Counted from the stretch's first letter, positions 1-38,760 are shown. The stretch: 38,760 nt of DNA from a virus (IMGVR_UViG_3300029199_000012:1-38760), one strand, 5' to 3'. The notes: generated by a model from the sequence alone, not told the origin. Program-made: numbers and translations.

Positions 1-360
1 CTGGATAGGATCGGCCTGGCTCCGGACTTCCATCAGGCGCTCGTTGATGGTCAGAAGTTGGCGTTTCAGGCTGACGGCTTCGAACTCTGCCACTGCCGTC
101 CTGGTCTGCTCCTGGGCCCGGAAATACTGCAGCATAGGTTCTGCCGCGTGTTGTGCGTCACCCTCGACGTACCCCAGGCGGAATGCCTGCCAAGCGTTCT
201 CCAGGCCAGGCTCTACATAGCGCCCGTTCTCGTCCTGGTCGTCACTGTATACCCTGGGCTCGATCACTCGCTGGCGGAACACCTCGCGGGCCCGTTCCTC
301 TACATCGGCGGGAACGCCGACACCGGGCATGATTGCGGTTTCTACTGTCTCGTGGTTCAT
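1..360 (-). CDS. hypothetical protein, C-terminus outside window (partial)
   Basis: The reading frame starts at the ATG at 360 and is open to the left edge, giving at least 120 residues. The protein is hydrophilic. It begins MNHETVETAIMPG and later contains a W-Q-A-F-R-L-G-Y segment followed by a helical, charged stretch rich in Glu, Gln and Arg (about residues 80-120). I do not recognise the family and see no membrane segment or catalytic motif. Its ATG overlaps the TGA of the upstream gene (ATGA at 357-360), so it is probably translationally coupled to it. It is the last visible member of a leftward run of small genes. The call as a real gene rests on the intact frame, the overlap and the GC-rich codon use shared with its neighbours. 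Confidence 0.75.
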   Translation of the reverse strand, partial: MNHETVETAIMPGVGVPADVEERAREVFRQRVIEPRVYSDDQDENGRYVEPGLENAWQAFRLGYVEGDAQHAAEPMLQYFRAQEQTRTAVAEFEAVSLKRQLLTINERLMEVRSQADPIQ

Positions 361-611
361 GGTTTCTCTCCTCGGGCTTTCAGCCAGTTGTCCAGGCCAC
401 CTACGCGTACCTGGCCTTCATACATCCACTTGTCTTTGGTGGGCCAGAAATCCAGTTTCTTGCCACGGACCAACCGCCCCCAGTGATATGGTGTGTGTAC
501 AGTCCAGTTGGCCTGGTCGTACACTTCCTGGTTCCGGGCCAGGCGGGCGTGGCGTTCTTCCTGGTCGTCCTCGCGGACTGCTCGGTACATATCGCCTATT
601 TCACTCACCAC
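357..611 (-). CDS. small hypothetical protein
   Basis: This encodes about 84 residues, starting from GTG at 611 or the adjacent GTG at 608. A strong AGGAGG lies just upstream. The protein is basic and aromatic-rich: it contains a Y-H-W-G-R-L-V-R segment, then K-L-D-F-W-P-T-K-D-K-W and a G-L-D-N-W-L-K-A-R end. The pattern suggests a compact phage protein, but I recognise no family. The first codons overlap the end of the upstream gene by about 8-11 bp, and the stop overlaps the next start, so it sits in a tightly coupled operon. Function unknown. Confidence 0.7.
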   Translation of the reverse strand: MVSEIGDMYRAVREDDQEERHARLARNQEVYDQANWTVHTPYHWGRLVRGKKLDFWPTKDKWMYEGQVRVGGLDNWLKARGEKP

Positions 612-807
612 GGGCCTCCTTCCTCCGGGTCACCTCCCCCTGCAAAACTCCCTGGCGCTGGCGGATCGAGTGCAGGCGCTCCTTGTCCTGGTAGTATGCC
701 TGACCATCGGCGTACGGCAAGTCCTCTTCGATCTCGGCGGCCTGCATTTTGCACCGGGCGATTTGGTCCAGCAGTTCTTGGTCGCTGTATGTTTTCACAT
801 CTTCCAT
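601..807 (-). CDS. small coiled-coil hypothetical protein
   Basis: This encodes 68 residues from the ATG at 807; a GTG one codon earlier is possible. GAGG lies about 8 nt upstream of the ATG. The sequence is charged and helical throughout, with alternating Leu/Ile and Glu/Lys/Arg/Gln, so a short coiled coil is likely. There are no catalytic motifs or membrane segment. It overlaps the next gene by about 11 bp. I do not recognise the family. Confidence 0.65.
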   Translation of the reverse strand: MEDVKTYSDQELLDQIARCKMQAAEIEEDLPYADGQAYYQDKERLHSIRQRQGVLQGEVTRRKEARGE

Positions 808-861
808 CACTCTATCCTCTATGGTTGTGCCCCGGCGTACCGGGGCTGTTGCTGGCGGGCC

Positions 862-1641
862 TCAGATGTCGTATTGGTCCAACTCTGTGCCGCTCTCTTT
901 CAGGGCCCGGCGAATCCGGTTACCCAGGTTCATACGCTGCATACCTACGTTCAGGTGGCCGTACTTCTCTTTCAGGCCCTGGGGCCCGATGGCGTCTTCG
1001 CCGGACTGGCTCAGGACTCGGGCTGTCAGGTCGTACACCTCGTCCAGGTCCTTGCCACGGAGGGCTGCAGCTACCGGGTCGCCAGAATCCTGGCACTTAC
1101 GACCGGAGGCGGTGCGCTCCTCGTACACCTTGTACTTGTCGTAGTAGTCCTCCAGGAGGTTGGCAGTTTGGACGAAGTAGGTGCTACCACATGCCGCGCA
1201 ACGGTGGGTGTGCCCCTTGTCGTTCCGGTTGGCCATGCGTACTACGCTGTGGTTGCCGCAGTCCTCACACTTCTTGCCGTCCTGGCGAACCCGCTTCCGC
1301 TGGTCCGGGGTCTTCTCGGCGTCCAGGGCTGCCCGGTCCTTGGCCTGGCGCACCTTACCTGCCTTCTCGGCATCGTAGCGCTTCTCGGCCAGGTCCGCAT
1401 CCTGGGCGTTGATGAAGTCCAGGTATTCGCGTTCTTTGGCCTTGAACGCGTCCTCCCGGCGAATCCAGATCTCGCGGCCATCTACCACGGAGTTGAAGAA
1501 GATCTTCTCTTTGTCGAAGTGAGTAATACGTCCAACTTCCCACTCGCCGGTACCGGTCATGTCGGCTTTCACGTAGCCACCAGCCACGGCGCGCTTGATC
1601 TTTTTCAGTTCTTTGCCCAGTTGATCGTTCAGCTTGCTCAT
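862..1641 (-). CDS. zinc-ribbon phage protein of unknown function
   Basis: This encodes about 259 residues. I chose the ATG at 1641 because GAGG lies about 8 nt upstream; an in-frame ATG at 1695 would run into the promoter found there. The N-terminal third (about 1-75) contains a W-E-V-G-R-I segment that could be a small beta domain. The middle (about 75-120) is a charged helix. A Cys4 zinc ribbon follows near residues 127-155, with the pairs C-E-D-C and C-A-A-C. The C-terminal part is helical. Zinc ribbons of this spacing occur in nucleic-acid-binding phage proteins, but the exact role is unknown. The gene has its own promoter (1707-1735), the only one of its family with an inverted spacer motif. 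Confidence 0.7.
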   Translation of the reverse strand: MSKLNDQLGKELKKIKRAVAGGYVKADMTGTGEWEVGRITHFDKEKIFFNSVVDGREIWIRREDAFKAKEREYLDFINAQDADLAEKRYDAEKAGKVRQAKDRAALDAEKTPDQRKRVRQDGKKCEDCGNHSVVRMANRNDKGHTHRCAACGSTYFVQTANLLEDYYDKYKVYEERTASGRKCQDSGDPVAAALRGKDLDEVYDLTARVLSQSGEDAIGPQGLKEKYGHLNVGMQRMNLGNRIRRALKESGTELDQYDI

Positions 1642-1706
1642 GCCAAAATCCTCGCGGTTGTAATCTCTGCTCTCTATTCGGGGCTTTGTGCCCATCCAGT
1701 AAGTCT

Positions 1707-1735
1707 ATTGTACCATACTGGATGGGGGTTGTCAA
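1707..1735 (-). promoter_or_regulatory. sigma70 promoter with flanking inverted repeat (family member P1)
   Basis: On the minus strand the -35 is TTGACA (1730-1735), the spacer is 17 bp and the -10 is TACAAT (1707-1712) preceded by TGG (extended -10). A perfect 11-bp inverted repeat, CCCATCCAGTA at 1691-1701 and TACTGGATGGG at 1716-1726, brackets the -10. This is a good operator candidate. It drives the zinc-ribbon gene at 862-1641. Confidence 0.8.
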
Positions 1736-1739
1736 TACC

Positions 1740-2027
1740 TTAGATAGTGATAAAACCCATGTTCGCCAGTTCCATGATATACCCGCCAAATCCGTTGATG
1801 TTCAGGAAATGGGATTGCAGGAAAACCGGAGTGAAGCGACCATCTGAGCGCTGCACGATCACGTACATCATCGGGATGTACTGCTCCTGGCCTTCCGGCA
1901 GGAAGCTGTGCTCAACCTGGATCTTGGCACACTCGGCCTTAGATACGGCCATGGTGTACTCTTTGTAGGTCTTCACGTTGTTGTCGCCAATGGTGCTTTC
2001 TACAATTTCGTTGATGCTTGATTTCAT
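1740..2027 (-). CDS. small hypothetical protein
   Basis: This encodes 95 residues from the ATG at 2027, with GAGAGGAAA upstream as a good ribosome-binding site. The protein has an acidic N-terminus, a central basic/hydrophobic portion with the segment Q-Y-I-P-M-M-Y-V-I-V and a glycine-containing C-terminus ending in F-I-T-I. A small alpha/beta fold is plausible. I do not recognise it. It stands alone between a degenerate copy of the repeated promoter (2060-2088) and promoter P1, so it may be independently expressed. Confidence 0.65.
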   Translation of the reverse strand: MKSSINEIVESTIGDNNVKTYKEYTMAVSKAECAKIQVEHSFLPEGQEQYIPMMYVIVQRSDGRFTPVFLQSHFLNINGFGGYIMELANMGFITI

Positions 2028-2059
2028 GATGTTTCCTCTCTATCTCTCTATGTTTGGTG

Positions 2060-2088
2060 TGGCCAGGTCATCCCCATCCATAGAACAA
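2060..2088 (-). promoter_or_regulatory. degenerate copy of the repeated promoter (P2)
   Basis: The minus strand has the shared flank AATACTTG, a -35 of TTGTTC (2083-2088) and the spacer core GGATGGGG. The expected -10 position (2060-2065) reads TGGCCA, which is not a usable -10. The shared leader resembling TAGAGAGATAGAGAGG follows before the gene at 2027. It looks like a decayed promoter or a repressor site that has kept its spacer. Confidence 0.5.
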
Positions 2089-2127
2089 GTATTTGAACAC
2101 ATCCGTGTGTTACTGCGTGTTACAAAA

Positions 2128-2556
2128 TCAGAAGTGGGCCTTGATGTCCTTGGTCGACACACCACCGGACCAGACGAACAAGGATTGCTCCTTGAGCGCC
2201 TTGATGGTCATGGCTCCCGTCGGGATGTTCCGTACGTTCGACCAGTGGACCACATATACCATGCTGTCTACCCGGATCATCAGCCAGCAATACCCTGCCG
2301 CCTCGCCCCGGTTGAACAGCCACCGCCGTTGGCCTGGGGTATAGTGGGACAGATCCACAGAACCATCCTTGGACTCCACCGCTTTAAGCTCTATCCACCC
2401 GTGGTGTCCGTTATAGGTATATGCCACATCTGGCACACTGCTGGCGGTACTGCCGGTCTCTATCCGGTCGTAGAACATGCCTGGAATAGCCTCCAGGCGG
2501 GGTTTCAGGCCGTTCCTCCAGAAGTTGCGCTCCAGCTTCTTTTGGCTCGGTGTCAT
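2128..2556 (-). CDS. PD-(D/E)XK nuclease, VRR-NUC / Holliday-resolvase-like
   Basis: This encodes 142 residues, starting at the ATG (2556) that overlaps the stop of the datZ-like gene (ATGA). The PD-(D/E)XK core is visible: an N-terminal Glu helix (near E9), P-D at 42-43, E-L-K at 56-58 on the next strand, and a downstream Q-R-R-W-L helix (Q76) typical of resolvase-like members. Such nucleases cut branched or damaged DNA; in phages they often resolve recombination or replication intermediates before packaging. An extended reading frame to 2985 exists but overlaps datZ heavily and lacks a suitable start, so the short form is preferred. The fold call is firm; the substrate is inferred. Confidence 0.8.
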   Translation of the reverse strand: MTPSQKKLERNFWRNGLKPRLEAIPGMFYDRIETGSTASSVPDVAYTYNGHHGWIELKAVESKDGSVDLSHYTPGQRRWLFNRGEAAGYCWLMIRVDSMVYVVHWSNVRNIPTGAMTIKALKEQSLFVWSGGVSTKDIKAHF

Positions 2557-3140
2557 ATCAGGTCCTCCAGGAACGTCTGCTTGCCGTTGGCTATCTCGGC
2601 ATAGGTGGATTCCATAGCGTCCCGCAGGGGGTGGCCCTCGGTCGCCTGTATAACAGCTTCCAGCTTGTGTCCCAGGTGCACTTTGACGTTCATCGCGTGT
2701 TCGTCCTGGCCCTGCTGCCTCAGGAAGTGTATCGCATCCATTAGGTCGGCTGCCTTCAAAATGGAAGCCTGGATACCTGCCACCGGGTAGCTGGGCTCGA
2801 AGGACTGCTCTATATTTTTCAATTCCTGGCTGGTGGCAGGGCCCATAGCGTCCTTGAGAGGTGAGGGCAAATCCCCCAGGACCACCTCGGGCAGATCGTG
2901 GTATAGGCAGGCCAGCAGCACACCGGAGCGTATGAAACCGAACTCCATAAGCTGCCCCTGGCATATGGCGGGGTGATCCGCCCACCGGTCCAGGATGTCC
3001 ATGGCGATAAGCATCACATTGCAGGTGTGCTCCGCCACATTTTGCTGGCGGTCGGTCTTCATGATCTGCCAGCGCTCGACATTGGCCATCCGTAGCTGGT
3101 CGCGAATACTCAGTCGGTAGGTTTTGGATGTGTCAAACAT
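2553..3140 (-). CDS. datZ: HD-domain dATP triphosphohydrolase (DatZ-like)
   Basis: This encodes 195 residues of the YfbR-type HD family. Metal and substrate residues are recognisable: R23-W24, the N-V-A-E-H motif ending at H38, the H81-D82 pair followed by L-P-E, and a late K-A-A-D segment near 129. In Z-genome phages the family member DatZ cleaves dATP to deoxyadenosine and triphosphate, emptying the pool that would compete with dZTP. Sequence alone cannot separate DatZ from a host-like 5'-deoxynucleotidase. The context decides: purZ, a MazG-like gene and a family A polymerase lie just upstream in the same direction. The start at 3140 is preceded by GGGAG, and the end overlaps the nuclease gene. 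It is probably cytoplasmic and early. Confidence 0.85.
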   Translation of the reverse strand: MFDTSKTYRLSIRDQLRMANVERWQIMKTDRQQNVAEHTCNVMLIAMDILDRWADHPAICQGQLMEFGFIRSGVLLACLYHDLPEVVLGDLPSPLKDAMGPATSQELKNIEQSFEPSYPVAGIQASILKAADLMDAIHFLRQQGQDEHAMNVKVHLGHKLEAVIQATEGHPLRDAMESTYAEIANGKQTFLEDLI

Positions 3141-3213
3141 TTATCTTGGCTCCCTTTCTCTTGTAGTACTCATTAAGGTCTAACGCCCTGTGGCATTTTG
3201 CGCATGTTTTCAT
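3133..3213 (-). CDS. 26-residue CxxC zinc-finger microprotein
   Basis: This very short frame begins at an ATG (3211-3213) that overlaps the stop of the mazZ-like gene (ATGA at 3210-3213). It ends 8 bp inside the datZ start. The peptide opens MKTCAKCHRALDLNEYY and ends in a Lys-rich tail. The C-A-K-C pair followed by a helix resembles the first half of the short Cys-rich domains often found next to HNH nucleases and in phage small proteins. It fills the gap between mazZ and datZ exactly with overlaps on both sides, which is the best evidence that it is translated. Function unknown. Confidence 0.6.
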   Translation of the reverse strand: MKTCAKCHRALDLNEYYKRKGAKINV

Positions 3214-3512
3214 ATGTGATGCATGATGCCTGTTTCGGGGTCCACTTCCCAGGACCGTTGTTTGTTTATCTCCATCTTGTCCCAGGCTGCTTGCACTGCA
3301 TCGATATCACGCAGCCCCGCAGCATCCAGGACAAGGATCAGCAGGTCCGCCCACTCGCCAGGATCGTCCTGGCCGCCGTTCAGGAGTTCAGGTATTTCCT
3401 CCATCACCATCTTGGACAGGGCGGAATAGGGGGTTCGATCAGGATATACCTGGTCAGCCCAGGTCTTGATTTCCTGCTGCAGATCCTTGATCGTCTTCTT
3501 TTCGTTGCTCAT
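3210..3512 (-). CDS. mazZ: MazG-like dGTP/dATP pyrophosphohydrolase (MazZ-like)
   Basis: This encodes 100 residues from the ATG at 3512, with GGAGAAA about 8 nt upstream; a longer in-frame start at 3557 is less well supported. The family metal site is present as E-E-I-P-E followed by E-W-A-D-L-L, matching the EExxE and ExxD pattern of MazG-type all-alpha pyrophosphohydrolases. K-M-E-I-N-K-Q-R-S-W and G-I-M-H-H at the end are typical of the small phage dATP/dGTP pyrophosphohydrolases (DUF550-like). In Z-phages MazZ converts dGTP to dGMP, the substrate of PurZ. Its neighbours are the 167-residue dGTP_diPhyd_N-type protein and datZ, and the order suggests a single pathway cassette. Confidence 0.85.
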   Translation of the reverse strand: MSNEKKTIKDLQQEIKTWADQVYPDRTPYSALSKMVMEEIPELLNGGQDDPGEWADLLILVLDAAGLRDIDAVQAAWDKMEINKQRSWEVDPETGIMHHI

Positions 3513-3654
3513 ACTGACGCTTTCTCCGATAGGAACACTTGGGGCAAACCCAGTCATATTTCTCCGCCCTGGAGGGGTAGTACCCCTCCTCCGGAACCTT
3601 GCCGCACTTCACGCACGGCTTATCAACCACTACTCGGTTTGAATCGTCGGTCAT
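3454..3654 (-). CDS. small zinc-ribbon protein
   Basis: This encodes 66 residues from the ATG at 3654, preceded by AGGAG at 8 nt. A Cys4 ribbon is clear: C-V-K-C near residue 15 and C-P-K-C near 39, followed by a basic Y-R-R-K-R-Q-Y-E-Q-R-K tail. It overlaps the upstream gene by about 32 bp and the mazZ start by about 59 bp. The pattern resembles small phage zinc-ribbon proteins that may bind nucleic acid or act as adaptors for nucleases. Its position between the two pyrophosphohydrolase-related genes is striking. Specific role unknown. Confidence 0.7.
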   Translation of the reverse strand: MTDDSNRVVVDKPCVKCGKVPEEGYYPSRAEKYDWVCPKCSYRRKRQYEQRKEDDQGSAAGNQDLG

Positions 3655-4126
3655 CCTGTTCTCTCCTGTTCTTCATGATCCAGTTCACCATCATCAGGCA
3701 AGACGAGGCGTGGATCAAGTGGGGTTTCCCGGTCTCCGGGTCCAATTCTTCTCCAGCCAGGAACGCCAGGGTGTGGCGCTGGTGCGCGTCCATCAACCGC
3801 TCGACCGACAAACCCTGCCAGTTCAGACGTCCATACTTGTTGTCCCCGAACTGCAGAACATGGGCCATGTCCAGCAGGAACTGGGGGTCGATGGTGGTCA
3901 GGGGTGGCTTGCCCTGGTCAAACTTCCGGGACACCTCCGCCACATCAGACGCCATCTCGTCGGATACTATGGACTCCTGGTGCCGCCAGTGTTCCTTGGC
4001 CTCTCCGGGCGCTTCCGCTGGCATCGGCTGGTGGGATACGGCCTGGGCTACCGGGTCCATCTCGTGATACGGCTTCCCGTGGTCGGAAGGTGTCTTCCGG
4101 TGCTGGTCTCCGAGTCTGGTTCCCAT
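3623..4126 (-). CDS. dATP/dGTP diphosphohydrolase N-terminal-domain-like protein
   Basis: This encodes 167 residues from the ATG at 4126, preceded by GGAG within GGAGAATAAGGTG; a longer start at 4168 would invade the HNH gene. The N-terminal 55 residues are polar and probably disordered. The conserved part begins at K-F-D-Q-G-K-P-P-L and continues through F-G-D-N-K-Y-G-R-L-N-W, an R-H-x-L-A-F helix and an H-L-I-H-A-S-S-C-L helix. That matches the domain found at the N-terminus of phage dATP/dGTP diphosphohydrolases (dGTP_diPhyd_N, related to DUF5664). The MazG-like half is a separate gene downstream (3210-3512). I infer that the two may work together, but a stand-alone role is possible. Confidence 0.7.
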   Translation of the reverse strand: MGTRLGDQHRKTPSDHGKPYHEMDPVAQAVSHQPMPAEAPGEAKEHWRHQESIVSDEMASDVAEVSRKFDQGKPPLTTIDPQFLLDMAHVLQFGDNKYGRLNWQGLSVERLMDAHQRHTLAFLAGEELDPETGKPHLIHASSCLMMVNWIMKNRREQDDRRFKPSSG

Positions 4127-4130
4127 CACC

Positions 4131-4565
4131 TTATTCTCCTTTTTTCCTGAGTCTCTTAACACTTTCAATAGCGTTGCAGTTGAAACACAATACCCTGAAC
4201 TTTAGATGATCAGGGTATCCATTGTTCTTTAACCACACGTATAGGGCATACCCTCCCCAAGGGTGCTTACCGTTTTTCCTCATCTCTCCGCCCCCTCCAT
4301 CCACGTGGTCCAAAGCTAAAGCGTCGGGGTGATCAAAGCCGCACAACGAACAATAGTTTCCACCATAATGTTCAAACACTTCTTGTTTGCATTTTTTGGT
4401 AGAAGTTGTAGCATACTTAAGAGCTTTATCTTTGTTTTTTCTCCTCCATTCGTTCACTTTTTCTCGGTTACAAGCCACGCACCGTCCACTACTTTTTTGG
4501 CGCTCCCCTTTAAGTTCTGGGTGTTTTGGGCACGTATTTCCCGTGAATCTCTTCAACGTCTGCAT
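4131..4565 (-). CDS. free-standing HNH homing endonuclease
   Basis: This encodes 144 residues. An N-terminal Cys pair (C-P-K-H then C-V-A-C) is followed by the HNH nuclease: C-S-L-C, then D-H-V-D-G-G-G-G, an N-G-K-H-P-W-G-G-Y segment, and the closing C-F-N-C-N. This arrangement is typical of phage free-standing HNH enzymes that nick or cut intron-less target sites and spread by homing. The gene is clearly AT-richer than its neighbours, with runs of T and A at 4370-4450, suggesting recent acquisition. Its first 56 bp overlap the 3' end of purZ in another frame, as if it had inserted at the end of that gene. Confidence 0.85.
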   Translation of the reverse strand: MQTLKRFTGNTCPKHPELKGERQKSSGRCVACNREKVNEWRRKNKDKALKYATTSTKKCKQEVFEHYGGNYCSLCGFDHPDALALDHVDGGGGEMRKNGKHPWGGYALYVWLKNNGYPDHLKFRVLCFNCNAIESVKRLRKKGE

Positions 4566-5613
4566 GCGATGGACCCCAAGTCAGGTATTTAACGTTACCG
4601 CCAGACTCAGCGATATCCCGCATTATACTACCAAGAGACGCAGCATCGCAATAGTTAGCAAAGCCAAGAACTATTTCGTCGATACCGCCCATCTCCACGG
4701 CTTCCCGTAGCTGGTTTCGGGAGAACGTAAACACCCGGCGTGGCAACTGGGTTACGGTCGTGACTTCCACCGGCTGCTGCAGATACTCCCAGGATATCTC
4801 GGTCTGGTCAGCGTAGTGGGGCCCAGACCATCCCACCATGTTACCGTCCTCGTCATACCGGTTCGCTACCCTGATGGGGTAGGTGCGGGCACTGCCGATA
4901 CGGGTCATGGGCCAGTATGCCGGGACACCACAATCAACACAGATCTGGGCCGGGGTGCACTCCCTGGAGGTAGTGTAGGGATAGAATCCAGACAGCATAC
5001 CGAGACTGTAGCCCTGTGCGCCTTCGATCTGGAGGACGTCGCCCAGTTTAAGTACCTCGATCCATTCAGCCTGGGTAGGCACGATCTGAACTCGGATACC
5101 GTAGCGGTCGTATAAATCCTCAAACATGAACCGGATTTCGTCTTTCCAGTCGAAGGCGGTGATCAAGTTCTCCGGGTTGCGGCGGATCTTGTCGATCAGG
5201 GCTGCACCACACCCTTTCTTGGTGGACCCGATCTTGGTCATGGGTCCGGCTTCCTCGTCCCGGTGCTTCTGCTGCACGATGGTGGCGTTGCCGTGGATGT
5301 AGATGGTCGTGCCCATGGTGTGCAGGACGGAAGCTTTTACCTCCTCGTACAGGCTGTCCAGATTGATGGTGCTGCCGGGGCCCAGGCAGATACGCTTGAG
5401 GTTCTTGGACACGATGCCGTTCGGGAGCATGGTGTGTACGAACTTCTCGCCCTGGGAACTGATATAGGTGTGGCCCGCGTTCGGGCTCCAGGCGGAAACC
5501 AGGGTATCGGGCTGGTGCTTCTCGGCCAGGTACCCTGCAATCAGACCCTTGCCAGTGGAACCGAACTGCAGATCGCAGATCAGGCGGATATTGCGGGGGT
5601 GGTCAATGATCAT
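4510..5613 (-). CDS. purZ: PurZ, N6-succino-2-amino-2'-deoxyadenylate synthase
   Basis: This encodes 367 residues from the ATG at 5613, preceded by GAGGAG at about 8 nt. It is a homologue of adenylosuccinate synthetase. The P-loop reads F-G-S-T-G-K-G (17-23), where bacterial PurA has G-D-E-G-K-G. Replacement of the catalytic Asp by Ser (S19) is a recognised hallmark of PurZ. N-A-G-H-T at 45-49 keeps the catalytic His. Later PurA-like blocks are I-E-G-A-Q-G, T-T-S-R-E-C-T and T-R-I-G-S-A-R-T-Y-P-I-R. PurZ joins aspartate to dGMP; host PurB then releases dZMP. It starts the Z-cluster with MazZ and DatZ downstream and DpoZ upstream. The last 18 codons overlap the HNH gene; the frame is otherwise intact. 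Confidence 0.92.
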   Translation of the reverse strand: MIIDHPRNIRLICDLQFGSTGKGLIAGYLAEKHQPDTLVSAWSPNAGHTYISSQGEKFVHTMLPNGIVSKNLKRICLGPGSTINLDSLYEEVKASVLHTMGTTIYIHGNATIVQQKHRDEEAGPMTKIGSTKKGCGAALIDKIRRNPENLITAFDWKDEIRFMFEDLYDRYGIRVQIVPTQAEWIEVLKLGDVLQIEGAQGYSLGMLSGFYPYTTSRECTPAQICVDCGVPAYWPMTRIGSARTYPIRVANRYDEDGNMVGWSGPHYADQTEISWEYLQQPVEVTTVTQLPRRVFTFSRNQLREAVEMGGIDEIVLGFANYCDAASLGSIMRDIAESGGNVKYLTWGPSHADVEEIHGKYVPKTPRT

Positions 5614-5902
5614 CTTGGTTCTCCTCGATCTCTTTGGCGATGTCCAGGACACCGGATTTTTCGATAAGGTTACGTGCGTACATCGGGTCGGCAGCATTAC
5701 TCAGGGCCAGGTCGGCTTTGTCCCAGGACTCGTCGCTGTCATCGCTCCAGGAGATGGCCATGGAACACACGCCCAGGCCCTTTGGAGCCAGGAAAATGCG
5801 GATCTCCGGATTCCCGGTCTCGTCCGCTTGCTGCTGGATCACCACTACCTGCCCGATGTCGCTATAGGTGTGCAGGTGGGCGAACTTGTTATCCTCGGTC
5901 AT
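5603..5902 (-). CDS. small acidic hypothetical protein
   Basis: This encodes 99 residues from the ATG at 5902, with GGAGCCCGCAA upstream as ribosome-binding site. The N-terminal half contains hydrophobic strands (Q-V-V-V-I-Q, E-I-R-I-F-L-A-P-K-G) and the C-terminal half is acidic and helical, ending E-E-N-Q-D-D-H. I recognise no family. It overlaps the purZ start by 11 bp and follows the possible ssDNA-binding protein by 12 bp, so it is co-transcribed with purZ from the promoter at 6220-6248. A role with the Z-pathway is possible only by association. Confidence 0.65.
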   Translation of the reverse strand: MTEDNKFAHLHTYSDIGQVVVIQQQADETGNPEIRIFLAPKGLGVCSMAISWSDDSDESWDKADLALSNAADPMYARNLIEKSGVLDIAKEIEENQDDH

Positions 5903-5914
5903 TTGCGGGCTCCA

Positions 5915-6187
5915 TCAAATTGGGATATCGTCGTCGAAATCGTCCACGGGTTCCGGCATACCGCCGCCCTGGTTGCCAGTGCTGGCGGGCTGGTCGTCCT
6001 TCTTGGTCAGGGCCATCGAGATCATCTTCTCACCCTGGCGGGGGCCACCTTTCACTTCGCGGGTCCAGGCGGATACCCAATACTCGACACCATCCACGTT
6101 GATGGAGCCTTGCATATTTGGGTGCGTGTCCTTGGTCCGGCGCTTATTTTTGAACAATGCACCACTATTGGTGTTGTCATACGACAT
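5915..6187 (-). CDS. small phage protein with SSB-like acidic tail
   Basis: This encodes 90 residues from the ATG at 6187, with GAGGAGAGAATGC upstream. The core (about 1-65) carries alternating strands: N-K-R-R-T-K-D-T-H-P, then G-S-I-N-V-D-G-V-E-Y-W-V-S-A-W, then K-M-I-S-M-A-L-T. A Gly/Pro-rich linker follows, and the acidic tip reads D-D-F-D-D-D-I-P-I. Single-stranded-DNA-binding proteins commonly end in such an acidic D-D-D-I-P-F tip used to recruit partners, so a minimal OB-type SSB-like role is a fair hypothesis. I cannot confirm an OB fold. It is the first gene after promoter P3 and leads the purZ operon. Confidence 0.65.
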   Translation of the reverse strand: MSYDNTNSGALFKNKRRTKDTHPNMQGSINVDGVEYWVSAWTREVKGGPRQGEKMISMALTKKDDQPASTGNQGGGMPEPVDDFDDDIPI

Positions 6188-6219
6188 GCATTCTCTCCTC
6201 TCTGTTAAGATGCGGGCCC

Positions 6220-6248
6220 ATTATACCATGGGCCCATCCATGGGGCAA
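6220..6248 (-). promoter_or_regulatory. sigma70 promoter P3 of the Z-nucleotide operon
   Basis: On the minus strand the -35 is TTGCCC (6243-6248), with a 17-bp spacer containing GGATGGG and an extended -10 TGG-TATAAT (6220-6225). A 7-bp inverted repeat, GGGCCCA at 6214-6220 and TGGGCCC at 6229-6235, brackets the -10. The -35 directly abuts the dpoZ stop. It should drive the genes from 6187 leftward through purZ, mazZ and datZ. Confidence 0.85.
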
Positions 6249-8114
6249 TCAGGTTGCCTTGTCCGCTTCGGTTGCTTCCCACCAGTTATCGGAGGGTAGG
6301 CCAAAGTCGATACGGATCGGTACCCGCAGATCGGGTTTATCCTGGATCAGGCGCTGGATCTCCCGCAGGTGTTCGATCTCTTTGCCGTCAGGCTCCAGGG
6401 AAACCGAATACTCGTCGTGAATGTTCAGCAGCAGCCGGTTATGCGGGCACTCCGACTCCATATACTCGTCTATCAGGATCATGTTTTCTTTGTTCAGGTC
6501 GGCGGCACCGCCCTGGTAAGCCAGGCCACACGCCTTGCGGGCCATACTCTTGTGCGGGAACCGGATGTGCCGGTCACGCAGGGTTCGGATGTATCCCCTG
6601 GACATAGCCACCCGCTTGGCCTTCGCTGCCATCTCCCGGATTCCGGGCACGTTCCGGTGATACTCTTCAACCAGTTCCAGGCCCTCGGGTCCGGATTTCT
6701 GGAAGCGTATCTTCTCGCCGTCCCGCGTTTCAAACTCGTCCCATTCCCAGGGCAGGCCGCACAGATCCGCCATATGCCCGGAGCCCATGCAGAATACCAT
6801 CCCCAGGTTCAACTGTTTGGCGTTCGGGCCGCCAGCAGCCGGGGCAGACCTGGGAAGGCCGGTAAGATCCGCCACCCGCTGGTGAAAATCCAGGTCCGGG
6901 TTGTCCTTGTACGCCTGGATGATGTCTGGGTTGTTCACGTAATGGGCAAAGATCCGGTATTCGTGCTGATCCAGGTCACCATATGCCCAGCGCTGGCCGG
7001 GATCTGGTAGGAACATTGGGCGCACCATGGACGCGATATCTTTGTCTTGGGCAGGGATCTGCTGCAGAGCAGGGCCAGTATAGGACAGTCGCCCGGTGCC
7101 GGTGCCCATCACACCGCCGTCATTGTCGCCCTTGGTCTGGTTGATGTTCGGGTGCACCCTGCCATTCCTGGCGTGTCCCAGGATGTGCCCCTTGATAAAG
7201 GTGTCTCGGGCCTTCATCAGCTTGCGGCACCGGAGGATTATCGCGGCTGCCGGGTGTTTCATGGACTGGAGTGCTTCTTTCCCCAGGCTGGGCTGCCCCG
7301 CGTCAGTGGACTGCAGGGGCGTACCGTCGATTGCTACCCAGGAACCATCCGGGCGTTGCTTCGGGGCGAACAGCTTCTTGATACTGCCGGAGGGGTTCGG
7401 GTTCACTTCAAAACCGGCGATCTCCCGGAGTTGCTGGATGTCCTGGTCTACCTTGGCAGTGATAGTGTCGATGGCCTGTTCCGCTCGGTCCTCGTCCACC
7501 CGGATTCCCCGGATCTCCGACTTGTACACCACCTTGAACAGGCGTTTCTCTAGGCCCCAGATTCTCTCCAGACCCTGGCGGGCTATCTCCTCTTCCTGCC
7601 ACTCCCAGAGCTTGAGGGCACCCCGGCTGTCGTCCTTGGCGTACTTGGCCACCAGGCTCACCGGGGCCCGGTACAGGTTATGCATCTGTACGTTGCGGGT
7701 CGCCTTGCCCCCGAACAGGTTCGCCAGTTCCTGGTAGATCTCGTTGTATTTGGACATCTTGAGATATCGCTTGAGCAGGCTATCCAGGGCATAGCTCGGC
7801 AGATGCTCGTTAATCAGGGCTGCCCGGATCTGGGTACACTCGGCCTTTGTCGGGTCGATATTCACCCCGCGCTTCCGCAGCATGTGCATGTCGAACTTGA
7901 TGTTGTGGTTTACGATCTTGGAAGCCTTGTTGATGTTTGCCTCCAGCCAGGGTATTACGTTTGGCTCCCGGCGAAAGTCCCAATAGTAGTCACCGCCACC
8001 CTGGATAGACAGGGCCAGACCGAACGCGTTTACGTTCGGGTCCGTCCAGTCCAGGCCGTTGGTCTCAGTATCTGGGCAAATAACTTGCCCGTCCAGATTT
8101 GGAAACTCGCTCAT
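6249..8114 (-). CDS. dpoZ: family A DNA polymerase with 3'-5' exonuclease (DpoZ-like)
   Basis: This encodes 621 residues from the ATG at 8114, with GGGGAGG nearby; the ATG overlaps the methyltransferase stop (ATGA). The exonuclease domain shows D-T-E-T-N-G-L-D-W (D15, E17), N-H-N-I-K-F-D near 69 and Y-A-K-D-D near 160. In the polymerase domain, T-G-R-L-S-Y precedes motif A, which reads G-D-L-D-Q-H-E-Y-R (catalytic Asp near 380) instead of the usual D-Y-S-Q-I-E-L-R. Motif B is K-Q-L-N-L-G-M-V-F-C-M-G near 433 and motif C is I-H-D-E near 566. No 5'-nuclease domain is present. With purZ, mazZ and datZ adjacent, this matches DpoZ, the polymerase that prefers 2-aminoadenine. The family is certain; the base preference is inferred. 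Confidence 0.9.
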   Translation of the reverse strand: MSEFPNLDGQVICPDTETNGLDWTDPNVNAFGLALSIQGGGDYYWDFRREPNVIPWLEANINKASKIVNHNIKFDMHMLRKRGVNIDPTKAECTQIRAALINEHLPSYALDSLLKRYLKMSKYNEIYQELANLFGGKATRNVQMHNLYRAPVSLVAKYAKDDSRGALKLWEWQEEEIARQGLERIWGLEKRLFKVVYKSEIRGIRVDEDRAEQAIDTITAKVDQDIQQLREIAGFEVNPNPSGSIKKLFAPKQRPDGSWVAIDGTPLQSTDAGQPSLGKEALQSMKHPAAAIILRCRKLMKARDTFIKGHILGHARNGRVHPNINQTKGDNDGGVMGTGTGRLSYTGPALQQIPAQDKDIASMVRPMFLPDPGQRWAYGDLDQHEYRIFAHYVNNPDIIQAYKDNPDLDFHQRVADLTGLPRSAPAAGGPNAKQLNLGMVFCMGSGHMADLCGLPWEWDEFETRDGEKIRFQKSGPEGLELVEEYHRNVPGIREMAAKAKRVAMSRGYIRTLRDRHIRFPHKSMARKACGLAYQGGAADLNKENMILIDEYMESECPHNRLLLNIHDEYSVSLEPDGKEIEHLREIQRLIQDKPDLRVPIRIDFGLPSDNWWEATEADKAT

Positions 8115-8716
8115 GATAATCCTCCCCACTGATCAGCCATAGCCTCTGCGATACCCCGGTACGTAGTACTTCTGATTTTCCATCGGTCAGGGCTCGGGGG
8201 TAAGTAAAACAACCTCTCGCGCTCCCGCTTAGACAGCTTCATCATTTCATCGTACACGTATTCCGTCGGCGTAAGGTTTGGTAAGTTGTGCAACCAAAGG
8301 CCGGTTTTCTTCTGCTCCATATGGCCAAACATCCATGGCTGCACGTATTGTGCTGGCTTAATTCCGCCGAGTCTCGGTAGAACTCCCACCGGGTTTTCCA
8401 TACAAACGCCTATAGAGGCATTCTTTTTAGCCAGCTCCCACAGGGCTACAGTCCAATCCACCGCTTCAAGACGGTTTTGGTATTTCGGTTTGCCTTCGCC
8501 ATAGGTTGAATTCCCGGCAGACGTCAGGGCTGTACAAGGGGGGTGCATAATGATCAAGTCCCAGCCCTGTTTTATCACCGGGACACAATCGCCCTGAATG
8601 TGGTTCGGGCTGTTGTCGTCTGCCGGTAACAGGTCGTTACTCCAGGCATCGTGCCCGCGACTCCGAAAGGCTTCACGTACGACACCACTATACTCACAAG
8701 CCACTAATACTCTCAT
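8111..8716 (-). CDS. cytosine-C5 DNA methyltransferase-like protein
   Basis: This encodes 201 residues. The N-terminal L-V-A-C-E-Y-S-G start resembles the SAM-binding motif I of C5-methyltransferases. The catalytic motif IV is H-P-P-C-T (Cys61) and motif VI is M-E-N-P (106-109), with an R-S-T-T-Y-R-G-I-A-E-A-M-A segment at the end resembling motif X. The length is short for a complete Dcm-type enzyme and no clear target-recognition domain is visible; phages carry many compact relatives of this kind. It overlaps helicase and polymerase genes at ATGA junctions on both sides. A methylation role in Z-DNA, a dNMP-modifying role or loss of activity are all possible. Confidence 0.75.
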   Translation of the reverse strand: MRVLVACEYSGVVREAFRSRGHDAWSNDLLPADDNSPNHIQGDCVPVIKQGWDLIIMHPPCTALTSAGNSTYGEGKPKYQNRLEAVDWTVALWELAKKNASIGVCMENPVGVLPRLGGIKPAQYVQPWMFGHMEQKKTGLWLHNLPNLTPTEYVYDEMMKLSKRERERLFYLPPSPDRWKIRSTTYRGIAEAMADQWGGLS

Positions 8717-10194
8717 TTCGTCACCTCCAGGAAGGATACAGGGTTCTGGGCCATCACAATGTCCAGGCGCTGGCGGGCCCTGGTAATACCTACGTAGAAT
8801 GTCCGGACCTCAGAATCTGGGTCCATGCTCATGGCCTCATAGGTGCGCTCGGTCATGCCGTTGATGATCACCACGTGGTCGGCCTCCTGGCCCTTGGAGC
8901 CATGGATAGTGGATAGCCGCACCTTGGGCTCTACCGCCAGGGTGTCGTACTTGTCCTCGATCCGGCGCATGTAGATAGCCTTTGGACCCGGCACATTGAT
9001 AATCTTGCTCCAGTGCTTCCCGGCCAGGCCAGTCAGATCCTCGTCCTGGATACGGCGCTTGATGCTCGGCTTCGCCAGGGTCAGCAACGGTTTCAGTTGG
9101 TGCCTGGGGGTGATGATGGCCTGGTGGTTCTTCCACTCCGCCCGGATCTTGTCCCAGATAATGGCAGCCCTGGCGTACATGGACTGCAGGACACCCGGCT
9201 TGCCGGTTTGCACCGAGTAGGGTATACCCCTGGACTGGAAGAAATGCTCGATCTCGTCCCGCAGGCTGTGGTTCCGGTACAACACCAGGGTATCATCGTA
9301 CTCGTCCAGGACGGGCCCCAGGGACCACACGGAGGTATGTCTCTGCACTACCCCGGTATGTGTGGTCGGATTGTACGCCTTATCCATTCGCGGGCCCTGG
9401 ATGCGGTCGATGACCTCATGGGCGATGTCGTGTACCTTCACCGGGATTCGGTAGGACTGGGCCAGGATGTGGACATCAGCATCAAAGTCCTGGGAGAACT
9501 TCATCATGCCCTCGGGGTCAGCACCACCCCAGACGTATATAGACTGGTCATCGTCACCGGCCACATATACCCGGTCCACCGACTGGGCCCACTTATAGAC
9601 CAGATCCCACTGCATCCGGGACAGGTCCTGGGCTTCATCCACGAACAGGACGTCGATATCGGGGTTCTCCGCGTCCATCGCCAGGGCTAACATATCTGTG
9701 AAGTCAACCAGGCCATGGTTCAGCTTCCACTTGTCATACTGCTCACAGAAAAACAGGAACTGCCACATGGCACCCTCGATCCTGGCTTCGGTGAAACCTC
9801 GCTCGATGTCATGCGGATAGCGCTTTTGGGCTCGTAGCTTGGCATGCAGCGCCAGGTAGGAATCACCCACCTCGGCAAACTCGCCCTCGTCCGGGTTGCT
9901 GCCGGTGATAGGTATCTTGATCTGATTGCCGAACTCCCGGAGTTCGCTATTCTGCACCACTTGCTCCCGGACCAGGCCAGCCAGGCGGAAGCACATACTG
10001 TGGATGGTCGCCACGTTGCCCCCGGTGCCGATACCGGCGCGTTTCGCCAGTTCCTGGGCTGCAGCCCTGGTGAAGGACACCAGGCCGATTCTATTGGGGT
10101 CTACACCTTCCTCGACACACTGGGTCATGGTGCCGATTATCTTTGTACTCTTGCCGGTCCCTGGGGGTCCGAAGAAACTATATGCTTTTGCCAT
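8713..10194 (-). CDS. superfamily 1 (UvrD/PcrA-like) DNA helicase
   Basis: This encodes 493 residues with the full SF1A motif series: Walker A G-P-P-G-T-G-K-S-T at 9-17, motif Ia F-T-R-A-A-A, Walker B V-D-E-A-Q-D, motif III G-D-D-D-Q-S-I-Y, motif IV Q-S-Y-R-I-P, motif V S-T-I-H-G-S-K-G-Q-E and motif VI V-G-I-T-R-A-R-Q-R-L. It is shorter than bacterial UvrD (about 720), so accessory subdomains are reduced. It should unwind DNA 3' to 5' during replication or recombination. The gene sits between the terminator hairpin at 10223-10242 and the methyltransferase, with an ATGA overlap to the latter. Confidence 0.9.
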   Translation of the reverse strand: MAKAYSFFGPPGTGKSTKIIGTMTQCVEEGVDPNRIGLVSFTRAAAQELAKRAGIGTGGNVATIHSMCFRLAGLVREQVVQNSELREFGNQIKIPITGSNPDEGEFAEVGDSYLALHAKLRAQKRYPHDIERGFTEARIEGAMWQFLFFCEQYDKWKLNHGLVDFTDMLALAMDAENPDIDVLFVDEAQDLSRMQWDLVYKWAQSVDRVYVAGDDDQSIYVWGGADPEGMMKFSQDFDADVHILAQSYRIPVKVHDIAHEVIDRIQGPRMDKAYNPTTHTGVVQRHTSVWSLGPVLDEYDDTLVLYRNHSLRDEIEHFFQSRGIPYSVQTGKPGVLQSMYARAAIIWDKIRAEWKNHQAIITPRHQLKPLLTLAKPSIKRRIQDEDLTGLAGKHWSKIINVPGPKAIYMRRIEDKYDTLAVEPKVRLSTIHGSKGQEADHVVIINGMTERTYEAMSMDPDSEVRTFYVGITRARQRLDIVMAQNPVSFLEVTK

Positions 10195-10222
10195 GTCCGA
10201 TCTCTATATCTCTGGTAAAGGA

Positions 10223-10242
10223 ACGGGGCCTTCGGGCCCCGT
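10223..10242 (-). terminator. stem-loop, probable leftward terminator or attenuator
   Basis: ACGGGGCC and GGCCCCGT form a perfect 8-bp GC-rich stem around a 4-nt loop. On the minus strand a short T-containing tail (TTCCTTTACC) follows. It lies after the stop of the gene at 10253-10999 and before the helicase start. The weak T-tract suggests partial termination. Confidence 0.6.
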
Positions 10243-10252
10243 AGGTGGAGGG

Positions 10253-10999
10253 TTAAAGCTCGGTTTCTTCTTCCTCGCTTCCGCCCATGTCATCGTAGCT
10301 GTAATCGGCCTTGGCCTTGCCAGAGGCGATAGACTCGTAGGTTTTCTCCGCCTGGGCAAAGATCTCCTGAGTCACGAAGCCAGCATTCTTGACATCCACG
10401 TTGTAGTAGTCCTGGTTCTTGTCGTTGACGGCTGCGACACCCTCGTACTTGTACATGCGGGAGAAACGCGGGCCGCCGTTGATGCGAATGAGAGAGTTCC
10501 AGTTCCTGGACTTCTTCATCTTCGACTTGGCCATGGACACTACCACTTCCTCGGTGGTGCCGTCTTCACGGACCAGCAGGCAGAAGTGCTGGTGGGTCTC
10601 GATAGATTCCCACTCGTCCGGGTCGTCCTGGTTCTGGCGCTCGGCCTCTGCAGCAGACAGGGACGGGTGAGCACCGGCAAAACCGCCACCCAGGTCCTGG
10701 TCGCGCCACAGGAGCCATTCTTTCTTGAAGAATACCGGCACCAGATCCACGGACTCACCGTACAGTTCGCGGGTCAGGTTGTTGTACAACATGCCCTCTT
10801 CACATCCGGGGATGTAGGCCGGGTCCTGCTTCTTCCGGCACTTCGACAGAGCCTGGGCCAGTTCCAGGCGCGGGATTACCAAGTCTTCGGCTTCGACATT
10901 CTCGGAGCCACGGTTATCACCCATCTTCTCCTGGAGCCAGGCGGGCATCTGCTCGTTGGTGGTTGCGACTTCTTGCTTTGCTTTCTTTGCGGTAGCCAT
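10253..10999 (-). CDS. replication-module protein, possible ssDNA-binding protein
   Basis: This encodes 248 residues from the ATG at 10999, preceded by AGGAAGAG. The N-terminus is Lys/Ala-rich. The core contains D-L-V-I-P-R-L-E-L-A-Q-A, then G-M-L-Y-N-N-L-T-R-E-L-Y-G, a V-P-V-F-F-K-K-E-W-L-L-W segment, and later W-N-S-L-I-R-I. The C-terminus is strongly acidic (G-G-S-E-E-E-E-T-E-L), a feature of phage ssDNA-binding proteins. Proteins with this P-R-L...G-x-L-x-N core recur in phage replication modules. I infer an SSB or recombination-partner role from the tail and position, not from a recognised fold. Confidence 0.6.
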   Translation of the reverse strand: MATAKKAKQEVATTNEQMPAWLQEKMGDNRGSENVEAEDLVIPRLELAQALSKCRKKQDPAYIPGCEEGMLYNNLTRELYGESVDLVPVFFKKEWLLWRDQDLGGGFAGAHPSLSAAEAERQNQDDPDEWESIETHQHFCLLVREDGTTEEVVVSMAKSKMKKSRNWNSLIRINGGPRFSRMYKYEGVAAVNDKNQDYYNVDVKNAGFVTQEIFAQAEKTYESIASGKAKADYSYDDMGGSEEEETEL

Positions 11000-11049
11000 A
11001 GTAGCTCTTCCTATCTTCGGTTAGTTGTCGGCTGTTGAGCAGCCAGTCT

Positions 11050-11616
11050 TTAGGACTTTGTGAGGTTAGCCCGTGTGAACGGGGTCAACTCAAACAGGTT
11101 GTCCGGTACCTCTTCCCCCTTCTGCAAACGCTTCCGGAGGGAAGCCTTGAGAGTGCTGGCATTCACGGTCTCGGTGATCATATCACCCATGTCGTTCTCC
11201 TCCAGCCACTCATATACTTGCTCTTTGTCGAGCATCTTAACACGCAGGTCGTCAGTCAGACCCAGGCGGCCATACCCGTCCACCTTCATGGAACTGGTGC
11301 CCAGGGTCTCCATCCGCTCTGGGATATAGGACACCCGGAACCAGTCGTAGGTCTTGCCGAATTGCTTCTTGATCTCGTCGGCCACTTCGTGCAGGCGCTT
11401 AAGCTCCTGGAACATCTGGGCCATTTCGGCAGGGCTGCCCTCAGGGCCGATTGCCGCCAGCACCTGGTCCGGGTCCAGTGGTGCTTTGGTGCGCAGGGTC
11501 TCCAGGGCACGTTCGAACTTGTCCAGCCACAGGCGGACATTGCCGGTATTGTTGGGCTCCTGGATCTCCTCGCCGGTCTCGGCGTCTACCGGGATTTGGC
11601 CGTGTTTCTCGCTCAT
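11050..11616 (-). CDS. hypothetical replication-module protein
   Basis: This encodes 188 residues from the ATG at 11616, chosen over an in-frame ATG at 11718 because GAGAGG lies upstream and the longer form overlaps the next gene by 89 bp. The protein is helical and charged. The middle contains M-A-Q-M-F-Q-E-L-K-R-L-H-E-V-A-D-E-I-K-K, likely coiled coil, followed by a D-W-F-R-V-S-Y-I-P-E-R-M segment and an acidic E-W-L-E-E-N-D-M-G-D-M-I stretch. No enzyme motif is visible. It lies between the possible ssDNA-binding protein and an unknown 111-residue gene, in the P4 transcript. Confidence 0.6.
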   Translation of the reverse strand: MSEKHGQIPVDAETGEEIQEPNNTGNVRLWLDKFERALETLRTKAPLDPDQVLAAIGPEGSPAEMAQMFQELKRLHEVADEIKKQFGKTYDWFRVSYIPERMETLGTSSMKVDGYGRLGLTDDLRVKMLDKEQVYEWLEENDMGDMITETVNASTLKASLRKRLQKGEEVPDNLFELTPFTRANLTKS

Positions 11617-11629
11617 ATCTCTACCTCTC

Positions 11630-11965
11630 TCAGAACAGGACTGCTTTATAGGTCCGGGTGAATCCGTCCCAACGTAGCAGGTGGATGTTGGCGTCATCGC
11701 CATCAGTTTCCTGACCACGAAGCATGGCGCGATGGAACGCGTACCCGATGGTGATAGGGTTGCCGGTCATCAGCAGATAATCCTGTCGGGGGTCGAACTT
11801 GGCCATAGCCCGCTCAATGTCCCGGAGGATGTTCTGGTTGTTCAGGGAACCAGTGACCGATGAATACTCCTGGTTGGTGATAAACACGATATCACCGAAC
11901 CGCTCCGCGTCCGAATAATCCAGACCAGGGTTCTCCTGGACGACGAAAACTTTACTTTCTGACAT
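11630..11965 (-). CDS. hypothetical protein
   Basis: This encodes 111 residues from the ATG at 11965, preceded by GAGGAGAGAGCAGCA. The residue pattern is mixed alpha/beta: F-G-D-I-V-F-I-T near the start, a helix with I-L-R-D-I-E-R-A-M-A-K-F, then Y-L-L-M-T-G-N-P-I-T-I-G-Y-A-F-H-R-A. The second block resembles short phage proteins that sit in replication operons, but I do not recognise a named family. It is the first gene after promoter P4 (11993-12021). Confidence 0.65.
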   Translation of the reverse strand: MSESKVFVVQENPGLDYSDAERFGDIVFITNQEYSSVTGSLNNQNILRDIERAMAKFDPRQDYLLMTGNPITIGYAFHRAMLRGQETDGDDANIHLLRWDGFTRTYKAVLF

Positions 11966-11992
11966 TGCTGCTCTCTCCTCTATCGAACCTAT

Positions 11993-12021
11993 ATTATAAC
12001 ACCCCATCCCTGGGGACGCAA
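11993..12021 (-). promoter_or_regulatory. sigma70 promoter P4
   Basis: On the minus strand the -35 is TTGCGT (12016-12021), the spacer is 17 bp with GGGATGGGG, and the -10 is TATAAT (11993-11998). Unlike its relatives it lacks the TGG extension just before the -10. It abuts the stop of the SNF2-like helicase and drives the genes from 11965 leftward. Confidence 0.8.
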
Positions 12022-12023
12022 TA

Positions 12024-13802
12024 TTACAGGAACTCGTCTACTTTGGCTCCGTTTTTGAGCCTGTCACGGATGTACTGGGCTACGTCCTTCTTGTCCCGAA
12101 GGGCCCGCATGATGGTTTTCTCCACCTTGGTGTTTGCCACGATGTCGATATAGGTTACATGCTCGTCCTGGCCAATCCGGTGATTCCGGGCCTCGGACTG
12201 CAGGCGGTCCCGCAGCTTGAACGAGTTGGACATGTATACCGAATACTTGGCCTCGTTGAAGGTAAGGCCGGTGCCACCAACACTGGTCATCAGCACCTTG
12301 AACCGGGCAGAATCCCTGGACTTGAAATCGGCTGCCGCCTCTTTCCGCTCCTCCCTGGTCATACCACCGTGGTACTCCACCACAGCATCATCGCCGTACT
12401 TCTTCCGGAGCACCTCGCAGACATCCTCAATCTCCATCCGGTATTTACACCAGATCAGGGCCTTGCCGCGTACCTCCTTGAGCACAGACAGGAGTTCCTG
12501 GATCTTCGGGTTGTGCTCCGGTGACACCACCCTGGCCCTGGTCCGGCGCTTCAACATCTCCTCGCCGTCCATAGACAGGTACTCCTCGGAATATCCGACA
12601 TGGCCGGTGCATACCTGCTGGATTGCCGTGTACACCGCCAGCACACCTTCGGTTATGATCTCGATGTCCTGGCCACCGCTCTTGATGGCAGTCTCGCCCT
12701 CACCCTGGATTTCCTTGATGATACGCTGCTGCTCTTTCGACAGGGCCACATACCTGGGCGGCATGACTATCTTCTCCGGGATATCCGCCACCTCGTCGAG
12801 GGTTGCCTGGAACACATGCGGCTTGATGATGTCCATAAGCTCGTCCATGTTCTGGAACCCGATGACCTGCTTGTTTTCGAATCCGCCCTTGATGGTATAC
12901 CGGCTCTTGAACGAGTAATAGTCGCCAAAACCCAGGATCTCCGGGTCGAGGTATTCGAACTGGCCATACAGGTCCAGGGGGTTTCCGTCCGTCTCGGTGC
13001 CGGTCGCTATCAGTCGGGCCCTGGCACCGGTCGCCAGGTGAGCTATATTCTCCCACCGGTTCGTTTGGTGATTCTGGATGTAGTGGGATTCGTCGATAGC
13101 AGTGAGATATCCGTGGTTGCGCTCGTCCGCCACAAAATCCAGGACCAACTGATATGCCCTGCCTTTTGCAAATCCCTGCTGCAGAGACTCGATGCCGCAG
13201 ATCAGCACCTTGGGTCCGGTGCTTTCCTTGTCTACAAACTCCTGGACCTCCCGATATGCCTTGGTGTCCTGGGTCTCCACCACACCTACCTCGATATCAG
13301 GTATCGGGCAGTGTATGCCGATCTCGTCTACCCAGTTATCACGGATAGCTACGGGGCAGAACACGACTACTGATTTGGCCTGGCCGGACATGATCTTTGC
13401 CGAGTACCAGTCTATGATCATCTTCGATTTGCCGGTTCCCATCTCACAGAACAGGGCCGGGTTTGGTATGCCCCAGATAGTATTCAGGCCCAGGTGTTGG
13501 ATCTTCCGGGGCTTGGTTTTGAACGGGTACCAGGCCGGGAACGCCTCGGCACTCCGTTGTGCGCGTTGCTCCAAGGACTTCTGGCACAACTCGCGGGCCT
13601 CGTCAGTAAGCACTGCCTTCCTGATCTTCTCCAGGTCCAGGAGGTAGTCCACATTCCGGGCCACGGCTGGGCCCTCCCAGGCTTTAAGGCGTTTTTTGAA
13701 CCGCCTGTTGGGCATAGCTTTGACCAGGTGGTTATCCGAGAAGTTGCAGGTTATCAGGAACCTGTTTGCTTTCTTGGTTTTCTTGATATCTACGTGGATC
13801 AT
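12024..13802 (-). CDS. SWI2/SNF2-family DEAD-like helicase
   Basis: This encodes 592 residues. After a basic N-terminal region (1-100), motif I is C-E-M-G-T-G-K-S-K-M (119-128) and motif II is D-E-S-H (237-240). A motif III-like A-T-G-T-E-T follows. The C-terminal RecA domain shows A-L-I-W-C-K-Y, then T-S-V-G-G-T-G-L-T and motif VI Q-S-E-A-R-N-H-R-I-G-Q, which is diagnostic for Snf2-type translocases. Phage members of this class act in replication restart or DNA remodelling. The start overlaps the primase stop (ATGA at 13799-13802), so primase and helicase are co-translated. The family is firm; the precise role is inferred. Confidence 0.88.
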   Translation of the reverse strand: MIHVDIKKTKKANRFLITCNFSDNHLVKAMPNRRFKKRLKAWEGPAVARNVDYLLDLEKIRKAVLTDEARELCQKSLEQRAQRSAEAFPAWYPFKTKPRKIQHLGLNTIWGIPNPALFCEMGTGKSKMIIDWYSAKIMSGQAKSVVVFCPVAIRDNWVDEIGIHCPIPDIEVGVVETQDTKAYREVQEFVDKESTGPKVLICGIESLQQGFAKGRAYQLVLDFVADERNHGYLTAIDESHYIQNHQTNRWENIAHLATGARARLIATGTETDGNPLDLYGQFEYLDPEILGFGDYYSFKSRYTIKGGFENKQVIGFQNMDELMDIIKPHVFQATLDEVADIPEKIVMPPRYVALSKEQQRIIKEIQGEGETAIKSGGQDIEIITEGVLAVYTAIQQVCTGHVGYSEEYLSMDGEEMLKRRTRARVVSPEHNPKIQELLSVLKEVRGKALIWCKYRMEIEDVCEVLRKKYGDDAVVEYHGGMTREERKEAAADFKSRDSARFKVLMTSVGGTGLTFNEAKYSVYMSNSFKLRDRLQSEARNHRIGQDEHVTYIDIVANTKVEKTIMRALRDKKDVAQYIRDRLKNGAKVDEFL

Positions 13803-15352
13803 AGGTCTGGCTCCAGGTCGGGTTCCTCAATGTCGATCTCGTCATCCTCAGACAGGGGTACTGCCCACACCGGCACCACAGTACCAGCAGCCCGCACCCG
13901 CTTGTGTTCGATACCGGATTCCCGGAGGGCCATCCACAGGTTAGGGCCCTTCAACTCCTCGGATTTTGTCTTCTTGAGGAAGTCCACGAAATCCGCAGCC
14001 CGGAAATATACGAATCGCTTACCCTTCACTGCCTGTACCACAGGGGCACCATGCAGCAGGTCGTCCCGGTCCTTTGGTTCCTTGCCGTCACTGGACAGGT
14101 CGGCCTTGCGCACGAACTCCTGGAGCTTATACCGGATGATACCAGATGTGGATGCTTCCTCGGGGGCTTCAACCAACTCAGCATCAGTCATGAGCTTGTG
14201 TAGCTGGCCCTGCCACCGGTCGTTCTTCATCGGCGGTATCAGCCTGGTCAGACTGTCGGCCACGGCCTCTCGTACCTTCTTGTAGTCCATGATCTCAGCA
14301 GTGGACAGCACAATCTCCTTGCCGTCTACCTCAATACCCCACCGGACCGGATCTGTCATATACTTACGCAGGGGCCCGAAATCCGGGTATGAGCCCATCT
14401 CCAACTCGCCCTTTTCCTCGGGCGTGATGCCGTACTTCCTGGTCACACAGATGGAGGACTTGCACAGTGACCGGCATGGCTCCTCCTTGCATTTGTACCG
14501 GTAGTCCCGTCGCCCGGCGCTAGTGATTGTCTTTTTCGCTTCGGAATGGGACAGGGGCTTGTCGAATGTCCTGGCGTTCAGGTCGAACGCTTTATCCTTC
14601 CAGGTCTCGGGAAACGCCTTCTTGAGATACACTGTGTAGTTATACAGGGCCTCGTTCCGGTAGCCGCCGGGCACACCATTCGCGATCATGGACTGGATGC
14701 AGGGTGGGGCCTCGGAATGGCTGGTTTCGGATCTCTCCACCAGGACGGCTGCAGATATACGCCTGTTCTCCGCAATGTCCAGGAAGTGGTCAAGCTCGAT
14801 CCGCCTGCCACCTTCGAAAGCATACCGGCGCTGGTCCGGGTTCTCCGCGTCGAAAAAGCATAGATTGATCCAGTTGCCCCACTGCTTACCCTCGTTCGGG
14901 ATATCCGGCAGGTGTTCCTGCTTCGGGAAGATCTCACACCCAGCATGGCCCAGTTCCTCTGCCCACCGGGACATGGTGGCCCGCACCACCTTTGCAGGTA
15001 GGGGCTCCGATCCGAACAGGTATAGGTGAGCGCCACCGGACTTGGACCGGCACACCGTCAGTGGTAGGTCTTTTTCACGTACCCGCTCCTCCAGGGCCAG
15101 CAGGTCGATATCCGGTGCGTCGCCATGTGCATCCAAGTCCAGGGCCGCGAACCAGCAGGTGTCGTCGTCCCGAATCGGCACAATGCCCAGGCCGATCTCG
15201 CCATCCAGATGCTTCTGGAACGTCTCGGGGGTGTAGTGCGCGTCTTTGATTGTGCTGGCAGGTGGCTTCCTGCCCTCTATATATTCGCCATAAGATCGGG
15301 TGTTGCCACGGAACAGGTTAGCGAACCGGGCAACCAGTTCTGGATCTACCAT
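13799..15352 (-). CDS. archaeo-eukaryotic-type primase (PrimPol-like)
   Basis: This encodes 517 residues; the ATG at 15352 is preceded by AAGAGGTGAAA, while a GTG two codons earlier is weaker. The N-terminal 200 residues carry the AEP core: A-L-D-L-D (catalytic Asp72 and Asp74), R-S-K-S-G-G-A-H-L-Y (102-111) and later E-I-F-P-K-Q and W-I-N-L-C-F-F. This resembles the primase domain named for TOTE conflict systems and phage primase-polymerases. A Cys cluster near 290 (C-K-E-E-P-C, C-K-S-S-I-C) may bind zinc, and the C-terminal half is helical with a strongly acidic end. It probably primes, and may also polymerise, DNA. The gene is the first downstream of the GTGATA-rich region. Confidence 0.85.
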   Translation of the reverse strand: MVDPELVARFANLFRGNTRSYGEYIEGRKPPASTIKDAHYTPETFQKHLDGEIGLGIVPIRDDDTCWFAALDLDAHGDAPDIDLLALEERVREKDLPLTVCRSKSGGAHLYLFGSEPLPAKVVRATMSRWAEELGHAGCEIFPKQEHLPDIPNEGKQWGNWINLCFFDAENPDQRRYAFEGGRRIELDHFLDIAENRRISAAVLVERSETSHSEAPPCIQSMIANGVPGGYRNEALYNYTVYLKKAFPETWKDKAFDLNARTFDKPLSHSEAKKTITSAGRRDYRYKCKEEPCRSLCKSSICVTRKYGITPEEKGELEMGSYPDFGPLRKYMTDPVRWGIEVDGKEIVLSTAEIMDYKKVREAVADSLTRLIPPMKNDRWQGQLHKLMTDAELVEAPEEASTSGIIRYKLQEFVRKADLSSDGKEPKDRDDLLHGAPVVQAVKGKRFVYFRAADFVDFLKKTKSEELKGPNLWMALRESGIEHKRVRAAGTVVPVWAVPLSEDDEIDIEEPDLEPDL

Positions 15353-15413
15353 TTTCACCTCTTACTCTCTATTATTAGAAGCCGGGGAACTGTCCTGGGT
15401 GGACAGACCTCAG

Positions 15414-15627
15414 GGCCAGAGCCATGGTACCACATCTGTATACCTCCTGGAATGCTCTTTTGGGTCTCTGTGATAGGTTCCTGTGATACCCTATCACACC
15501 GGAGATATATAACCTATCACGCTCTGTGCCGCGTCTGACGCTGTTTCTGGACGGGTGTGATAGTTGTGATAGGTTCTCGGCTCTCGTCTGGCTGTCCTCC
15601 GACGACAGATTTCCAACCTAATAAAAA
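15414..15627. repeat. GTGATA-rich non-coding region, inverted copy 1
   Basis: No gene is visible between 15353 and 15631. The stretch carries TGTGATAGGTT at 15469, the palindrome TGTGATACCCTATCACA at 15482-15498, AACCTATCAC at 15511, and GTGATAGTTGTGATAGGTT at 15557-15575, ending with CCAACCTAATAAAAA near 15613-15627. The same elements in the same order, reverse-complemented, are found at 35461-35650, including the outer CCAGAGCCATGG and the ATATATAACC block. The array could be an operator, a replication origin or both. It lies directly upstream of the primase operon. Confidence 0.8.
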
Positions 15628-15631
15628 GGGA

Positions 15632-15868
15632 TCACACAACACAACGGCCTGCAGCCACCGCCCTGGCCCATGCCCTGGACAAGGCAACCAGTTCTGAGAA
15701 CTGGATTTCCCTGATGGCGTCCCGGTTCGACATGATGCCGTGGCAGTCGATCAGGTAGTTAGTGAAGGAAGCTTCGATGGCCATTTGCTCGGTCTTCGTG
15801 GCCGGGGTTTCCTTCGCCAGGCTACACACTAGCATGGTCTGCAGTTCGCATTCTTCGTATTTAGGCAT
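15632..15868 (-). CDS. small hypothetical protein
   Basis: This encodes 78 residues from the ATG at 15868, preceded by AGAGGACGAG. The protein is helical. Its N-terminal part M-P-K-Y-E-E-C-E-L-Q-T-M-L is followed by a T-K-T-E-Q-M-A-I-E-A-S-F-T-N-Y-L-I-D-C-H-G segment and ends R-A-V-A-A-G-R-C-V-V. I do not recognise a family. It lies between a hairpin (15923-15947) and the GTGATA-rich region, and may be a small regulator or a host-takeover protein. Confidence 0.6.
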   Translation of the reverse strand: MPKYEECELQTMLVCSLAKETPATKTEQMAIEASFTNYLIDCHGIMSNRDAIREIQFSELVALSRAWARAVAAGRCVV

Positions 15869-15922
15869 CTCTCGTCCTCTCTCTTATACTCTCTCGGGCA
15901 ATAGCTATTACCATAGGGATAT

Positions 15923-15947
15923 GGCCAGGAAAGACTATCTCCTGGCC
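15923..15947 (-). terminator. stem-loop after the 85-residue gene (copy A)
   Basis: GGCCAGGA and TCCTGGCC make a perfect 8-bp stem with a 9-nt loop. No T-tract follows on the minus strand, so it may be an attenuator, an RNA stabiliser or a protein site. A similar stem with the same outer CCTGGCCAC-GGGAATACC flank occurs at 38242-38267, again just downstream of a small gene driven by a repeated promoter. Confidence 0.5.
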
Positions 15948-15962
15948 ACGGGGAATACCGTC

Positions 15963-16220
15963 TCAGCGATCCGTACCGGCTGGCACTGTCCGTTCCCTGG
16001 AACCCGGAGCGTCGAAGCAACTTTCACCCGGCACCAGAGTAGCGAAAACGTTATTGCCAAACTCCCGGTCGATAGCAACATCCTGGCCGCCTACTACATG
16101 GCGGGAAGTGCGGCAGTGCAGGGTATCTTCATCAATATAGATGACCTCACCCTCCATAAAGTCGTCATCGGACACCGGGAAGTCATAAGCGCGGATCTTG
16201 GTACCAACTTGTACGATCAT
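15963..16220 (-). CDS. small hypothetical protein
   Basis: This encodes 85 residues from the ATG at 16220, with the shared leader CAATAGAGAGATAGAGAT just upstream. The first 60 residues look like a small beta barrel: M-I-V-Q-V-G-T-K-I-R-A-Y-D, then E-G-E-V-I-Y-I-D-E-D-T-L-H-C and V-V-G-G-Q-D-V-A-I-D. This pattern occurs in small phage proteins in early operons, but I cannot name a family. It is the only gene between promoter P5 and the hairpin at 15923-15947, suggesting a monocistronic early unit. Confidence 0.65.
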   Translation of the reverse strand: MIVQVGTKIRAYDFPVSDDDFMEGEVIYIDEDTLHCRTSRHVVGGQDVAIDREFGNNVFATLVPGESCFDAPGSRERTVPAGTDR

Positions 16221-16253
16221 ATCTCTATCTCTCTATTGGTTGACTACAGGACC

Positions 16254-16282
16254 ATTATACCATACCCCATCCATGGGCGCAA
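16254..16282 (-). promoter_or_regulatory. sigma70 promoter P5
   Basis: On the minus strand the -35 is TTGCGC (16277-16282), the 17-bp spacer contains CCCATGGATGGGG and the extended -10 is TGG-TATAAT (16254-16259). The shared leader CCAATAGAGAGATAGAGAT follows before the ATG at 16220. The core promoter is identical to P6 at 36496-36524. The -35 lies 4 bp beyond the end of the o-spanin gene, so the lysis operon ends exactly where this unit begins. Confidence 0.87.
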
Positions 16283-16285
16283 GTA

Positions 16286-16522
16286 TCAGCACCCACCCAG
16301 ATAGTGCTCCCGTTCCTGACACTGCCTGGCATTACACTCGTCCAGGATCTTTTTCAAGTCCTTGGCCCACCAGTAGTAGGCACCCAGGCTTTCACCCTTC
16401 CGGGGCGGCACCGGGCATTCTGCCATCCAGGAACTATCCGGCATCCCCATACCCGTCATCGATCCGCATGCCGTCAGGAACAGGCATATTGAAACAGCGC
16501 ATAAACTCCTCGCTGGCTTCAT
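16286..16522 (-). CDS. Rz1-like outer-membrane lipoprotein (o-spanin)
   Basis: This encodes 78 residues from the ATG at 16522, with GGAGG about 6 nt upstream. A lipoprotein signal is visible: M-K-P-A-R-S, then the hydrophobic L-C-A-V-S-I-C-L-F-L and the lipobox L-T-A-C (Cys19). The mature part is about 60 residues with a Pro segment (C-P-V-P-P-R-K) and ends in a Cys-containing tail. It is nested in a different frame within the 3' end of the i-spanin gene, the usual Rz/Rz1 architecture. The pair spans the periplasm and fuses inner and outer membranes at lysis, which implies a Gram-negative host. Confidence 0.82.
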   Translation of the reverse strand: MKPARSLCAVSICLFLTACGSMTGMGMPDSSWMAECPVPPRKGESLGAYYWWAKDLKKILDECNARQCQEREHYLGGC

Positions 16523-16769
16523 CCAGGGCCTCCAGGATTCGCCGTTCTTGCCTGGCGCTCTGGTTCCGGATATCACGGAGGATCTTGTTTTGCTCAACGA
16601 TGCCCTCAGCTTTCCGCTCGTCGTCAGCTTGCCTTGCTTCCAGTTCATCTTTTGCTACCTCCAATTCCCCGATCTTCTGGCCTTGCTGGTAGATGTACCA
16701 ACCACCTGCTGCCAGGAGCACTATCAACGCTATTGTAACCCATCTACTCGCCAGGAACTTACTGATCAT
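16434..16769 (-). CDS. Rz-like inner-membrane spanin (i-spanin)
   Basis: This encodes 111 residues. An N-terminal transmembrane helix lies at about 10-28 (V-T-I-A-L-I-V-L-L-A-A-G-G-W), followed by a long charged helix at 30-90 suited to a periplasmic coiled coil, then a short acidic end. It begins 11 bp inside the holin gene, and its last third is overlapped by the o-spanin frame. The arrangement matches two-component spanins that complete lysis after the endolysin has acted. Confidence 0.85.
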   Translation of the reverse strand: MISKFLASRWVTIALIVLLAAGGWYIYQQGQKIGELEVAKDELEARQADDERKAEGIVEQNKILRDIRNQSARQERRILEALDEASEEFMRCFNMPVPDGMRIDDGYGDAG

Positions 16770-17007
16770 TCTTAGTTTGCCCTTTCAAGTCTTTGTACAA
16801 GCTTACCACAGTTGCAAGGATGCCGATAGCAGCTACCGCGATGGTGGCCCCGGCCCCGGTGGCACTGGTGAGCACCTCCGGGCGCGTCACCCGTTCTACG
16901 ACAAACGTAGTCAGGGCGATGGCCCACCACAGCGCCAGACGGCTGTGCAGCCGGAAGCGGTCAATTGTTTCGAGCGAACTTATTAAGCGCCGTCGCCATG
17001 CCGACAT
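16759..17007 (-). CDS. putative holin
   Basis: This encodes 82 residues from the ATG at 17007; the reading frame extends further upstream but this start follows AGGGGAAG. Two hydrophobic segments are present: L-A-L-W-W-A-I-A-L-T-T-F-V-V (about 25-38) and a stretch with T-I-A-V-A-A-I-G-I-L-A-T-V-V (about 55-69). The N-terminus is Arg-rich and the C-terminal tail is charged (K-D-L-K-G-Q-T-K-N-D-Q). Small size, two membrane helices and position between endolysin and spanins support a holin that permeabilises the inner membrane. It overlaps the endolysin 3' end by 47 bp. Confidence 0.7.
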   Translation of the reverse strand: MSAWRRRLISSLETIDRFRLHSRLALWWAIALTTFVVERVTRPEVLTSATGAGATIAVAAIGILATVVSLYKDLKGQTKNDQ

Positions 17008-17407
17008 AGATTTGCTTCCCCTTGTACAGTACACCGCCCCACTGTGCCACGCAGCCTTCGCATTCCGCCACACGAATATCAAGGTGGAAGCCTGGGCGCG
17101 GGTTCCAGAACGGGTAGAAACCAATGCCGGCGAACCCGTGGTCCTCCGCCATGGCTCGGAACAGCCGGGCATCGTTCAGGGTCTTAATGCCCACGGGCAT
17201 GACGTCCACAGCCCGCACCTCACCCCAGCGGTCGACGTTGTGCTGGCTGGTGTTGGCCTTGCCCTTCTTGCGGCCTACCGCGCCCTTCACTGGGCTGATA
17301 ACAATGGGCTGGCCCCATGCTCCCCGCAGGTCGTCAAGGTTCCGCTTGAGGGACGGGTTAAGCTGGTCATACCAGCCGCCGAACTCTTCCGGTTTAAAGT
17401 GTTTCAT
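16961..17407 (-). CDS. endolysin, M15-type L,D/D,D-peptidase-like
   Basis: This encodes 148 residues from the ATG at 17407, preceded by AGGAGG. The M15-like metal site is recognisable: S-Q-H-N (His56), then A-V-D-V (Asp68), a G-I-G-F-Y-P block and F-H-L-D (His108, Asp110). The N-terminal M-K-H-F-K-P-E-E-F opening is common in this class. It should cleave peptide cross-links of peptidoglycan. There is no signal sequence, so release depends on the holin. The ATG overlaps the TAA of the disrupted upstream gene frame (TAATG), and the 3' end overlaps the holin. Confidence 0.82.
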   Translation of the reverse strand: MKHFKPEEFGGWYDQLNPSLKRNLDDLRGAWGQPIVISPVKGAVGRKKGKANTSQHNVDRWGEVRAVDVMPVGIKTLNDARLFRAMAEDHGFAGIGFYPFWNPRPGFHLDIRVAECEGCVAQWGGVLYKGKQIYVGMATALNKFARNN

Positions 17408-17609
17408 TATGCCTCCTGTACTTCTACCCATACCCAGTCCAGTATCAGGTCGACCGGGCTGTTCGGGTCCCCGGTGATCCGGAGCAGTGGTTGTGTGTGT
17501 TGCTGGTGTACTGGGGTATCGCATCCGCGTTAACGGCGGTACCGTCCTCCCGGATGATGCGTCCGGTGCGTGGCACCAGCTTTTGTTGTAACCATTTAAG
17601 CCAGTCCAT
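17407..17609 (-). pseudogene. small tail-region gene split by a frameshift
   Basis: The ATG at 17609 opens a frame reading MDWLKWLQQKLVPRTGRII, then R-E-D-G-T-A-V-N-A-D. It runs out of sense and stops at 17445 (54 codons). The -1 frame from about 17520 onward reads L-L-R-I-T-G-D-P-N-S-P-V-D-L-I-L-D-W-V-W-V-E-V-Q-E-A and ends in a TAA that overlaps the endolysin ATG. That frame looks like real protein but has no start codon. Joined, the parts would make about 66 residues. The break falls at GCGGAT-GCGAT, a possible 5-bp tandem duplication or single-base loss. It may be a recent mutation, a sequencing error or recoding. Confidence 0.6.
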
Positions 17610-17611
17610 TA

Positions 17612-18304
17612 TCACACCCTTTGGAGCAGTAAATGAACGCGGGTTGTGCCTATTGGGTCAATACCTGATGAATGGGAGGTGGCACCCACCACACGATAGG
17701 TATGCCCACCCAGCGTAAGATCGGGGATGTAGGGAAGCATGTTCTCCGGCCCTCGCATCACACGCTCTTCCTCCGTACAGGCCCCAAGGTAAATAAGCCC
17801 TGTATCGGGAGCACATACTGTCCCGAACTCGGACTGAACCACATAATCCAAGAAGTCATAGAATTCGTCCACGTAGGACCCACTACCGAATGTCCACGTA
17901 GGACTTGCCCCCGTTGTCTCCGCCCGGTAGTAACGCACACTTGTTCCTATCAGACCCCCAGTATAGGTACCCTCTGAAACACCAACGAACCCGACGTCAT
18001 ATTCTACCGAGGTCCAAACCACTGTATCGGCGTCGAAAGTGGTCTCTATATCCCATTCTTCGGTGCTTCCATTCCATGCGTCCAGCGTGAAATGGCCCAA
18101 CACCGTTATGGATGTGTAGGCGCTTTGGACCCAATTACCGTTGGAGTTGTAACAGGAGGACGAGCATGTTTGTGTCTCCACGTTCACTTCTGGTGCGTGG
18201 TAAAAATTACGTTCGCCCCGGATTTCCACTTCCAGCCGATAGTAAGAAGTACCCCCGCCTGTGTAGTCGATGATGTTCTGGAACGCCCCCTCAAATACAG
18301 CCAT
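17612..18304 (-). CDS. tail-region structural protein, function unknown
   Basis: This encodes 230 residues. The protein is rich in Thr, Ser, Gly, Tyr and Trp with little charge, the composition of extracellular beta-structured phage proteins. It has a C-x5-C pair near residue 47-52 (T-C-S-S-S-C), and single Cys residues near 163 and 175 that could form disulfides. The C-terminal segment ends in R-V-H-L-L-L-Q-R-V. It starts at a TAATG junction with the coiled-coil protein gene and is followed by the disrupted gene. It could be a second tail fibre or receptor-binding accessory, but no family is recognised. Confidence 0.6.
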   Translation of the reverse strand: MAVFEGAFQNIIDYTGGGTSYYRLEVEIRGERNFYHAPEVNVETQTCSSSCYNSNGNWVQSAYTSITVLGHFTLDAWNGSTEEWDIETTFDADTVVWTSVEYDVGFVGVSEGTYTGGLIGTSVRYYRAETTGASPTWTFGSGSYVDEFYDFLDYVVQSEFGTVCAPDTGLIYLGACTEEERVMRGPENMLPYIPDLTLGGHTYRVVGATSHSSGIDPIGTTRVHLLLQRV

Positions 18305-18756
18305 TAGCCACCGCCCAGCAAGCCCAGTTTTTGCAGGGTGACCAGCCCGGTAAGAGTCAGGCCCGCCATGGTCAGCGCCATGGGTAGCCCCACCTTGACG
18401 GCTTCCCAGCGGCCACGGGACACGCCCTGTTGCTCGGCGGCCTTTTGCTCTGCTGCTGCCATGCGCTCATTCGACGACCTCAGTTCCTTGAGGATGTTGG
18501 TGCTGTCCCGGTGCGTTTGCTCCTTCCACTCCCGGATGTCCTCCCGGAGGTACAGAACCGTTTCATTGGTGCTGTTGACCCGCTCGTGCGCCCGGGCGGT
18601 GGTTTTATACAGCTCCCGGATGTCCGTTTCATGCTCGTTGAGCTTGGACCAGATGGGGGCCGTAGGGCCGCCCCGGCGCTCGCAAGCTTCCGGGGGTCGG
18701 TTGATGGGGTTGGTGCGGTGGCCCTCGCCCGCAGGGTTAGTCTCCATGATAGTCAT
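18304..18756 (-). CDS. coiled-coil protein with C-terminal membrane anchor
   Basis: This encodes 150 residues from the ATG at 18756, with a second ATG at 18747 better spaced from AAGGA. A Pro/Gly-rich N-terminus (about 1-35) leads into a charged coiled coil (about 38-110) and a hydrophobic helix (about 123-145, with A-L-T-M-A-G-L-T-L-T-G-L) before L-L-G-G-G. The architecture recalls XhlA-type lysis accessory proteins or tail-to-lysis junction proteins. It lies between the tail fibre gene and the lysis region, which fits either role. Confidence 0.6.
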   Translation of the reverse strand: MTIMETNPAGEGHRTNPINRPPEACERRGGPTAPIWSKLNEHETDIRELYKTTARAHERVNSTNETVLYLREDIREWKEQTHRDSTNILKELRSSNERMAAAEQKAAEQQGVSRGRWEAVKVGLPMALTMAGLTLTGLVTLQKLGLLGGG

Positions 18757-18762
18757 ATCCTT

Positions 18763-20109
18763 TTAAACCGCTTTAATTCGGTATTCAAGACTGGGATCGG
18801 GCGACGCCACGTCTGGTAGTATAATCGAGCCGAATGAAAAGTCGAAGCCGGAAAAACCGCCCCCTTCGTTGTGGCAAACAAACCAGAACCCGTCCACTAG
18901 GATACTTTCTCGCCCAGTCCCCGGTAGAGCAGGCAAAGGGGTGGAGACGACTGTCAGCGTGGCTTTATCCAGCATCTTATAGTTGTTGCCACCAGCACCT
19001 GAAACAATGATAACACTGCTATTAACTGCAACGCCAAGCCCATAGGTAAGTCCCAAAGCGGGGACTCCAGGAACCGGTGCTGTGAGGTCGGTCTTATCAA
19101 CAACGGTTAGGTTGCCCCCGTCCGCATGCCCAATGTAAACCCGGTCCTCGTCCTGTGCCATGGCGTAGGCTGTCCCCGGTAGGCCAATAGACGCGGGTAC
19201 TTCCGTGAAGGTGCTTTTGTTGATCACGTAAAAGCCATTCCCGGCTGCGTATATCCGGTCACCATCTACTTGAACGGCGGCTATGTTGCCCCCTGTAATG
19301 CTAGACAAATCTTGCACCAGCGCCAAAGTACTTTTGTCATAAACAAATAAACCGCCACCGGAGGCTACAGCGACATACAGATAACTATCATCTACATCTA
19401 AGCCCTCAACCTGAACTCCACTTGAAACCGTAATCGTTCCCACATAACTCAAGCCGGATTTCTCGTACACGAGAATTTCGTCCGCCAAAGTTCCAATGTA
19501 AAATCGGGTTAGGTCACTTACTATGCTCCCAACACTACCCGTCGGGGCATTAGGCAAAGTTCTTGTTACTACAGAATTATCGGCCCTGGAATATACGGTA
19601 ACACCATCGTCGGTTGAATAGCCGGCATACATATAAAGCTCGTCGGCATAAGCCCCCCGGCCCTGAGTTGAGCTGGTAGGGGCTGCTTGATCGAGGTTTA
19701 AGTCTACAAGCGTTTGGCCCCCACCTGGAAAAAGGGGGGCCAAACTGGGATAAGAGTCGCCCGGAGGCAGCCCGCCATCCAGCCTTAAATAATTGCCAAG
19801 GGGAACTCCAGTGGCAAATAGTTTCACCGTTCCGATAGGCTCGATGACAGGGTCTGGGCCGATAAATTGCAGCGGCAACTCGACGGTCTGGTTGGAGTAG
19901 GTCACAGTGATATCGTAGGTTCCGAACAGGGCATAGAACTCGAATGTGCCGGATGCGTCGGTCACCAACGGCTGCGACAGGGCCGCGCCTTGGGCATCCT
20001 CGACCGTGGCCGGGGTGCCGTCGGTGTTGTTGACGGTAACTTCCGCACCCTGGATGGCCGCCCCGATGTCGGAGCGCACGGTTTTTCTGTAAAAGCCTTT
20101 TTCTGCCAT
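18763..20109 (-). CDS. tail fibre / receptor-binding protein with beta-propeller
   Basis: This encodes 448 residues. Residues 1-90 resemble an N-terminal anchor followed by a carboxypeptidase-regulatory-like (prealbumin-type) fold, with G-T-F-E-F-Y-A-L-F-G-T-Y-D-I. From about 130, repeated blocks of D-x-x-x-x-Y-x-G or A then L/V-x-V-x-D-K-x-T-L (for example V-Y-D-K-S-T-L-A-L, V-I-N-K-S-T-F, V-V-D-K-T-D-L, M-L-D-K-A-T-L) recur about every 40-45 residues, the signature of a beta-propeller. The 3' part of the DNA is less GC-rich than its surroundings, as is common in host-recognition genes exchanged between phages. It probably binds the cell surface. Confidence 0.75.
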   Translation of the reverse strand: MAEKGFYRKTVRSDIGAAIQGAEVTVNNTDGTPATVEDAQGAALSQPLVTDASGTFEFYALFGTYDITVTYSNQTVELPLQFIGPDPVIEPIGTVKLFATGVPLGNYLRLDGGLPPGDSYPSLAPLFPGGGQTLVDLNLDQAAPTSSTQGRGAYADELYMYAGYSTDDGVTVYSRADNSVVTRTLPNAPTGSVGSIVSDLTRFYIGTLADEILVYEKSGLSYVGTITVSSGVQVEGLDVDDSYLYVAVASGGGLFVYDKSTLALVQDLSSITGGNIAAVQVDGDRIYAAGNGFYVINKSTFTEVPASIGLPGTAYAMAQDEDRVYIGHADGGNLTVVDKTDLTAPVPGVPALGLTYGLGVAVNSSVIIVSGAGGNNYKMLDKATLTVVSTPLPALPGTGRESILVDGFWFVCHNEGGGFSGFDFSFGSIILPDVASPDPSLEYRIKAV

Positions 20110-20119
20110 GATGCTTGTC

Positions 20120-20395
20120 CTATGCCGGGGGATTATCGAAGTTGAGCGTGAGCGTTTTGCCGCTGGTCTGTTCCGTGAAGGTCACCGACGTCATGCGCTC
20201 GATAGTAACTGTGTTGGGCGCGGTACCAACCACCACCTCCTCCACTGTGCGAGAGGTTTCGTCGTATACCTCATCGGACACCTGTTGCTGCTCAAGCTCC
20301 TTGATCTTTTCGGACTCGTCCAGCAGGTCGTCCAGAGGCATGTCCTCTTTCTGGCCGTCCGGGCGGGTGGTGCGCAGGCGGAACTTACAAGGCAT
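20120..20395 (-). CDS. small tail-region protein
   Basis: This encodes 91 residues. The N-terminus M-P-C-K-F-R-L-R-T-T-R-P-D-G is followed by an acidic helical stretch (residues 20-52) with a run of Glu and Gln, then strands ending T-L-T-L-N-F-D-N-P-P-A. It starts two bases before the stop of the gene upstream ends, so the pair is tightly coupled. It lies between the baseplate-region proteins and the fibre and may be an adaptor or chaperone. No family recognised. Confidence 0.6.
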   Translation of the reverse strand: MPCKFRLRTTRPDGQKEDMPLDDLLDESEKIKELEQQQVSDEVYDETSRTVEEVVVGTAPNTVTIERMTSVTFTEQTSGKTLTLNFDNPPA

Positions 20396-20791
20396 TTACA
20401 CCGCCGCCGACAGTTGGTCTTCCCGTGTGATTTCCACCGCCGTCCCGGCCGTGATGCTCACGCTGGCCTCCGCGATGCGGGTGCCGGTGCTGCCCAGCAG
20501 CGCCACGGTCGCCACGTCAAACGACACCTCGCCGCTGGTGAACAGGGCGGTGCTAGTCACGGTCAGCACCCCGGAAGTGACGTCGTAGCTTCCTGTGATG
20601 GCCTTGGCCAGTGTATTGGAGGCGGTAGCGTCCTCGATTTGGAGTTGTGCGAACTCCTCCGTGGTTTGGCCGAGCCACAGTTGGCCGGTGAGCGTAAAGC
20701 CACCATCCAAGATGGCATTTTGGACCCGGCGGGACTCCCCGGTTTCCAGATTCTTAACAGTGATGAAGCCTTGCCAGTTTGCCGGTCGCAT
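20396..20791 (-). CDS. tail-region structural protein
   Basis: This encodes 131 residues from the ATG at 20791, with GGGGAAAGAT upstream. The sequence is beta-rich: F-I-T-V-K-N-L-E-T-G-E, Q-N-A-I-L-D-G-G-F-T-L, then a long stretch of alternating Val, Thr and Ser in V-L-T-V-T-S-T-A-L-F and A-S-V-S-I-T-A-G-T. A distal tail or fibre-attachment protein is plausible. It follows the tail hub gene with a short gap that may hold an 11-codon frame. Confidence 0.6.
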   Translation of the reverse strand: MRPANWQGFITVKNLETGESRRVQNAILDGGFTLTGQLWLGQTTEEFAQLQIEDATASNTLAKAITGSYDVTSGVLTVTSTALFTSGEVSFDVATVALLGSTGTRIAEASVSITAGTAVEITREDQLSAAV

Positions 20792-20800
20792 ATCTTTCCC

Positions 20801-20836
20801 CTATGTTCCCAAGCCGATATCGTCATCGGCGCTCAT
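20801..20836 (-). CDS. 11-residue minimal reading frame between tail genes
   Basis: AGGAAAAC precedes an ATG at 20836 that opens MSADDDIGLGT and a stop. It lies wholly within the 51-bp gap between the tail hub stop and the next start. The good ribosome-binding site and exact fit suggest translational coupling, but the peptide may have no function of its own. It could equally be a chance frame. Confidence 0.3.
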   Translation of the reverse strand: MSADDDIGLGT

Positions 20837-20842
20837 GTTTTC

Positions 20843-22789
20843 CTATAGTACCATACTAACATCGTCATCCACCGACCAGTCCGGCCCGGCCAATGGTGTG
20901 GCGGTAGTGGTTTCCGCCCAAGTGGAGGCGTCGGTTACGGTGTTGCCGATGTTCGTTGGTGTGGTGGTTTCCGCCCAGTTGGTGGCGTAACCTCCAACTT
21001 GCCCTATGTCGGTATATGATACCACACCCAACCAATTTTGTGAATCAGCGACAGACTCTTCCGCGTACGGAGTGGTATCCACAGTCACGGACTCGCCCCA
21101 ACCCAATACATCTGCCACATCCGACCCGATGCTGCTAGCGGTAAGGGTGTCGCCCCACGTGATATTGTCCGTGACGGCTGCTTGTTGGGTTGCCGTGGTG
21201 GTTCCCGCCCAGCCCTGTGCGTCGGTGAGCGTGATTGGCTGTGCGTTGACCGTAATGGACTCGCCCCAACCCCAAGAGTCTGTGATTGCGGTAACAGCCG
21301 CTATGGTTACACTCTCGCTCCAACCATAGGCGTCCTGAGTAGAATAGGAGCCACCAAAGACACCGAATAGGTCAGTGTTCTTACCAAGTTGGCTGGCCGG
21401 GTGGGCTATACGGCGCTCCAGGCGCTCCACCCTACGGCCAATCTCGTACGCGGGGTCGATCTTGGACCGGCTGCGTCTTGCCTGGCTCGGCGGTGCTTCC
21501 CCGCCCTCGATAATCTCACTCGGGCTTGTCAGAGAGATAGACACGGACAAGTCAGAACCATCAGTGGTCCGTTTCACCCCGGTCACATACAGTGGAGCAG
21601 AGAAGGGCGGATCGTCAAGCTGCACATTAACTACCTGGTCCGGCTCCCAGCCGACGCCCACCACATCCATGGACAAGTCATAGGACGGATATGCTCGGTA
21701 CCGCAACATTTCGTCTAACAGTTTGGTGGCTGCGGCTACATTCAAACCGCCGTCATCGCTGATGGGTGCCGCATCCCGACGGCCATATAACAGGATAGAC
21801 TGTTCATTTATGCGTTCAACCCACACCAGAGTCCTCACAACAAAATCTACCGTGACCGTGGTTGGGTCGCCGTCATATGTCGGGAAGGATGGTGGAGGGG
21901 ATTGTGGGATATTTGCCACCGCCGATCCATTAAACCTGGCAATACCTTCCTCAATCTCCACCTGATCGACTTTCAAGCCTTTGTCCAACCAGCCCTGCTC
22001 TTTGATGTTGGCATCAACTAGCTCATATCTTTCGAACAAGGACGGATTGAATAGGACCCCATCAACGCAGTCTCCGTCCTCTGCAGGCTTGGATACGGTC
22101 AGGGTCTTGTACTGCCACGCCTGCATCCGGTATACGTTGTATACACCTTCCAGGGACTGTTTCAGCGTCAGGGTGTCACGCTCGATTTTCAGGTCGCCCT
22201 GGGTAATGGCCGGTCCGGCGTTGGTTAGCGGATCAAAGAAGTATACCACACCATCCCGGATCTTCCACGCCCAGTTGGTCAGCAGGCACACCTGCTCCAT
22301 TAGATCATACAGACTGTCGAATTTGCTGGTGTACTCTTCGATGATCTCCGGGTTGTTCTCGACCCCGGCCAGGGACAGGCCCTGGAGTTCGGTGCTCTGG
22401 ATGCCGTAGGTCTGCCACGCGTCCAGGACCAGGGCAGTGGCACTGATATTCTCCCAGGAAGCCAGGAACCGGGTCACACTTGCAGCACTCTCCAGGGTCC
22501 GACACTGCACCCGCTTGAAGGTATACGCCCCGGCTCTTTTCTCGGTGACATCGATGATTCGGGCAACCCAGGTCTGGGACTGTCCGCCCACAGTCTGGGT
22601 CACAGTCACATCGTTGCCAATCCAGGCACTATCAAACGCATTTCCTTGGCCAGGTACCTGCAACTCCTCCAGGACGAAATCGATGGAAGCTACGCGGCCA
22701 TCGCTGGATTCGTCTATGGACAAGTCATGGACCAGGGCAGGGAACCCCTCGATGGTTACTGCCTGGGAGAAATCGCCGTATACCGGCAT
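20843..22789 (-). CDS. tail hub/tip protein with C-terminal Trp repeats
   Basis: This encodes 648 residues from the ATG at 22789, overlapping the tape-measure stop (TGATG). Residues 1-430 look like a tail-hub or gpD-like protein: N-terminal beta domain, then the F-D-S-L-Y-D-L-M-E-Q helix, R-D-G-V-V-Y-F-F-D-P and later V-T-G-V-K-R-T-T-D-G. After a basic hinge (about 438-470) come about eight repeats of roughly 20-25 residues, each with a W followed by G/A-E-S/T-x-T. Examples are D-S-W-G-W-G-E-S-I-T-V and W-A-E-T-T-T-A-T. The repeats probably form an extended beta structure at the tail tip, perhaps contacting the surface. The repeat number may vary between relatives. Confidence 0.75.
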   Translation of the reverse strand: MPVYGDFSQAVTIEGFPALVHDLSIDESSDGRVASIDFVLEELQVPGQGNAFDSAWIGNDVTVTQTVGGQSQTWVARIIDVTEKRAGAYTFKRVQCRTLESAASVTRFLASWENISATALVLDAWQTYGIQSTELQGLSLAGVENNPEIIEEYTSKFDSLYDLMEQVCLLTNWAWKIRDGVVYFFDPLTNAGPAITQGDLKIERDTLTLKQSLEGVYNVYRMQAWQYKTLTVSKPAEDGDCVDGVLFNPSLFERYELVDANIKEQGWLDKGLKVDQVEIEEGIARFNGSAVANIPQSPPPSFPTYDGDPTTVTVDFVVRTLVWVERINEQSILLYGRRDAAPISDDGGLNVAAATKLLDEMLRYRAYPSYDLSMDVVGVGWEPDQVVNVQLDDPPFSAPLYVTGVKRTTDGSDLSVSISLTSPSEIIEGGEAPPSQARRSRSKIDPAYEIGRRVERLERRIAHPASQLGKNTDLFGVFGGSYSTQDAYGWSESVTIAAVTAITDSWGWGESITVNAQPITLTDAQGWAGTTTATQQAAVTDNITWGDTLTASSIGSDVADVLGWGESVTVDTTPYAEESVADSQNWLGVVSYTDIGQVGGYATNWAETTTPTNIGNTVTDASTWAETTTATPLAGPDWSVDDDVSMVL

Positions 22790-24702
22790 CAGAACGCTCC
22801 TGTCATTTCCAGGCCACGGCGACGCATGCGGTCCATCATATCCCGATCATCCCGGATAACAGAGTGGCGCATATCGACCACCGTCTGGCCACCTCCCTGG
22901 CCTCCCCGACTGCCCCCGTTGCCCATCTCGACAGTGGGCGCTACGTTACCCCGGATTCCGTCGAGAGTGCCGTTGACGCCCTTCACGAGGTTCTCCGTGT
23001 CACGCACTGCTCCGTCAGTCATCCCGGCGAACTCGTCCAGGACTCCACGCGCCATGTCCGGGATAATGGAGTTGCCCACCACGGCCATGAACATTTGCTG
23101 GATGGAGTTGATGACGTTCTGGGCCATGTTCTTAACATAGTTGACCACCTGCATGACCATGTTTTTTACGGCCTGCACCGCCATCGAGCCCATGTTTACG
23201 AAGTAGTCGACGACGGCCTGAACCATGTTTTGGATAATCGCGACAACTTGCCCCGGCATCTGAGCGATCCGCTCGATAACGCCTTGGACGAATTGTGCAA
23301 CGGCTTCAAGAACCGTAGTCACCCCGTTCATCCATAGCTCGGCAACGCCCGTCCAGAACTGGGTGAACATCTCCAAGATCTTTGATCCGCCCGCCTGTAC
23401 CGCCTCCCAGATCTTGGAGTACATGTCCACGTAGAACTGGATGATCTTTTGGACACCTTGGCTTACAAATTCGATAACCTTCGTGAATCCCTCCTTGATA
23501 GACTCCCAAGCAGAGGACAGGGCCTCAGCCGTTTTTTGGGCTACAGCATCCCAGCCACCAAACGCCTCAACCACGGCATTGATAGCTTCCCACAGGACCC
23601 ACAAGCCAGCGGCGATGGCTGCACCAATGGCGATAAACGGGGCCAGGGCGGTGATAACAGGGATCAAGGCGGGGGTAGTCGCTAGGGCAGCAACCCGGAG
23701 CGCGGCCAGACCCTTGGACAACATGCCCAGGGTAGAGATTACCTTACCCACAATCATCAGCACCGGGCCCAGGGCAGCAGTAAGGCCCGCGGCTACGGCA
23801 ATGAAATTCTGGATCGGGCCAGGCAGGGCAGGGAACGCAGACGCTACACTTGTAATAACGCTGGCGAACCCTTTAATGAGCGGCACACCGTCTGACTGCA
23901 GCCATTGGACGAACTGAGTCATGATCGGCATAAGCTCTCCGCCGATCTGCATGGCCACAGCGGACAGTTGCCTTTTCAGGGTGTCCATTTCATCGTTGAA
24001 TTTCTCGGATGCCAGGGCTGCCTCCTCGGACATGCCCAGGCCAAGCTCCTTGAACTTATTGCGCAACACATCTATTTGATCACCACCCTGGCGTATGGCA
24101 GGGCCCAGCTTGCGACCAATCCGGTCGCCCAACAATTCAACGGCCATGGATGCCGCTTCTGTGTCGCTGGAGGTGCTTTGCAGGCTGGTTACAAGCTTAT
24201 TAAACGCCTGCTCGGAAGTGATGCTCCCGGAGGCCACCTCTTCCTGGGAATAGCCTATGGCCTGCAGAGCCTCTGCATATTTGGAGCTGCCATTGCGGGC
24301 CTGGCCAATACGGGTGTTCAAACGACCAAGAGCACGTTCCACCTCGGAGCCACTCACTTGGGCAACCTGCTGCAGAGCGTAGTCCAGTTCCTGGTATGAC
24401 TGGATCGACATACCTACTTGGCGGGAATTTTTGGCGATATTATCGCCTACACCGGCGATTTTAGTGGTAAGGCCCAGCAGGCCCGCACCGACTGCAGCGA
24501 TGGGGCCTGTAGCAAATTTGGTGAGGGTAGAACCGGCTTTGGTGGTTTTCTTGCCGAATGCCTGCATGGCATCGCCGGTTTTGCTAAGGCCACTTTCCGT
24601 GTTGCGGGCCTCGGCCACCACATCGGCCAGGCCCCGGTTTACAGCGTCCTGCCCTTCAAGAGCGATCTTGCCTACTATTTTGAACAGTTCTAGCACGGTC
24701 AC
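22789..24702 (-). CDS. tape measure protein
   Basis: This encodes 637 residues. The N-terminal 130 residues are helical with Gly/Ala repeats and a K-F-A-T-G-P-I-A-A-V-G-A-G-L-L-G segment. The middle carries V-E-R-A-L-G-R-L and two hydrophobic stretches (near 300-360), typical of tape measure proteins. Amphipathic helices with recurring M/V-Q and W-E follow, and the C-terminus has a long Gly-rich tail. This length predicts a tail of roughly 95 nm if the usual 0.15 nm per residue holds. It begins within the 3' end of the GT-type chaperone gene (47-bp overlap), the standard location. Confidence 0.88.
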   Translation of the reverse strand: MTVLELFKIVGKIALEGQDAVNRGLADVVAEARNTESGLSKTGDAMQAFGKKTTKAGSTLTKFATGPIAAVGAGLLGLTTKIAGVGDNIAKNSRQVGMSIQSYQELDYALQQVAQVSGSEVERALGRLNTRIGQARNGSSKYAEALQAIGYSQEEVASGSITSEQAFNKLVTSLQSTSSDTEAASMAVELLGDRIGRKLGPAIRQGGDQIDVLRNKFKELGLGMSEEAALASEKFNDEMDTLKRQLSAVAMQIGGELMPIMTQFVQWLQSDGVPLIKGFASVITSVASAFPALPGPIQNFIAVAAGLTAALGPVLMIVGKVISTLGMLSKGLAALRVAALATTPALIPVITALAPFIAIGAAIAAGLWVLWEAINAVVEAFGGWDAVAQKTAEALSSAWESIKEGFTKVIEFVSQGVQKIIQFYVDMYSKIWEAVQAGGSKILEMFTQFWTGVAELWMNGVTTVLEAVAQFVQGVIERIAQMPGQVVAIIQNMVQAVVDYFVNMGSMAVQAVKNMVMQVVNYVKNMAQNVINSIQQMFMAVVGNSIIPDMARGVLDEFAGMTDGAVRDTENLVKGVNGTLDGIRGNVAPTVEMGNGGSRGGQGGGQTVVDMRHSVIRDDRDMMDRMRRRGLEMTGAF

Positions 24703-25347
24703 GCTCCGCTATACTTCTGGCCAACGCTATGCCTTCTTCCTTGGTAGTACGTGGCTTGGTTTCTGTTTCCCCTAGTCCGATCCTCCGGAGAAACTCGTGG
24801 AATGTCTTGTTCCCCCCGTGTCCGGTAAGCCAGGCTCCGAATGCTTCCACTGTCAGTGATTCGCGGGCTTCCTTGCTGTGTGCCTCCAGGGCGGCCTGGG
24901 ATACATGGTAGTATTCCCCAGGCTTCATCCGGTATAACTGATCCAGGGCCCACCCATACCTGGATAGAACCCTGTCAGTCACATACCAGCGCCCTAGTCG
25001 AGCATCCCGCGAACCTGCCCTAAAAAATCCTTGAGGGCCGGGTCATTCTTGATCTGCTCGATGATTTCACCGATAGCAGATAGAGGCGCGTCCTTCAACT
25101 CCTCTTCGGTCATACCGGCAGTGGTTGCCAGGAACCGGAAGGTACTATGGCGGCTGTGCTTGAGCAGGGCTTTGATGATCTCGGCACCCAGAGCAGTTGT
25201 CGCCTCGGTATCGCCGGACTGGCCCGCCTGTTTGGCTTTCGCCAGGATAGACGGGTCCAGGTGCTCCATGGCATCAGCCAGGACCCCGGAGAACTCCAGG
25301 GCGGACCCGGCTGTGAGCTTAACTTGGATCTTCTGTTCTTCGCTCAT
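24656..25347 (-). CDS. tail assembly chaperone, frameshift product (GT-like)
   Basis: This is the predicted -1 frameshift product, about 230 residues. It shares the first 108 or so residues with the G-like protein and then continues in the -1 frame, which is open through the G stop and carries on to 24656. The T-domain contains W-A-L-D-Q-L-Y-R-M-K-P-G-E-Y-Y-H-V and E-F-L-R-R-I-G-L-G. A separate GTG start at 24982 exists but is unlikely. In lambda, gpGT recruits tail tube protein to the tape measure during tail assembly and is absent from the virion. The shift site is at 25021-25027. Confidence 0.82.
24994..25347 (-). CDS. tail assembly chaperone (G-like)
   Basis: This encodes 117 residues, from the ATG at 25347 behind GAGGTATAAGGA. 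The N-terminal strand-rich part (I-Q-V-K-L-T-A-G-S-A-L-E-F-S) is followed by helices (S-A-I-G-E-I-I-E-Q-I-K-N-D-P). Most ribosomes should make this short form; a minority shift at T TTT TTA near the end. It lies directly after the tail tube gene and before the tape measure gene, the canonical order. Confidence 0.82.
   Translation of the reverse strand: MSEEQKIQVKLTAGSALEFSGVLADAMEHLDPSILAKAKQAGQSGDTEATTALGAEIIKALLKHSRHSTFRFLATTAGMTEEELKDAPLSAIGEIIEQIKNDPALKDFLGQVRGMLD
25021..25027 (-). promoter_or_regulatory. -1 programmed ribosomal frameshift site, T TTT TTA
   Basis: On the minus strand the G frame reads GAT-TTT-TTA, which contains the canonical X-XXY-YYZ heptamer. Slippage by one base gives TTT-TTT-AGG-GCA and enters an open frame to 24656. 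The heptamer lies 25 bp before the G stop (24994-24996), and a GC-rich stretch follows. The position in the genome matches the conserved tail-chaperone frameshift. Confidence 0.85.
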
Positions 25348-25350
25348 TCC

Positions 25351-25905
25351 TTATACCTCGGCAGGGATGCGGATTTCCCAGGGGCTGGTATCCAGATCCC
25401 CTGGGTCGAAGTGGGAAGCAAAGGTTACTTCCAGGCTGGACTCGTCATCGTCCGTGGTCTCGATTTCGAAGTTGCCTTCGGAGATCACGTTCTTGATGAT
25501 GAAGATAACATCCTGGCCAGTATCGCGGCGGCGGCCAACCAGGGCCACATTGGTCAAATACTGGGTTTCGTCCGGGAAGTCGTTGTTCCGGGTGATCACG
25601 CTCAGGGTTGGATCAGTGGTACTGTCCACGGTGGAGCCCACCAGAGCCAGGGAAAAGTTTTCGGCGGTCATCTCCAGGAGATTGGCCACGATCCGGGCGT
25701 GTTCCGCGATAATGCGGCGACCACCCTTGAGGGCACCACGCACACCATCAATCGGGATCTCCCGTACGTCCTGCTCGATCACGAAGGATGCGCCCTCGCG
25801 GGTAGCGCCCAGGATGCGTTCGCCAGTCTCGCCGTAATCGGCATAGACAGCGCCCGCATCAATGATCATGCGCTTTACTGTATTTGTAGATACACCTGAC
25901 GGCAT
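25351..25905 (-). CDS. major tail (tube) protein
   Basis: This encodes 184 residues from the ATG at 25905, preceded by AGGAGGGCATACC. The sequence has long beta-strand regions: R-M-I-I-D-A-G-A-V-Y-A-D-Y-G-E-T, then F-V-I-E-Q-D-V-R-E-I-P-I-D-G, L-T-N-V-A-L-V-G-R-R-R-D-T-G-Q-D-V-I and S-S-L-E-V-T-F-A-S-H-F. The size and location between tail terminator and G-type chaperone fit a tail tube protein. It has its own likely promoter (-10 at 25955-25960), consistent with high expression. Confidence 0.78.
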   Translation of the reverse strand: MPSGVSTNTVKRMIIDAGAVYADYGETGERILGATREGASFVIEQDVREIPIDGVRGALKGGRRIIAEHARIVANLLEMTAENFSLALVGSTVDSTTDPTLSVITRNNDFPDETQYLTNVALVGRRRDTGQDVIFIIKNVISEGNFEIETTDDDESSLEVTFASHFDPGDLDTSPWEIRIPAEV

Positions 25906-25927
25906 GGTATGCCCTCCTGCCTTATTT

Positions 25928-25960
25928 ACTAACGTTAGTTCGGCCTAGACCTATATTGTA
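25928..25960 (-). promoter_or_regulatory. likely extended -10 promoter and palindrome upstream of tail tube gene
   Basis: On the minus strand TGTGG-TACAAT (-10 at 25955-25960) forms an extended -10; the -35 at 17 bp is poor. Just downstream, ACTAACGTTAGT at 25928-25939 is a perfect 12-bp palindrome lying in the 5' leader of the tail tube mRNA. The gap between genes (25906-25980) is otherwise empty. Operator or RNA hairpin are both possible. Confidence 0.5.
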
Positions 25961-25980
25961 CCACAAGGCCAGGCCAAACG

Positions 25981-26613
25981 CTACACTGTGATCAGTTCCT
26001 TGATATTGTCGTACTTCCTTACGCCTATGCCCTGGACGTTCATGATGTCCTCAATCGCGGCAAATGGCCCGTTGTCCGTTCGATAGTCTACGATACCCTG
26101 GGCATTTGCACCCGTGATGCCCGGTAGTTCTGACAACTCCTCGGCAGTAGCGGTATTGATGTCCACCAGTTCAAGGACATGGCTTGTTTCACGTGAAACT
26201 CGGGCCTCGATAGCGGCGGATCTGAGAACCCTGGTGCCGACTGTAACACCCCACCGCACAACTCCAGGCTCGGGCTCCGGGATGATACCGGATGACTGAA
26301 CCTTCAACCGGGTGTGCCCTCTGGATGTGTCGATGTCCAGGTAGTCCAAGATGTCCACCAGGCGGAACCCGATTTCCTGCACTCTGGCCAGGCTGGTACC
26401 CGCATCCCAGCAGTTGAAGTCCAGGGTGCCATCACCTACGGTACCGGACATCTGGCCTACCATAGTTTCATCGTACATGATAGTGATATAGGGCTGCCTA
26501 GCCTGGGGGCTCCATTGGGTATAGATGGATGGCTCCCCGGTGTCCGGGTCGGTGGGCAGCAGGGCGGCCAAAACCGGGTCCGCCTTGAGCAGTGCTACGA
26601 TCTCTGCAAGCAT
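25981..26613 (-). CDS. tail terminator-like protein fused to a ComEA-type HhH domain
   Basis: This encodes 210 residues. Residues 1-145 resemble siphovirus tail terminators (DUF3168-like): M-L-A-E-I-V-A-L-L-K-A-D-P-V-L, Y-I-T-I-M-Y-D-E-T and a C-terminal strand V-G-T-R-V-L-R. From about 148 to the end a ComEA/HhH1-type domain is unmistakable: V-D-I-N-T-A-T-A-E-E-L-S-E-L-P-G-I, then A-Q-G-I-V-D-Y-R and V-Q-G-I-G-V-R-K-Y-D. Such domains bind DNA backbone non-specifically. I know of no common tail terminator with one. The linker is encoded by a 14-bp parS palindrome (26186-26199). The start overlaps the upstream stop (TAATG). Confidence 0.8.
   Translation of the reverse strand: MLAEIVALLKADPVLAALLPTDPDTGEPSIYTQWSPQARQPYITIMYDETMVGQMSGTVGDGTLDFNCWDAGTSLARVQEIGFRLVDILDYLDIDTSRGHTRLKVQSSGIIPEPEPGVVRWGVTVGTRVLRSAAIEARVSRETSHVLELVDINTATAEELSELPGITGANAQGIVDYRTDNGPFAAIEDIMNVQGIGVRKYDNIKELITV
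26185..26200. promoter_or_regulatory. parS-like site within the tail terminator gene
   Basis: TGTTTCACGTGAAACT contains the 14-bp perfect palindrome GTTTCACGTGAAAC, the core of the conserved bacterial chromosomal parS site bound by ParB; it matches 15 of 16 positions of the 16-bp consensus. It codes for V-S-R-E-T at the junction between the tail terminator part and the HhH domain. No parA or parB gene is in the window. Confidence 0.75.
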
Positions 26614-27023
26614 TACTTCATGCTCCTGGCTAGTTCTTTTCGAATGTCGTTCAGGGCCTTCTTGATGGCCTTCTCAAAATAGGGGCGGGGGCGCATGTAC
26701 TTAGTCCCCTTCTCCAGGTACACGGCATAATCCTTGTCACTGCCGACATAATACAAAGCGGTACTACCTTTCGGGTCCGGGGCTGTGGTAATGCTGGCCC
26801 GGAGATCACCGGACAGAACAGCGGGGCTCTCGCCTGGAGCGGATGCGGTATGGACTTCGCCGGACTTGCTGACTTTATAGGTCCTACCTGACCGTTGCCC
26901 GGTAAGCTGGCGCTTGATGGCCGTTTCGGCCTTGAAAGCCGCCTTCTTGGCGTTGACCTTGGTGTGGCTTTCTATGTCGGCTATAACCTGGTCAAGGTTG
27001 AAGGTCGAGCGGACTTGCTTCAT
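26613..27023 (-). CDS. HK97 gp10-like neck / tail completion protein
   Basis: This encodes 136 residues from the ATG at 27023, which is better spaced (6 nt) from GGAGG than the ATG at 27026. The family shape is typical: a helical N-terminus (V-N-A-K-K-A-A-F-K-A-E-T-A-I-K-R-Q-L), then P-G-E-S-P-A-V-L-S-G-D-L-R-A-S-I, Y-Y-V-G-S-D-K-D-Y-A-V-Y-L-E-K-G-T and a closing R-P-R-P-Y-F-E-K-A-I motif. Such proteins finish the neck where the tail joins the head. It overlaps the upstream head closure gene by 32 bp and the tail terminator start by one base. Confidence 0.85.
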   Translation of the reverse strand: MKQVRSTFNLDQVIADIESHTKVNAKKAAFKAETAIKRQLTGQRSGRTYKVSKSGEVHTASAPGESPAVLSGDLRASITTAPDPKGSTALYYVGSDKDYAVYLEKGTKYMRPRPYFEKAIKKALNDIRKELARSMK

Positions 27024-27627
27024 CATCCACCTCCAGGAGGGCGGACAGGTACAGACTCCGTGGCGGCCTGATAACCTCACCGGTAACGCCCAGGTAGATT
27101 CCGTCCCTGGATGTCAGGACCAGGGTATCGCCAGTCTGCAGATCCGCAGTTTTGAGAGCGGTGATAGTGTACCGGCCATCGGGGCGCTCATTATCGGCCA
27201 CGATATCCTCGGCGGGAGTGAACACGATGTTACACGGGATCTCGGCCACAAACACTGGCTCGTGGATCATACCGCCCATGCCGTCAGATACCTTGTTCTC
27301 GCGGTAAACCCTGGCCAGGTCGAACAGGTTCTCGCCACTGTAATCAGACAGCGTTGCCTCGTACAGGGTCCGCTTACCCCTCCGGGACTTCCGGGGATCG
27401 ATTTCCTTTATCTCTCGGGCATGAACCGGTATATTGGTGTGGGTTCCGTCCGCAACTATTCCTCCGACACGAAAGACGTCCTTCTTGAGGTATGCTTTCG
27501 ATTGGCCAGCCTTCGGCGCTCCACCGTTGGGCTCAACGGCTTTCAATGCCACCCTGCCAAGTAGGTGCTCGGCAGTGGGGTTTTCCTCAGGCGGCCAATA
27601 CGTGATAGGGTGTAGCAGGCTGCTCAT
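26992..27627 (-). CDS. head closure / stopper-like protein
   Basis: This encodes 211 residues from the ATG at 27627. A beta-rich central part contains V-F-V-A-E-I-P-C-N-I-V-F-T-P and R-Y-T-I-T-A-L-K-T-A-D-L-Q-T-G-D-T-L-V-L-T, which resemble head-closure proteins that close the portal channel before tail joining. The N-terminal 70 residues are charged and less conserved in look. The position between the connector (27624-27974) and gp10-like protein fits, with overlaps at both ends. The family call is by composition and order rather than a specific motif. Confidence 0.65.
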   Translation of the reverse strand: MSSLLHPITYWPPEENPTAEHLLGRVALKAVEPNGGAPKAGQSKAYLKKDVFRVGGIVADGTHTNIPVHAREIKEIDPRKSRRGKRTLYEATLSDYSGENLFDLARVYRENKVSDGMGGMIHEPVFVAEIPCNIVFTPAEDIVADNERPDGRYTITALKTADLQTGDTLVLTSRDGIYLGVTGEVIRPPRSLYLSALLEVDDEASPLDLQP

Positions 27628-27974
27628 AGGACCTGAAACCTCGCTTTGCGCTTCTCGGAGTCCCGGAGTTTTCCCGTGGTATCCAGGGTCATGGCCATCT
27701 GACCATACTGGGTTGACTTCAAACCCTCCCCAGATTGGTTCTTTCCTTCGAAGGACCAGGAGCCAGTACCTACCGATTCCTGGGTTTCCCTGGGGTCAGC
27801 CACGGCGACAAAATGAGCAGCCAGCCAGGCCAGGACCTGGGAGCCCTGGGAATCCGGCAAAGCGGACCCAATACGGGCATCATACAGAGACTGGGCTGCC
27901 GCAATGAACGGTGCCGGGTCAAGCTCTGTTTCGATGATTGCCTGTACTGCCTCTGGTGTAGTGCTGGCTGCCAT
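27624..27974 (-). CDS. head-tail connector (DUF4054-like)
   Basis: This encodes 116 residues from the ATG at 27974. The helical pattern is that of DUF4054-type connectors: E-A-V-Q-A-I-I-E-T-E-L, A-Q-S-L-Y-D-A-R-I-G, then V-L-A-W-L-A-A-H-F-V-A and a Y-G-Q-M-A-M-T-L-D helix. It likely forms a ring on the portal. It overlaps the head closure gene by 4 bp (ATGA). Confidence 0.75.
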   Translation of the reverse strand: MAASTTPEAVQAIIETELDPAPFIAAAQSLYDARIGSALPDSQGSQVLAWLAAHFVAVADPRETQESVGTGSWSFEGKNQSGEGLKSTQYGQMAMTLDTTGKLRDSEKRKARFQVL

Positions 27975-27984
27975 GGTTTACCCC

Positions 27985-28302
27985 TTACTGGCCTTTATTG
28001 GCCGCGTCTCTCTCAGCCTGGGCCTTCTCGGCTGCTTCCTTCTCGGCCTTTTCTTTAGCTGCTTTGTCCTTGGCCGCCTGGCTGGCTTTCTTCTGGGCTG
28101 CAGTCTGGCCACCGCCCTTGTTACCGCCAGGATTGGTGGTCATCTTGGGTTCATCCTTGGCTTCCACCAGTTCCAGGGAACCAAGACCATATTTCTTGGC
28201 CTGATCCATGGTCAGGTTGATGTGGTCACCGCGACCGAATGCCTTACGGTCCTTACCCTTGCCGGTGATATACTTGCCTTCGGTGATCTTGAACTTGGGC
28301 AT
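27985..28302 (-). CDS. small head-region protein with Lys/Ala-rich tail
   Basis: This encodes 105 residues from the ATG at 28302, with GAGAGGTAATAGAG upstream. Residues 1-48 form a small beta unit (M-P-K-F-K-I-T-E-G-K-Y, G-D-H-I-N-L-T-M-D-Q-A-K-K). A Gly/Asn-rich linker follows, and residues 65-105 are an almost pure Ala/Lys/Glu helix. It could bridge capsid and connector or act as a small decoration or head-stabilising protein. It follows the terminator after the capsid gene. Confidence 0.6.
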   Translation of the reverse strand: MPKFKITEGKYITGKGKDRKAFGRGDHINLTMDQAKKYGLGSLELVEAKDEPKMTTNPGGNKGGGQTAAQKKASQAAKDKAAKEKAEKEAAEKAQAERDAANKGQ

Positions 28303-28322
28303 CTCTATTACCTCTCAATAAA

Positions 28323-28348
28323 GATAGGGGCCCCGAAAGGCCCCTATC
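28323..28348 (-). terminator. stem-loop terminator after the major capsid gene
   Basis: GATAGGGGCC and GGCCCCTATC form a perfect 10-bp stem around a 6-nt loop. On the minus strand a short T-rich tail (TTTATT) follows. It is located 29 bp after the capsid stop and before the next gene. Such a partial terminator would reduce transcription of downstream tail genes relative to capsid. Confidence 0.78.
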
Positions 28349-28376
28349 GTTTCAGGTCAGATCGTCCTGGCTGCCC

Positions 28377-29423
28377 TTACGGGGCAGGCCGGAGGTGGAC
28401 GATACCGGAACGACCATCATAGTCGGACTTCAAGCGGGCAGCCCAGCAGGCCATAACCTTGAAGTTTTCGACCATGCCACCCTTGGTGGACCACTGTACA
28501 GTGGCGATCGGCTGTGCGATTGCCAGGTCCACAGTATCGCGGGACATCTGGACCAGCGCCAAGTTATGGGCAGGCAGACGATCCGCAACCTGGACGCGGC
28601 TGATGCCGCCCAGCTTTTCCAGACGCTCCCGGACAGTCACGCCCGGATAGTTCACGTTGAAGTCCTCGTCCAGCTTGTACTCGTAGCCACGCGGCACATA
28701 CAGCACGAACGGGCCGTGGTGCTTGTCGTCACGAGCAGCCTGGAGCATGGACTGCACATCATCCAGGATGGTGGCGTTTTGAGCCTGAGTCAGGGTATCC
28801 CAGTTGGTACCCAGGTCGATCTGGGTACGGCCAGGCATGTTGGTGTAACCGTACAGCTTCTTACCCTCGACCACAATCGGGGCACCACCAAACAGCATGT
28901 CCTCGGACTTCTCGGAAACCCGACGAGATGCGATGGAGGCAGCGGTCACATCGATGGATTCACCCACCATGCGGCTTGCTTCCAGGCGACGGATGTTCAC
29001 AGAGAAATCCTTGTGGAAGATCGGCACCGGCACATCCCGCAGGTTCCAGGCCGGGGTGTCTTCCTCGCCATCAGTGATGCCGGACATGGACACATCCGCA
29101 CCGGTCATGTCGCTCTCTTCTTCCCACTGGGACAGGGTAATGCCCAGGGAGCCCAGGTTGTGGGTCAGGCCAGCAGCCTGGAGATCACGAATACCGACCA
29201 GACGATCAGTGGCAACCTTGACTACCTCGGTGTCGATGTCCTTCCACTCGTTGTAACGGAGCAGAGCACCATCGTTTGCCACCAGGGGGCGACCATCATT
29301 GCCAACGATACGCGGCTGGCCATCCTGGTTGAGGTAGGGGCGGTGCCGGTTTACGTCCAGGCGACCAGAAGTGCCAAGCACACCGCTGGCACCCCCTACT
29401 TGTGCAATATCAGAGCGCGGCAT
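28377..29423 (-). CDS. major capsid protein (HK97 fold)
   Basis: This encodes 348 residues with the ATG at 29423 behind GGAGGTGCTGTA. The sequence shows features of HK97-type coat proteins related to the DUF2184/encapsulin-like group: an N-arm, a long helix region (I-A-S-R-R-V-S-E-K-S-E-D-M-L-F-G-G), G-P-F-V-L-Y-V-P-R-G-Y-E-Y-K-L-D-E-D and a late T-V-D-L-A-I-A-Q-P-I-A-T-V-Q-W segment. The neighbours (protease/scaffold, decoration upstream; terminator downstream) are typical. The codon use is strongly biased to GC-rich, highly expressed codons. Confidence 0.85.
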   Translation of the reverse strand: MPRSDIAQVGGASGVLGTSGRLDVNRHRPYLNQDGQPRIVGNDGRPLVANDGALLRYNEWKDIDTEVVKVATDRLVGIRDLQAAGLTHNLGSLGITLSQWEEESDMTGADVSMSGITDGEEDTPAWNLRDVPVPIFHKDFSVNIRRLEASRMVGESIDVTAASIASRRVSEKSEDMLFGGAPIVVEGKKLYGYTNMPGRTQIDLGTNWDTLTQAQNATILDDVQSMLQAARDDKHHGPFVLYVPRGYEYKLDEDFNVNYPGVTVRERLEKLGGISRVQVADRLPAHNLALVQMSRDTVDLAIAQPIATVQWSTKGGMVENFKVMACWAARLKSDYDGRSGIVHLRPAP

Positions 29424-29881
29424 TACAGCACCTCCAGTTTCATTCGGGCAGGTGCACCACCTGCAGAGTTATCGACAGTCTGCATCGCCTTGGCGATGGC
29501 GTGACCCGGCAGGGTAGTGCCAGCAGAACCGGCAACCCAGGCTACGAAAGCACCGGCACCATCACTTTGCAGATAGTCACCGGCAGTGATGTTCTGGCCA
29601 TCAGCGATCCAGCCATAAACCTCGTCGCCGGAGTTGGCCACACCGTACAGGACGGTATCACCATCGGCGTAGGCATCGTCGATGCCCTTGCCAATTACCT
29701 CGTTGGGACGGGCAAAGGCAGGAACAGCGGGGCCACCAGCAGTGGCGTGTGGGACCACATCACCGCCAGGCACACCCTCAACCAGCATACCCGGCAGGAT
29801 ACCAGCGGCAGCGGCCAGGCCCTCTTTCCCCTTCGGGTAACCCCTGAGGAAGATGACCTTCGGAGTATCGTTGCTAGCCAT
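29423..29881 (-). CDS. head decoration / cement protein
   Basis: This encodes 152 residues. The N-terminal K-V-I-F-L-R-G-Y-P-K-G-K-E-G and the Gly/Ala/Val-rich body (G-I-L-P-G-M-L-V-E-G, Y-A-D-G-D-T-V-L-Y-G, G-D-Y-L-Q-S-D-G-A-G-A-F) match small beta-barrel decoration proteins such as DUF2190-type cement proteins. The position between scaffold and capsid genes fits. The ATG at 29881 shares a base with the scaffold stop. It likely strengthens the mature capsid. Confidence 0.78.
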   Translation of the reverse strand: MASNDTPKVIFLRGYPKGKEGLAAAAGILPGMLVEGVPGGDVVPHATAGGPAVPAFARPNEVIGKGIDDAYADGDTVLYGVANSGDEVYGWIADGQNITAGDYLQSDGAGAFVAWVAGSAGTTLPGHAIAKAMQTVDNSAGGAPARMKLEVL

Positions 29882-30603
29882 TACTTGGCCTCCTTCTCTT
29901 TCATGGCCTCAAAGACATTCGGGGCCTGCATGGATTTGGCGGTCTCGGCCTCAGCTTCGGCCTCCTCGCTACCGTGTACAGCCAGGGGCTGGCCAGTGGC
30001 ACCACGCGCACCGTAGTTAACGGCAGGCTTGAGACCGTTGGCGATGGTTTCCAGGGTCGGAACATCCATCTTGGCCAGTTGCTCTTCGGTCATGTCGCTA
30101 TTGCCAACGATCTTGGAAACCAAAGAGTTACGATGCTCCGCATACTGGTTGCGGGCAAAGTCCAGGGCCTGGCGGTCCTCAGCGGACAACTCGGCCTGGC
30201 TGTTTACTTCCGGCTTGCTAGCCGGGGTCTTTTCCTCAGGCATATCGCCCTCCTGGTTTGTCGATGCCCCCGGCTCGGAGGCGGGTTGCTGGCCTTCGCC
30301 AGATTCGTTAGTGTCCGGGCTATCGCCCTCGTTCCCGCTGATATACTGATCACGCAGCATTTTGACGGTTTCGATGGACAGATCCACCAGGCCGTACATG
30401 TCCTCAGGTACGAACGGTGAATCCTCGGAACTGATAAGATCGGCCACCATCTGGCGGAAATCGTCGGGCTGACCACGGCGGTTTACTTCCGCCTTGAGAT
30501 CCTTCTGGAACTGGTCCTCGCCGTTGACATCGATCTGGGACTGACTGCCGAATGCGCTGTTCAGAGTCGCAATAGCGGCAGCGATTGCTGTTTTCTTGGG
30601 CAT
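29881..30603 (-). CDS. nested capsid scaffold protein (internal start)
   Basis: In-frame with the protease gene, the ATG at 30603 is preceded by GGGGAGG about 5 nt upstream and would yield 240 residues beginning MPKKTAIAAAIATLN. The product is acidic and helical with a disordered middle (Ser, Glu, Pro and Gly rich, about 90-145). Scaffold excess over protease is usually required, and a separate initiation site would supply it. No experiment is available here; the strength of the SD is the evidence. Confidence 0.65.
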   Translation of the reverse strand: MPKKTAIAAAIATLNSAFGSQSQIDVNGEDQFQKDLKAEVNRRGQPDDFRQMVADLISSEDSPFVPEDMYGLVDLSIETVKMLRDQYISGNEGDSPDTNESGEGQQPASEPGASTNQEGDMPEEKTPASKPEVNSQAELSAEDRQALDFARNQYAEHRNSLVSKIVGNSDMTEEQLAKMDVPTLETIANGLKPAVNYGARGATGQPLAVHGSEEAEAEAETAKSMQAPNVFEAMKEKEAK

Positions 30604-31164
30604 GTTGCCTCCCCTGTGTTGATTGGCCCGCACTCCGCAGCCATCCTCAAAGGAGCAGGCCCCCGGAATATCGAACAGGATGGCCAGATGGTCAGGCTTG
30701 ATGTCCTCGTGGATCACCACGCCATCTCCCTGGTTGTGTTGCGCAAAGTACCCTGTACTTACGTCGATCTCTAAATCGCCGGACTCCAGGGCCTCAATAG
30801 ATCCCTCTCGCAACTCCTCTGCCCGGTTAATGTTGACCCAGGCTTCGGCCTTGAGCTTACCACCTGTGTACTCAGCGCCAAAGATATAGCCAACGCCCCA
30901 GTCATCCAGGGTGTCAGGGCTATTGGCGGAAAGGAAGTTACCTGATGCGTCCTCAGGATGGCCAAACGTGACAGGTACTCCGTTCCAGGAAGGAGCAAAA
31001 AACTCCTCCTCAGGGATGATGGCCCCGTTCATCTCGATGCCTTCCTTGGCCATAACTACGGGGACTACAAGCCATTCCTCGTCGCGCCAGGTTTTGCGAG
31101 TGGGGGCCGCAACCTGGTTGAGGGTTATGAACTGCTGGCTTGGTTTATTGCAGGAACAGGGCAT
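29881..31164 (-). CDS. prohead protease (DUF2213-like) fused to scaffold
   Basis: This encodes 427 residues. Residues 25-180 are a prohead-protease-type domain of the DUF2213 group: G-V-P-V-T-F-G-H-P and V-S-T-G-Y-F-A. About 185-427 is a helical, acidic scaffold domain (including an E/A-rich end E-E-A-E-A-E-A-E-T-A-K). An internal ATG at 30603 has the strong ribosome-binding site GGGGAGGCAAC. A nested scaffold-only product is therefore likely, as with lambda C/Nu3. The protease cuts the scaffold and capsid during maturation. Confidence 0.82.
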   Translation of the reverse strand: MPCSCNKPSQQFITLNQVAAPTRKTWRDEEWLVVPVVMAKEGIEMNGAIIPEEEFFAPSWNGVPVTFGHPEDASGNFLSANSPDTLDDWGVGYIFGAEYTGGKLKAEAWVNINRAEELREGSIEALESGDLEIDVSTGYFAQHNQGDGVVIHEDIKPDHLAILFDIPGACSFEDGCGVRANQHRGGNMPKKTAIAAAIATLNSAFGSQSQIDVNGEDQFQKDLKAEVNRRGQPDDFRQMVADLISSEDSPFVPEDMYGLVDLSIETVKMLRDQYISGNEGDSPDTNESGEGQQPASEPGASTNQEGDMPEEKTPASKPEVNSQAELSAEDRQALDFARNQYAEHRNSLVSKIVGNSDMTEEQLAKMDVPTLETIANGLKPAVNYGARGATGQPLAVHGSEEAEAEAETAKSMQAPNVFEAMKEKEAK

Positions 31165-31195
31165 GGCACCTATCCAAAGACGACTTTATGGGCAC

Positions 31196-31224
31196 ATTGT
31201 ATACCAGCAAAGCGGATGGCGCAA
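31196..31224 (-). promoter_or_regulatory. sigma70-like promoter upstream of protease/scaffold/capsid genes
   Basis: On the minus strand the -35 is TTGCGC (31219-31224), the spacer is 17 bp and the -10 is TACAAT (31196-31201). The GGATGGGG spacer motif is absent (CATCCG occurs instead). It lies in the 70-bp gap between the gp7-like gene and the protease gene and could boost capsid expression. Confidence 0.65.
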
Positions 31225-31234
31225 TACCTGGATG

Positions 31235-32089
31235 TCAGAACTCGACTATCGGCAGAGCCACGCAACGGCAGTTCGGATGCACCGGGATCATACCTTCGAT
31301 GGTAGCTAGGCTGTACACCTGGCCCTCCAGACCAGAACATTCTTGGCATACCCTGGCATCCCCGGCAGTGGCGAACTCGGCTTGCACCTCTACTCCCTGG
31401 ACACCGGCTTCACGGTACGTGGCGATGTTGGCGGCATGGTGGCTCCGGATAACCTCGGTTCTGGCCAGGGTGCGGGCCCTGGTGCGCCCGATCTTCTCGA
31501 TCCGGTCCTCGATACGCTTGGCGATAGCTGCAGTACCCTCGCCCTCCTCCAGGCCCAGGGCTATTTGACGACGTATCTCGGACTGCATGGCCTCGTCGAT
31601 TCCCTCCAGGTCTGTATATACCCGCCCCAGGATCTGCTCCAGTTTGTCCTGGTGATTTTTACGCTTGATAGCGCCCTTCATCAACTCGACCCGGCCACCA
31701 TTCTTGGCCCGCTTGTTGATCTCGGTCTGGGCACGGCGTACGCCCTTCTTGTAGGCGCTATACAGGTAGCCCTCCACCCAGTTATTGGGGTCCGGGGTGA
31801 TGCCCTTGTCCCGCACAATCCGTTGTGCCTCCTGGGGGTCGATAACGTTACGATGCAGGGATTCGGTCACGAAGTCCAGGACGGCAGCAGCCTCCAGGGG
31901 CCCTACCGGGAAGTCATAGTCCTTGTTGGTCATCAACTCCGGTGCCTGGGCAAGGTAATCCTGCACCTCCGCCAGCATGGCCCGGAACCGGCGATTAACC
32001 TCGGCTTCGAACTTCTGACGGATAGTCTTTGTCCGGGTAGGGTCCCGGCGCAAAGTGGCGTTGATGTTGATGCCGTGATGCTGGCACAT
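31235..32089 (-). CDS. phage head morphogenesis protein (SPP1 gp7 / Mu F-like)
   Basis: This encodes 284 residues; the ATG at 32089 overlaps the portal stop. The C-terminal 90 residues are the hallmark domain: R-A-R-T-L-A-R-T-E-V-I-R-S-H-H, then A-R-V-C-Q-E-C-S-G-L-E-G-Q-V-Y and a final H-P-N-C-R-C motif with probable metal-binding Cys and His. The N-terminal part is helical with basic segments. Family members bind the portal and are packaged in the procapsid. The portal and protease genes flank it, as usual. Confidence 0.88.
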   Translation of the reverse strand: MCQHHGININATLRRDPTRTKTIRQKFEAEVNRRFRAMLAEVQDYLAQAPELMTNKDYDFPVGPLEAAAVLDFVTESLHRNVIDPQEAQRIVRDKGITPDPNNWVEGYLYSAYKKGVRRAQTEINKRAKNGGRVELMKGAIKRKNHQDKLEQILGRVYTDLEGIDEAMQSEIRRQIALGLEEGEGTAAIAKRIEDRIEKIGRTRARTLARTEVIRSHHAANIATYREAGVQGVEVQAEFATAGDARVCQECSGLEGQVYSLATIEGMIPVHPNCRCVALPIVEF

Positions 32090-33435
32090 TACTGGGCACC
32101 CCGGAATCCAGCCTGTACGTCCTCGTCTTCCTCGTCCAGGTCGTCATCCTCCTCGGGGTCCTCCTCATACTCGGACACCTCGGACAGGCCCAGGATTTCG
32201 GCGCGGAACTCACGAATCGGAACCACGTACTCGGCACCATCAGCCATCACATATTTGGCCAGGGATTCGGTCTTCTTACCGGCGATCTCCGCTTTCTCCT
32301 GGTCGGTCAGGCCAGCGCTCGGGTCCCACCCTGCAGTGACAGTGCCCTGGGGCTCCGGCAGGTTGCCGGTCTTGATCATCTTGTGGATGAAGGGTATCAG
32401 GATCTTCGGCGCGGCAAAGGTGGACCGGCGATCATCGATTTGGCCTACCCAGTTGGATGCGTCCTGGCTGCTGGCAAGCTCCCCCTGTTCGGACCCAGTG
32501 AGGATACGCTGTGGCACACCATGTGTACCGGCGATCATGGCAAGTAGGTTCTTGAGATTGCCAGTCGGGTCCGGGGTGTTGCTTCCCAGGACCTGGGCTT
32601 TCAGACCGGTGCCGGTGATGTTGCGGCGTAGCTGATGCTCGTACTCCTCCGCCTGCTCTTTCATCTTGGCCAGGTCTGCATCGTCAAACTCGGCGTCAGC
32701 ATCGGCGGACCACAGGATGCCCCGGTTGGCCGTCAGCCAGAAAGTCTCGGAGCTTGAACCCAGTACCTTCTCCAGGTCTTCCAGGTAGTTGTACGAGGGC
32801 AGCAGGCGCGGCACACCGTACACCTCGTCGTCATCCAGGAACTCCGAGATGTGGATGCACCGGGTGTAGTGTACGGTGATGGACTTGGTAGCGCCCCGTT
32901 TGGTGGACAGGGTGGAACGGCCAGTCTGCAGAGTGTATAACTCCGGGAGCCCGAACCTGGGAGAGCGCGGGTCCAGGTCCCACTGCTGGACGGTTACGTT
33001 ATGCTCCCCGTACGCGGACAGGTACATAAGCTCGGCCTGGCCCTGGACCGGCTCGTGTAGCTCGGCGTTATCAGCAAATCCCATGAACAGGACACCGAAC
33101 TGCCCCAGGCTGGCCAGGCGATCTGCTCGTTCCAGATAGTGGACGATGGACTTTTCCTTGTTCAGGCGCTGCCAGGCACCAGTAAGTGAATTCGGGTCCT
33201 CGTCGCCGTCCTTGGTTTCGTCGTATACTTGCGGGGTATCGCCCCATGTGGCCTGGGGAAAGATCCGGATAATGCGGGATGCTATGCCATTTCGATGGTA
33301 TAGAGCTACAAAATCTTCGGCTACGAGGGCCTTTTTCCAGCCAAACACCTCGTATCGATCCCGGCGTCCACCATGGCTCTTGCCCAGGACACGATTCCAC
33401 AGGGTGCGGATCAGGCTGTTATCTTGACTACTCAT
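32089..33435 (-). CDS. portal protein (DUF1073-type)
   Basis: This encodes 448 residues, with the ATG at 33435 overlapping the large terminase stop. Features of the DUF1073 portal family are visible: an N-terminal R-N-G-I-A-S-R-I-I-R-I-F-P, then V-L-F-M-G-F-A-D-N, the core Y-G-E-H-N-V-T-V-Q-Q-W-D-x-D-P-R-S-P-R-F-G and Y-T-L-Q-T, and I-L-T-G-S-E-Q-G-E. The C-terminal 30 residues are Glu/Asp-rich. It forms the dodecameric DNA entry ring. The order terminase, portal, gp7, protease is canonical. Confidence 0.88.
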   Translation of the reverse strand: MSSQDNSLIRTLWNRVLGKSHGGRRDRYEVFGWKKALVAEDFVALYHRNGIASRIIRIFPQATWGDTPQVYDETKDGDEDPNSLTGAWQRLNKEKSIVHYLERADRLASLGQFGVLFMGFADNAELHEPVQGQAELMYLSAYGEHNVTVQQWDLDPRSPRFGLPELYTLQTGRSTLSTKRGATKSITVHYTRCIHISEFLDDDEVYGVPRLLPSYNYLEDLEKVLGSSSETFWLTANRGILWSADADAEFDDADLAKMKEQAEEYEHQLRRNITGTGLKAQVLGSNTPDPTGNLKNLLAMIAGTHGVPQRILTGSEQGELASSQDASNWVGQIDDRRSTFAAPKILIPFIHKMIKTGNLPEPQGTVTAGWDPSAGLTDQEKAEIAGKKTESLAKYVMADGAEYVVPIREFRAEILGLSEVSEYEEDPEEDDDLDEEDEDVQAGFRGAQ

Positions 33436-34673
33436 TAGGCTACCCTCGCCCTTTTCTTGGGTGTTTTGATCAGCTTATAGAACGCATATCGTACCGCGTC
33501 CCAGCAATGGTTATCTGAGTCTACCACATCTGACAAGATCTCGCCAGCTTTGTTTGTCTTGAAGCTGTAGAGCCTGGCCTCGTCGATCATGCGCTTGCAG
33601 CGTACATGGATGACGATCTCCTCAAAGGATTTGAGCCATTCGATGCCGTCCTTGACACTGCCGTTCCACTTCTCCACTGCCCGCATCCTGGGTAGGCCAT
33701 TTTTCTTGAGATGGCTGATAGATTCGGGCCTGGCGTTATCGGCCTTGGTCTCATACTCCGCAAAGTCCGGTATGCGGGTGTTGAAATAGTCGGCAGTCTC
33801 GTCCAGGTCCAGGTTTGCGCGGCCTTCGGCGTATTCCACCCACACCCGGCCATCACCAATCCAGCACCGGACCGACACCGTAGGATCTTCGGCAAAGCCA
33901 AAGTCTGTGCCCTGGTAGGGTCCGTCCCAGTGTGGCTTGGGTTCGAACTCGTCCACGCGCCAGTACCCGGCGAATACCTGGGATTTTGACCTGGTGTTGT
34001 AGCCACCGAGCCAGATATGCTCGTACTTCTCGTAGTCCTTGCGCTTGAGGCGATTTGCCTGCTTCCTGGATGCCTTCGGACACCATGGGTTGTCCAGGTA
34101 GTTGACATGGACCAGTACGCAGTCGTCGCCGTATTGGGCATCGTTGGCCGCGTAGGAGGGGTCCACACCGGTCTCGCGGAATAGTTGCTCCACGGCGTCT
34201 GTCGGCTGTTCCGGGTTCCAGGAGAACCAGAGTTGGCTGCCGTCCTTCCGGATGGTCGGGTCCAGCAGTTCCAGGGACCTGGCGGATAGGCTCTGTGCCT
34301 CCTCGACCCAGGCACCATCGAAACCCTCCAGGGACTTGATGGAATCGGCAGTATGGTCCTGCATACCCTGGAAGATGATGATGCCGGTGCCACCCTTGCG
34401 GTGGATCTCGTCGCGCTGGATATCAAACAGGTGCGCCACATCCAGCTTGCGGATCTTGTCCTCTACCAGCTTCTTGGCTGAGAACTTGAGTGACTTCTGG
34501 ATCTCCCGGATACACACCCACTGCAGATCGGGGTTGGCTACGGCCATTTCCACCAGGCGCTCCGCGAACCAGTGGGATTTGCCAGAGGACCGGCCACCCT
34601 TGGCCCCCAAATACCGGATATTCTCGGTAAGCAGGGGCACTGACCACCGGGGTGTGTCAATGTTAAGATCCAT
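33435..34673 (-). CDS. terminase large subunit
   Basis: This encodes 412 residues from the ATG at 34673, with AGAGG upstream. The ATPase has a Walker A G-G-R-S-S-G-K-S (26-33), a Walker B with D-G-A-W-V-E-E-A near 125, and a coupling S-W-N-P. The C-terminal nuclease is RNase H-like with three acidic sites: G-T-D-F-G-F, T-K-A-D-N-A-R-P-E-S and D-S-D-N-H-C-W-D-A-V-R-Y. This is the phage PBSX/SPP1-type class (Terminase_3). It packages DNA into the prohead and cuts it. It overlaps the small subunit by 11 bp. Confidence 0.93.
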   Translation of the reverse strand: MDLNIDTPRWSVPLLTENIRYLGAKGGRSSGKSHWFAERLVEMAVANPDLQWVCIREIQKSLKFSAKKLVEDKIRKLDVAHLFDIQRDEIHRKGGTGIIIFQGMQDHTADSIKSLEGFDGAWVEEAQSLSARSLELLDPTIRKDGSQLWFSWNPEQPTDAVEQLFRETGVDPSYAANDAQYGDDCVLVHVNYLDNPWCPKASRKQANRLKRKDYEKYEHIWLGGYNTRSKSQVFAGYWRVDEFEPKPHWDGPYQGTDFGFAEDPTVSVRCWIGDGRVWVEYAEGRANLDLDETADYFNTRIPDFAEYETKADNARPESISHLKKNGLPRMRAVEKWNGSVKDGIEWLKSFEEIVIHVRCKRMIDEARLYSFKTNKAGEILSDVVDSDNHCWDAVRYAFYKLIKTPKKRARVA

Positions 34674-35220
34674 CGGCTTCCTCTTCGGGGCCCTGGTCGT
34701 CCTCGCCGTCATCCTGGTTTGGTGCCATGGGATCAACCACCCGGCGCGTCACGGTCATGGACCCGTCACCAGATCTGTGGTCGATCTCCTGCTTGTCGGA
34801 CCAGTCGTGGTTATGCTTGAGGTCGAACTGGGTAAAGGCAGCATTGTAAATGCCGATGAGGGCCATCTCCTCCTTGGACGTCTCGATGACTTGGTAAGCA
34901 AGCTCCAGTAGATCTTTGAAACGCTGGCGCTCCTCCGGGGTGTCGCCACGTTTGCCGGTCTTATAGTACCACAGATTGTTGACGGTCATTCCCAGGAACG
35001 TGGCCAGGCCACCAGTAGTATAGGGCCTGGCGATACTGGCGCAAGTCTCGAAATACTCCCTGATTGCGGGTTCCATCTCTTCGGCAGTCTGGTACCGCCT
35101 GGCGTACGGGTGCTCGGGCCAACGGATCATGGCCCTGGCCTTGCGGGATAGCGCCTTACGCTCTGCAGCACTCATGCCCTCGGTGGGCAGTGGCGCTCGT
35201 TTCCTGGGTTTGTCAGCCAT
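34663..35220 (-). CDS. terminase small subunit
   Basis: This encodes 185 residues. A basic N-terminus (about 1-35) precedes a DNA-binding helix pair with Y-T-T-G-G-L-A-T-F-L-G-M-T-V-N-N-L-W-Y-Y-K-T. The helical middle is followed by an acidic C-terminus (D-D-G-E-D-D-Q-G-P-E-E-E). This is the DNA-packaging gp3-like group. It recognises the packaging site and recruits the large subunit. Its promoter is at 35244-35272. Confidence 0.85.
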   Translation of the reverse strand: MADKPRKRAPLPTEGMSAAERKALSRKARAMIRWPEHPYARRYQTAEEMEPAIREYFETCASIARPYTTGGLATFLGMTVNNLWYYKTGKRGDTPEERQRFKDLLELAYQVIETSKEEMALIGIYNAAFTQFDLKHNHDWSDKQEIDHRSGDGSMTVTRRVVDPMAPNQDDGEDDQGPEEEADGS

Positions 35221-35243
35221 ACAGAATCCTCCACTTGGGAGCT

Positions 35244-35272
35244 ATTCTACCACAGGGGCTGTTTGGTGTCGA
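35244..35272 (-). promoter_or_regulatory. promoter of the packaging/head operon
   Basis: On the minus strand the -35 is TCGACA (35267-35272), the spacer 17 bp and the extended -10 TGG-TAGAAT (35244-35249). The spacer lacks GGATGGGG, so this is a different class from the small-gene promoters. It should drive terminase and head genes. Confidence 0.7.
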
Positions 35273-35284
35273 TCTGCAGACATA

Positions 35285-35313
35285 TTGACCGGGGCCTGGG
35301 CTGATGGTATAGT
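35285..35313 (+). promoter_or_regulatory. strong rightward promoter with no rightward gene
   Basis: TTGACC at 35285-35290, a 17-bp spacer, TGG and TATAGT at 35308-35313 form a near-consensus promoter. It points into the GTGATA-rich non-coding region, where no plus-strand gene is visible. It may make a short RNA ending near the T-run at 35458-35464, or an RNA used at a replication origin. Confidence 0.7.
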
Positions 35314-35767
35314 AGAAGTCCCTCCAGGCGACACCCGCCGACACTCAGAACCCCGATTGTGATACTTGTGATACCACGGGACACCCGTACCTATCACGCA
35401 TACTATCACACCAGAAACCCCGTCCTTAGCTGCCTCTGGAGAAATGTGATAGTCGTGTTTTTTTATTAGGTTGGAATTATGTCCTCGTCGGACAATATGT
35501 AGAAGGGTCGAGAACCTATCACAACTATCACACGGGCTCAGAAACCGCGTCAGAAACGGGCTCGTTTGTGATAGGTTATATATCCGAAGCGTGATACCCT
35601 ATCACAAGAACCTATCACAGAACACAACACAACAGCACCATGGCTCTGGTCTCTCTGTCTGTCTCCCGATTCCTGTTTCCCGGCTCCTAATAAAAAAGAG
35701 ATAGGGTGGGGTGTGTCTCGGAGTGCAGGGAATGGGGTGTGCCTGGGAATCGGCGCACCCATAGGGA
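35314..35767. other. non-coding region with GTGATA/TATCAC array
   Basis: No convincing gene is present in these 450 bp. At least ten half-sites of GTGATA or TATCAC occur, with a hairpin GTGATACCACGGG (35368-35380) and CCCGTACCTATCAC (35384-35397). CCTAATAAAAA-like elements occur at both ends of the repeat copy (35461-35470 in inverse orientation and near 35687-35697). The promoter above fires into it. Purpose unknown; origin, operator or packaging signal are candidates. Confidence 0.7.
35461..35650. repeat. GTGATA-rich region, inverted copy 2
   Basis: Reverse-complement counterpart of 15414-15627. Matching elements in order: TTTTATTAGGTTGG at 35461, AACCTATCACAACTATCACAC at 35513-35533 (given in two parts: AACCTATCAC and AACTATCACAC), TGTGATAGGTTATATAT at 35567, the palindrome GTGATACCCTATCAC at 35591-35605, AACCTATCAC at 35609-35618 and CCATGGCTCTGG near 35639-35650. 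Spacer sequences are more diverged than the half-sites, so the sites are under selection. Confidence 0.8.
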
Positions 35768-36460
35768 TTAGTGGCTTATCTGTGCAGAGACGGACACACG
35801 AGACCCATCTCTGTGGCCCTGCTGCCTGGCCTGCTCGGCCTCGGGGTCCGCATGCTGGCGTTTGGCTGCCTTGTGGTACCCCTTGTGGTTGTAGTGCTGG
35901 GCAACGATCTGCTGCTTGACTACCACCAGGCTGGTGCCGGTGTTCTCGTCTGCCATGGATGCCTGGCGCTCTGCGAGGATCTCCTCGATCTTGGCTTTGA
36001 TAGCCCTGGCGGCACCGGTCTTGTAGGAGTCGCCCACCCTGGCGTTGTACCGGGTGTAGCCCTGTTCGGCCATGTAGGTGGAGCACAGGCGTTTGACGGT
36101 GGACACCAGGTAGTCGAACATGCTGGCCGCGACCTGGGCATCTGACTCCTCACCGCAAAACTCGATCTTGGATTTGCCGCCTCCCACGTGCGGGCGCTGT
36201 GCGATACAGTCGTTCAGGCTGGCCACTGACACCGCCAGCCACTGTTCCCACTTGGCCATGAACTTGCGGGCCTCGCCTGTGCGGATCTCAGCAAATGTGC
36301 CGTTGCCGGATTCCAGGGCCTCGACATCTGCCTGGGTCAGGCTGTGCTTGTCCATCAACTTGCGGGCGCGTTCTGCTGCAATCGCCGCCTCGTTCGGGCT
36401 GCTGGCATCGTTGGCCATGGCCAGGAGCTTACGTACGCGTTCGATGATCTTTGAATCCAT
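35768..36460 (-). CDS. DUF2786-like phage protein
   Basis: This encodes 230 residues. The N-terminal 45 residues (I-I-E-R-V-R-K-L-L-A-M-A-N-D-A-S-S-P-N-E-A, then A-A-x-A-A-E-R-A-R-K-L-M-D-K-H) match the DUF2786 signature seen in phage and mobile-element proteins. The remainder contains a W-E-Q-W-L-A-V-S-V-A helix and a G-G-G-K-S-K-I-E-F-C-G-E-E-S-D segment. The domain is of unknown function. It has its own promoter P6 (36496-36524) with the shared leader, and ends before the GTGATA-rich region. An early gene role is likely. Confidence 0.75.
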   Translation of the reverse strand: MDSKIIERVRKLLAMANDASSPNEAAIAAERARKLMDKHSLTQADVEALESGNGTFAEIRTGEARKFMAKWEQWLAVSVASLNDCIAQRPHVGGGKSKIEFCGEESDAQVAASMFDYLVSTVKRLCSTYMAEQGYTRYNARVGDSYKTGAARAIKAKIEEILAERQASMADENTGTSLVVVKQQIVAQHYNHKGYHKAAKRQHADPEAEQARQQGHRDGSRVSVSAQISH

Positions 36461-36495
36461 GGTATCCTCTCTATCTCTCTATTGACTGAACCACT

Positions 36496-36524
36496 ATTAT
36501 ACCATACCCCATCCATGGGCGCAA
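36496..36524 (-). promoter_or_regulatory. sigma70 promoter P6
   Basis: On the minus strand the -35 is TTGCGC (36519-36524), a 17-bp spacer with CCATGGATGGGG and an extended -10 TGG-TATAAT (36496-36501). The leader CAATAGAGAGATAGAGAGG follows. The core promoter is identical to P5, 20 kb away. It drives the DUF2786-like gene. Confidence 0.87.
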
Positions 36525-36527
36525 GTA

Positions 36528-36809
36528 TTAAAGCCTGACTATGGTACACCGACAGTTCCAGTGCTCCAGTTCGCCCAGGGGCGTATTGCCGTCGATCCGG
36601 ACCAGGGCCTTGTCGCCCACATCGATAACACAGCCATCTCGGCACAACACCGCCCAGGCATCACGGTACATCTTGATGGGTTCGCCCTTGCGCGTGTGCT
36701 CGGAGCCCTTGGGGCGCCACTCCAGGACGTAGCACTCCTGCCCCGCGTACTCGGGCCACTCTCCCACAATCAGCGCTCTGCAGCCTGCGACCACTGGCAA
36801 TAGGTCCAT
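36528..36809 (-). CDS. small hypothetical protein
   Basis: This encodes 93 residues from the ATG at 36809, with GGAGGTGCGGC upstream. The pattern is beta-rich: C-R-A-L-I-V-G-E-W-P-E-Y-A-G-Q-E-C-Y-V-L-E-W, then W-A-V-L-C-R-D-G-C-V-I-D-V-G-D-K-A-L-V-R-I-D-G and C-R-C-T-I-V-R-L. The strand order resembles small SH3-like barrels. Several Cys residues may bind metal or be structural. No family recognised. It ends just before P6. Confidence 0.65.
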   Translation of the reverse strand: MDLLPVVAGCRALIVGEWPEYAGQECYVLEWRPKGSEHTRKGEPIKMYRDAWAVLCRDGCVIDVGDKALVRIDGNTPLGELEHWNCRCTIVRL

Positions 36810-36906
36810 GCCGCACCTCCTACGATATTTGCATTACAGGTTTGACTCCATTTGTCAGATCCAAGGGCATAAGCCGCACTTATAGCGCCCCTGGTCTGCA
36901 TTCATC

Positions 36907-36993
36907 TCACTTATGCTTCCGGTACCTGGCACATTTGACCTGGGCAAGGTAGTTCTCGGTCAGACCCAGGGGCTTCCAGTTGGTCTTGGTCGT
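36907..36993 (-). CDS. possible 28-residue protein with non-standard start
   Basis: In the 195-bp gap between two genes, a frame reads T-K-T-N-W-K-P-L-G-L-T-E-N-Y-L-A-Q-V-K-C-A-R-Y and stops at 36907. It looks like real phage protein, but its natural start position holds ACG (36993), with AAGGAG 7 nt upstream. Either ACG is used weakly or an ATG has mutated. No other convincing frame fills the gap, although short ATG frames exist nearby. Confidence 0.35.
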   Translation of the reverse strand, partial: TTKTNWKPLGLTENYLAQVKCARYRKHK

Positions 36994-37004
36994 CCCACTT
37001 CTCC

Positions 37005-37289
37005 TTATACTCCCCAATAGTTGAACCACTCGGGATCTGACTTTCTTCTCAGATCCCGTATTTGTCTCTCCAGCTTAGAAATCTTTTGCCGTAACTCCCA
37101 TGCCCTAGAGTGTGCTTCCCCTTTCAAGTGTCGAAATCCGTACCCATGACTGGTGGTTCTCAGGGCCTCCAATTCAGCCTCTAGGGCATCAGCCTCCATG
37201 TCTAGTTTGAGGGCTTCTGGGCAAAGCGGTTTGGCTTGTGGTGCTAGGAGGGCTTTGTGCATTATCCCTGATTCGATGTAAGCAGCCAT
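37005..37289 (-). CDS. small coiled-coil hypothetical protein
   Basis: This encodes 94 residues; the ATG at 37289 is better spaced from AGGAG than the adjacent ATG at 37292. The C-terminal half is a charged coiled coil (R-A-W-E-L-R-Q-K-I-S-K-L-E-R-Q-I-R-D-L-R), with a W-F-N-Y-W end. The N-terminal half contains C-P-E-A-L-K-L-D-M-E-A-D-A-L-E-A-E. The DNA is slightly AT-richer than its neighbours. No family recognised. Confidence 0.6.
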   Translation of the reverse strand: MAAYIESGIMHKALLAPQAKPLCPEALKLDMEADALEAELEALRTTSHGYGFRHLKGEAHSRAWELRQKISKLERQIRDLRRKSDPEWFNYWGV

Positions 37290-37299
37290 CATGCTCTCC

Positions 37300-37506
37300 T
37301 TATGCGGTCATCTGGGTCATGTAGTGTACCGGGCGCTCATACATCCCCCGCTCGTCTCGGTATACAGAGATCATCCGAAGGTACTTGCCATCCGGCACAA
37401 ATTGGCGGGAGGTTTCACCATAGTTGATGTTCTCTCCTAGAGGCCACAATTCAACCAGGTCTTCAGCTTCAAGGGCTTCGTTCAGGGTTGGGAACCAGTT
37501 TTGCAT
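37300..37506 (-). CDS. small hypothetical protein
   Basis: This encodes 68 residues from the ATG at 37506, with GAGAGGAGAGCG upstream; an in-frame earlier start would overlap promoter P7. Residues L-N-E-A-L-E-A-E-D-L-V-E-L-W-P-L-G-E are followed by G-K-Y-L-R-M-I-S-V-Y-R-D-E-R-G-M-Y. It may be a small regulator or host-takeover protein. No family recognised. It is the first gene after promoter P7. Confidence 0.65.
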   Translation of the reverse strand: MQNWFPTLNEALEAEDLVELWPLGENINYGETSRQFVPDGKYLRMISVYRDERGMYERPVHYMTQMTA

Positions 37507-37536
37507 TTGACGCTCTCCTCTCTCGACTATGGTTTT

Positions 37537-37565
37537 ATTATACCATACCCCCATCCACGCGTCAA
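37537..37565 (-). promoter_or_regulatory. sigma70 promoter P7
   Basis: On the minus strand the -35 is TTGACG (37560-37565), a 17-bp spacer with GGATGGGGG and an extended -10 TGG-TATAAT (37537-37542). The stop codon of the upstream 58-residue gene (37562-37564) lies inside the -35. It drives the gene at 37300-37506 and probably the next. Confidence 0.87.
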
Positions 37566-37738
37566 GTATTTGTCGGCTTCTCCGCCAGCATCCTGGAGAT
37601 GTCTACCCAGGTTGTACGGCCTCGGCCATCCCACCGGCCAGCCACCTTTCGCCCACAGCCGGACCTGGGCCCCGTACAGTGGAAAGCTCGACCATCGCGG
37701 GTGTACAGGACAACGCCTTTGCGTACTGGTTCTACCAT
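37562..37738 (-). CDS. 58-residue hypothetical protein
   Basis: This frame starts at the ATG at 37738 behind GGAGGGCAC and codes for MVEPVRKGVVLYTRDGRAF, a pair C-T-G and G-C-G-R-K (Cys near 21 and 27), then a W-D-G-R-G-R-T-T-W-V-D-I-S-R-M-L-A segment. It is basic and may contain a small zinc-binding or beta-ribbon unit. It fits exactly between the hairpin at 37747-37774 and promoter P7. No family recognised. Confidence 0.6.
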   Translation of the reverse strand: MVEPVRKGVVLYTRDGRAFHCTGPRSGCGRKVAGRWDGRGRTTWVDISRMLAEKPTNT

Positions 37739-37746
37739 GTGCCCTC

Positions 37747-37774
37747 CTACGGAGAGGGCCCCGTAGGGCCCCGT
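37747..37774 (-). terminator. GC-rich stem-loop with direct repeat
   Basis: CTACGG at 37747-37752 pairs with CCGTAG at 37761-37766. GGGCCCCGT occurs twice in tandem (37756-37764 and 37766-37774), which permits alternative foldings. It lies right after the stop of the gene at 37776-38033. There is no T-tract on the minus strand, so it could be an attenuator or partial terminator. Confidence 0.5.
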
Positions 37775-37775
37775 T

Positions 37776-38033
37776 TTACATCTTGTGGATTTTTACGATC
37801 TTGCCTGGGCCTGTTTCGATTTCAATAGTGCCCCAGTCGTCCTTGCCAATAACACCGACTTCCACATCGAACGCTTGGGATTCCATGATATCGGCCAGTT
37901 CCAAGTCTCCAGTTTCATGGTTGCGCTCTTCCGCCGCGTCATTGTAGAAGGCATTAACTACATCCTGGAGGGTGCCATAGCCTTTGGAGTGCACGGCCAC
38001 TTCGCCTTCGAACATCTCAACTACTACGTACAT
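37776..38033 (-). CDS. small acidic hypothetical protein
   Basis: This encodes 85 residues from the ATG at 38033, with GAGAGGTAACACA upstream in the shared leader. A beta-strand opening M-Y-V-V-V-E-M-F-E-G-E-V-A-V-H is followed by helix (V-V-N-A-F-Y-N-D-A-A-E-E-R) and a final strand pair around V-E-V-G-V-I-G-K-D-D-W-G. Acidic overall. No family recognised. It is monocistronic behind promoter P8. Confidence 0.65.
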   Translation of the reverse strand: MYVVVEMFEGEVAVHSKGYGTLQDVVNAFYNDAAEERNHETGDLELADIMESQAFDVEVGVIGKDDWGTIEIETGPGKIVKIHKM

Positions 38034-38092
38034 TGTGTTACCTCTCTATCTCTCTATTGGTTTGTGGTGTGGCCTCCCTCGACCACACTTTT

Positions 38093-38121
38093 ATTATATC
38101 ACATCCCCATCCAGGACACAA
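38093..38121 (-). promoter_or_regulatory. sigma70 promoter P8
   Basis: On the minus strand the -35 is TTGTGT (38116-38121), a 17-bp spacer with GGATGGGG and a -10 TATAAT (38093-38098). An inverted repeat GTGTGG and CCACAC lies just downstream of the -10 (about 38069-38090), a possible operator. Confidence 0.8.
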
Positions 38122-38241
38122 GTATTTGAAGCTACACTCGCCTGATTGCCTTGGCCTTGTTCATGAGTATCTCCCGCATTTGACATCTCGGAGCCTCTCC
38201 GTTGCATTCGGCGGGCCCACCGGCACTAGCATAGGGACCCA

Positions 38242-38267
38242 GTAGCCAGAGACTATGCCCTGGCCAC
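38242..38267 (-). terminator. stem-loop after the HTH gene (copy B)
   Basis: GTAGCCAG pairs with CTGGCCAC (8 bp, one G-U) in a structure whose flank CCTGGCCACCGGGAATACC closely matches the hairpin at 15923-15947. The 160-bp stretch from 38122 to 38281 otherwise holds no convincing gene, though a tiny frame M-R-E-I-L-M-N-K-A-K-A-I-R-R-V is present. Confidence 0.45.
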
Positions 38268-38281
38268 CGGGAATACCTTCC

Positions 38282-38518
38282 TTACAGCCTCGTCCACTCG
38301 ATCCTGTATCCCAGGACATCCGCCACCTTCATCAGGGTGCTGGTCCTGGGGGCCTGGGTTTTGCCATCACGCCAGTTGCGCAAGGCAGATGTGCTACACT
38401 TGGCCAGGCGGGCAACGTCCGACAGGCATTCTTTCTCCAGATCCAAGCAAATGCTGTAGTATAGTTCCAGCAGGTCGTTTTCCCGCTGCTGGTTGTTGAG
38501 GTAAACTACTTGTCCCAT
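38282..38518 (-). CDS. HTH (Cro/CI-type) transcriptional regulator
   Basis: This encodes 78 residues. After an N-terminal helix, the HTH spans about residues 32-60: L-S-D-V-A-R-L-A-K-C-S-T-S-A-L-R-N-W-R-D-G-K-T, followed by R-T-S-T-L-M-K-V-A-D-V-L-G-Y. This is a small XRE/Cro-like DNA-binding protein. It is driven by promoter P9 and lies at the entry of the repeated-promoter region, so it is a candidate regulator of those promoters or of the GTGATA sites. That link is inference. Confidence 0.85.
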   Translation of the reverse strand: MGQVVYLNNQQRENDLLELYYSICLDLEKECLSDVARLAKCSTSALRNWRDGKTQAPRTSTLMKVADVLGYRIEWTRL

Positions 38519-38571
38519 ATCTCTATCTCTCTATTGGTTCCGGCCAGGGCTCATTCCCCGACCGAACCCCT

Positions 38572-38600
38572 ATTGTACCATACCCCCATCCACAGGGCAA
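38572..38600 (-). promoter_or_regulatory. sigma70 promoter P9
   Basis: On the minus strand the -35 is TTGCCC (38595-38600), a 17-bp spacer with GGATGGGGG and an extended -10 TGG-TACAAT (38572-38577). An inverted repeat GGTTC and GAACC lies downstream of the -10, followed by the shared leader CCAATAGAGAGATAGAGAT and the HTH start. Confidence 0.85.
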
Positions 38601-38603
38601 GTA

Positions 38604-38760
38604 TTATGGGTCAGCCCTCCCAGATGCCACGTAGTTGGCCAGGGCCAGCATACGCTGCCGCAGTACCCGGTGCATACTGTGCTCGTCCTCGGGCAGGTCC
38701 ATCGCGATCTTGCCGTTGGACTTCACATTGGTGAAATCCGACAGCGCATTGCGCCGCACA
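38604..38760 (-). CDS. GyrA-like C-terminal segment followed by unrelated tail (partial)
   Basis: The frame is open from the right edge to the TAA at 38604-38606, giving 51 codons. It reads V-R-R-N-A-L-S-D-F-T-N-V, then K-S-N-G-K-I-A-M-D-L-P-E-D, which closely resembles a beta-pinwheel blade of DNA gyrase subunit A (R-R-N-x-L-S-D-F-x-N-V-x-x-x-G-K-I-A-M pattern, common in Alphaproteobacteria). The remaining residues (from E-H-S-M-H-R-V-L to A-S-G-R-A-D-P) do not look like GyrA. It may be a captured gyrA fragment or a phage protein with a GyrA-like motif. Only a search of the missing part can tell. Confidence 0.55.
   Translation of the reverse strand, partial: VRRNALSDFTNVKSNGKIAMDLPEDEHSMHRVLRQRMLALANYVASGRADP

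Follow-up and report, generated by a model that had tools for sequence, protein, structure and literature searches.

The DNA analyzed here belongs in all likelihood to a Z-DNA siphophage in which mazZ is split over three reading frames, and the linker that joins the two MazZ domains in its fused relatives appears to be a zinc-ribbon gene read in another frame, with both frames under selection. The window, i.e., the whole stretch of 38,760 bases (57% G+C), is a virus record with siphophage genes for terminase, portal, head, and tail. The window showed no tRNA gene, and scans of it for promoters and terminators gave matches at chance level only.

Organization of the Z cassette

The cassette for replacing adenine by 2-aminoadenine is of an already known kind, of which the window carries a variant with a split mazZ. 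Four Z-genome genes (purZ, mazZ, datZ, and dpoZ) had been predicted at positions 2553 to 8114, and all of them were found there; datZ, the DUF550 gene, purZ, and dpoZ lie on the minus strand. The gene order datZ-mazZ-purZ-SSB-dpoZ-helicase is syntenic with that of Acinetobacter phage SH-Ab 15497, and the cassette is broken up by two extra ORFs, one for a zinc ribbon (3454-3654) and one for an HNH endonuclease (4131-4565). The features of the region are as follows.

2553..3140, minus strand: datZ, HD-domain dATP triphosphohydrolase, 195 aa (Pfam, PHROG, PDB, residues)
3210..3512, minus strand: mazZ-C, DUF550 (MazZ-1 type) (d)GTP/dATP pyrophosphohydrolase, separate protein, 100 aa (Pfam, PDB, residues)
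3454..3654, minus strand: zinc-ribbon ORF, CxxC...YYPSRAEKYDWVCPKC, 66 aa, in a third frame, overlapping the 3' end of DUF5664 and the 5' end of DUF550
3623..4126, minus strand: mazZ-N, DUF5664 dATP/dGTP diphosphohydrolase domain, separate protein (PF18909, 1.7e-27; PHROG 801, 5.2e-33)
4131..4565, minus strand: HNH endonuclease ORF in the purZ-mazZ interval, overlapping the 3' end of purZ (PHROG 2255, 4.4e-11)
4510..5613, minus strand: purZ, succino-2-amino-deoxyadenylate synthase, 367 aa (NCBIfam NF038379, structures, P-loop, tree)
5603..5902, minus strand: 99-aa ORF, function not assigned (phrog_9037, 2.7e-17)
5915..6187, minus strand: single-strand DNA-binding protein (SSB), Z-phage type (phrog_18154, 7.9e-17; same position in SH-Ab 15497)
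6249..8114, minus strand: dpoZ, family A DNA polymerase with 3'-5' exonuclease, 621 aa (NCBIfam, PDB, residues)
8111..8716, minus strand: short C5-cytosine-methyltransferase-like protein with PPC and ENP motifs (phrog_757, 2.6e-58)
8713..10194, minus strand: UvrD/PcrA-like helicase downstream of dpoZ, as in SH-Ab 15497 (phrog_1967, 4.4e-86; synteny)

SH-Ab 15497, PSA28, and S6a have no HNH endonuclease ORF at this site, and that of the window is probably a mobile insertion. The methyltransferase-like protein matches one of Alteromonas phage PB15 at 69%, and no match to it was found in the other purZ loci scanned.

The split mazZ and the zinc-ribbon ORF of the window

The MazG-like pyrophosphohydrolase of the original prediction is the DUF550 protein, which matches PF04447 (dATP-dGTP_PPHyd) at 3.9e-7 and, as the nearest solved structure, the MazZ of cyanophage S-2L (PDB accession number 7ody) at 1.1e-14, and whose start is likely the ATG at 3512, judging from alignments. 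The residues E34, E35, E38, E50, D53, I56, D60, and R83 of S-2L MazZ are all kept (8/8); in that enzyme, E35, E38, E50, and D53 are metal ligands, and I56 and D60 contact the guanine (PMC8342488). The prediction had found this part of mazZ and had missed the second MazZ domain, DUF5664, which is encoded as a separate gene. The DUF5664 frame is open from 4168, has an ATG at 4126, and ends in TGA-TAA, and its product aligns to the N-terminal half of the SH-Ab 15497 MazZ. In SH-Ab 15497, PSA28, S6a, and others, MazZ is a fused protein with DUF5664 followed by DUF550. Such a single protein is not encoded in the window, where TGA TAA lies between the two parts and their frames differ; the window mazZ consists of DUF5664, the zinc ribbon, and DUF550 in three different frames.

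The zinc-ribbon ORF, which overlaps both parts of mazZ, was overlooked in the earlier reading of this DNA. Its ATG lies within the Asp-Asp codons of DUF5664 (gATGACc), with AGGAG 8 nt upstream, and its product matches phrog_2945 (1.9e-4). Against PDB profiles, the zinc ribbon matched rubredoxins at chance level only and no solved relative was found; its AlphaFold prediction is of low confidence (pLDDT 65). Our guess is that it serves as a small accessory protein of the Z cluster that binds nucleic acid or protein.

A zinc-ribbon frame within the fused mazZ of relatives

A homologous ORF was found in 19 of the 23 distinct fused mazZ loci (18 by the motif and one, L114, by its reading frame), always in frame +1 and located exactly in the inter-domain linker. 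The four fused loci in which it is missing are L009 and L018, whose linkers are 24 and 51 nt, L078, in which the domain order is reversed, and L124, in which the CxxC pairs are in the MazZ frame. No annotated gene occupies the zinc-ribbon frame in the records with annotation shown around the locus (L093 bears no annotation), and a literature search, which covered few subscription journals, found no paper on a gene overlapping MazZ.

Counted by MazZ codon position (1, 2, and 3), variable sites in the zinc-ribbon region of nine Acinetobacter phages number 39, 23, and 21, compared with 21, 12, and 66 in the DUF5664 flank and 34, 20, and 80 in the DUF550 flank. Five other phages give 37, 29, and 22 in the zinc-ribbon region, 33, 22, and 60 in DUF5664, and 32, 24, and 77 in DUF550. 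Over the zinc ribbon, the excess of variation thus moves from the third to the first MazZ codon position, with chi-square p values of 3.6e-8 (Acinetobacter) and 6.3e-6 (the five others) that serve as guides rather than exact probabilities, because the sites are drawn from related sequences. The amino acid identity of this region in the two groups is 0.78 and 0.77 in the zinc-ribbon frame, whereas it is 0.64 and 0.64 in the MazZ frame. When MazZ codons were shuffled synonymously, the full zinc-ribbon motif arose in 0-2% per locus. Synonymous recoding of the zinc ribbon is expected to leave the MazZ frame open in 0.7-14% per lineage, whereas it was observed to be open in all nine lineages (9/9); in the window, the MazZ frame is closed across the zinc ribbon. 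The codon-position shift and the openness of the MazZ frame therefore point to protein-level selection on both linker frames in the fused phages, and the linker of the fused MazZ appears, from these sequence comparisons, to be an overprinted, dual-coding zinc-ribbon gene.

In the window and in L016, L017, L021, and L032, the ribbon is directly preceded by an ATG that has a Shine-Dalgarno-like site. The Acinetobacter loci and most of the enterobacterial-type ones showed no convincing combination of start codon and ribosome-binding site ahead of the ribbon; the ORF is a candidate gene there, which may use a different start codon or be reached by frameshifting. SH-Ab and PSA28 have an early ATG in the zinc-ribbon frame within DUF5664, but it was rejected as a start because the distribution of variation over codon positions in that part fits MazZ coding alone. 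Programmed ribosomal frameshifting from DUF5664, which would produce a DUF5664-zinc-ribbon protein beside the full MazZ and dispense with a start for the ribbon, is a tentative explanation that we consider possible but rather unlikely. It would account for the invariable +1 relation of the frames and for selection on the frame in phages that have no good start and Shine-Dalgarno site, but it sits poorly with the five sequences, including the window, that have both an ATG and a Shine-Dalgarno-like site.

It is improbable that the fused MazZ is absent in vivo, with the zinc ribbon and DUF550 translated separately everywhere and the open linker frame an accident. The window does have all three proteins separate, each with its own start, and the MazZ frame of the linker shows little conservation in the fused loci; however, an accident would leave the MazZ frame open far less often than in nine of nine lineages, and the SH-Ab 15497 MazZ has been described as a single tandem protein that acts as a pyrophosphohydrolase on dGTP and dATP (PMC12884076).

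PurZ

PurZ passes the NCBIfam model NF038379 with 359.3 bits (cutoff, 300) and its nearest solved structures are those of phiVC8 PurZ (PDB accession number 6fm1; 4.1e-78) and S-2L PurZ (PDB accession number 7odx; 5e-76). Its start is likely the ATG at 5613, as suggested by alignments. The Ser-containing P-loop FGSTGKG that had been noticed in it is present as QFGSTGKG, in which Ser takes the place of the catalytic Asp13 of PurA; the corresponding stretch in E. coli PurA is QWGDEGKG. PurZ is 53% identical to that of SH-Ab 15497, 48% to that of phiVC8 (by alignment), and 24% to E. coli PurA. The closest PurZ among 50,697 phage records is that of Acinetobacter phage Barton (54% identical), and the window thus adds a divergent member to the Z cassettes. 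A search of viral contigs with the single PurZ protein gave no match; the viral-contig PurZ loci were obtained by a search with an alignment.

E. coli PurA and E. coli YfbR served as outgroups for the comparisons. Grouping of PurZ with cellular PurA had been named in the original prediction as the result that would speak against it; in the tree, PurZ is instead nested within the phage PurZ clade, separate from both E. coli PurA and the PurZ0 of Johann and Sapo, with moderate support for the node of the window itself.

DatZ, DpoZ, and the predicted pathway

The HD phosphohydrolase, predicted to be of the YfbR type, is indeed YfbR-like (PF12917, 3.8e-14), its best PHROG is 7076, 'dATP triphosphohydrolase' (1.5e-25), and its best PDB match is a DatZ (accession number 6zpa; 2.3e-8). 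All 14 residues of S-2L DatZ that were checked (PMC8065100), metal-binding and specificity residues among them, are kept, namely, R19, W20, I22, Q29, A32, H34, H66, D67, E70, G74, P79, K81, K116, and D119. The original prediction had also named a grouping of the HD protein with host YfbR as a result that would speak against it; three of these residues, I22, Q29, and A32, set the protein apart from E. coli YfbR, which has L, E, and S at these positions. Its pairwise identity is only 22-30% to other Z-phage DatZ proteins and 19% to YfbR.

DpoZ passes NCBIfam NF038380 (DpoZ_1) with 854 bits (cutoff, 500) and aligns end to end with its nearest solved structure, the pol I of PDB accession number 7pbk (2e-153), which we take to be the structure of phiVC8 DpoZ. 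It is 60% identical to the SH-Ab 15497 DpoZ and has R440, L455, F459, G548, R161, and the three insertions of the phiVC8-like clade; R440, L455, F459, G548, and the insertions have been described for phiVC8 DpoZ (PMC8599892). Position 583 is Glu in the window and SH-Ab 15497 and Ser in phiVC8. The original prediction of a family A polymerase with an altered motif A holds as far as the motif itself (YGDLDQHEYR) is concerned, but the motif marks a subclade and not Z specificity, since GDLDQHEYR (up to Y/F) is common to SH-Ab 15497, PSA28, and the enterobacterial-type Z phages and is absent in phiVC8 and BUCT555.

By homology to characterized enzymes, DatZ would strip the triphosphate from dATP, and the two MazZ halves, DUF550 and DUF5664, would turn dGTP into dGMP and dATP into dAMP. 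PurZ would likewise join aspartate and dGMP to form the succino intermediate, host enzymes would complete dZTP, and DpoZ would incorporate dZTP in preference to dATP; this scheme is taken from PMC12884076, PMC8342488, PMC8065100, and PMC8599892. The PurZ tree and the specificity residues of DatZ and DpoZ support the earlier interpretation that 2-aminoadenine replaces adenine in the phage DNA, and this phage very probably makes Z-DNA. A cassette that is degenerate or otherwise used, with normal A in the phage DNA, is very hard to reconcile with four intact proteins that have their catalytic and specificity residues and with the synteny of the entire cassette with phages of known Z-DNA type.

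Origin of the fused MazZ

In the PurZ tree, nearly all of the placed fused loci belong to a single 19-row clade, to which the window is sister (support, 83/92 and 91/90; the 83/92 for the window as sister is moderate). L078, in which the two domains are reversed, has another position, and the tree was built without L114 and L124. An ancestral order of DUF5664, zinc ribbon, and DUF550 with later read-through fits these observations; alternatively, the mazZ of the window may have been split secondarily. The phages in which DUF5664 continues into DUF550 comprise Acinetobacter, Klebsiella, Salmonella, Pseudomonas, Providencia, and several environmental Z phages. We consider it likely that the clade of SH-Ab 15497, PMBT28, and the window has an overlooked, conserved Z-cluster zinc ribbon, that its fused MazZ arose by reading DUF5664 through the ribbon gene into DUF550, and that the window has retained the order of three separate genes. 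The zinc ribbon would have been overlooked because it is out of frame inside the mazZ linker in most members of the clade.

The near relatives have a fused MazZ, but it is scarcely credible that the split is an assembly or sequencing error in a protein that is really fused, because the two successive stops that close the DUF5664 frame and the use of three frames mean that a single indel could not restore the fusion, and the zinc-ribbon and DUF550 ORFs both have an ATG and an upstream purine-rich site. If the linker is indeed dual-coding, the MazZ of SH-Ab 15497 that has been worked on has a second conserved protein encoded in its linker DNA, so replacement or recoding of the mazZ gene would disturb both. 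The overlap would also be a clear natural case of an inter-domain linker made from an existing gene in another frame.

Comparison with known Z systems

SH-Ab 15497 has the same genes as the window in the same order, but its MazZ is fused, with the zinc ribbon hidden inside mazZ, whereas that of the window is split. The HNH endonuclease between purZ and mazZ, the 99-aa ORF between purZ and SSB, and the methyltransferase between dpoZ and the helicase are present only in the window. The cyanophage S-2L has a DUF550-only MazZ that, unlike the window, is without the DUF5664 part, although the residues of its MazZ and DatZ are conserved in the window; it reportedly has a PrimPol and no DpoZ (PMC8065100). 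The DpoZ of Vibrio phage phiVC8 has its signature residues in common with that of the window, and its PurZ is 48% identical. On the other hand, phiVC8 has a MazZ-2 whereas the window has a MazZ-1, motif A differs, and a gene annotated as an integrase lies between purZ and dpoZ in phiVC8. The PurZ0 phages (Wayne and Ghobes), which have DutZ and DmtZ (PMC12884076), follow the same overall strategy, and Wayne has a separate DUF5664; the PurZ of the window, however, lies outside the PurZ0 branch.

Zinc-ribbon frame and domain variants of MazZ

In the Acinetobacter and enterobacterial-type mazZ loci (L002-L004 and L092-L102), the zinc-ribbon frame, which is the +1 open reading frame inside the linker of the fused gene, is under protein-level selection, and in most of these loci it is not preceded by any clear start codon and accompanying ribosome-binding site. 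The fused MazZ of another locus, L124, has a long linker in which CxxC pairs lie in the MazZ frame itself; this linker may represent an in-frame capture of a zinc ribbon. In two purZ loci, L037 and L038, a DUF5664 gene is present, and DUF550 was not found within the stretch scanned.

Other genes and relatives of the cassette

Three further genes of the window are as follows.

4131-4565, ORF for an HNH endonuclease, an insertion that separates purZ from mazZ and overlaps the 3' end of purZ
8111-8716, short gene resembling those of cytosine methyltransferases, situated between dpoZ and the helicase gene
13799-15358, primase gene whose product contains an AEP-TOTE domain (PF22548)

An HNH gene related to that of the window is placed between purZ and datZ in L044, as observed in the scan of purZ loci. 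The methyltransferase-like gene, which shares 69% identity with that of Alteromonas phage PB15, has no counterpart in the other purZ loci scanned; a second base modification of the Z-DNA is conceivable.

The purZ relatives L087-L091 come from bacterial genome assemblies (Verrucomicrobia, Proteobacteria, and Gottesmanbacteria MAGs). The same scan found a complete cassette in L087, which may be a phage contig binned together with its host.

The window encodes the AEP-TOTE primase in addition to a family A DpoZ; the polymerase of cyanophage S-2L is a PrimPol.
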